In this document: positions 1-34,459 of the stretch, in pieces | How the letters are laid out: each line of letters begins with the position of its first letter | Position numbering within the stretch: the first letter of the stretch is position 1 | Assembly (NCBI GenBank): GCA_017471365.1 | Contig: JAFUUC010000095.1 | Span: 1 to 34,459, forward strand | Length of the DNA: 34,459 nt | From: a bacterium | GTDB lineage: Bacteria > Cyanobacteriota > Vampirovibrionia > Gastranaerophilales > Gastranaerophilaceae | Reading direction: 5' to 3' | Program-made: the position numbers and the translations under genes | The notes under the pieces: model-generated | Databases searched by the model: none | What the model was told of the DNA's origin: nothing | What the model saw: only the letters and a program-made list of their open reading frames with translations

Positions 1-1
1 C

Positions 2-235
2 CTCTCAAGCGTAGACACCTATGGCTACAATTCAGCAAGCTGGGATACTACAGAGGTAGCAAAACTGGGCATTGACCCTTCTTCTGTTTCGGGCTTCACC
101 CTGTGGTCGTCAGAGGAGTACTCGATTACGAGCAATTACTCTCGCGGACTCTACTTCTACAGTGGGTACACGTACGGTGACGACAACTATCGCAGTGACA
201 ACGGCCCGAGGTTCGTTTGCCTAGGAGATACTTAA
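2..235 (+). CDS. C-terminal fragment of a prepilin-like/surface protein (5' end outside window)
   Basis: An open frame enters from the left edge and ends at TAA 233-235, leaving 77 residues. They are rich in Tyr, Ser, Asp and Gly and finish with GPRFVCLGD. From recall, this ending resembles the variable C-terminal domains of the prepilin-type proteins that are numerous in Gastranaerophilales; the diagnostic N-terminus is not in the window. The fragment is visibly richer in G+C than the hydrogenase operon that follows, as is the prepilin gene at the right end. A hairpin follows the stop. The frame is secure; the family is an inference. Confidence 0.55.
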   Translation, partial: LSSVDTYGYNSASWDTTEVAKLGIDPSSVSGFTLWSSEEYSITSNYSRGLYFYSGYTYGDDNYRSDNGPRFVCLGDT

Positions 236-257
236 TTATTTAATAATTCAATCATTT

Positions 258-273
258 GGCGAAATTTTTCGCC
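258..273 (+). terminator. Hairpin after the prepilin-like gene, probable terminator
   Basis: GGCGAAA, a 2-nt loop and TTTCGCC form a perfect 7-bp stem 22 bp after the stop codon. The T-rich stretch behind it is interrupted (GGTATTTAATTC, then seven T), so termination efficiency is uncertain. Confidence 0.45.
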
Positions 274-343
274 GGTATTTAATTCTTTTTTTCCGAAGGG
301 GGCGGCGTTAACAGCTTGCCCCTTTCCTTAGTTAGATCAAACC

Positions 344-379
344 ACCCACCCTTTATCCCTCCCTAGCTAGGGAGGGAAA
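344..379 (-). repeat. Palindromic repeat element, family A (copy 1)
   Basis: Positions 356-377 are a perfect 22-bp palindrome (TCCCTCCCTAG and its complement). Read on the minus strand it is followed by an AGGGTGGGT tail. The same palindrome plus tail recurs on the plus strand at 34086-34120, inside a prepilin reading frame, and a diverged copy lies at 34163-34192. This copy is intergenic. The repeat is much richer in G+C than its surroundings, which suggests a dispersed element rather than local regulation. Confidence 0.75.
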
Positions 380-389
380 TATTATCACA

Positions 390-470
390 GATCCTGAAAC
401 AGTGCTGCATACAGGCTCACACGTCCTCGCTCCGCTGCGGCGGTTCGCTTTGTAGAGTTCAGGATGACGA
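390..470. repeat. Palindromic repeat element, family B, interrupted copy
   Basis: The left half (GATCCTGAAAC, 390-400) and right half (GAGTTCAGGATGACG, 455-469) are two arms of an inverted repeat. About 55 bp lie between them, including a GC-rich run CTCGCTCCGCTGCGG. The intact relative at 494-520 has only a 4-nt loop between its arms. The simplest reading is a family B element carrying an insertion. Confidence 0.5.
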
Positions 471-493
471 AATGGTTTAACTTGCAACCAGCT

Positions 494-520
494 TGTCACC
501 CTGAATTTATTTCAGGGTCT
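494..520. repeat. Palindromic repeat element, family B, intact copy
   Basis: ACCCTGAA (498-505), loop TTTA and TTCAGGGT (510-517) form a perfect 8-bp stem, flanked by TTGTC and CT. Its reverse complement aligns with the arms of the interrupted copy at 390-470, so the two copies lie in opposite orientation. Short dispersed palindromes of similar sequence occur in other bacteria; that comparison is from memory. Confidence 0.6.
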
Positions 521-654
521 ATTCATTTGATTGTATCGTAACGATGTACCGTAATGACACTATGACAAAAATTTTGGTTCGCGTTGTATCTCCCATTCAA
601 ATGATTTTGTGGACTAGGAAAATTTTTTTATTGTCACATAATTATTTGCTTTTT

Positions 655-683
655 TTGTTATTTAGGTGTAGACTATTTATGAT
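655..683 (+). promoter_or_regulatory. Promoter of the hydrogenase operon
   Basis: TTGTTA (655-660), a 17-nt spacer and TATGAT (678-683) match the vegetative promoter pattern at 4/6 and 5/6. Transcription would begin near 690, giving a leader of roughly 46 nt that ends in AGGAG (726-730) before the hydC ATG at 737. Nothing else in the 236-736 gap looks coding. Confidence 0.6.
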
Positions 684-700
684 ACTGTTTTAGTAACAGT
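684..700 (+). promoter_or_regulatory. Inverted repeat at the hydrogenase transcription start (possible operator)
   Basis: ACTGTT (684-689), 5 nt and AACAGT (695-700) form a perfect inverted repeat over the expected transcription start. It does not match the Rex consensus I know (TTGTGAA-N4-TTCACAA). It could be an operator for another regulator or a 5' mRNA hairpin. Confidence 0.35.
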
Positions 701-736
701 TGGGGTTAATACAATTGAATATTATAGGAGTCGAGA

Positions 737-1234
737 ATGAGTGAAGAAGGTTCTCGTAAAATCGACACAAAAAAGTTAGACTCTATTATTGAGGCATGCG
801 GTGCTGATAAGTCTCACTTGATTGCGATTTTACAAAAAGTTCAGGAAGAGTACAAATACTTGCCTGAAGATGCGTTAATTTACATCGGTACAAAAATTGA
901 GGGGTTGTCTCCTGCTACGGTATACGGAGTTGCAACTTTTTATGCTCAATTTTCACTTGATCCGAAAGGTAAATATGAAATTAAAGTATGCGATGGTACA
1001 GCATGTCATGTTAGGGGTTCAATGCCTGTTTTAAATGCTATTAAAGCCCATTTAAATCTAAAAGAAGGACAAATGACAACATCAGACGGGCTTTTCTCTT
1101 TGGAAACAGTTAGTTGTCTGGGTGCGTGCGGGCTTGCTCCGGTATGCGTTATCAATGGAACGGTTTATCCGCAAATGACTTCGGATGCTGTTAAGGTTGT
1201 GTTGGATACTCTTTTGAATAGGGAAAGAGGTTAA
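737..1234 (+). CDS. hydC: NAD-linked [FeFe]-hydrogenase, NuoE-like [2Fe-2S] subunit (HydC)
   Basis: This 165-residue protein is a thioredoxin-like [2Fe-2S] ferredoxin of the NuoE/24-kDa family. The cluster ligands fit C85, C90, C127 and C131, in the contexts VCDGTACHVRG and SCLGACGLAP. Residues 1-65 form the usual helical domain ending in the P-A-T-V-Y-G-V-A-T-F-Y motif. It is the first gene of a hydC-hydB-hydA operon with 3 bp to the next gene, and AGGAG stands 6 nt before the ATG. In the cytoplasmic trimeric hydrogenases of Thermotoga and many anaerobes, this subunit relays electrons between the flavin subunit and the catalytic subunit. Length and motifs are complete. Confidence 0.93.
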   Translation: MSEEGSRKIDTKKLDSIIEACGADKSHLIAILQKVQEEYKYLPEDALIYIGTKIEGLSPATVYGVATFYAQFSLDPKGKYEIKVCDGTACHVRGSMPVLNAIKAHLNLKEGQMTTSDGLFSLETVSCLGACGLAPVCVINGTVYPQMTSDAVKVVLDTLLNRERG

Positions 1235-1237
1235 AAT

Positions 1238-3091
1238 ATGGTGGAATTGAATATTAATATTAAAGATGAGCAACAAAAAGCTCAAGAAAAAATAAAAGAA
1301 CAAGGTTTCAGGGTTTTGGTTTGTGCCGGAACCGGTTGTGTTGCAAACGGGTCTTTGCAGATTATTGAAAAATTTAAAGAACTCGGTGCAGATGTTTCTG
1401 TTATGTCTGATTATGACAAAGTTACTATTGTTCCGACAGGGTGCCACGGTTTTTGCGAACAGGGTGTTCTGGTTGTATTTCCGGATTTGGATTTAACTTA
1501 TGTCAAGGTAAGACTTGACGATGTAGAGGGAATTTATGAAGCTCTTAAGAACAATCAAATTGTAGAAAGACTTCTTTATACTGATCCTCATTCAGGACAG
1601 AAAGTTCGTAAAAATGAAGATATTAATTTCTATGCGAAGCAAACAAGAACGGCTCTTGCTAATTGCGGAGAAATGAATGCTGAAAATATTGATGAGGCAA
1701 TTGCTTTGAGAGCTTACGAAGCTTTAGCAAAAGTCCTTGAACAAAATAACCCTGATGCTGTAATTGAGGAAATTGTAAAATCCGGACTTCGCGGTAGAGG
1801 TGGCGGTGGTTTCCCTACCGGTATGAAATGGAAGTTTACAGCTGCAAATAGGGGCGAAAAGTCCTATGTTGTTTGTAACGGTGACGAAGGTGACCCGGGA
1901 GCGTTCATGGATCGTTCTGTTATGGAAGGTGACCCGCACAAACTTCTTGAAGGTATTGCTATTGCGGCTTTTGCTGTAGGTGCTGATGAAGCATATATTT
2001 ACGTTCGTGCCGAATATCCGCTTGCAATCAAGCGTTTGAGAAAAGCTATAGCTGATGCTGAAGAACGAAATTTCCTCGGCAAAAATATCATGGGATCTGA
2101 TTTTAATTTAACTATTCATATCAAAGAGGGTGCAGGGGCATTTGTTTGTGGTGAAGAAACAGCGTTGATTGCATCTATTGAAGGTGAACGCGGCATGCCA
2201 AGACCGAAACCGCCGTTCCCTGCAAATAAGGGTTTGTTTGGCAGACCGACTTTGATTAATAATGTTGAAACTTTGGCTAACGTTCCTGTTATCATTTTAA
2301 AAGGTGCAGATTGGTTTAGTTCAATGGGTACTGAAACTTCTAAAGGTACAAAAACTTTTGCACTGACAGGTGAAGTTAATAATACAGGGCTTATTGAAGT
2401 TCCAATGGGTACGACATTAAGAGAAATTGTATTTAATATCGGTGGCGGTATTCGTAACGGTAAAAAGTTTAAAGCCGTACAAATCGGTGGTCCTTCAGGT
2501 GGTTGTTTGACAGAAGAACATTTGGATATTCCTATGGATTACGACAACTTGATAAAAGCTGGAGCTATGGTTGGTTCTGGCGGTTTGGTTGTTATGGCTG
2601 AAGACACTTGTATTGTTGAAGTCGCAAGATTTTTCATGAACTTTACGCAAAATGAAAGTTGTGGAAAATGTGTTCCTTGCCGTGAAGGAACCAAAAATAT
2701 GCTCAAAATCTTACAAAAGATTGTTGCAGGCAAAGCTGAAATGAAAGATCTTGAAGTTTTGGAAGAAATTGCACAAACTATCAAGGACGGTTCATTATGC
2801 GGTCTTGGTAAAACAGCTCCAAATCCTGTACTTTCAACTTTAAAATATTTTAGAGATGAGTACATTGCTCACATTAGAGATAAAAAATGTCCTGCGGGTG
2901 TTTGTACTGCGATGAAAAAGATCGTTATTAAGGAAGATCTATGTAAAGGTTGTACAAAATGTGCGAGAAATTGTCCGGTCGAGGCAATTCATGGCGAAGT
3001 TCGCCAGCCGCATCATATTGATCAGGCAAAATGTATCAAGTGTGAAGCTTGCTTGAAAAATTGTCCGTTCAAGGCAATAGTGTTGGAATAG
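1238..3091 (+). CDS. hydB: NAD-linked [FeFe]-hydrogenase, NuoF-like flavin subunit (HydB)
   Basis: The 617-residue protein shows the full modular order of HydB. An N-terminal [2Fe-2S] thioredoxin-like domain has C29, C34, C69 and C73. The NADH/FMN-binding NuoF core has GRGGGGFPTG near residue 186 and the NGDEGDPGAF and GAFVCGEETAL motifs. A [4Fe-4S] site uses C475, C478, C481 and C521. The C-terminal ferredoxin domain carries two clusters (C569/572/575/579 and C599/602/605/609). It oxidises NADH and passes electrons through FMN; with reduced ferredoxin, such trimers can run electron-confurcating H2 production. The two extra C-terminal clusters separate it from complex I NuoF. It starts 3 bp after hydC. 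Confidence 0.95.
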   Translation: MVELNINIKDEQQKAQEKIKEQGFRVLVCAGTGCVANGSLQIIEKFKELGADVSVMSDYDKVTIVPTGCHGFCEQGVLVVFPDLDLTYVKVRLDDVEGIYEALKNNQIVERLLYTDPHSGQKVRKNEDINFYAKQTRTALANCGEMNAENIDEAIALRAYEALAKVLEQNNPDAVIEEIVKSGLRGRGGGGFPTGMKWKFTAANRGEKSYVVCNGDEGDPGAFMDRSVMEGDPHKLLEGIAIAAFAVGADEAYIYVRAEYPLAIKRLRKAIADAEERNFLGKNIMGSDFNLTIHIKEGAGAFVCGEETALIASIEGERGMPRPKPPFPANKGLFGRPTLINNVETLANVPVIILKGADWFSSMGTETSKGTKTFALTGEVNNTGLIEVPMGTTLREIVFNIGGGIRNGKKFKAVQIGGPSGGCLTEEHLDIPMDYDNLIKAGAMVGSGGLVVMAEDTCIVEVARFFMNFTQNESCGKCVPCREGTKNMLKILQKIVAGKAEMKDLEVLEEIAQTIKDGSLCGLGKTAPNPVLSTLKYFRDEYIAHIRDKKCPAGVCTAMKKIVIKEDLCKGCTKCARNCPVEAIHGEVRQPHHIDQAKCIKCEACLKNCPFKAIVLE

Positions 3092-3141
3092 TGCGTAATG
3101 TAGGTTGGGCATACTTGCTCAACAAAATAGAGGAAAATAAA

Positions 3142-4911
3142 ATGACGGAAGAAAATAAAAAAACATTAATAATTGAAGGTAAAGAGGTCGAATTTACTAA
3201 TGAACCAAACCTTCTTGAAGTTATTCGAAAAGCCGGTATGAATGTTCCGACATTCTGCTATCGTCCGGACTTAACTTCCTTTGGTGCCTGTAGGATGTGC
3301 GTTGTAGAAGTTGAATATCCAAATGGAAGAAAAATAATCAATTCTTCTTGCACAATGCCGCCTGAAAGTAACATTAAAGTATATTTGAATACAGAAAAAG
3401 TTCGTAGAATTAGAAAAACTGTTTTAGAACTTTTACTTGCAAATCACAAAAAAGAATGTTTAACCTGTGAAAGATCAGGAGATTGCGAGCTTCAAAAATA
3501 TTCGCAAGAATATAATGTTAAGCAAATTCGTTTTCCAGACAAACCGGAAGAAACTTATCTTCCGGTAGATGAGAGCAGTCCTTCATTTGACAGAGATCCT
3601 GAAAAATGTATTTTGTGCGGGGCTTGCGTACGTGCTTGTTCAGAATTTCAAGGTCATTCAGTTTTAGGATTTGCTAATAGAGGTTCAAAAACACTTGTTC
3701 AGCCTATGAACGGCAGACCAATAGGACAAGTTGATTGTATTAACTGCGGTCAGTGTGTTGCTGTATGCCCTACAGGTGCTTTATCTATTAAAAATGAAAC
3801 AGATAAAGTTTGGGATTTGATTAATAATCCGGATAAAGTCGTTGCTGTTCAGATTGCACCTTCAGTTAGAGTGGCTTTGGGTGAAATGTTTGGACTTGAA
3901 CCGGGTGAAAATTCAATTTGTTTAATCAATGCAGCACTTAAAAAGATTGGTTTTGATTATGTGTTTGATACTAATTTCTCTGCCGATTTGACTATTACAG
4001 AAGAAGCTACAGAGTTTTTAGAAAGATTAAAATCAGGAGAAAATTTGCCGATATTTACTTCTTGCTGTCCGGCGTGGGTAAAATATCTTGAAACAGCACA
4101 TCCTGATATGGTGAAACATCTTTCAAGCTGTAAATCACCAATGGGAATGATGTCTCCGGTACTTTTGGAACTTATGCCAAAATATTTCAATGTTCCGAGA
4201 GAAAAAATTTCAGTAGTTGCTATAATGCCTTGTACAGCAAAGAAATACGAATGCAAAAGACCGGAATTCTATAAGGATGGCAAGCCTGATACCGAAGTTG
4301 TTTTGACGACAAAAGAACTTGGTAAAATGATCGAAGCTGCCGGAATTGATTTTAAATCACTTTGTCCTGAACCAAATGATTCTCCTTTTGGGGAATACTC
4401 AGGTGCCGGTACGATATTCGGAGCTTCCGGTGGTGTTGCTGAAGCTGCTGTTAGAACAGCCTACGAATATGCGACAGGAGAGGTTTTGAATGACATTGAT
4501 ATCAAAGAAATTCGAGGAACTTCGCCAAGGTCGAAGTCTGTTGAACTTGATATTAAGGGAACTAAAGTTGTTGTAAGAGTTGTTTCTACAATGATTGAGG
4601 CTGAAAAAGCTCTTAAAGAAATCAAAGATGGAACAGCAAACTTCCAAATGCTTGAAGTGATGGCTTGTCCGGGCGGATGTATAAATGGTGGTGGGCAGCC
4701 TAGAAGCTGTGATGATTCAACCATAAAAGGCCGCAGAGCTGAAGGTTTGTACAAAGAAGATAGAGAACTTCCGATAAGAAAATCTCATATGAATCCTTCT
4801 TTACAAAAACTCTATAATGAATTTTTAGAACATCCTGGATCCCATAAATCTCACGAACTGCTGCATACAAAGTATACAAACAGGTTTGATGGATCTTATA
4901 GGGATATATAA
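3142..4911 (+). CDS. hydA: [FeFe]-hydrogenase catalytic subunit (HydA)
   Basis: The protein has 589 residues from ATG 3142, which follows GAGGAAAA. The open frame extends upstream to 3049 inside hydB, but that part reads as non-homologous tail. Domains in order: [2Fe-2S] (C39, C50, C53, C70); a His-ligated [4Fe-4S] (H102, C106, C109, C115); two [4Fe-4S] (C156/159/162/166 and C199/202/205/209); and the H-cluster domain with all three signatures: TSCCPAWVK (C308 proton relay, C309 ligand), MPCTAKKYE (C364) and EVMACPGGCINGGGQP (C509, C513). A small-subunit-like tail follows. All motifs match group A catalytic hydrogenases, so it should be active. It reduces protons with electrons supplied by HydB/HydC. 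A 50-bp gap with an imperfect hairpin separates it from hydB. Confidence 0.96.
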   Translation: MTEENKKTLIIEGKEVEFTNEPNLLEVIRKAGMNVPTFCYRPDLTSFGACRMCVVEVEYPNGRKIINSSCTMPPESNIKVYLNTEKVRRIRKTVLELLLANHKKECLTCERSGDCELQKYSQEYNVKQIRFPDKPEETYLPVDESSPSFDRDPEKCILCGACVRACSEFQGHSVLGFANRGSKTLVQPMNGRPIGQVDCINCGQCVAVCPTGALSIKNETDKVWDLINNPDKVVAVQIAPSVRVALGEMFGLEPGENSICLINAALKKIGFDYVFDTNFSADLTITEEATEFLERLKSGENLPIFTSCCPAWVKYLETAHPDMVKHLSSCKSPMGMMSPVLLELMPKYFNVPREKISVVAIMPCTAKKYECKRPEFYKDGKPDTEVVLTTKELGKMIEAAGIDFKSLCPEPNDSPFGEYSGAGTIFGASGGVAEAAVRTAYEYATGEVLNDIDIKEIRGTSPRSKSVELDIKGTKVVVRVVSTMIEAEKALKEIKDGTANFQMLEVMACPGGCINGGGQPRSCDDSTIKGRRAEGLYKEDRELPIRKSHMNPSLQKLYNEFLEHPGSHKSHELLHTKYTNRFDGSYRDI

Positions 4912-4924
4912 AAAAATACAATTA

Positions 4925-4962
4925 TACAACGGGCGGATTTTATTTAAAATCCGCCCGTTGTA
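4925..4962. terminator. Bidirectional terminator between hydA and nth
   Basis: A perfect inverted repeat with 18-bp arms (TACAACGGGCGGATTTTA and its complement) and a 2-nt centre lies between two convergent genes. TTTATTAT follows on the plus strand and ATAATTGTATTTTTT on the minus strand. It probably ends both the hydrogenase and mce-lpxK-nth transcripts. Confidence 0.9.
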
Positions 4963-4966
4963 TTTA

Positions 4967-5599
4967 TTATAAAATCTTTTGACAGTATTTTCCAATTGGA
5001 CAAATTTCGCACATTGGCTTTATCGGCTTACAAACATTTTGACCGTGTGTTACCAAAAGTGTATTTATAGGTATCCAATATTTTACGGGAAGCTTTTTTC
5101 TTAAAGCAAACTCTGTTTCTTCAGGATCTTTTGTTTTTATATATCCTAATCTGTTGAAAATTCTGTGTACATGAACATCTACACATATTGCAGGAGTATT
5201 AAAGCCTCTAGATAGTACTAAATTTGCGGTTTTTCTACCTACGCCGCGGAATTTGCACAGTTCATCTATATCACAAGGGACATTACCTTGATATTTTTCA
5301 ACGAGAATCTTTGAAAGTTCAATTATTTGTCCTGCTTTATTTTTATAAAATCCAACAGGGTATATCGCTTTTTCCAGATCTTCAACTTTTACTTTCGCCA
5401 TTTGTTCAGGAGTTTTAGCTAGTTTAAGCATTCTCAAAGTGGCAGGATAAGTCGTTTTGTCATTTGTTCTGAGACTTAAAATACAAGCTATTAAAACCAA
5501 ATAAGGATCATTGAAAGAATCCATCAAACCGACAAATTCACTTTTTTGTTGATTTGCTTCTTCTAATCCTTTAACTATTGAATCAATGTTAATTGTCAT
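4967..5599 (-). CDS. nth: Endonuclease III (DNA glycosylase/AP lyase)
   Basis: The 210-residue protein removes oxidised pyrimidines and nicks the resulting abasic site in base excision repair. The helix-hairpin-helix reads FRGVGRKTAN, with the catalytic lysine at K123, and the catalytic aspartate is D141 in VDVH. The C-terminal [4Fe-4S] loop is C190-x6-C197-x2-C200-x5-C206, the standard spacing. The LSLRTNDKTT motif near residue 41 has Arg where E. coli has Gln, as I recall from archaeal and other bacterial homologues. Its ATG overlaps the lpxK stop by 4 bp, so it is translationally coupled as the last gene of the mce-lpxK-nth operon. Confidence 0.93.
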   Translation of the reverse strand: MTINIDSIVKGLEEANQQKSEFVGLMDSFNDPYLVLIACILSLRTNDKTTYPATLRMLKLAKTPEQMAKVKVEDLEKAIYPVGFYKNKAGQIIELSKILVEKYQGNVPCDIDELCKFRGVGRKTANLVLSRGFNTPAICVDVHVHRIFNRLGYIKTKDPEETEFALRKKLPVKYWIPINTLLVTHGQNVCKPIKPMCEICPIGKYCQKIL

Positions 5600-6615
5600 T
5601 TGAGTAACCCTTCAACATCAATAAGTGTTTTTAATTTTAAGGCATAAATATCATTACGATCAAAACGTTCTAATTTAACAGCATCCTTTTCTGTCGTAAT
5701 AATGCAACCGGAAATATCAACAATATCAATAGGAGCATATTGATGGTGATCGTCAAAAGTTACTGTTTTCACAACATTAAAATCTCTTAAAAAGTCGTAA
5801 AATTGTTGCGGCTGACCAATTGCACACATTGCCGTGACATCCATGCCATCCATAAGCCTTTGACCATTTTTTATATTGTAAACATAATCCGGTTCAGTGG
5901 CACAAATTGCTGTAGGAATTTGAAGTCTTTTGTTCATTATTTTCGCAACTTTAATTGCTGTATCATGATTCAAACTTTTACTAACTACAACAAGTCTGTC
6001 AATTCTATCAAGTGCTTCTGCTCCTTCTCTTAAAGGTCCTGCTGGTAATAAATTTTCATTACCAAAACCTTTTACACTGTCCATCAAAACAATATCAAGA
6101 TCACGGTGTAGTTTTCTGTGTTGAAATCCATCATCCAGAATAATTGTTTGAACTCCAAACTTTTCAACAGCACATTTAGCAGCAGCATAGCGATTTTTGC
6201 AAGTGAAAACGTAAACTCCCGGTGTATTTTGTGCAAGCCAAAATGGTTCATCTCCGGCATCCAAAGCTCCAAAATATATCGAAACTCCGTCTGATATCAT
6301 ATTAACATTTTTATTATTTAACTTGCCACCATAACCACGAGAAACGATCGCTACTTTATGACCGTGAGATGATAAATATTTTGCAATCTCAGACACAACA
6401 GGTGTTTTTCCTACCCCGCCTGTAGTCATATTCCCGACAGAAATCACGTAGGCATTAACTTTCTTAGGTTTTACGATTTTATTGTCGTAACAAAAATTTT
6501 TTAGTCTGCTTGCAAAACCGTAAAAATAAGAACAGAATTTTAATAAATTAAATAAAATTCCCTCAGGTTTTCGAGTATAATGTATTTTGGTTATTTCTGT
6601 TTTGATATTTTTCAT
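5596..6615 (-). CDS. lpxK: Tetraacyldisaccharide 4'-kinase, lipid A synthesis
   Basis: The 339-residue protein fits LpxK, which phosphorylates the 4' position of the lipid A precursor at the inner membrane. A Walker A-like GNMTTGGVGKTP lies at residues 61-72, preceded by a hydrophobic membrane-associated segment. The conserved LDDGFQH and LLPAGPLRE motifs are present in the expected order. Its presence is direct evidence that the organism makes lipid A, hence an LPS outer membrane. The ATG lies 1 nt after the mce stop, and its own stop overlaps the nth start. Confidence 0.92.
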   Translation of the reverse strand: MKNIKTEITKIHYTRKPEGILFNLLKFCSYFYGFASRLKNFCYDNKIVKPKKVNAYVISVGNMTTGGVGKTPVVSEIAKYLSSHGHKVAIVSRGYGGKLNNKNVNMISDGVSIYFGALDAGDEPFWLAQNTPGVYVFTCKNRYAAAKCAVEKFGVQTIILDDGFQHRKLHRDLDIVLMDSVKGFGNENLLPAGPLREGAEALDRIDRLVVVSKSLNHDTAIKVAKIMNKRLQIPTAICATEPDYVYNIKNGQRLMDGMDVTAMCAIGQPQQFYDFLRDFNVVKTVTFDDHHQYAPIDIVDISGCIITTEKDAVKLERFDRNDIYALKLKTLIDVEGLLK

Positions 6616-6616
6616 A

Positions 6617-7984
6617 CTAGAACAATAATCTGAATAATAAAAATCTCTTATTAAGTTTTTCAGAGAATTTTTTAAGGTTGCAAGTTGTTACAACCATATC
6701 GTCAACAATACTTTGCAAGTCAGAAACTTGCTTCTTATTTGAAGGATCAATTTTATTTATGGCTGCAAGTGCTGTGGACATTTCTGTCATAGCATTATTG
6801 GCATTTGAAATTGCCGAAACAAGATCTGATTTAAGTTTTTCATTACTTGTCATAGAATTTACACTAACACTAATTTGTGAAAGATTTTCGGTAATGATTT
6901 TTATATTTTTACCGGTTTGTTCAGCATCTGCCGCATCCATAATTTTGTTTAGATTTTCAGAAAGCTTGCCTACAGAATCAGCAGTAGAAATTACCGTTGC
7001 TTTAAACTTCTGATCACCAATCAAATTGTTAATATTTTCAGACAATCTTGAGAAATCATTAGTTGCTTGATGAGTCATATCAAGAAGCTGTTTAATATCA
7101 TCTTGTGATGAATCAAGTAAAGTGTCAACTTTGTCAAGTGTAACTGTAGATCTTGCACTCAGATTATTTAAATTAGCTATAGTCCTTCTTAAGTCAGCTA
7201 TTGCTTCGTCTGTTAGAATATCATTAACTTTTTTATTTGTTTCAGTCAAAGTTTCAGCCGCTTTATACTGCCAATCCATAAAGTCTGATAATCTCATCGG
7301 TTCTAAGATTGTATATGGAGAATCTTGTTTTGGATAGTCTAAAGGAGTGTCATTTAAGGAAACTAATCTTAATTTGTGTTTGTTATCAAAAGTTATTGCA
7401 GAACCTCGCAGAAATTCCGGCAAAATAAGCCCTGGTAAAGTTACCGAATAATCAACTCTATAAGCATAAGTTGTATTTATTGCACCTTTATAATTGTATG
7501 GGACAGATTCTCTAGGTACAACTTCTACTGATTTTATTGTACCAACATCATAGTATTTCCCGCTAAGTTTCATTTGAACGGCGTCATTTTTATAAAGCAA
7601 ATTCTTATTTAACATAGGTATGTAAATAGTTTTTGTTTTTGGCGGAGTAATTTCTAAGAAAAGTTCTCCAATAATGCCACCCTGCTGTATAGAAAAAGCG
7701 GAGGCTCTTGGAATTTCAACATTAGGTTCAGTAATAACAAACTTTACTTTTACAAAACTGTTTTCTGAATTTACAACAGGCGTAATTTCTTCAACTTGAC
7801 CAACTTTTAGCCCCATCATCTGAACACCCGCACCCGGTCTTAGCCCATTAACATCTTTGAATTGAATTTCAATTCTTTCGGCAGAAGACAATGCCCTGCC
7901 CTTAACTTTTAAAACAGTACCAACCAAAAGTATAAGTGCTATTAGCGTTAATAAACCAACTTTGAATGATGAAGAAAATTTCAT
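6617..7984 (-). CDS. MCE/MlaD-family lipid-transport substrate-binding protein
   Basis: I place the start at ATG 7984 because AGGAAGG lies just upstream and the protein then begins directly with a membrane anchor (MKFSSSFKVGLLTLIALILL). The frame is open to a further ATG at 8026. The 455-residue protein has one N-terminal transmembrane helix, an MCE domain over about residues 30-110 (RIEIQFKDVNGLRPGAGVQMMG) and a long helical, probably coiled-coil tail rich in Asn, Ser and Thr. MCE proteins form hexamers that carry lipids between membranes, usually with an MlaE permease and MlaF ATPase. Neither partner is in the window, so they must lie elsewhere. First gene of the operon with lpxK and nth. 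Confidence 0.85.
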   Translation of the reverse strand: MKFSSSFKVGLLTLIALILLVGTVLKVKGRALSSAERIEIQFKDVNGLRPGAGVQMMGLKVGQVEEITPVVNSENSFVKVKFVITEPNVEIPRASAFSIQQGGIIGELFLEITPPKTKTIYIPMLNKNLLYKNDAVQMKLSGKYYDVGTIKSVEVVPRESVPYNYKGAINTTYAYRVDYSVTLPGLILPEFLRGSAITFDNKHKLRLVSLNDTPLDYPKQDSPYTILEPMRLSDFMDWQYKAAETLTETNKKVNDILTDEAIADLRRTIANLNNLSARSTVTLDKVDTLLDSSQDDIKQLLDMTHQATNDFSRLSENINNLIGDQKFKATVISTADSVGKLSENLNKIMDAADAEQTGKNIKIITENLSQISVSVNSMTSNEKLKSDLVSAISNANNAMTEMSTALAAINKIDPSNKKQVSDLQSIVDDMVVTTCNLKKFSEKLNKRFLLFRLLF

Positions 7985-8116
7985 TGATCGCCTTCCTGTT
8001 ATAACTTCATAAAAATATTCTAACAAAAAAATAAAAAAAATAAATAAATACCCTCAATTACTCCTCCATTCAGCTGATTTTTTACAAAACCGATACATAA
8101 AACTTAATAAATAAAG

Positions 8117-8122
8117 TATAAT
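8117..8122 (+). promoter_or_regulatory. -10 box for the MGMAASQAR-type gene
   Basis: A perfect TATAAT stands 85 bp upstream of ATG 8208, with only a weak -35 17 nt further up (TACATA). It would give a leader of about 80 nt ending in AAGGAG (8194-8199). A second possibility is TTGACT at 8137, but no well-spaced -10 follows it. Confidence 0.4.
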
Positions 8123-8207
8123 CTTGTTAGGTTATATTGACTTTGGAAAAAAAAATATTATAACTCTCCACAGGTAGAAACAAACATTAATAGAAGGAGA
8201 TAAGCTT

Positions 8208-9230
8208 ATGGGTATGGCCGCATCTCAAGCAAGATGGATTTCTCTTGCAGCCAGAAAATCAAACGTTGAATATGAAGGACAGCAAATAAACCAAGCAAGA
8301 ACGGCTCTTGCAAACAGAAGTTCGGAATTATGGAATGAATTATATAAAATGGATGTTCCTACAGCTCCGAATAGCAGTGATTATACAAAAACTCAATATT
8401 CTTTTAATGCTGATAATACTAAAAAAACTATTGATAATATACAAAAAGTTGACTATACGGATCCGGACGGTAAATCTTACAATTCTTACGTGACGTATTA
8501 TTCTCAAGTAGAAGAATATACCGGGGTTCAAAAATCTAATTACAATCCTCAGGTTCACAGAGATTCTACCGGAGAAAGTTATATGGTCGGAACAAAAAAT
8601 TTGACACAGCTTTCTAAGATAGATAAAACAGATGAAAATTGGCCTTCATATGAAGCGGCTTTGGAACAAATTTACGAAGATATGCCTGATTGCGAGGTTG
8701 CAAAAGATTGGCTTAGTTACAAAAATGGTTCTACAACTGCACTTCAAAACATATTTTTCTGGAATGATACTGCCGGAAATGTTAATTTTTCTGATATTAA
8801 TGGTGTAAATGGTTTAAATAATTGTTTGAATGATCCAAGCAAAACTTTATATTCTTACTACGCAGAGAATCAGATTCATAACAAAACTGTTTCTGAATAT
8901 GCCTACGTAGAATACGATACAAATGGTAGAGCAACATCCATGGAACTTAGAGGTTCTACAGCAGTTTATGATCTTAGTGCAGAAAGCGTTACAGACAACA
9001 CTGCCTATACGGATGCTATGAACAATTACAATTACAATAAGCAAGTTTATGAGAAAAAGGTTCAAGATATCAATGCAAAAACAGAACAAATTCAAACCGA
9101 AGACAGAACTTTGGAAATTAGGTTGAAACAACTTGACACTGAACAAACTGCTCTACAAACAGAAATGGATGTTGTTCATAAATTAATTTCTAAGAACATT
9201 GATAATACATTCAAAACATTTGAAAGTTAA
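8208..9230 (+). CDS. Conserved protein of unknown function, MGMAASQAR family
   Basis: I do not know a function for this 340-residue protein. It has no signal peptide or transmembrane helix. It begins with a highly regular segment, MGMAASQARWISLAARK, then EYEGQQINQARTALANRSSELWNELY, which is probably amphipathic helix. The centre is a Tyr/Asn/Asp/Thr-rich globular stretch. Residues ~265-340 are a strongly predicted coiled coil with many Gln, Glu and Lys (EDRTLEIRLKQLDTEQTALQ). Helical ends around a variable centre recall axial filament and secreted-appendage proteins, but this is only an architectural analogy. I recall many paralogues in Gastranaerophilales genomes. A strong AAGGAG precedes the start. 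The next gene follows in the same direction after 56 bp. Confidence 0.85.
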   Translation: MGMAASQARWISLAARKSNVEYEGQQINQARTALANRSSELWNELYKMDVPTAPNSSDYTKTQYSFNADNTKKTIDNIQKVDYTDPDGKSYNSYVTYYSQVEEYTGVQKSNYNPQVHRDSTGESYMVGTKNLTQLSKIDKTDENWPSYEAALEQIYEDMPDCEVAKDWLSYKNGSTTALQNIFFWNDTAGNVNFSDINGVNGLNNCLNDPSKTLYSYYAENQIHNKTVSEYAYVEYDTNGRATSMELRGSTAVYDLSAESVTDNTAYTDAMNNYNYNKQVYEKKVQDINAKTEQIQTEDRTLEIRLKQLDTEQTALQTEMDVVHKLISKNIDNTFKTFES

Positions 9231-9286
9231 AATTAGTAAGATTCTGGGGTTATTGCTCCGGTACAATGAATATAAGAGGTGTAATT

Positions 9287-10108
9287 ATGTCTTATAAAAA
9301 TGATAGCGAATTAGTTATAGCAAATAGATTTAGTAGTGCAAGCTCAGCGGCAAAAGCTCAAATGTGGGAAACATATGACAGATTGCGAGATTTAACCGTA
9401 TCAGGTTCCGGAACAGGTACCGGTTTTGAGACTGCCGGAAGTTGGTTATACAATGCTGCTAGTTTGCTTGCTCCGTCAGCATTTGCTACGGTTTTTGGAG
9501 CTTCAGAAACTATGAATGTTTCAGGTACTTCTTATTATTCTAAATCTAATACCGGTACAGCTTATGGAGTAGATTCATTATATAATTATTCGGGTTTTCC
9601 AAGTGGAGCAGCTTCAATAAGTTCTGTTTACGGTCTGGCGACAGGTGGTGCATCTTCTGTACTAGGTGGCTGGGGTAGTGGATTGTCAGGCACTGCAACA
9701 GGTTATGCTTCAAGTGTTGGCGGTCTTGCTGATATTACGAGTGCTGCGGCTTATGGAATAGGAACGGGTTCAGGACTTGGGAGAATTGCTTCTAACTCTG
9801 TTATGCCTGTTGCTAGTTGTATATCCGGTTTTGGTGGAATTTTGACTGCAATTTCTCCTTATTTGGGAGTTTACGGTGCAGGAACGACTATTTTGGGAAA
9901 CCTTATGCAAGGTACTTCTTCCGCTGCTTTAGCTGCATACCAAAATATTTCAGGTAATATTACTACAAATGCTGATACGATCCTTTCAACAAAAGTTCGT
10001 AACATTGAAACTGTTTGCAAAATGTTAGACACTCAAGGTGATATCGTTAAAAAAATGTTGAAAGAAAGTATGGATAGTGACAAAAATGCTATTCAGAATT
10101 TGACTTAA
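9287..10108 (+). CDS. Gly/Ser/Ala-rich protein of unknown function
   Basis: I chose ATG 9287, which follows AAGAGGTG; an ATG at 9266 lies in the same frame. The 273-residue product is low in complexity. Residues ~35-215 are dominated by Gly, Ser, Ala, Thr and Tyr with hydrophobic patches, and the last ~50 residues form a charged helix (TKVRNIETVCKMLDTQGDIV). No signal peptide or known motif is visible. A hydrophobic centre with a helical tail would fit a membrane-inserting or self-assembling secreted protein, which is speculation. It follows the MGMAASQAR-type gene, and the two may share a transcript, although GGTACAAT at 9260-9267 could serve as a separate promoter. Confidence 0.8.
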   Translation: MSYKNDSELVIANRFSSASSAAKAQMWETYDRLRDLTVSGSGTGTGFETAGSWLYNAASLLAPSAFATVFGASETMNVSGTSYYSKSNTGTAYGVDSLYNYSGFPSGAASISSVYGLATGGASSVLGGWGSGLSGTATGYASSVGGLADITSAAAYGIGTGSGLGRIASNSVMPVASCISGFGGILTAISPYLGVYGAGTTILGNLMQGTSSAALAAYQNISGNITTNADTILSTKVRNIETVCKMLDTQGDIVKKMLKESMDSDKNAIQNLT

Positions 10109-10139
10109 TTTAAAATTTAAACAGTTCGACTTTTTGCGG

Positions 10140-10145
10140 TATAAT
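10140..10145 (+). promoter_or_regulatory. -10 box of a leaderless SpoIID mRNA
   Basis: A perfect TATAAT is followed by exactly 6 nt (ATTTTT) and then ATG 10152. No Shine-Dalgarno sequence fits in between, and transcription should start at or next to the ATG. The -35 match is poor. Confidence 0.6.
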
Positions 10146-10151
10146 ATTTTT

Positions 10152-11855
10152 ATGAAAAAAAAAGCAGTAGTTGTATTGATTATGTTATTGTTTTGTACAC
10201 TACCGGCTGATAGTGCTTATTTCGGGAATATTCCGGCTAAAACATTACAAATTGCTCGTGATACAATGAATGTTGGTAATGTTTCTGCTCCGGGTTCAAA
10301 AATTGTTCGTGTAGGAATTGGTTCACAAGATTTTTCAAATTACGAATGGAAAACAGCTGAAATATATACTACCGGTGAATTTGAACTATATAACAACAAA
10401 ACATATATTAACACATATAGCAGTGAAACTCCTGTCAGCATTTCTATGGTTGGGAAAATATTTATACTCCGAGATTCTGAAGGTAATGTAATTGCAAAGG
10501 TTTCCGGTCCGATAATTTTCTTATCAGAAAATGGACTTTTAGGTGTTAAAAATTTAAAACGAGCGGGGCAAGATGCTTTATATCGTGGAAATTTTGAACT
10601 TGTTTCTACACCAAAAGAGAGTTTTTATATTATAAATTCAATTGCACTTGAGGATTATTTAAAGGGAGTTGTACCTAATGAAATGCCGGTTCGTTTTGGA
10701 CTTGAAGCGTTAAAAGCACAAAGTGTTGCGGCTAGAAACTATGTTCTTTCTCCAAGGATAAAGTCTAATCCTAACTATGATGTTGTCGATTCTGTTGCAA
10801 GTCAGGTTTATTTTGGTGCAAACACTGAAAAAGAACTTTCAAATCAAGCTGTAGAAGAAACTTCCGGAATTGTTGCAACGTACAATTGGGATTTAATATT
10901 AGCACAATATTCCTCTACTGCGGGCGGTTATACGGAAAGTTACGAAAATGCTTTTTCTGAACCTTATACAAAGCAATTTCCGGCTAAGAGTAAACCATAT
11001 TTGACCGCAATTCCGGATTATCCGGAATTTGGCAAATTAGATTCCGATGAGGCTGCTGAAAAATTTTATAAATCTTCTCCAATGTCATATGATAATAATT
11101 CTCCATACTATCGTTGGGAAAGGGAATGGTCTATTGATGAATTACAAACAGAAATTCAAAATCATATTGCGGCTCAAAGTGCTGCGGGTTTTGTTAAACC
11201 CGCAGTTAACAAAGGTGAAGTTATCGGGAAAATAACAGGTTTGAAAGTTTTACAGCGAGGAGTTTCCGGTAAAATTATGAAGCTGGAAATTCAGACGGAA
11301 AATTCTAATTATATTGTAGAAAAAGAACTTGTTATTCGTAGATTATTAACTAATTCGGGTAAAGCTTTGCCAAGTGCAAATTTTGTAATTGATCAAATTT
11401 GTGATGAAGATGGGCGACTTGTTTATATAAAAATTTATGGCGGAGGTTTTGGTCACGGTGTCGGTATGAGTCAATATGGTGCCGGGTATATGTCTACTGT
11501 TTTGGGAATGTCTTATGAGGATATTCTTCTTCATTATTACTCCGGAATTTCTCTTTCAACCGAGCCGTTTATATTATCTGCTAATAGTGAACAAAATTAT
11601 TTTAAGCAAAGTTTTTTTACAAAGAATAGTCATGCAAAAGTTGTGGTTGATAATAAATACAAAGTCGGGTATATTGATGCAAAGATTAATGGTTGTGATG
11701 AGAAAATTAATCTTGATAAAGCTCAGAGGATAAATAAAATAGATATTTCTAATTATATTCAAAGCGGACTAAATACGGTTGAATTTTATTATCCGGCGGA
11801 AGAAACTAATAAGGGATTGAGAATTTATATAGAATTGGCAGGAAATAATGAGTGA
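10152..11855 (+). CDS. Secreted SpoIID/LytB-domain protein, putative peptidoglycan glycosidase or amidase enhancer
   Basis: From ATG 10152 the 567-residue protein opens with a signal peptide (MKKKAVVVLIMLLFCTLPADSA). The SpoIID core has all its landmarks: YLKGVVPNEMPVRFGLEALKAQ, whose Glu corresponds to the catalytic residue of sporulation SpoIID; SVAARNYVL; AQYSSTAGGYTES; and FGHGVGMSQYGA. SpoIID enzymes cleave denuded peptidoglycan glycan strands. This one has extra N-terminal (~150 residues) and C-terminal (~100 residues) regions without a recognised motif, and is twice as long as the second SpoIID protein at 26158. It acts outside the inner membrane. It overlaps murJ by 8 bp, so wall cleavage and wall-precursor export are co-expressed. 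In a Gram-negative non-sporulating cell the role is probably growth or division. Confidence 0.87.
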   Translation: MKKKAVVVLIMLLFCTLPADSAYFGNIPAKTLQIARDTMNVGNVSAPGSKIVRVGIGSQDFSNYEWKTAEIYTTGEFELYNNKTYINTYSSETPVSISMVGKIFILRDSEGNVIAKVSGPIIFLSENGLLGVKNLKRAGQDALYRGNFELVSTPKESFYIINSIALEDYLKGVVPNEMPVRFGLEALKAQSVAARNYVLSPRIKSNPNYDVVDSVASQVYFGANTEKELSNQAVEETSGIVATYNWDLILAQYSSTAGGYTESYENAFSEPYTKQFPAKSKPYLTAIPDYPEFGKLDSDEAAEKFYKSSPMSYDNNSPYYRWEREWSIDELQTEIQNHIAAQSAAGFVKPAVNKGEVIGKITGLKVLQRGVSGKIMKLEIQTENSNYIVEKELVIRRLLTNSGKALPSANFVIDQICDEDGRLVYIKIYGGGFGHGVGMSQYGAGYMSTVLGMSYEDILLHYYSGISLSTEPFILSANSEQNYFKQSFFTKNSHAKVVVDNKYKVGYIDAKINGCDEKINLDKAQRINKIDISNYIQSGLNTVEFYYPAEETNKGLRIYIELAGNNE

Positions 11856-13452
11856 AGTTATAAATCAAGAGAGTGATAAATCTACAAGTGTATTAAAAGC
11901 AGCATGGATGATAGCACTTGTTACTATTGTGAGTAAGTTAATAGGATTTATAAGAGATATAATTATTGCAAATTATTACGGTGCTTCACTTGTTTCAGAT
12001 GCTTATTATTACGCTTATCAAATTCCTTCGTTATCTTTAATATTGTTGGGTGGTGTAGGCGGACCTTTTCACAGTGCAACTGTTGCGATATTTTCAAAAT
12101 TAATTCCAAGTTTAAAAGAAAAACCTGTACCGAATGTTAATAAACTTTATTCAACATTTATGACGGCAACTATATTATTTTTTCTTGTGTTGTCTGTAAT
12201 AATGTACCTTTATCCACGTCAAATAATGGGATTGATTATATCAAGCGGATCAGCGGAGATGATTAATCTTGCGGCGGTACATCTAAAAATTATGACCCCG
12301 CTTCTTATAATAGGCGGTATTGTTGGAATTTATTACGGTATATTGATTATTTACAAACAGTTTATGCTTCCTAATTTATCTCCTATAATTATGAGTCTGG
12401 CAATAATCGGAGTAGTTGTTGCTGTACCTTCGGATCAAAAGGGGTATGCTCTTGCTTGGGCGACTACTATTGGGGCTGTTTTACAACTTGTTATTCAATA
12501 TCCCAATATCAGAAAACTTGGTTACAAATTCAGACCTAATTTTGAATTTGTAAATAACCCGCATTTTAAAGAAATTGGTGAACTTTTATTTCCTGCGGTT
12601 TTAAGTTCTACTGTTGGGCAAGTCCATATTTATGTTGATATGTTTTTTACTTCTTCTATTTCAGAAGGAGCCTGGACTGCTATTGGTTATGCGAATAGAG
12701 TTTTTCAGTTTCCTGTCGGGATTTTGGTTACGGCATTTTTAGTTCCGCTTTTCCCGATTTTTGCAAGACTTGTTGCAGATAATGATCATGAAGGAATAAG
12801 GAATTATTTCAATAAAGGTGTTGGGGTACTATTTTTTGGTGCAATTCCGATTATTATTGGAATTTTGGTAGTTGGTTTGGATGCAGTAAAATTAATTTTT
12901 GAACACGGTGTTTTTGATGAAAATGCTACATTTATGGTGACAGAAGCGTTATGGTTTTTGTCGGTATCAATTATTCCTTATGTATTTAGGGACTCAATTA
13001 CAAGGGTGTTTTATTCATTTAATGACTCGGCAACACCTTTTACGGTTGCGTTTTCATCTATTGTATTGAAAGTGTTTTTAAACTGGATTTTGATATCTAA
13101 AATGCATTTCGGAATCGGTGGAATTACTCTTTCTACTTCGTTGGTAACCCTTTTTAATGCTTGTATACTCGGATATTTTATTACACGAAAAATCAAAATG
13201 AATTATTCCTCGTTATTCAAAAATCTTGGCAAAATGATTGTGGCAGGAATTATTACAGGAATTGTATGCTATGCAGTTGCGTTGGGTTTTGACGGAGTTC
13301 TTAATTTGCCTAAAATACCTTTTGAAACCTTGAAAATTACGATTGTCGGAATAGTTTGTCTTGTTGTTTATATTCCTTTGAATTTGTTATTTAAAATGGA
13401 ATATGCCGGAGAACTTTTTGACAGATTGCGTGCAAAATTGAGGAGGGTATAG
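11848..13452 (+). CDS. murJ: MurJ, lipid II flippase (MviN family)
   Basis: The 534-residue polytopic protein has about 14 hydrophobic segments and the MurJ order of motifs. The N-terminal part reads KLIGFIRDIIIANYYGAS...DAYYYAYQIP, and the central part has FPVGILVTAFLVPLFP. The family flips undecaprenyl-linked peptidoglycan precursor across the inner membrane. The ATG lies inside the last codons of the SpoIID gene (8-bp overlap), which suggests translational coupling. The length is typical. An AGGAGGG near its end serves as ribosome-binding site for the next gene. Confidence 0.93.
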   Translation: MSEVINQESDKSTSVLKAAWMIALVTIVSKLIGFIRDIIIANYYGASLVSDAYYYAYQIPSLSLILLGGVGGPFHSATVAIFSKLIPSLKEKPVPNVNKLYSTFMTATILFFLVLSVIMYLYPRQIMGLIISSGSAEMINLAAVHLKIMTPLLIIGGIVGIYYGILIIYKQFMLPNLSPIIMSLAIIGVVVAVPSDQKGYALAWATTIGAVLQLVIQYPNIRKLGYKFRPNFEFVNNPHFKEIGELLFPAVLSSTVGQVHIYVDMFFTSSISEGAWTAIGYANRVFQFPVGILVTAFLVPLFPIFARLVADNDHEGIRNYFNKGVGVLFFGAIPIIIGILVVGLDAVKLIFEHGVFDENATFMVTEALWFLSVSIIPYVFRDSITRVFYSFNDSATPFTVAFSSIVLKVFLNWILISKMHFGIGGITLSTSLVTLFNACILGYFITRKIKMNYSSLFKNLGKMIVAGIITGIVCYAVALGFDGVLNLPKIPFETLKITIVGIVCLVVYIPLNLLFKMEYAGELFDRLRAKLRRV

Positions 13453-13458
13453 CTTGTT

Positions 13459-13902
13459 ATGCTAAAACCTGACACAGAAGAACGCCAAGCTTTTATTGTT
13501 ACAGGAATAATAAGTTTTTATGCTATTATTGCAGGCTTTGTCATTTATCTTTACTTTTTGCATAGAATTTCAATGATGCCTGCTGTTATAACATTATTGG
13601 TTTTTACTATTTTTTATTTGCCAAGGTTTTTGATAATACGTGAATTGAAAAAACTTGATGATGTAAAGATTGTTGACAATTTTATTATGGTTAACGGAGT
13701 TGGAATTGATTTTAGGGATATAAAAGATTTTGGAGTACAAAGATACAAACCAAAGGTAATATTTTTCCTAAATAATAAAATGCTCGTTTATAACAAAGCT
13801 GATTTTTATATTGAAACTAATTGTGAAAAAATAAGTTTTAAAGTTATTGGCAGTGAAAAAATAGAATTGTTAAAAGATTTTCTTAATTCTATTTGTCAAT
13901 AA
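13459..13902 (+). CDS. Small membrane protein of unknown function
   Basis: This 147-residue protein has two transmembrane helices in its first ~60 residues (IVTGIISFYAIIAGFVIYLYF and a second ending in IFYLPRFL). A cytoplasmic domain of about 80 residues with alternating beta-like segments follows, ending in a short helix. The layout resembles small proteins with a PH-like domain behind a membrane hairpin, but no motif confirms it. It starts 6 bp after murJ with AGGAGGG upstream, so it belongs to the SpoIID-murJ operon. Its stop lies 4 bp from the convergent comM stop. Confidence 0.75.
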   Translation: MLKPDTEERQAFIVTGIISFYAIIAGFVIYLYFLHRISMMPAVITLLVFTIFYLPRFLIIRELKKLDDVKIVDNFIMVNGVGIDFRDIKDFGVQRYKPKVIFFLNNKMLVYNKADFYIETNCEKISFKVIGSEKIELLKDFLNSICQ

Positions 13903-13906
13903 AAAA

Positions 13907-15445
13907 TTACTCGGATACTCCGGTTATTCCTATGCGATATTGGAGAGCTTGGGTTATATGCATTCTTGTAATATTGTCACTTCCTGCCAGATCTGCAATT
14001 GTTCTTGCCAGTTTCAAAATTCTGTCGTATCGCCTACCAGAAAGTTGGTATTTTACAGTTGCGATTTTTAAAAGTTCTTCGGATTCTTTATCGATTTTAC
14101 AATATTTTTTTATTAGGCGAGAAGTCAGTTCTGAGTTTGTTAAAATGCTTTCGTTTTTATAGCGTTCAAATTGAATTTTTCGGGCATTTATAACTCTCTT
14201 TCTAATAGTAGCAGAATTTTCTTCTTGATTATTAGAATTTAAAAGTTCCTCAGGTGTTAATCGAGGAATATCAATTTGCAGATCAATCCTGTCAAGCAAA
14301 GGTCCTGATAGCTTTGCTTGATATCTGTTTATTTGAAAATCAGAACAGGTACAATGTTTTTCTTTATCTCCTAAATATCCGCAAGGACAAGGGTTCATAG
14401 CACCAAGTAAAATGAATTTTGCGGGATATTTTACAGAATGTTTAGTTCTAGAAATAACGATTTCACCATCTTCCAGAGGTTGCCTTAAAACTTCGAGTAC
14501 ATTTCTTGGAAATTCGACCATCTCATCTAAAAATAAAACACCTCTGTGAGCAAGAGTAATTTCTCCTGGGGCTGGGTTACTACCTCCTCCAATAATTCCG
14601 TTAGCAGAAGCTGTATGATGAACGGCTCGAAAAGGTCTTTTTGTCATTAAAGGTTCATCATCAGATAATAATCCGGCAACGCTATAAATTTTTGTAAGTT
14701 CTAAAGCTTCTTCCAAAACAAGAGGAGGTAAAATTGATGGAAAGCACTTTGCCATAAGGGTTTTACCGGATCCTGGTGAGCCTATCATTAGCATATTATG
14801 CCCTCCTGCTGCGGCAATTTCCAGTGCTTTTTTTGCCTTACTCTGTCCTTTTACATCTTTAAAATCGAAGTTATAGTTTTCATCCTGCTCAATATTAAGA
14901 TATTTTTGAGTGTCAATTACGGTTGGTGAAAGTTTATTTTCTGTAAAGTGTGAAACGACATCTGCAAGATGTTCAGCACCATAAACATTAATACCGTCAA
15001 TTAATGCTGCTTCTTTGACATTAGGTTTTGGAACTATTATATTTTTTATTCCTGATTCTTTTAACCCTAAAACCATTGGTAATATACCGACAACCGGACG
15101 TATAAGACCGTCTAAAGAAAGTTCTCCAATAAATGCGTAATCCTCAACTTGTTCTGAAGTTAGGACTTCTTCTTCTATTAAAATTCCTGCTGCTATAGGT
15201 AAATCAAAACTTGTTCCATTTTTTTTAAGATCAGCCGGAGCAAGGTTCACAACAATTTTTTGTGATGGAAATGTATAGCCGGAATTTTTTATCGCCGATT
15301 TTACCCTGTCACGAGCTTCATTTACAGCCGCGTCCGGAAGTCCTACTATCGAAAATCCCGGAAGAGCATTTACTACATCTGTTTCAACGGACACTTTATA
15401 AGCATTTAAACCGATTACAGTTCCTGTGTGAACTCTGTTTACCAT
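13907..15445 (-). CDS. comM: ComM/YifB-family Mg-chelatase-like AAA+ ATPase
   Basis: The 512-residue protein has the three family parts: a Lon-protease-like N-terminal domain (LPGFSIVGLPDAAVNEARDR), a central AAA+ domain with Walker A GSPGSGKT at 222-229 and Walker B VLFLDE at 303-308, and a Mg-chelatase C-terminal domain. The Cys-containing NPCPCGYLGD...CTC segment follows residue 350, as in homologues. ComM is a hexameric helicase that extends branch migration during natural transformation in Vibrio and Acinetobacter. Together with pilin-type genes at both window edges this fits DNA uptake, but no dedicated competence gene is present. The promoter is leaderless. Confidence 0.93.
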   Translation of the reverse strand: MVNRVHTGTVIGLNAYKVSVETDVVNALPGFSIVGLPDAAVNEARDRVKSAIKNSGYTFPSQKIVVNLAPADLKKNGTSFDLPIAAGILIEEEVLTSEQVEDYAFIGELSLDGLIRPVVGILPMVLGLKESGIKNIIVPKPNVKEAALIDGINVYGAEHLADVVSHFTENKLSPTVIDTQKYLNIEQDENYNFDFKDVKGQSKAKKALEIAAAGGHNMLMIGSPGSGKTLMAKCFPSILPPLVLEEALELTKIYSVAGLLSDDEPLMTKRPFRAVHHTASANGIIGGGSNPAPGEITLAHRGVLFLDEMVEFPRNVLEVLRQPLEDGEIVISRTKHSVKYPAKFILLGAMNPCPCGYLGDKEKHCTCSDFQINRYQAKLSGPLLDRIDLQIDIPRLTPEELLNSNNQEENSATIRKRVINARKIQFERYKNESILTNSELTSRLIKKYCKIDKESEELLKIATVKYQLSGRRYDRILKLARTIADLAGSDNITRMHITQALQYRIGITGVSE

Positions 15446-15480
15446 AAAATGAGTATACCATAATAAATATTATTTGTCTT
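15446..15480 (-). promoter_or_regulatory. Extended -10 promoter of comM, leaderless
   Basis: On the minus strand TGGTATACT forms an extended -10 (TATACT at 15457-15452), followed by 6 nt (CATTTT) and the comM ATG at 15445. AAGACA lies 17 nt upstream of the -10 and matches the -35 consensus at 4/6. There is no room for a ribosome-binding site. Confidence 0.65.
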
Positions 15481-15493
15481 TTAATATCGGTTA

Positions 15494-15502
15494 TGTTAAA
15501 AT
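15494..15502 (+). promoter_or_regulatory. Extended -10 element of the M16-like gene
   Basis: TGTTAAAAT is a TGnTAnnnT extended -10 about 27 bp before ATG 15529. GTGAGGAGA follows at 15507-15515, which is an unusually distant ribosome-binding site (about 14 nt from the ATG). Confidence 0.4.
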
Positions 15503-15528
15503 CCCAGTGAGGAGAATAGCTCAAAACT

Positions 15529-16746
15529 ATGACAAAAAAGATTTCTAAACTTAAAAATAATATTGAATTTATCTATAAACAAAATAAAAATACCCCGAGA
15601 ATGGCTCTGTGTTTGAATATTTCAATCAACGAACCTGAAGAAAAAGCCGGGATTTATTCATTGATGTCAAGGTTGCTTTTACAGGGTACAAAAAAATATG
15701 ACTCTGAAACTTTGGCAAATGAATTTGAAAAGTATGCAATTGATTTTTCTGCCGAACTCTTTCCTAATTTTTTGAGAGTAAGATTTGTCTGTTTGAACGA
15801 AGATTTTTCAAAGGCTGTAGAATTGATGAATGAGGTTTTAAAAAATTCTACTTTTAATGAATTTGAAAAAGAAAAAATGAAACTCGTTGGGGAGATCTCT
15901 GCCGAGCTTGACTCTCCGAGAGCTACAGCAATGGATGCGTACTGTAGAAAAATGTTTGAAAATCATTATTACGGAAATTCAATGACAAAAATTCTCGAAA
16001 ATATTGGAAATATTTCTAAAAATGATGTTTTGAATGCTTATAATTATATTTTGAATAACAGTAAAAAAAGTCTTGCAATTGTCGGTACTCTTGCACTTGA
16101 GGATATAATTAATCAAATTGATGATACTATTGGAACTTTGCCTCTTTCTACTGATAATAATTTCCATATAGTAAAGCCTGAGTTGAATGAAATTAAAATT
16201 GCACAGACAGAAAAAGCCAGTTTAAATCAGGCTCACATTATTAAAGGTTGGCTTGTACCTACTTATGGAGAAGCGGATTATCCTGCTATAGTACTTTTGA
16301 ATATAATTCTTGGTGCAAGCGGGTTATCATCGAGACTTTTTTCCGAATTACGAGATAAACGCGGGCTTGCATATGTGGTTAGAAGTTCCTATGAAACATA
16401 TAAGCTTGCGGGTAACTTCATGATTTATATCGCAACTGAGCCTAAAAATATCGATATTTCACTTAAAGGTTTTGATGAAGAAATTGAAAAAATAAAAACA
16501 ATTCCTGTTTCAGAAGAAGAACTTGAAGATGCAAAAACTAATATTGCCGGTAAATATGAACTCTTAAAGGAAACTAATATTCAACAGGCATGCAGTTTTG
16601 CAAAATATGGTGTTTTAGGACTAGGATTTAATTATTGTGATGATTTAAAAGAACAAGTAAAATCTGTCACCGCTGAACAAGTCTTAAAATGTGCAAAAAA
16701 ATGCTTTAAAGAAGATAATTACGTTTTGTCAGTAATTAAACCTTAA
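15529..16746 (+). CDS. M16-family peptidase homologue lacking the zinc motif
   Basis: The 405-residue length and two-half fold pattern fit an M16B peptidase (PqqL/MPP type). The C-terminal half carries the conserved substrate-side motif, SSRLFSELRDKRGLAYVV. The N-terminal half, where an active enzyme has HxxEH, instead reads SLMSRLLLQGTKKY with no histidine pair, so this chain cannot bind the catalytic zinc by the usual residues. Such inactive chains normally pair with an active M16 partner, as mitochondrial MPP-alpha does with MPP-beta. No active partner is in the window. There is no signal peptide. The start is kept at 15529 because residues 1-24 belong to the first beta strand region. Confidence 0.85.
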   Translation: MTKKISKLKNNIEFIYKQNKNTPRMALCLNISINEPEEKAGIYSLMSRLLLQGTKKYDSETLANEFEKYAIDFSAELFPNFLRVRFVCLNEDFSKAVELMNEVLKNSTFNEFEKEKMKLVGEISAELDSPRATAMDAYCRKMFENHYYGNSMTKILENIGNISKNDVLNAYNYILNNSKKSLAIVGTLALEDIINQIDDTIGTLPLSTDNNFHIVKPELNEIKIAQTEKASLNQAHIIKGWLVPTYGEADYPAIVLLNIILGASGLSSRLFSELRDKRGLAYVVRSSYETYKLAGNFMIYIATEPKNIDISLKGFDEEIEKIKTIPVSEEELEDAKTNIAGKYELLKETNIQQACSFAKYGVLGLGFNYCDDLKEQVKSVTAEQVLKCAKKCFKEDNYVLSVIKP

Positions 16747-16747
16747 A

Positions 16748-17572
16748 TTACACAATAGCTTGTTGCAATCTTGAGGAACGATTTTCATTAAGGATATTTT
16801 TCAACTTCATTAACCCTTGAGCATGAAGCTGACAAACTCTTGATTCTGACATTCCCAAAGTTGAACCTATTTCTTTCATTGTCATGTTTTCTTGGTAATA
16901 CAAAACCATTAAAACACGTTCTCTTTCCGGTAATCTCATTAATGCCCTCTGCAAATCTGTTTTTACATTTTGTTCTTCCATCCGTTCTTGCGGATTTAAT
17001 TTGTTTGAATCTTCTATAGTGTCTATGATTTCTAGACTATCTTCAGATGTTCCCCTCTTGTCGTAAATAGATGTGATAGTAACATCTTCTGATGTAATTT
17101 TGCGAACTTGTTCAGGATCAAGATTAAGATAGTTCGCAATTTCATTACAAGTTGGCATTCGACCAAATTCTTGTTTCAAAGTTTCAGTTGCTTGCTTTAC
17201 ATCTTTAATTTTCTTTCTCACACTACGTGGCAAAAAATCTTGAGCCCTGATTTTATCTAAAATAGCTCCTCTAATCCTTATAAGTGCATAAGTTTCAAAT
17301 CTGGTACTTTTTTGTGGGGCAAAGCGTTCAATTGAGTTTATAAGCCCTTCAACTCCGTATCCTGCGATATCTTCAATAGAAATTGATGCCGGAAGAGTTA
17401 CTTTTACTCGATTTACGACGTAACGCACCAGATAAATATATTGAACAATAATGGAATCCCGAGCTTGCTTATTAGATCTGTCAGTTAGATATTTTTCCCA
17501 TAACAAAGTTAGCTCATCTTCGGATAGACGTTTTATATTGTTGTATGAAGAAAAATCAAAAGTCTGTTCCAT
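16748..17572 (-). CDS. FliA/WhiG-type (sigma-28 family) RNA polymerase sigma factor
   Basis: The protein has 274 residues from ATG 17572; an in-frame TTG at 17584 is less likely. It shows region 2 (YLVRYVVNRV; STRFETYALIRIRGAILDKIR), region 3 (DFLPRSVRKKIKDVKQA) and a C-terminal region 4 with the helix-turn-helix TMKEIGSTLGMSESRVCQLHAQGL. The RIRGAILD and PRSVRRK-like motifs are characteristic of FliA/WhiG rather than of housekeeping sigma. In cyanobacteria the related SigF governs pili and motility; in flagellated bacteria FliA governs late flagellar genes. No flagellar or anti-sigma gene is nearby. Prepilin, lytic or MGMAASQAR-type genes are possible targets by inference only. The gene is convergent with the M16-like gene with 1 bp between stops. 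Confidence 0.9.
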   Translation of the reverse strand: MEQTFDFSSYNNIKRLSEDELTLLWEKYLTDRSNKQARDSIIVQYIYLVRYVVNRVKVTLPASISIEDIAGYGVEGLINSIERFAPQKSTRFETYALIRIRGAILDKIRAQDFLPRSVRKKIKDVKQATETLKQEFGRMPTCNEIANYLNLDPEQVRKITSEDVTITSIYDKRGTSEDSLEIIDTIEDSNKLNPQERMEEQNVKTDLQRALMRLPERERVLMVLYYQENMTMKEIGSTLGMSESRVCQLHAQGLMKLKNILNENRSSRLQQAIV

Positions 17573-17705
17573 TAATCTGCCCAACTCATTACTTTTTACA
17601 TTAATATTCTATATTATCGTATTTTTTAAACATCGTTTAAAAAGATGAAAACAAGAGTCAAAGATTAAAGTTTTTCTAGTACATGTAATTGAGAAAATTT
17701 TTAGT

Positions 17706-17711
17706 TATAAT
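17706..17711 (+). promoter_or_regulatory. -10 box of a leaderless GT9 mRNA
   Basis: A perfect TATAAT is followed by 7 nt (AAAAATT) and ATG 17719. No Shine-Dalgarno sequence is present, so transcription is expected to start at the start codon. Confidence 0.6.
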
Positions 17712-17718
17712 AAAAATT

Positions 17719-18705
17719 ATGAAAAAGATATTGGTTATAAACTTCGGTGGAATTGGAGATGAAATATTTTTTCTTCCAACGTTGATTTCTTTAAAAAAAG
17801 AATTTCCTGATTCAGAGATTACTCTTGTCTTGGAGCCAAGAAGCAAGGGGATAAAGTCACTTACGGATGTTATAGATAACATTATTACTGTTGATATAAA
17901 GGGTGTTAATAAGTATAAAGAGCTTTTGGGGTTTGTATCAAAAACTTGGTTTGAAAAGTACGATATAGTTATTTCTTCAGGTGGAAACAAACTTGTAAGT
18001 ATATTATTATTTCTAACGGGAATTAAAATCAGATGTGGTTATGATACCGGAATTTTGAGTAAAATTCTTTTAACACATGCGATACCTTTAAACAAAAAAC
18101 AGTACGCTTGTTGCATGTACCATGACTTGATCCGGAATTTAACAGAAAATTATACTTTTTTACCGGAATTAAATGTGAATATCCGTGAAAAAATTCATAA
18201 TTCCGTACTTATTCATCCTGGTGTTAGCAAAATGAGCCTTCAAAAAGGTTGTATAAAAACAATTTGTGCAGAAACTTGGGCTGAAGTTATTGATCTTTTA
18301 GTTGCAGAAGGCAAAAGAGTTATTTTGACCGGTGGTCCGGATGATGAGGAGTGCATAAAAACTATACTTCAGAACGTTCGTACTAAAAATTTTGAAAACT
18401 TATACGGCACTACAAAAAGTTTGAAAGAATTAGCTGAATTAATTTCAAGTGCAGAAAAATTCTTATGTTCTGATTCTGCACCACTGCATATTGCAGTTGC
18501 ATTGCAAGTTAAAACTTATGCTATTTTTGGTCCGACAGATGATGCTACTTTAATTCCGCAGTCAGAAAATGTAATAGCAATAAAAGCTAATGATAATTGT
18601 GAACTAAAACCCTGCTTGTGGACAAAAAGACAAACTTCCTGCCAAAATTTAAAATGTCTGGATATTCCTGCCTCTCAAATTGTCAAAACTGTTTGTGAAA
18701 TTTAG
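17719..18705 (+). CDS. Glycosyltransferase family 9 (heptosyltransferase-like)
   Basis: The 328-residue protein begins MKKILVINFGGIGDEIFFLPTL, the GT9 signature of ADP-heptose:LPS heptosyltransferases (WaaC/WaaF type). The C-terminal nucleotide-sugar half has VILTGGPDDEE, then LISSAEKFLCSDSAPLHIAVAL, then YAIFGPTD, all standard. It would add a heptose-like sugar to the LPS core or to another surface glycan on the cytoplasmic face of the inner membrane. This is consistent with lpxK in the same window. The start at 17719 is preferred over a TTG at 17689 because it begins with the canonical motif and is placed by the -10 box. The exact sugar cannot be deduced. Confidence 0.88.
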   Translation: MKKILVINFGGIGDEIFFLPTLISLKKEFPDSEITLVLEPRSKGIKSLTDVIDNIITVDIKGVNKYKELLGFVSKTWFEKYDIVISSGGNKLVSILLFLTGIKIRCGYDTGILSKILLTHAIPLNKKQYACCMYHDLIRNLTENYTFLPELNVNIREKIHNSVLIHPGVSKMSLQKGCIKTICAETWAEVIDLLVAEGKRVILTGGPDDEECIKTILQNVRTKNFENLYGTTKSLKELAELISSAEKFLCSDSAPLHIAVALQVKTYAIFGPTDDATLIPQSENVIAIKANDNCELKPCLWTKRQTSCQNLKCLDIPASQIVKTVCEI

Positions 18706-18709
18706 CTTT

Positions 18710-20020
18710 TTATTTAAAAATAACAACTGCAATCAACGCACTTAAAATTAAAGGGATATTGTAATGTAAAAAAGTTGGGATACAGGTATCCCAAATGTGA
18801 TTGTGCTGACCATCTGCATTCAAACCGGCGGTTGGTCCTAACGTTGTATCAGATGCCGGGCTTCCGGCATCACCCAGTGCCGCAGCAGCAGCCAATAATA
18901 TTACCATTGAAGGGACGCTAAATCCTAATTTTAAGCAAATTGGGATATATAACACTGACAAAATCGGGATTGTACCGAAAGAAGTTCCTATTCCCATGGT
19001 TATAAATAAGCCGACAATAAGCATCAAAGCGGTTGCAATAAGTTTACTTGACATCATATATGGTGTTACCGAACTTACAAGAGAATTAATAGCTCCTGTC
19101 GCATTCATTACTGCTGCAAAGCCTGCGGCTACAAGCATTACAAAGGCAACATACCCCATTAAACCAACGCCCTCATTAATTAATTTGTCCATTTTGTCGT
19201 GGTCAATAGCTTTCAATCCAAAAATTACTGCCAGTCCTAATAAAGCTCCTAAAGGTAAAGAACCGGTCCATAATTGTACTATAAGTGTTAAAACAGCTGC
19301 AATCAAAGTTACATAATGATTTTTATGCAAAGTCAAATCCATATTTTTGTCTAAAATCTCAACTTCTATATTTTTATATGTTCGAGGTTTTGCATAGGTT
19401 ACAAAAATAGAGATAATAAACCCGACAAACATACCCAAACCAAGAATCCACGTTGATTTCCAGATATCATTTTTTAAAACTTCAACACCGTTTTGAAACA
19501 TATTATCAGCAATCAAACCCTGAAAAATTAATCCAAAACCAGCAGGAATTACAATATAAGGTGCTTTCAAACCAAATGCTAGTCCGCATGCAACCGCACG
19601 TCTATCTATACGAAGTTTATTCATTACAACAAGTAAAGGCGGAATAAGAATAGGTATAAATGCGATATGTACCGGAATTAAGTTTTGCGAAAGTATTGCA
19701 ATGCCTGTTAATATGAATATCAACAAATATTTTTTTGACATAATTATATTAGAAATTTTCATTGATAAAATTGGTGCAAGCCCTGTGTGAGTCATTGAAG
19801 CCGCAAACGCCCCTAACAAAATATAACTCAATGCGGTTTCCGCATTGTTACCCATTCCGTGAATGAAAATATCCATAACTTCAGATAAACTTATATGCCC
19901 AATTATGCCACCAACAACAGAGCATACAATTAAAGCCAGCAAAACATTTACCCTACAAAGGCAAAGTATGCACAAAAGTATAATTGAAGCGATAATAGGA
20001 TTTGTTATTAAAGAAATCAT
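18710..20020 (-). CDS. YuiF-like Na+/H+ antiporter-family transporter
   Basis: The 436-residue polytopic membrane protein has about 11-12 hydrophobic helices. The diagnostic C-terminal block is DAGSPASDTTLGPTAGLNAD, then QHNHIWDTCIPTFLHYNIP, which I recognise from the Na+/H+ antiporter family related to Bacillus YuiF, within the ion transporter superfamily. Some members have been described as amino-acid (histidine) carriers, so the substrate is open. Start ATG 20020 is chosen because a -10 box lies 6 nt upstream; the frame also continues to a TTG at 20038. It is convergent with the GT9 gene with 4 bp between stops. Confidence 0.85.
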   Translation of the reverse strand: MISLITNPIIASIILLCILCLCRVNVLLALIVCSVVGGIIGHISLSEVMDIFIHGMGNNAETALSYILLGAFAASMTHTGLAPILSMKISNIIMSKKYLLIFILTGIAILSQNLIPVHIAFIPILIPPLLVVMNKLRIDRRAVACGLAFGLKAPYIVIPAGFGLIFQGLIADNMFQNGVEVLKNDIWKSTWILGLGMFVGFIISIFVTYAKPRTYKNIEVEILDKNMDLTLHKNHYVTLIAAVLTLIVQLWTGSLPLGALLGLAVIFGLKAIDHDKMDKLINEGVGLMGYVAFVMLVAAGFAAVMNATGAINSLVSSVTPYMMSSKLIATALMLIVGLFITMGIGTSFGTIPILSVLYIPICLKLGFSVPSMVILLAAAAALGDAGSPASDTTLGPTAGLNADGQHNHIWDTCIPTFLHYNIPLILSALIAVVIFK

Positions 20021-20026
20021 AATAAA

Positions 20027-20032
20027 AGAATA
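20027..20032 (-). promoter_or_regulatory. -10 box of a leaderless antiporter mRNA
   Basis: On the minus strand TATTCT is followed by 6 nt (TTTATT) and then ATG 20020. There is no Shine-Dalgarno sequence. The hexamer itself is only a 4/6 match, so this is the weakest of the leaderless set. Confidence 0.4.
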
Positions 20033-20086
20033 CAACAAACATAACTAGCCCGTGTGTAAAAAATATATTGATCTGTCAGGGAATAG

Positions 20087-20136
20087 AAAAAGAAGTATGA
20101 AAAGTATTAAATATAGATAATCTTTTTCATACTTCC
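20087..20136 (-). terminator. Terminator downstream of the M49-like peptidase gene
   Basis: Arms GAAGTATGAAAA (20092-20103) and TTTTCATACTTC (20125-20136) form a perfect 12-bp stem with a 21-nt loop. On the minus strand the stem is followed by TTTTTC, so it can end the transcript of the peptidase gene before the antiporter promoter. Confidence 0.6.
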
Positions 20137-20156
20137 AGCTATTCTTAATTCCAATG

Positions 20157-20182
20157 AGGACATTATGTCCTCTTTTTTTTTA
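20157..20182 (+). terminator. Strong plus-strand intrinsic terminator with no obvious gene upstream
   Basis: GAGGAC, a 5-nt loop (ATTAT) and GTCCTC are followed by nine T on the plus strand. No plus-strand gene precedes it: the nearest is the GT9 gene, which ends 1.4 kb upstream beyond the antiporter. It either blocks antisense transcription into the peptidase gene or ends a small RNA from within 20039-20156. Confidence 0.6.
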
Positions 20183-21904
20183 TTTTAATAATTCATCTGC
20201 CAATTCATTTTCTACACGTCCATTGAGAGTTTTGCTAACTTTTTGAAGTTTTTGTGCAATAATTTCCATTTGAGGTGTCCAAACGAAGTTATCATTTACG
20301 TATTTTTCAGCTTTTGCAAAATCTCCGTCAATCTGTATTCTTACAATTTCTTCGAGCATTTGCCTTGCCGCAGGAATAACTTTGTCAATATTTACATGAA
20401 TTTTACCGTCTTTAGTAATTTCATATGCTCCGCGTTCATACATGTATTTGTTTTGCATAACGGTACGAACTCTGTGAGCTTGTGACAGTGTAGGTTTTGA
20501 TTTTAAGAAATTATCCGCAACACAAGTTACAATAATTTGAAGCCGCTGTTCAGGCGTGTACATTCCAAGTTCTGTGAGCAAGTCTACAAATGCTAAAGAT
20601 GCCATGTCGGCTTTGTTTTCTTCAATAATATTGCGATATTTGCCAAGTTTTTCACTACCCTCTTTCGGACCAAGCGAGTGAGCGTTTTCATGCCCAATTG
20701 TAAACCAGTGATCTGCCTCATCAAGATAATATTTGTGTTGATCTTTATCTAAAATAGCATCAAGACGTTCTTTTAGTTTTTCGATGTCACTTATAAAACG
20801 AATTTGCCTGTGATAAACATTCCTTCTGCCACCGCCAATAGTTAAAGAAAGTTTGTCCGAGTTTGGAAGATTTTCAGCAAGAGTAATTCCACCGCGATAA
20901 GCTCCTACATCTCCTCCTGCATAAACCATATCAACATCAACCATTGTCTGAAGTGCATCATCATCTGTCGAAATTGTCTGCTTGTACTCGTCGCTAAACG
21001 GCATGTTTTGTGCAAGCGTAGGAAGATATTTCTTTATTTTCATAAGTGCTTCGGTACCTTCTTTGTTAACAATTCCAACTCTCGCACCAAGAAAATCTTT
21101 TGGAATAGGGGAAATATTGTTCTCTTTTAAAAGTTTAGAAAGTTCTTCGTTCTCAACAATTGTACCGGTCATCTCGTCTTCATAATTTTCACGAGTAATT
21201 GTAAACTCTAAAGGTGTGTCCTGTAATTCTGCCCATTTTTTGTCTGCGTAAGCATCGAGCATAGGATCAGCTTTGCGAAGAGCTTTTGCCTGAAGAATCA
21301 AATATACATTGAAATCTTCATTTGTCGAAACTCTGCTGGCATCTTCAAGTTCGTCAGCTATTTTTGCGAAATCTTCACTAAAATATTCAACATAATCGAT
21401 TCCGGCAAGATCCTCTGCTGCACGTACAACTATTGAACGCTGGGTTAGAATATTTCGTACTTCTTCAGTTTTGCCGTCTTTAATCATACGTATCAAAACT
21501 GCATGAAATTCTTCTTTAGAAAGATCTTCAGGATAAACCCCTTTGCCTAATTTTTCATCAATCCCCTTTGCGAGTCTGATAGGATTGGACATAGTGTCTA
21601 TAGCATTTATGCCTTTTTGTGCATCAAATAAAATTTTTGTTAGTTTTGCCTGCTCACTACCCTTTGAAATCTCTGCATCAAGAAATTCTTTGAACGGTAG
21701 ATTATGTTTGCAATCTATTTGCATGTTGATTTTTTCAAGTATTGAAGCTGCTTTGACAAGATGTTTGAGAGCTTGTTTGTCACCTTCCGCAAGAGCTAAA
21801 TATTCAGCAGAATCCGGTTTTAAAAATTTCTTGGTTACAAGATAATCTTTGTGTGTGCGTTTTTTCAATTCATCAATCGGCAGGTTAAATTCGTAAATTT
21901 GCAT
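20180..21904 (-). CDS. M49-like (dipeptidyl peptidase III-related) zinc metallopeptidase
   Basis: The 574-residue cytoplasmic protein has no signal peptide or transmembrane helix. It carries HENAHSLGP (H405, E406, H409), followed 19 residues later by IIEENKADM, whose glutamate would be the third zinc ligand. The pair HExxH...EExKAD matches the shorter bacterial relatives of M49, where the H-E-x-x-H-x-L-G-P and E-E-x-K-A-D motifs are conserved; classical DPP III has HExxGH instead. The N-terminal ~350 residues are helical with no motif I know. A likely role is peptide breakdown in the cytoplasm. AAGGAGAG precedes the ATG, and an extended -10 (TGATATAAT) lies at 21934-21926. The fold assignment is good; the substrate is unknown. 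Confidence 0.78.
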   Translation of the reverse strand: MQIYEFNLPIDELKKRTHKDYLVTKKFLKPDSAEYLALAEGDKQALKHLVKAASILEKINMQIDCKHNLPFKEFLDAEISKGSEQAKLTKILFDAQKGINAIDTMSNPIRLAKGIDEKLGKGVYPEDLSKEEFHAVLIRMIKDGKTEEVRNILTQRSIVVRAAEDLAGIDYVEYFSEDFAKIADELEDASRVSTNEDFNVYLILQAKALRKADPMLDAYADKKWAELQDTPLEFTITRENYEDEMTGTIVENEELSKLLKENNISPIPKDFLGARVGIVNKEGTEALMKIKKYLPTLAQNMPFSDEYKQTISTDDDALQTMVDVDMVYAGGDVGAYRGGITLAENLPNSDKLSLTIGGGRRNVYHRQIRFISDIEKLKERLDAILDKDQHKYYLDEADHWFTIGHENAHSLGPKEGSEKLGKYRNIIEENKADMASLAFVDLLTELGMYTPEQRLQIIVTCVADNFLKSKPTLSQAHRVRTVMQNKYMYERGAYEITKDGKIHVNIDKVIPAARQMLEEIVRIQIDGDFAKAEKYVNDNFVWTPQMEIIAQKLQKVSKTLNGRVENELADELLK

Positions 21905-21925
21905 ATTCTCTCCTTCTCTGCCTTT

Positions 21926-21934
21926 ATTATATCA
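21926..21934 (-). promoter_or_regulatory. Extended -10 promoter of the M49-like gene
   Basis: On the minus strand TGATATAAT is a TGn-type extended -10 with a perfect TATAAT. It begins at the stop codon of the 70-residue gene and lies about 21 nt before the peptidase ATG, with AAGGAG in between. The peptidase can therefore be expressed independently of the small gene. Confidence 0.6.
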
Positions 21935-22144
21935 CAACAAATTTCTCATATCGCTCCAACAATCATCGACAAATTCGATATTGTTATTATGAATTTTTAG
22001 AATTTGGTTGATTAAAATTTTGTTTTTAGTGTTTTTTTCATTCTGATTAAAAGTTAGAGCTATCTCTAACCACAGCTGTTCTACGTTTAACCGCTCAATA
22101 ATGTCATTGAGTTTACTTACTATTTCGAGTTGTTTTTTGTTCAT
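21932..22144 (-). CDS. Small protein of unknown function (70 residues)
   Basis: I place the start at ATG 22144, which has AGGAA 5 nt upstream, giving 70 residues; the frame stays open further upstream to 22240, but that part is AT-rich intergenic sequence. The product is helical and charged, beginning MNKKQLEIVSKLNDIIERLN and ending in a tryptophan- and aspartate-containing tail (FVDDCWSDMRNLL). No family is recognised. It is divergent from a small helix-turn-helix gene, and the two share an intergenic region with palindromes, so a regulator-partner pair is possible. Coding status is supported by the ribosome-binding site and composition, not by homology. Confidence 0.6.
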   Translation of the reverse strand: MNKKQLEIVSKLNDIIERLNVEQLWLEIALTFNQNEKNTKNKILINQILKIHNNNIEFVDDCWSDMRNLL

Positions 22145-22154
22145 CTTATTCCTA

Positions 22155-22233
22155 CTATTATTAGAATATTCTATTAATAATAGAAAAGAGTAATATATTT
22201 GTAGAATAATATCAATAAAATAGAATATTCCTA
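22155..22233. promoter_or_regulatory. Divergent operator/promoter region with repeated TAGAATATTC palindromes
   Basis: TAGAATATTCTA (22162-22173) is a perfect palindrome, nested between CTATTATTA (22155-22163) and TAATAATAG (22175-22183). A near copy, TAGAATATTCCTA (22221-22233), reaches the ATG of the plus-strand gene. Two related boxes between divergent small genes, one a DNA-binding protein, fit autoregulation. The second box also contains TAGAAT, a -10 hexamer 6 nt before the ATG. Confidence 0.5.
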
Positions 22234-22436
22234 TGGGCATTAGAGAAGATATAAAAGTTATGCTAGCACGTAGGGCAATGACTATGACGAAAGTTGCTCA
22301 AATAATGACTAGCCGCGGAATGAAAATGTCCATTAAAAATCTATCAAATAAATTAGTCAACAGGTCTGTCCGCTTTGAAGAAGTTCGCGAAATCGCAGAT
22401 ATTCTCGGATACAAAATTGAATTTGTAGAAAAATAG
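22233..22436 (+). CDS. Small helix-turn-helix DNA-binding protein (67 residues)
   Basis: The 67-residue protein reads as one compact Cro/CI-like domain. Helix 1 is REDIKVMLARRAMTM, then TKVAQIMTSRGMKMS forms the turn, with recognition helix IKNLSNKLVNRSV. It ends GYKIEFVEK, a tail I associate with single-domain regulators common in gut Firmicutes and their phages. No other domain is present. The start is fixed by a -10-like TAGAAT 6 nt upstream and the lack of other ATGs. It probably represses its own promoter and the divergent 70-residue gene through the intergenic palindromes (inference). Confidence 0.75.
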   Translation: MGIREDIKVMLARRAMTMTKVAQIMTSRGMKMSIKNLSNKLVNRSVRFEEVREIADILGYKIEFVEK

Positions 22437-22457
22437 TACGTAAATATATCCTAACAC

Positions 22458-22486
22458 TTGACAAAAGTTAAAACATCGTAAATAAT
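22458..22486 (+). promoter_or_regulatory. Strong promoter for a plus-strand small RNA
   Basis: Perfect -35 TTGACA (22458-22463), a 17-nt spacer and AATAAT (22481-22486, 5/6) lie 21 bp after the helix-turn-helix gene stop. The expected start is near 22493. No protein-coding frame with a ribosome-binding site follows on this strand. Confidence 0.65.
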
Positions 22487-22492
22487 ATATGT

Positions 22493-22602
22493 AGGGAACC
22501 GGCTAGAGTTTTGTAAGCTTACCCTAACCGGTTGTTCACATCCCTAAATAACGATAGAAATAATTTCTAAAAAAAGCCCTAGCAGTGCGAGGGCTTTTTT
22601 AA
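22493..22602 (+). ncRNA. Candidate structured small RNA, antisense to a small hydrophobic-peptide gene
   Basis: The stretch between a near-consensus promoter and an intrinsic terminator is about 110 nt and folds well by eye. TAGGG/CCCTA (22492-22496 with 22542-22546) encloses a hairpin with AACCGG/CCGGTT ends (22497-22533), whose loop contains the self-complementary GTAAGCTTAC. A small TAGAAA/TTTCTA hairpin and the terminator follow. No plus-strand ORF is present. The RNA is complementary to most of the 23-codon ORF on the minus strand and to the region after it, which is the geometry of a type I antitoxin RNA. Function is inferred from layout only. Confidence 0.5.
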
Positions 22603-22615
22603 TTACCTCTTTCAT
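22544..22615 (-). CDS. Candidate 23-residue hydrophobic peptide (possible type I toxin)
   Basis: A perfect AGGAGG (22628-22623) stands 7 nt before ATG 22615 (or 4 nt before ATG 22618). The peptide is MKEVIKKALALLGLFLEIIS followed by IVI: a short charged N-terminus and one membrane-spanning hydrophobic helix, as in Fst/Ldr-like toxins. Upstream on the same strand are TTGACA (22740-22735), a 17-nt spacer and GAGAAT, giving a leader of about 90 nt. In that leader CCTCC (22673-22669) can pair with the AGGAGG. The coding sequence contains a terminator-like hairpin (22600-22570), so the alternative is that this is merely a bidirectional terminator that happens to be open. No homology is claimed. 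Confidence 0.5.
   Translation of the reverse strand: MKEVIKKALALLGLFLEIISIVI
22570..22600. terminator. Bidirectional intrinsic terminator of the small RNA, inside the small ORF
   Basis: AAAAAAGCCCT and AGGGCTTTTTT form an 11-bp stem around a 9-nt loop (AGCAGTGCG on the plus strand). A run of six T closes the plus strand and seven T the minus strand. On the plus strand it ends the small RNA. On the minus strand it lies within codons 6-16 of the hydrophobic-peptide ORF, so translation could influence whether it forms. Confidence 0.75.
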
Positions 22616-22740
22616 CATTGAGCCTCCTTTCTGCCCCTATTGTCACATTCCAAGGGTGTGAAGCAGTTGGAGGTTCGGGGCTGCTACCCTACACCGAATT
22701 TCGGCATAAGTATTCTCTTATAGTTCATAAGTTTTGTCAA
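22616..22740 (-). promoter_or_regulatory. Promoter and structured leader of the small-peptide ORF
   Basis: TTGACA (22740-22735) and GAGAAT (22717-22712) are spaced by 17 nt. The leader can form AGCAG/CTGCT with a 14-nt loop holding CCCC and CCTCC, and then TCACA/TGTGA with a 9-nt loop. The segment GGGGCAGAAAGGAGG just before the ATG is complementary to that first loop. Loop pairing would bury the ribosome-binding site, so the primary transcript may be poorly translated. Confidence 0.45.
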
Positions 22741-22774
22741 GAAATATCGACGGTGTATAAGACAGCAAATTATA

Positions 22775-23245
22775 CTATTTGTGATATGTTTCATTTTTTA
22801 TGATTTTGAATGCTCGGTAGATTTGTTCCACAAGTAAAAGTCTTGCAAATTCGTGTAAAAAAGTCATTTTGGACATACTCATTTTTAAATTCGCTCTATC
22901 TGAAACATTTTTGCCAATTCCATAAGATGAACCTATTACAAATACGAGTTCTTGAGTTCCGGAATTAGTCAGTTCTTCGATTTTCTGTGCAAATTCTTCA
23001 CTGGAAAATTCCTTCCCTTTTATTTCCATCGTTATAACATAATCTGTTGGTTTAATATTTGCCAGAATTTTTAATCCTTCAGCTAATAAAGTTTTATCTT
23101 TAAGACTAATATCTTTAATTTCTATAGGTGGAATTTCAACAATCGATACAGGAGAATAGGGAGTAAGTCTTTTCAAAAACTCATCGATGCCGCTTTTGAG
23201 GAATTTTTCTTTAATTTTTCCAAGTGCAATAATTTTAATTTTCAT
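22775..23245 (-). CDS. rlmH: RlmH, 23S rRNA pseudouridine-1915 N3-methyltransferase
   Basis: From ATG 23245 the 156-residue protein has the size of RlmH, a SPOUT methyltransferase acting on assembled ribosomes. The SAM-knot motif FVIGSSYGIGKNV is present (family form F-x-I-G-G-x-x-G). The C-terminal signature KMSMSKMTFLHEFARLLLVEQIYRAFKI ends in YHK, as in E. coli. A GTG at 23254 in the same frame is rejected as start because homologues begin at MKI. The gene overlaps the end of mscS by 11 bp and is co-transcribed with it. No clear terminator follows, so read-through into the small-peptide locus is possible. Confidence 0.95.
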   Translation of the reverse strand: MKIKIIALGKIKEKFLKSGIDEFLKRLTPYSPVSIVEIPPIEIKDISLKDKTLLAEGLKILANIKPTDYVITMEIKGKEFSSEEFAQKIEELTNSGTQELVFVIGSSYGIGKNVSDRANLKMSMSKMTFLHEFARLLLVEQIYRAFKIIKNETYHK

Positions 23246-24053
23246 TTTTAGCACTTTCTATATAGACAGAGCGAGAAGGGAATGCAAAATCAATTTCAGC
23301 TTCACGGAAAGCCTTGATCACAAGTTCCAAAAATTCTCCTCTAACGGTTAAAAATTTAAAATATGAACCGGATTTTATGTAACCCATAAATCTTATATTA
23401 ATTGAACTTTCACCCATATCATGAACTGCAATGGTAAAGTCATTGTGTATATCTTTATGTTCAGTTCCGATACGTTTTAAAATTTCATGGGCTTGCTTAA
23501 TTTTTTCATTGCTTGTCGAGTATGTAACACCAAAGCTTACACGCAAAAGTCGTTTTTTAGCCTTTGAAACATTAGTTATAACAGCATTTGCTGCAACATT
23601 ATTAGGTACGGTTATAAGAAAATTATCCAGATCTCTTATTTTTGTCGATCTGATATTTATATCTTCAACGTAGCCTTCTATGTTGTTTACTTTCACATAG
23701 TCTCCAATTTTATAAACTCTATCGGATAAAATAGAAATACTACCAAATACATTAGCAATAGTTTCTTTTGCTGCCATGCCGACAGCCAAACCACCTATTC
23801 CAAAGCCGGCGATTATTGAAGAAACAGAATAGCCTTGACTTTGTAATATACCGGTCACTGCGATGAAAACTAATACAACTTTTAAAAGTTTCATCAGTAT
23901 TGGTAAAAATCTTAAAAGTGGAGAATTTGATTCCTGACTACGAATTTTATTTGTTATTTTTTTGTCTACAATGTCAATTAATTTGAAGCAGACTGCAAGT
24001 ATTACAACGTTTATACCGAGGGCAATCAAGCCTTTTTGAATGTTTGTAAGCAT
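23235..24053 (-). CDS. mscS: Small-conductance mechanosensitive channel (MscS family)
   Basis: The 272-residue protein has an N-terminal helix, two further transmembrane segments, and the pore helix SSIIAGFGIGGLAVGMAAKETIANVFG with the Gly/Ala packing pattern of MscS TM3. The beta domain follows (ISILSDRVYKIGDYVKV, then GYVEDINIRSTKIRDLDN), then the alpha/beta C-terminal cage. It is a minimal MscS, close to E. coli MscS in length, and releases solutes on osmotic downshift through the inner membrane. AAGGGAAA precedes the ATG. It is the first gene of an operon with rlmH and is divergent from the lytic transglycosylase gene. Confidence 0.93.
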   Translation of the reverse strand: MLTNIQKGLIALGINVVILAVCFKLIDIVDKKITNKIRSQESNSPLLRFLPILMKLLKVVLVFIAVTGILQSQGYSVSSIIAGFGIGGLAVGMAAKETIANVFGSISILSDRVYKIGDYVKVNNIEGYVEDINIRSTKIRDLDNFLITVPNNVAANAVITNVSKAKKRLLRVSFGVTYSTSNEKIKQAHEILKRIGTEHKDIHNDFTIAVHDMGESSINIRFMGYIKSGSYFKFLTVRGEFLELVIKAFREAEIDFAFPSRSVYIESAKNEN

Positions 24054-24074
24054 CTATTTCCCTTTTTTATTTTG

Positions 24075-24089
24075 ATTATATGATATAAT
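24075..24089. promoter_or_regulatory. Palindromic divergent promoter of mscS and slt
   Basis: ATTATAT-G-ATATAAT is a perfect 15-bp palindrome. It provides a TATAAT box on each strand: 24084-24089 rightwards, as extended -10 TGATATAAT, and 24080-24075 leftwards. The two -10 boxes are back to back, 3 bp apart, so the two RNA polymerases should exclude each other. Confidence 0.6.
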
Positions 24090-24159
24090 ACCCAATATAG
24101 AATAGTCATGCTTGTATTGGAATAAAATTTTTACTTTTGTTAAAATTGATTTGGGCTTT

Positions 24160-26103
24160 ATGTCAGATAAAAATATAATAAAATTTGTTATAATTATTTT
24201 TTGTTTCCTTGCCGGAATTTATTTTCTTAAGGTTTTTCAGACGCCTGAATATACGAATAAAATTTACAAGGAAGCACTCAGAGATTTTCAAAATGGCAAT
24301 TATTCAAATTCCTATTATCTTTTTTCAAAAGTTGGTGTATTGTCAAAGTTAAAGCCTACAGCTCTTTATAGGCAGGCACTTTGTGCAAAAGCACTCGGTG
24401 ATGAACACTCTCAACTTCGTGCATATCAAACGCTTTTAAGGCACTATCCTGCAAGCAGATTGAGCATAGAAGCTCGTTATGAAGCAGGACAAATTCTTGT
24501 AGATTCTGATCCTAGACTTGCAAAAAGGTACTTCCATTCCGTTCGAAATTCTGATAATGAAAATTACAGAATTGCTTCGGAATATTATATTGCGAAAATT
24601 GATTCAATAAATCTTCGCTATTCAAACAAGGGTGTCTCTCAGACAAAAAAAAATCAAATAGAAAACGCATTTAGGACTTACTTGCAAAAATATTCTGATG
24701 GCAGACTAGCAGCAGCCGTTGCAAATTCATGGATAAAGTTTAACCCTGATTTAAGTTCTAAAGATTACAATCTTGTGGCAAAAGCATACTACTTTACAAA
24801 GTTTTATGACCAAGCAAAAGAGGTTTTGGCGAAAACAGAATTAAGTGACAGTTGGACTACGCAAGCTCTAAATTCTTATTCAACAAATGATAAGGCTAAG
24901 GCAGACAATCTCGTAGAAAGTGGTGTTTCAAAATATGCAAATGCAGTAGAAACGGAGGATTACAAACTTGCGGTAGATGCATATTTAGAGGATAAAAATG
25001 ATAAATATGCTGCTGCCTCAAAATTGTTTTCCATTGCAAACGGCAAAGGCAAAGATTATATTTGGAATGTAAAGTGTGCAAATTCCCCAAAAGAGTCAGA
25101 AACCGCCTGCTATACCGAACTCTATAACAATTACCAAAATTCGGATTATGCACAAGACGCACTTGCAAACATATTTTTTAGTACGGTTGAAAACAGGCAA
25201 TATTCAAGTGCAAAACAGGTCGGTTTAACTTATTTAGAAAAATTTCCTGACGGAGACTACGCCCCGATGGTAATGTTTTGGGAAGGAAAAATTTATGACA
25301 GCAAATACTATCAAGATGTTATAAACAAATTCCCGGATTCTTATTATGCTTATAGAGCTTATTGGATTTTGAAAGGTGTGAGTGCCGCTGTAATTAGAAG
25401 CGATTTAGAATTAAAGCCCGTAATTTATCCGTATAAATTTCCTGCAAAAGGAAGTATGATTTACTCATTAATTAAGGTTGGAGATTACGATATGATCCCA
25501 AAATTTACGAAAGACGAATTCGTAAAAAGTTGGGTAGAATATCAGAAAGGAAATTACTCTGTTTCGGTACACACTGCACAAAAAGCTATGGAACAATTGA
25601 AGGATAAGCCTGTAAAAAATGATTTACGCTGGCGTTTAATTTATCCTCAAAATTATTACAAACAAGTTCTTGCAAATGCTCCAAAATATAAAAACGATGA
25701 TGCTTTGATTATGGCAATAATTAAAGAAGAAAGCTATTTCAATATGTATGCTCAAAGTAGTGTTGGTGCTATGGGGTTGATGCAATTAATGCCGGCAACT
25801 GCAAGAGAAATTGGAGAAAAGAATGGTTTAAATTTCAACACCACAGGCTTGTTTAACCCGGAACTTAATATAAAAATTGGAAATATATATTATTCTTCAT
25901 TGAGAAACATGTTGCAAAATAACGATGTTTTGTCAGTAGCCGCTTATAACGGAGGAGTTGGCTCTGTTACAAAATGGAAAGATTCGATTTCCTATTCGGA
26001 TATAGACGAATTTGTTGAACAAATCCCATATTCAGAAACAAAAAATTATGTTAAAAAAGTTTTGAGAAGTTATTGGAATTATGTAAGAATATATCAAAAA
26101 TAA
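24160..26103 (+). CDS. Slt-type soluble lytic transglycosylase with TPR-like domain
   Basis: From ATG 24160 (the frame also opens at TTG 24112) the 647-residue protein starts with a signal anchor, NIIKFVIIIFCFLAGIYF. About 480 residues of helical repeats with TPR character follow (YKEALRDFQNGNYSNSYYLF; ALYRQALCAKALGDEHSQL). The C-terminal lysozyme-like catalytic domain has IIKEESYFN (catalytic Glu at about residue 524), SSVGAMGLMQLMPATA and VAAYNGGVGSV, the complete family 1 motifs. It cleaves peptidoglycan glycan strands with 1,6-anhydro product formation in the periplasm. The next gene, a second peptidoglycan-acting SpoIID protein, follows after 54 bp. Confidence 0.92.
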   Translation: MSDKNIIKFVIIIFCFLAGIYFLKVFQTPEYTNKIYKEALRDFQNGNYSNSYYLFSKVGVLSKLKPTALYRQALCAKALGDEHSQLRAYQTLLRHYPASRLSIEARYEAGQILVDSDPRLAKRYFHSVRNSDNENYRIASEYYIAKIDSINLRYSNKGVSQTKKNQIENAFRTYLQKYSDGRLAAAVANSWIKFNPDLSSKDYNLVAKAYYFTKFYDQAKEVLAKTELSDSWTTQALNSYSTNDKAKADNLVESGVSKYANAVETEDYKLAVDAYLEDKNDKYAAASKLFSIANGKGKDYIWNVKCANSPKESETACYTELYNNYQNSDYAQDALANIFFSTVENRQYSSAKQVGLTYLEKFPDGDYAPMVMFWEGKIYDSKYYQDVINKFPDSYYAYRAYWILKGVSAAVIRSDLELKPVIYPYKFPAKGSMIYSLIKVGDYDMIPKFTKDEFVKSWVEYQKGNYSVSVHTAQKAMEQLKDKPVKNDLRWRLIYPQNYYKQVLANAPKYKNDDALIMAIIKEESYFNMYAQSSVGAMGLMQLMPATAREIGEKNGLNFNTTGLFNPELNIKIGNIYYSSLRNMLQNNDVLSVAAYNGGVGSVTKWKDSISYSDIDEFVEQIPYSETKNYVKKVLRSYWNYVRIYQK

Positions 26104-26120
26104 AATCATCCTTTTGGTTC

Positions 26121-26148
26121 ATTACATATGCTTTCAAATTGGTACAAT
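26121..26148 (+). promoter_or_regulatory. Probable promoter of the second SpoIID gene
   Basis: ATTACA (26121-26126, 4/6), 16 nt and TACAAT (26143-26148, 5/6) lie just before ATG 26158. The -10 to ATG distance is only 9 nt, so the leader would be 2-4 nt at most. Confidence 0.4.
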
Positions 26149-26157
26149 TGAGGTTGA

Positions 26158-27018
26158 ATGAAAAAGATTTTAACAATATTAGCAGTCATAGCACTAAATT
26201 TAATAACAGCATCTCCTGCAAATGCGATAAAAATTGGCTTGTTAACCCAGGTTGATCAAGCCGGTATTGGTACTAATGTTAATGGTCGAATAATCGATGT
26301 TCACACAAATAAAACAGTTTGCACCCTCGATGGAATGAAAGGTTATATAATTGTCGTTTATAACGGGAAATTAGCGATTAAAAGTGGCGGACATTATTAT
26401 AATTTGGGTACAGAATCTGTAGTGGCAAAACCTGATGTAGATGGTTATATAAGTACAAAAGGTAAATGGTATCGCGGCAAACTTATGTTAAAAGTTTCAA
26501 ATGGTAAATTAACCGTTATCAATGATGTTGATTTAGAAGATTATCTAAAAGGTGTTTTGCCGTCTGAAATGCCTTCATCCTGGGAATATGAAGCATTAAA
26601 GGCACAAGCCATTGCCGCAAGAAGTTATGCATTGGCAAATCTCGGCAAGCAAGCAAAATATGGCTATGATTTGAAAGATAATACTGAAGATCAAGCTTAT
26701 GGCGGAGCCTCTGCTGAAACCAGCAAAACAAATAAAGTTATAGATGAAACTGAAGGTCTTGTTTTAACATATGATATGAAAATAATTTCTGCTTATTATT
26801 CGGCATCAGCAGGTGGAATGACAAATACAGCAGCTTGGGGTAGCTCTTTACCTTATTTGCACTCGGTACCGTCGTTTGATGATGAGGTTGGCAAGAAAGG
26901 GCATGGAGTTGGCATGTCTCAAAATGGGGCAAATAATTTGGCGAAACAAGGCTATAATGCATACCAAATTCTGCAATATTTCTACCAAAATGTGAAATTT
27001 GCGAAATTAAACAATTAG
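26158..27018 (+). CDS. Secreted SpoIID-domain protein (short form)
   Basis: The 286-residue protein has a clear signal peptide ending ASPANA. The SpoIID core follows directly: DYLKGVLPSEMPSSWEYEALKAQ (Glu in SEMP is the presumed catalytic residue), AIAARSYALA, SAYYSASAGGMTN and KGHGVGMSQNGAN. It corresponds to the core alone, without the long extensions of the protein at 10152. It probably cleaves or processes peptidoglycan strands in the periplasm together with the neighbouring lytic transglycosylase. The GHGVGMSQ motif lacks the preceding long loop present in the larger paralogue. Confidence 0.88.
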   Translation: MKKILTILAVIALNLITASPANAIKIGLLTQVDQAGIGTNVNGRIIDVHTNKTVCTLDGMKGYIIVVYNGKLAIKSGGHYYNLGTESVVAKPDVDGYISTKGKWYRGKLMLKVSNGKLTVINDVDLEDYLKGVLPSEMPSSWEYEALKAQAIAARSYALANLGKQAKYGYDLKDNTEDQAYGGASAETSKTNKVIDETEGLVLTYDMKIISAYYSASAGGMTNTAAWGSSLPYLHSVPSFDDEVGKKGHGVGMSQNGANNLAKQGYNAYQILQYFYQNVKFAKLNN

Positions 27019-27108
27019 TAAAAGCCTCTCGCAGCATATGTTTTGCGGGTATATAACCTGATATATATTGTTATTGTTTAGTTTGGGAATATTTTTTCTT
27101 TAAAAGCC

Positions 27109-27136
27109 TTGACAGCCCTAGGAAAAATGCTATAAT
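27109..27136 (+). promoter_or_regulatory. Consensus promoter of the HU gene
   Basis: TTGACA (27109-27114), a 16-nt spacer and TATAAT (27131-27136) are both perfect hexamers, the strongest promoter in the window. The leader is about 56 nt and ends in AAGGAGG, also ideal, as expected for an abundant nucleoid protein. Confidence 0.9.
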
Positions 27137-27198
27137 GATTGAGTCGATTACAAAACTGCGGAAGATGGTCCGTGGTAAAAGGAAGAAGGAGGTTCGTA

Positions 27199-27471
27199 AT
27201 GAACAAAGAAGAATTAGTAAAAGAAGTATCAAAAAAATCAAAAGTTTCTCAAAAGGCAACTGCTGACGTTTTAGTAGCTGTTCTAGATACAATTGAAAAA
27301 ACTGTTTCTAAAGGTCAAAAAGTTACTTTGGTTGGCTTCGGTACTTTTGAATCTCGCAAGAGAGCAGCTAGAACCGGTAGAAACCCTCAAACAGGTGCTA
27401 CTTTGAAAATTGCTGCTAAGAAAGTTCCTGCTTTCTCAGCTGGTAAGAAATTCAAAGAACTTGTAAAATAG
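27199..27471 (+). CDS. hup: HU-family nucleoid DNA-binding protein
   Basis: The 90-residue protein has the size and motifs of HU: N-terminal MNKEELVKEVSKKSKVSQK, the core LVGFGTFESRKRAARTGRNPQTGA (the GRNP tip that intercalates into DNA), and FSAGKKFKELVK at the end. It bends and compacts DNA as a dimer. The start is ATG 27199 with AAGGAGG just upstream; the frame is open from 27139 but that part is the mRNA leader. It is a single-gene transcript framed by a perfect promoter and a strong terminator. Confidence 0.96.
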   Translation: MNKEELVKEVSKKSKVSQKATADVLVAVLDTIEKTVSKGQKVTLVGFGTFESRKRAARTGRNPQTGATLKIAAKKVPAFSAGKKFKELVK

Positions 27472-27488
27472 TTTGAGTTTGTTTATAA

Positions 27489-27521
27489 GAACCCTGCAAA
27501 ATTTTTGCAGGGTTCTTTTTT
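27489..27521 (+). terminator. Terminator of the HU gene
   Basis: GAACCCTGCAAAA and TTTTGCAGGGTTC form a 13-bp inverted repeat around a single T, followed by six T. The practical stem is about 11 bp with a short A/T loop. Confidence 0.92.
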
Positions 27522-27597
27522 GTTTACATAAATGACTTGTGTAATATCTATTTTTGTGATATCGTGTAAGATATACAATTTGGGTAGTGAGGTATTT

Positions 27598-28218
27598 ATG
27601 AAAAGTTCAACATTAATTAGATCTATGCTTTCCAGGGAAAATATGGATATTATTGAAAATATTGGAGAAAATTCTCCGACTGAAGAAACGAAAAGTCCGG
27701 AAGAATACTACCGTTCTGGTGAAGAAACTTCTTCCAGCAAATCTCAAGAAATTGATTTACTTTGGCAGAGTTTTAAAACAGCACAATTTAATTCGGGTTC
27801 TCCTGCATGGTACGTTACATTAGGATTTATCTGTGGTGTTGTTGTAACTCTTTCTTGTGTTGGAATATTCGGATATTTTGCATCAAAACCGGATGTCAAT
27901 ATTTCCATTCCATCTTTTAATAATGAAAGTGTGACATCTTCGTCGCAGGATGATAATCAGGAGGAAGCGAGAGTTATTGTTCCGGATGAAAATGATAATG
28001 TTGCACCAGTTCAACAACAATCTGAAACTCAACAGCCGGTGAATGTTTCGAATGCTAAGCAGCATACTGTTGCTTCCGGTGAAACTATTGAAGGAATAAT
28101 CAGGCATTATTATGGGACTTATTCTCCGGAGTTAGCTCAAAAAGTTCAACAGGCAAATAACCTAACTAGTTTAGATCATATAAACATTGACCAAGTTTTG
28201 ATTATCCCTGAAAATTAA
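27598..28218 (+). CDS. Single-pass membrane protein with C-terminal LysM domain
   Basis: The start is ATG 27598, with GTGAGG upstream; the frame extends to 27532 without a ribosome-binding site. The 206-residue protein has an acidic, disordered cytoplasmic part (1-65), one transmembrane helix at about 71-94 (WYVTLGFICGVVVTLSCVGIFGY), a Ser/Gln/Glu-rich linker, and a LysM domain over about residues 158-206 (HTVASGETIEGIIRHYYG...NIDQVLIIP). The LysM would bind peptidoglycan GlcNAc residues in the periplasm and anchor the membrane to the wall. The next gene follows after 11 bp in the same direction. Confidence 0.85.
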   Translation: MKSSTLIRSMLSRENMDIIENIGENSPTEETKSPEEYYRSGEETSSSKSQEIDLLWQSFKTAQFNSGSPAWYVTLGFICGVVVTLSCVGIFGYFASKPDVNISIPSFNNESVTSSSQDDNQEEARVIVPDENDNVAPVQQQSETQQPVNVSNAKQHTVASGETIEGIIRHYYGTYSPELAQKVQQANNLTSLDHINIDQVLIIPEN

Positions 28219-28229
28219 TAAAGGTTAAA

Positions 28230-29756
28230 ATGAATATTTTCAACAAATTTTTCAGCTCAGTTTTGGTTACTTTGTTGTTTTGTCCTGCGGCATTTTCTTC
28301 CGATTGGCAAAATAATTTGAGGACAAAATTTCTAAATAATGAAACAGTAATTCTGGCTGTAAACATAAGGTCATTTAATTCTCAGGATTTTAACGGAGAT
28401 GGTTTTATTCAAGAAAATTCCGGAGAAAAACGAGGAACGTTTTTGAATGCGATTAATAGGCTTGATGAGTTGAAAAATTTAGGGGTAAATACTTTGCATG
28501 TACTTCCGATTACTCCAACTGGAAAATTAAAAGCCTTGGGTACGGCAGGAAGTCTTTATTCTGCTTCGGATTTTGCTTCATTAAACCCGGATATGTATGA
28601 TGAAAATTCTGATTTGACCATTGAACAACAGGCAAAAAAGTTTGTTGATGAGGCACATTTGCGAGGAATAAGTGTAATTGCGGATTTACCGGCTTGTGCT
28701 TCATACGATTTATTTTTACAGCGTCCTGATTTATTTGTGAAAGGAGTTTCTGGTGAGCCTGTAATTCCGGCTGATTGGACTGATGTAAGACTTTTAAATC
28801 CTGGAAGTAAAGATAAAATAGATATAAATGTTTTTGGGACTTATAAAGATTTTGTAAAAATGGTCATGAAATTAGGGTTTGATGGTATAAGAGCTGATGT
28901 TGCGACTTCAAAAACTGAATTGTTTTGGAAAGAATTGATAAAATATTCCAGGGAAAAGGATCCTGAATTTTTATGGTTGGCTGAGGCTTCAGAATCTTGG
29001 AAAGATCCTGTTTCAAATTATGGTGTTTTCACATCTTATGACAAATTATTAAATGCAGGCTTTGACGGGTATTACGGTTCATTTTTTAATTTAAAAAATT
29101 GGAATAATTCTAAGGAACTTTATTCTCAGATATCCTATACATTAAATGAAACAGAAAAATACGGTAAATCAGTAATTGGGAGTTTTTCAACTCATGATGA
29201 AGTAAGCCCAATTTTGATTAAAGGACCGGAATTAAGTAATATGATGATTTGGCTGAGTGCAACTTTACCGGTTAATTCTTATTTTGTTGATGGTTTTCAA
29301 ACAGGTGATGATTACGTTTACCAAAAGCAAAACAAGCCGGCAGACTCAACTAATACAGATGATGATATATATTTTACACATCGGGGACAAATTGATATCT
29401 TTAATTTTTCACGAAAACCGGGGGGGAATAACGTTGATATAAGAAACAATTTTCTTTTGGGTAATAATGTAAAATTAACTATTTTGCCTGTTTTGAATAA
29501 TGGAAAATTTACACCACTAAAGATTAAAAACCAAAAAGTTTTTGCATATATGTTTGAATATAATAAAAAACGTATTTTGACTTTAGGAAATTTAGACTTT
29601 GAAAATTCGCAAAAAGCTAGTGTAAAAATTTCTAATATTAGTAGAAAAATGTCGATTGTTCCTATAAAAATTACCTCAATGCCTGAATTTAAAAAAGGAA
29701 AATTACAAATCAATTTAAAACGAGGAGAGATTGTAGTTTTAATTATTAATGGTTAA
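28230..29756 (+). CDS. Secreted alpha-amylase-family (GH13-like) protein
   Basis: The 508-residue protein has a signal peptide (MNIFNKFFSSVLVTLLFCPAAFS) and a GH13 barrel. Catalytic residues by position are the nucleophile D223 in GFDGIRADVATSK, acid/base E252 in WLAEASESW, and the transition-state aspartate D323 in FSTHDEV. Region I, normally D-x-x-x-N-H, reads ADLPACASYD, so the usual Asn-His pair is absent, and region II lacks the terminal His (SK instead of KH). The fold and triad suggest hydrolysis or transfer on an alpha-glucan in the periplasm or outside, but altered subsite -1 residues warn against assigning starch. Residues ~330-508 include a beta-rich C-terminal domain. Its last 18 bp overlap the convergent corrinoid protein gene. 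Confidence 0.8.
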   Translation: MNIFNKFFSSVLVTLLFCPAAFSSDWQNNLRTKFLNNETVILAVNIRSFNSQDFNGDGFIQENSGEKRGTFLNAINRLDELKNLGVNTLHVLPITPTGKLKALGTAGSLYSASDFASLNPDMYDENSDLTIEQQAKKFVDEAHLRGISVIADLPACASYDLFLQRPDLFVKGVSGEPVIPADWTDVRLLNPGSKDKIDINVFGTYKDFVKMVMKLGFDGIRADVATSKTELFWKELIKYSREKDPEFLWLAEASESWKDPVSNYGVFTSYDKLLNAGFDGYYGSFFNLKNWNNSKELYSQISYTLNETEKYGKSVIGSFSTHDEVSPILIKGPELSNMMIWLSATLPVNSYFVDGFQTGDDYVYQKQNKPADSTNTDDDIYFTHRGQIDIFNFSRKPGGNNVDIRNNFLLGNNVKLTILPVLNNGKFTPLKIKNQKVFAYMFEYNKKRILTLGNLDFENSQKASVKISNISRKMSIVPIKITSMPEFKKGKLQINLKRGEIVVLIING

Positions 29757-30869
29757 ATTTTTTACAAATTCGCAAATATCAGAAGCTTCATGTGTTCCTA
29801 CAATAAAATTGTAATCAGGAACTTCTTGGTGTAGTTCTTCCTTTATATAGGATAATAGCCCAGGAATAATTATATTTCGCGTTTTAATTTTGTTTTTTAT
29901 GCCTAAATTTTCTATTGTTTTGGCAACGATTTTTGCAGTAAATTTTTCAGCTGACCAGGCTGTCAAAACACTCATCCCTTCTGCGGGAATTACAATCAGA
30001 TAAGATGGAACATCAAGATTTTCTAACTCATTTGCAACTGCAAAGAATGTAAGTGCAAAGTTAGTTGTCAAAAAGATTATTGAATTTTCATCCGGATCAT
30101 TAAATTTGTAAAGTCCTGAGTCAACCTGTAAATTTTTTTGTGGATCTGTAAAAATATTTTGCCTAAGTGTTAACAAGGTCGAAAACATCAGTTCATCAAA
30201 ATTTTCGAATATAATCATATTTGCGTACTTACAAATGTAAAAACTTGCTCTGGTACAAACGCTAAAAACATCTGTATCGGATATATAAACACAAATAGGA
30301 TTTGAAGAATCTTCATCCTTTTCAAGAATAGCTTTTGTTCTTGTATTTATTAATATGTCTTTTGTATCTTTAAAGCTTGTTTCTTTTATAATTTTTAAAT
30401 TTTTATTATTCAATTCTTCCCAGCTAATTGTAGGAATTGTTGTATTTAATCTCTTTCCGTTAAAATTTTTCAGTACAATAAGGTCAACTTTTACGGTTTC
30501 GTTAACTATTTTTATCTCAAAGTTACAAATACGATCGATTAACTTTTGGTAATTATTTTGTTCGCAATCTACGATAACTGTAAGTAATGGTGGATTAACA
30601 AAAGTTTTTTCATGCCTGAAAAGGACATTTTCCCCTCCGACTTTTAAACCCTGAATTTCTATCGTTTTTTGCGGTTGTTTAATATTTTGAAGATATTGAA
30701 TTTTAAAATTTTCTTCTGCGAACGGACATTGTTCTATGTTAATATTTTTTTTTGCAAGCTTAATTGCAAAAGCCATACAAGTCGGACAGCCGCATTTTTT
30801 GCAATTAGCTTCTGGAGTTTTTTTTGCCCCGGGCAGGTATTTAAAAATTTGAAGTCCGGTCATTTCCAT
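29739..30869 (-). CDS. acsC: Corrinoid iron-sulfur protein large-subunit homologue (AcsC/CdhE-like)
   Basis: The 376-residue protein begins like AcsC (MEMTGLQIFKYLPGAKK) with the [4Fe-4S] motif C23-x2-C26-x4-C31-x16-C48. The C-terminal third has the family pattern of the corrinoid-binding domain: FLTTNFALTFFAVANELE, then AEGMSVLTAWSAEKFTA, then IIIPGLLSYIKEEL and FIVGTHEASDI. The middle TIM-barrel part is shorter than in the roughly 445-residue acetogen protein. In the Wood-Ljungdahl pathway the AcsCD heterodimer carries a methyl group on cobalamin to acetyl-CoA synthase. No AcsA, AcsB or AcsE is in the window, so whether the protein works in that pathway is open. It starts 1 nt after the acsD-like stop. 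Confidence 0.85.
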   Translation of the reverse strand: MEMTGLQIFKYLPGAKKTPEANCKKCGCPTCMAFAIKLAKKNINIEQCPFAEENFKIQYLQNIKQPQKTIEIQGLKVGGENVLFRHEKTFVNPPLLTVIVDCEQNNYQKLIDRICNFEIKIVNETVKVDLIVLKNFNGKRLNTTIPTISWEELNNKNLKIIKETSFKDTKDILINTRTKAILEKDEDSSNPICVYISDTDVFSVCTRASFYICKYANMIIFENFDELMFSTLLTLRQNIFTDPQKNLQVDSGLYKFNDPDENSIIFLTTNFALTFFAVANELENLDVPSYLIVIPAEGMSVLTAWSAEKFTAKIVAKTIENLGIKNKIKTRNIIIPGLLSYIKEELHQEVPDYNFIVGTHEASDICEFVKNLTINN

Positions 30870-30870
30870 T

Positions 30871-31611
30871 TTATACCAACCCTCTCATTATTTTCATATT
30901 TTCAGGATATTTTATGACAACTAAATTTGCTCCGGCAGACAAAGCTCCTGCGGCGGATGATAGTTCGATCATTCTTGCCCTATCTTCAAGTTCTCCCCAG
31001 TTTTGCGGATAATTTTTAACCCGTGCTTCTTTTGTTTTTAAAGATTCTATTGGAGCTTCTGAAATTAAAGGCATATTAAGGTAAATATCTCCCTTATTAC
31101 CTTCGATTACAACTTTTTCCATAATACTATAGCCGTATTCAAATCCGTAGCCTAAACCTCCAATATCAGTATTCATAATAATTCTATCTTTATTTAACCC
31201 CAAATCTATTGATAAAATATTCAGTTCTTTTGCTAAATTTAAATCAATTGGAGTTTTTAAAACTATATAATGCTCTCCTTCTATTATGTATGGAATTATA
31301 TCCTTATAATTTGCTTCTGTAGCAAAAGATATTATACAATTTTTACGATCGAGATTTTTAATTAAATATGGCAACAGTTTACTATCAATATCGGCTTTGC
31401 CTGAGCCACGAACCATCAAAGGTTTTGTTATTTTAGGTAGGACAGACTTTAAGATATTTTTAGCTTCTTCAATATCATTTTCTGAAGTTATGCTAAAGTC
31501 CACAGCAAAAATATCACAATCAAAATTCTGAACCTCTTTTAAATCTTTATAATTCTTAAGAAGTACAAAAAGTTTAGAATTTTTTGTAATTTTAAGCCGA
31601 CTGTCTTGCAC
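30871..31611 (-). CDS. acsD: Corrinoid iron-sulfur protein small-subunit homologue (AcsD/CdhD-like)
   Basis: The 246-residue protein is related to the TIM-barrel AcsD subunit. The best segment is [21 protein letters not shown], followed by [43 protein letters not shown] and [14 protein letters not shown], in the order seen in acetogen proteins. It is about 60 residues shorter than those. The likely start is GTG 31611, inside the last codons of ftsH (20-bp overlap), with no good ribosome-binding site, so translation is probably coupled to ftsH. It would form a heterodimer with the downstream AcsC-like protein and help hold the corrinoid. Confidence 0.83.
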
Positions 31612-33493
31612 TCTTTACTCTATCCATAATTTCTTGAAATTCTTTATCTTCAATAGTTTCTTTTTCAAGTAGTTCTCTGGCAATGGCTTCGAGCATGTCT
31701 CTGTTTTCCGTTAAAAGTTTCTTTGCTTCTTCATAGCGTTCATCAACAATTCTTTTAATCTCTGTATCTATTTCATATGCAATTTGTTCAGAGTAATCTC
31801 TTTGGTGTCCAAAGTCTCTACCCATAAACACATTTTCTTGATTCTTGCCATAAACAACAGTTCCAAGCTTGTCTGACATTCCCCAGGCTGTTACCATTTT
31901 TTTCGCAGTATCAGTAACGTTTTTTAAGTCCTGAGAAGCTCCTGTGCTTACGCGATCTTTGCCATAAATAATTTCTTCTGCTGCACGTCCGCCTAAAGCC
32001 ATTGTAATTTGAGCCATCAATTTAGCTTTACTAACATGAACACTTTCATCTTTTGGACGAGTCCATGTTACACCCAGAGCCATTCCTCTCGGAATTATTG
32101 AAACTTTGTGAAGTTCATTCGCATCTGGTAAGAGTTTATCTATCAATGCGTGACCGACTTCGTGATATGATGTTAGCTCCTTATCTTCGTCAGTCATAAC
32201 CTTGCTTTTCTTTTCTATACCTGCAATTACACGGTCAATAGATGCATCAACATCGTCCATTGTGATCAAATTCTTGTTTTGACGGGCAGCCAAAAGTGCC
32301 GCTTCATTAAGAAGATTTTGCAAATCAGCTCCTGAAAATCCAGGAGTTCTTTTAGCTAAAATTTTTAAATCCACGTCTTTATCCAGCTTTTTATTTTTAG
32401 CGTGAACTTCTAGTATTTGTTCGCGTCCTTTGACGTTAGGAGAGTTTATGTATATTTGACGGTCGAATCTTCCCGGACGTAACAATGCATTATCTAATAT
32501 ATCCGGTCTGTTTGTTGCGGCGATAACAATTATATTTGTATTAGCATCAAAACCATCCATTTCTACAAGCAATTGGTTTAGAGTTTGCTCTCTTTCGTCG
32601 TGACCGCCACCCAAACCAGCTCCGCGTTGACGCCCTACTGCATCAATTTCATCTATAAATATTATGCATGGCTGATGTTTTTTCGCCTGTTCAAAAAGGT
32701 CTCGAACGCGACTTGCACCCACACCAACAAACATTTCTACAAAATCAGAACCTGAAATTGAAAAAAACGGTACATTAGCTTCACCGGCAACAGCCTTAGC
32801 CATTAATGTTTTACCTGTTCCAGGGGGACCAACAAGAAGAACTCCTTTCGGAATTTTTGCACCAAGTTTTATATATTTTTCGCCATTTTTTAGAAAATCT
32901 ACGATTTCCTCAAGTTCTTTTTTTTCTTCATCAATGCCTGCAACATCTTTGAACGTTGTTTTAACTTTGCTGTCTAAAAGCATTTTTGCTTTACTTTTAC
33001 CAAAAGACATTGCCTGACCGCCGCCTACTTGAACCGCCTTAACCATAAAACCCAATGATGCAAGAATTATAACTGCTGTTATTAAATTCCATGCCATTTT
33101 ATTAGATTCCGGAGCTTTTTTTACATTTACATCCGCACCCGAAGTGTTCAACTTACGCATCAAATCATAATCTCCACTTGGAATCTGCACTTTATATTGG
33201 TGTAAAGGTAACCTATTTATAGTTGTATTCGGATTTAAAAATGGAGAAGTTGTATCAGGTTTATCTTCTGAAGTCTCAGGCTGCTGTTTAGGCTGATCTT
33301 TAGGAATTGCAATGATTATATCATTGTATTTTTCTATTTTAGAAAAATCTTTATTTTCAAGTTTCGTTAAAAAATTTGTATAAGAAATTTCAGTTGTACT
33401 TGTTTCAGGACCAGTCATAAAAATTGTAGAAATAAATACCACTACAATAATTGCCAGAATAACGTACATACCTGTTGATTGACTCTTGTTCAT
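31592..33493 (-). CDS. ftsH: FtsH, membrane-bound AAA+ zinc metalloprotease
   Basis: The 633-residue protein has the standard layout: a transmembrane helix at 9-26; a periplasmic segment to about 133 with an unusual Pro/Gln/Thr/Ser-rich stretch (65-92); a second helix at 135-152; Walker A GPPGTGKT at 222-229; Walker B IIFIDEID at 277-284; the SRH region [21 protein letters not shown]; and the protease motif HEVGH at 444-448. It degrades misfolded membrane proteins and, in Gram-negatives, controls LPS synthesis by turnover of regulatory enzymes. AAAGG precedes the ATG. It is the first gene of an operon continuing into two corrinoid protein genes, which is not a usual ftsH neighbourhood. Confidence 0.96.
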
Positions 33494-33577
33494 ATATAAT
33501 AACCTTTCACAAAAAAATAATCCTACGAGGATTATAACCTAAAAAGTTCAAAATGAAAAGTTATATCAAATTTATTT

Positions 33578-33853
33578 TTAATCATCTGTCAGTTTAAAAT
33601 TCTTTGGTAAACGTTTTTCGAGTTCATCGACAAACTGGCTAAAATTCATTCCGAGAGCCTCTGCAAGCTTCCACAAAGTTGTAATTTGGACATCTCGTTC
33701 ACCTTTCTCCAGTTTTGCAAGCGAGGTATTTGGTATGTCATATTCATAACTCAACAGGAGAATCCCTTTATTCAATTCCTTTCTTTTTTCTCGAACAATT
33801 TTGCCAATGGTGCAGAGTAAAAGCTCTTTTTTAGACTTGCAAGACGTCTCCAT
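33578..33853 (-). CDS. XRE-family helix-turn-helix regulator
   Basis: The 91-residue protein is a single Cro/CI-type domain: IGKIVREKRKELNKGILLLSYEYDIPNTSLAKLEKGERDVQITTLWKLAEALGM, that is, five helices with the pattern S-L-A-K-L-E-K-G-E in the recognition part. No effector domain is visible. It is divergent from the prepilin gene, with 78 bp of AT-rich sequence between them, so it could regulate that gene or itself. No toxin partner is adjacent. Confidence 0.85.
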   Translation of the reverse strand: METSCKSKKELLLCTIGKIVREKRKELNKGILLLSYEYDIPNTSLAKLEKGERDVQITTLWKLAEALGMNFSQFVDELEKRLPKNFKLTDD

Positions 33854-33931
33854 ATTGACAATATTAGATAAATATGTTATATTGTGTATAGATAATTAAC
33901 CATAGCTAATTATATATAGAAAGGAATTAAA

Positions 33932-34459
33932 ATGTTTAAAGATCAAGTTACTGAACATGCTTCCTCATTTTCAGGAAGTGAATGTAGCAAACGCAGGTTT
34001 GGGTTACTACCCCAACAGGTTAAATTCCCCTCGCCACTTGTGGGAGAGGGTACTACGTACACAATCATGCCACCACTGAAAGGACTTCCCTCCCTAGCTA
34101 GGGAGGGAATGAGGGTGGGTCTGTTCCCCGCAATGGGCAACCACACTGCCACAGAAAAGAATTCCTCCCTTCGAGGGAGGATTGAGGTGGGTGCCAACCC
34201 CGTTAGGGGTAAGGCAGCCTTTACTTTGGCAGAGGTTCTGATCACCCTTGCAATTATCGGTGTAGTCGCAGCACTTACTTTGCCAACACTGATCGCAAAA
34301 GTGAACGAAAAAGTTGACGGCAACCAAAAGAAAGTCACCGAAGCTAAATTAATTCAAGGCTTGAATATGCTCGACTTGCATGGCGGGATTAACAATACCT
34401 ACAGTAGTACCGCTGAATTTGTAGAAGAATTAAGTAAGTACATGAAGATTACAAAGATC
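33932..34459 (+). CDS. Type IV prepilin-like protein with a long repeat-derived leader (3' end outside window)
   Basis: The frame is open from ATG 33932, which has AAAGGA 6 nt upstream, to the window edge: 176 codons without a stop. Residues 97-121 are a classical prepilin N-terminus (FTLAEVLITLAIIG and on to TLPTL), with the obligatory Glu at +5 (E101). The leader before the cleavage point (after A96, in GKAAF) is about 96 residues, whereas type IV prepilin leaders are usually short. It is made of Pro/Gly/Arg-rich peptide translated from palindromic DNA repeats (PSPLVGEG; PSLAREGMRVG; SSLRGRIEVG). An internal ATG 34109 with GGAGGG in front could give a shorter leader of 37 residues. The mature domain is only begun. 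Confidence 0.8.
   Translation, partial: MFKDQVTEHASSFSGSECSKRRFGLLPQQVKFPSPLVGEGTTYTIMPPLKGLPSLAREGMRVGLFPAMGNHTATEKNSSLRGRIEVGANPVRGKAAFTLAEVLITLAIIGVVAALTLPTLIAKVNEKVDGNQKKVTEAKLIQGLNMLDLHGGINNTYSSTAEFVEELSKYMKITKI
34027..34050 (+). repeat. Palindromic element in the prepilin leader (family C)
   Basis: CCCCTCGCCAC, TT and GTGGGAGAGGG form an imperfect hairpin. It is translated as FPSPLVGEG. It is GC-rich in an AT-rich genome. No second copy lies in this window. Confidence 0.55.
34086..34120 (+). repeat. Palindromic repeat element, family A (copy 2, in frame in the prepilin gene)
   Basis: A perfect 24-bp palindrome at 34086-34109 is followed by TGAGGGTGGGT. Over about 35 bp it nearly matches the reverse complement of copy 1 at 344-379. 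It is read through as PSLAREGMRVG without a stop or frameshift. Confidence 0.8.
34163..34192 (+). repeat. Palindromic repeat element, family A (diverged copy 3)
   Basis: TCCTCCCT, TCG and AGGGAGGA are followed by TTGAGGTGGGT, the same stem and tail plan as copy 2 with a shorter stem, in the same orientation 77 bp further on. It is translated as SSLRGRIEVG. Confidence 0.65.

Follow-up and report, generated by a model that had tools for sequence, protein, structure and literature searches.

Is a short stretch with two facing promoters, a very short ORF and a terminator hairpin inside that ORF a chromosomal type I toxin-antitoxin locus, or an ordinary terminator that serves two convergent genes from both directions and has one frame open by accident? 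The question arises from a locus in a 34,459-nt stretch of DNA (the window), contig C99 of a 1.8-Mb draft genome assigned by NCBI to Candidatus Gastranaerophilaceae, Candidatus Melainabacteria (Cyanobacteriota/Melainabacteria group). A spirochaete host, to which SpoIID, MscS and a BB0259-like lytic transglycosylase had seemed to point, is rejected because the nearest relatives of the locus come from Gastranaerophilales. A first-pass annotation had favored the toxin-antitoxin reading, and its coordinates were correct (Table 1). The facing TTGACA promoters that it placed at 22458 (+) and 22740 (-) are of the sigma-70 type and near-consensus (rescored at 11/12 and 10/12) and rank among the top three of 11 sites in 21900-23300, the third of which (+ strand, 22535) also reaches 10/12. 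The perfect AGGAGG on the minus transcript was found again at 22628-22623, and the plus transcript, described as free of ORFs and ending at a hairpin inside the peptide ORF, contains no ATG between ~22493 and 22601 and is predicted to end after ~108 nt at a hairpin followed by a T run. The ORF itself, reported as hydrophobic and 23 codons long, is present and begins with two ATGs; the reported length counts from the second, and from the first it is 24 codons (22618-22544). No Rfam family matches the window.

Table 1. Predicted features of the locus (window coordinates)
Feature	Position	Strand	Details or basis
Promoter of the peptide mRNA (sense)	22712..22740	-	TTGACA 22740-22735, 17-nt spacer, GAGAAT 22717-22712; 10/12
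Predicted sense start	near 22705	-	
Conserved leader 5' element AGGGTAGC (consensus AGGGTAAGC)	22683..22690	-	75-locus alignment
Anti-SD ACCTCC, partner of the SD	22669..22674	-	predicted pairing and permutation
Leader-loop direct repeat, copy 1 (ATGTGACAA)	22640..22648	-	predicted antisense target
Shine-Dalgarno (SD) AGGAGG	22623..22628	-	
Peptide ORF MMKEVIKKALALLGLFLEIISIVI plus stop, candidate toxin	22544..22618	-	homology, alignment, frame conservation
Hairpin (22574-22596) and T tract to 22600	22574..22600		antisense terminator; peptide codons ~5-14 on -
Direct repeat, copy 2 (TCACAT; ATGTGA on -)	22536..22541	+	antisense segment complementary to leader loop
Antisense RNA 5' stem-loop ACCGG...CCGGT	22498..22532	+	folding versus shuffles
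Predicted antisense RNA, ~108 nt, candidate antitoxin	22493..22601	+	promoter and terminator
Antisense promoter	22458..22486	+	TTGACA at 22458, 17-nt spacer, AATAAT; 11/12

Sequence comparison confirms that the locus lies far beyond chance, because the same genome carries a second copy at 81% identity and many other genomes carry relatives. In DNA searches, the similarity to this paralogue (C33:6959-7195) extends over ~236 nt (query 19-254); it begins at the antisense -35 and ends where the leader starts, with the leader 5' element AGGGTAGC as its sense-side border. More copies were retrieved from other genera. The single peptide as a query found matches in 35 of 191 family genomes, and a profile built from 24 peptides found them in 138 of 383 (27 of 41 genera, up to five copies per genome) at E<=0.05. 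Because some matches at this permissive threshold are due to chance, the strict figure is preferred: at E<=0.001, 53 genomes of a phylum-wide sample of 386 were positive, all from the same family. As no relative was found outside Gastranaerophilaceae in this sample, the family appears restricted to Gastranaerophilaceae as far as sampled. Viral, phage and plasmid collections gave no match, a search in which a 24-aa query has limited power, and no association with mobile elements was detected in them. Neither Pfam nor NCBIfam holds a model for the peptide, the weak matches to DUF4116 and TIGR04081 being unconvincing. Two weak peptide matches (L049 and L055) proved unrelated on inspection.

From 95 extracted matches we retained 75 non-redundant loci with an SD and an ORF of 22-26 aa. 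Since this selection presupposes both the SD and the length, their presence is no evidence, and what informs is their uniformity: the ORF measures exactly 24 aa in 61 of the 75 loci, and the distance from SD to ATG is 4-8 nt in nearly all of them. Among the codon positions, conservation is strongest at the second (entropy 0.55 versus 1.12 and 1.11 for the other positions). The in-frame pN/pS is 0.61 overall and 0.53 outside the hairpin, compared to 0.80 and 1.35 in the shifted frames, and the value of 0.94 inside the hairpin is attributable to the stem, which holds synonymous sites. On this comparative evidence, selection is acting on the reading frame and not on the stem alone. The encoded peptides are amphipathic (moment 0.42 versus 0.21 for shuffled composition), have a net charge of about +2, and are charged at the N-terminus and hydrophobic toward the C-terminus; neither Trp nor Pro occurs in any of the 75. 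The locus hence contains one hallmark of type I systems, an ORF for a small hydrophobic or amphipathic peptide that is preceded by a ribosome-binding site. The peptide is probably membrane-active and presumably toxic, as a membrane-active toxin fits its cationic and amphipathic character.

The hairpin inside the ORF, which the first-pass annotation had left as a puzzle, turns out to be a trait of the family. When the ORFs are aligned without gaps, standard pairs make up 96.4% of the paired cells, compared to 33-58% with a slid partner, and several pairs show compensatory exchanges, such as codon5p3:codon12p2 (A-U 49, U-A 23), codon6p1:codon12p1 (G-C 57, U-A 13, A-U 4) and codon6p3:codon11p2 (C-G 44, U-A 26). 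Because these pairs change on both sides, hairpin and peptide are dual-coded over codons 5-14, with the stem forcing coupled residues. A terminator hairpin for the antisense RNA was detected in 74 of the 75 loci, and the 9 nt past the stem contain on average 6.1 T on the antisense strand versus 3.9 on the sense strand, suggesting that the hairpin serves primarily to terminate the antisense RNA. An intrinsic terminator further downstream on the sense side is predicted in only 12 of the 75 loci.

A bidirectional terminator with an accidentally open frame would account for a hairpin that makes a good terminator in the plus direction and for the seven T that the window copy carries in the minus direction as well. 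The sense T run is not kept in the family, however, with at least six T in 8 nt on that side in only 16% of copies, and the reading frame itself is under selection. Moreover, frame, length, SD, SD partner, residue pattern and antisense promoter are maintained across 75 loci with varied neighbors, which leaves this explanation practically no chance. The first-pass annotation would have abandoned its own reading had relatives kept the stem and lost the frame or the AGGAGG; instead, its proposed search for the peptide plus leader in related genomes returned the paralogue and many relatives in which frame and SD pairing are kept, and stem, frame and SD are conserved together across the 75 loci, with few decayed copies.

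A further expectation for type I systems is a translationally inert mRNA with a sequestered SD, and this is what the folding of the leaders predicts. The mean pairing probability of the SD is 0.97 compared to 0.64 with shuffled leaders (1.0 in the window copy), and it exceeds 0.8 in 97% of loci versus 24% of shuffled leaders. In these folds the SD pairs with a CCUCC near position -50. The duplex between an SD and the anti-SD of its own locus is more stable than permuted combinations (-16.8 versus -14.3 kcal/mol; 0/5000 permutations), and where the SD reads GGGGG (L051, L068 and L145), the partner is C-rich. Gating of the ribosome-binding site, as put forward in the first-pass annotation, is thereby borne out as a prediction, with the amendment that the CCTCC is not merely exposed in a loop facing the SD but is predicted to form a stem with it. 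A GCCCC/GGGGC pairing in the leader is also possible, either as an alternative or as a pseudoknot.

Behind the ORF, an antisense promoter scoring at least 10/12 is found in 70 of the 75 loci (93%) versus 4.7% of shuffles, with its -10 element usually 56-61 or 44-49 nt from the stop codon. The predicted antisense RNA is mostly 104-108 nt long, and its 5' domain folds as AUAGGG, a stem-loop, ~7 unpaired nucleotides and CCCUAU (mean z -3.0; 72% of loci below -2), the window copy being weak at -0.7. Conserved promoter and terminator together predict a gene for an antisense RNA that can pair with the toxin mRNA, another hallmark of type I loci. A sense promoter of at least 10/12 is present in 39% of the 75 relatives versus 3% of shuffles, and transcription from upstream may serve the ~60% of copies in which no clear one is seen. 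RNAalifold returned no structure when all leaders, or all antisense 5' parts, were aligned together with MAFFT, as the sub-families diverge too much; structure was instead tested locus by locus, by folding with shuffles and by permutation tests.

The leader loop (at about -30) and a segment ~6 nt past the stop codon carry a common short sequence that varies from locus to locus (e.g., GTTAAGA, CTGTAAA, ACGAAGAAA, GCGACAA, TGATAG and TACGTCAA). As the second copy lies within the antisense transcript, the antisense RNA carries a complement of the leader loop. The match averages 6.75 nt within a locus and 4.64 nt between loci, with none of 5000 permutations reaching the observed sum, and it extends over at least 7 nt in 57% of own pairs versus 7.7% of pairs between loci. 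The permutation leaves the relatedness between loci in place, which works against this result, since kinship would raise the cross-locus matches. Both repeats are predicted to be unpaired (0.77 in the leader and 0.79 in the antisense RNA, versus 0.52 and 0.35 elsewhere). In genomes with multiple copies, the own match is likewise longer than the cross match (6.7 versus 4.9). The window genome is an exception, as each of its two leaders has a 9-nt match to the antisense RNA of the other copy and a 6-nt match to that of its own, which could reflect recombination within the ORF or real cross-regulation. The sites of this cross-match are 22640-22648 and 22532-22541 in the window copy (L001), which match L016 both ways. 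In the window, the antisense loop is also complementary to the leader AGGGTA (GCTTACCCTA), which resembles a second repeat but is by eye not kept in other loci.

The dispersed copies, the inverted AUAGGG/CCCUAU ends and the confinement of paralogue similarity to the unit between antisense -35 and leader start are also what a MITE-like, non-autonomous mobile element would display, or a structured RNA pair with an incidental ORF. A MITE would not be expected to show selection at the peptide level, a conserved SD or coevolving repeats in antisense RNA and leader. The inverted ends, moreover, pair with each other in the stem that closes the antisense RNA, and no target duplications were noticed beside them in an unsystematic look. 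We therefore regard this explanation as very unlikely.

So far, a convergent arrangement of this kind is familiar mainly from par/Fst, a plasmid-addiction system of Gram-positive bacteria. In par(pAD1) of Enterococcus faecalis, the two convergent RNAs have a terminator in common, the SD is masked by a 5' stem-loop, and the direct repeats DRa and DRb make the RNAs complementary over another region as well, through which translation is suppressed (PMC7472228). The predicted features of the present locus correspond to each of these elements of par(pAD1)/Fst and its Firmicutes relatives (PMC7472228): convergent promoters, a shared terminator region, an SD-sequestering 5' stem-loop, a small peptide, and an oppositely read direct repeat that makes antisense RNA and leader complementary in trans and that is poorly conserved between loci, i.e., locus-specific. 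The differences are equally clear. The peptide is unrelated, with a charged N-terminus and a hydrophobic C-terminus, and in the 75 peptides neither the Trp that Fst/Ldr peptides have between the transmembrane helix and the charged C-terminus nor, given the lack of Pro, the PxxxG form of the P/D/S/TxxxG motif (the only form considered) is found. The present terminator hairpin is embedded in codons ~5-14 of the ORF, the antisense RNA has ~105 nt compared to ~40 nt for RNA II, and the host belongs to Gastranaerophilaceae on the Melainabacteria/Cyanobacteriota side instead of Firmicutes. The comparison suggests that the par(pAD1) logic is built here around an unrelated peptide which, if true, would imply either great age or repeated invention of this logic.

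AapA/IsoA of Helicobacter pylori resembles the family in other respects, namely in multiple chromosomal copies with module-specific antisense RNAs (PMC6733600), a peptide of the 24-30 aa class, an antisense RNA that covers the ORF and anti-SD sequences in the leader (PMC6733600). No similarity between the peptides was detected, as judged by curated family models alone, and a long-distance 5'-3' lock is a feature of AapA. Within the same broad phylum group, msoT1/msoA1 of Microcystis aeruginosa was presented in 2025 as the first type I candidate in Cyanobacteria; its putative toxins are 39-81 aa long and come from one genome, and MsoT1 has two predicted transmembrane helices (PMC12390103). Apart from this candidate, reports of type I systems are confined to Proteobacteria, Firmicutes and Tenericutes (PMC12390103), and the open-access literature yielded none for Gastranaerophilales or Melainabacteria. 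The best reading is that of a previously unnamed family, the first type I toxin-antitoxin family in the clade.

Comparative analysis thus shows that the frame is maintained together with its SD and the sequestration of that SD, that the antisense RNA has a conserved promoter and terminator, and that leader and antisense RNA coevolve in their complementarity; we infer transcription and translation in the cell, the direction and means of silencing, and toxicity. The locus is likely to be a type I toxin-antitoxin module that resides on the chromosome and belongs to a new family, and on the comparative evidence regulation of the peptide by the antisense RNA is nearly certain. Of the type I pair that the first-pass annotation had proposed, the antisense RNA, the gated ribosome-binding site, the frame, promoter, terminator and complementarity are now backed by 75 loci, and toxicity is the part that is still deduced. 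By analogy to par(pAD1) (PMC7472228), the following mechanism can be proposed. The minus strand would yield an mRNA for a 24-aa cationic, amphipathic, probably membrane-active peptide, and this mRNA would be born locked, since the upstream CCUCC would hold the SD in a hairpin and keep basal translation low. The strong promoter behind the ORF would direct synthesis of the ~108-nt plus-strand antisense RNA, whose sequence complements the 3' UTR as well as codons ~5-24 and which would end at the terminator hairpin within the reading frame. An unpaired stretch of its 5' half would in addition complement, in a locus-specific way, the leader loop that directly precedes the SD. By binding both this loop and the ORF hairpin, the antisense RNA might keep the SD closed, expose the duplex to nucleases, or both; when its level falls, the mRNA would open and the peptide would be made.

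A more elaborate variant assigns the ORF hairpin a role in the sense mRNA as well. If no ribosome followed, the hairpin would form and stop or mark the sense mRNA before the stop codon, and a translating ribosome, or boxA-type antitermination in those copies with a boxA-like motif (see below), would permit read-through. The hairpin would couple residues K..L with N/D/Y..H and A/V..G with S/A..E, and the two paralogues of the window genome would be cross-wired, each leader fitting the antisense RNA of the other better than its own. We consider this self-licensing, cross-wired version unlikely, though it merits mention.

Alternatively, the same RNA logic could control a tiny membrane or regulatory peptide that is no toxin, since the peptide is so far a putative toxin and no mobile-element association was found. 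Some copies are also stable in place: genera g10 and g13 have the arrangement MurJ-[element]-Sua5 in common, with near-identical peptides, and these copies must therefore be old. Yet the copies are otherwise scattered beside unrelated genes (the neighbors of the 75 are diverse housekeeping genes), the copy number varies and decayed copies exist. The window site is lineage-specific: in the 28 congeners with a readable flank after rlmH, other sequence occupies the position, so that the window copy represents a gain in its lineage. Such traits, together with the double lock that is predicted for expression, are commonly seen in type I toxin-antitoxin loci and would be unusual for a housekeeping peptide, making a non-toxin rather improbable. 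As for decay, a good antisense promoter is found in four of seven copies with a disrupted SD, frame or stop, versus 70 of the 75 intact ones, the numbers being small; in L084, L118 and L140, the ORF or SD is disrupted and the antisense promoter is lost as well. This joint loss and the coevolving complementarity are indirect signs that the antisense RNA may neutralize the putative toxin.

As a toxin-antitoxin family, the loci would offer no fewer than 75 coevolved pairs of toxin leader and antisense RNA, a natural library in which recognition specificity is directly testable. They represent a real gene family missed by current annotation libraries in a gut lineage that is common and mostly uncultured.

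The small HTH gene beside the locus, which the first-pass annotation had linked to the system, does not appear to be a component, as a related HTH gene adjoins only ~4 of the 75 copies. The HTH-like protein in the window (22233-22436, +; 67 aa) resembles HTH_26 and DUF6471 weakly, below the curated cut-offs, and a relative of it is encoded near three other copies of the element.

Directly upstream of ~20 of the 75 copies lies the boxA-like motif [A/T]TTGA(A/T/C)AA(T/C)T(T/A/G)AATA, in L058, L061, L101, L066, L148 and others just 5' of AGGG. It also precedes tRNA genes (L153, L154, L157, L161, L162, L168 and L170), though it was seen in only 2 of 24 sampled tRNAs, and it occurs in the leader of the ribosomal protein L3 (rplC) operon (L159, L164, L166 and L169). 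An antitermination or processing signal is possible; no 16S match was obtained in the four genomes in which it was sought for comparison with the rrn boxA. The same rplC operon leaders contain the conserved blocks AGCATTATGCA, GGTAAAGT and GTAGCGCTCGCAAG, which have no match in Rfam and possibly represent an unnamed ribosomal-protein leader. Finally, in L170, L172 and L176 (all from genome G105), a copy of the first bases (TGTCGACGTGAC) of a tRNA-Leu-like gene adjoins that gene, with the boxA-like motif before it and a different, hairpin-rich sequence after it, and may be a tRNA-derived decoy or element.
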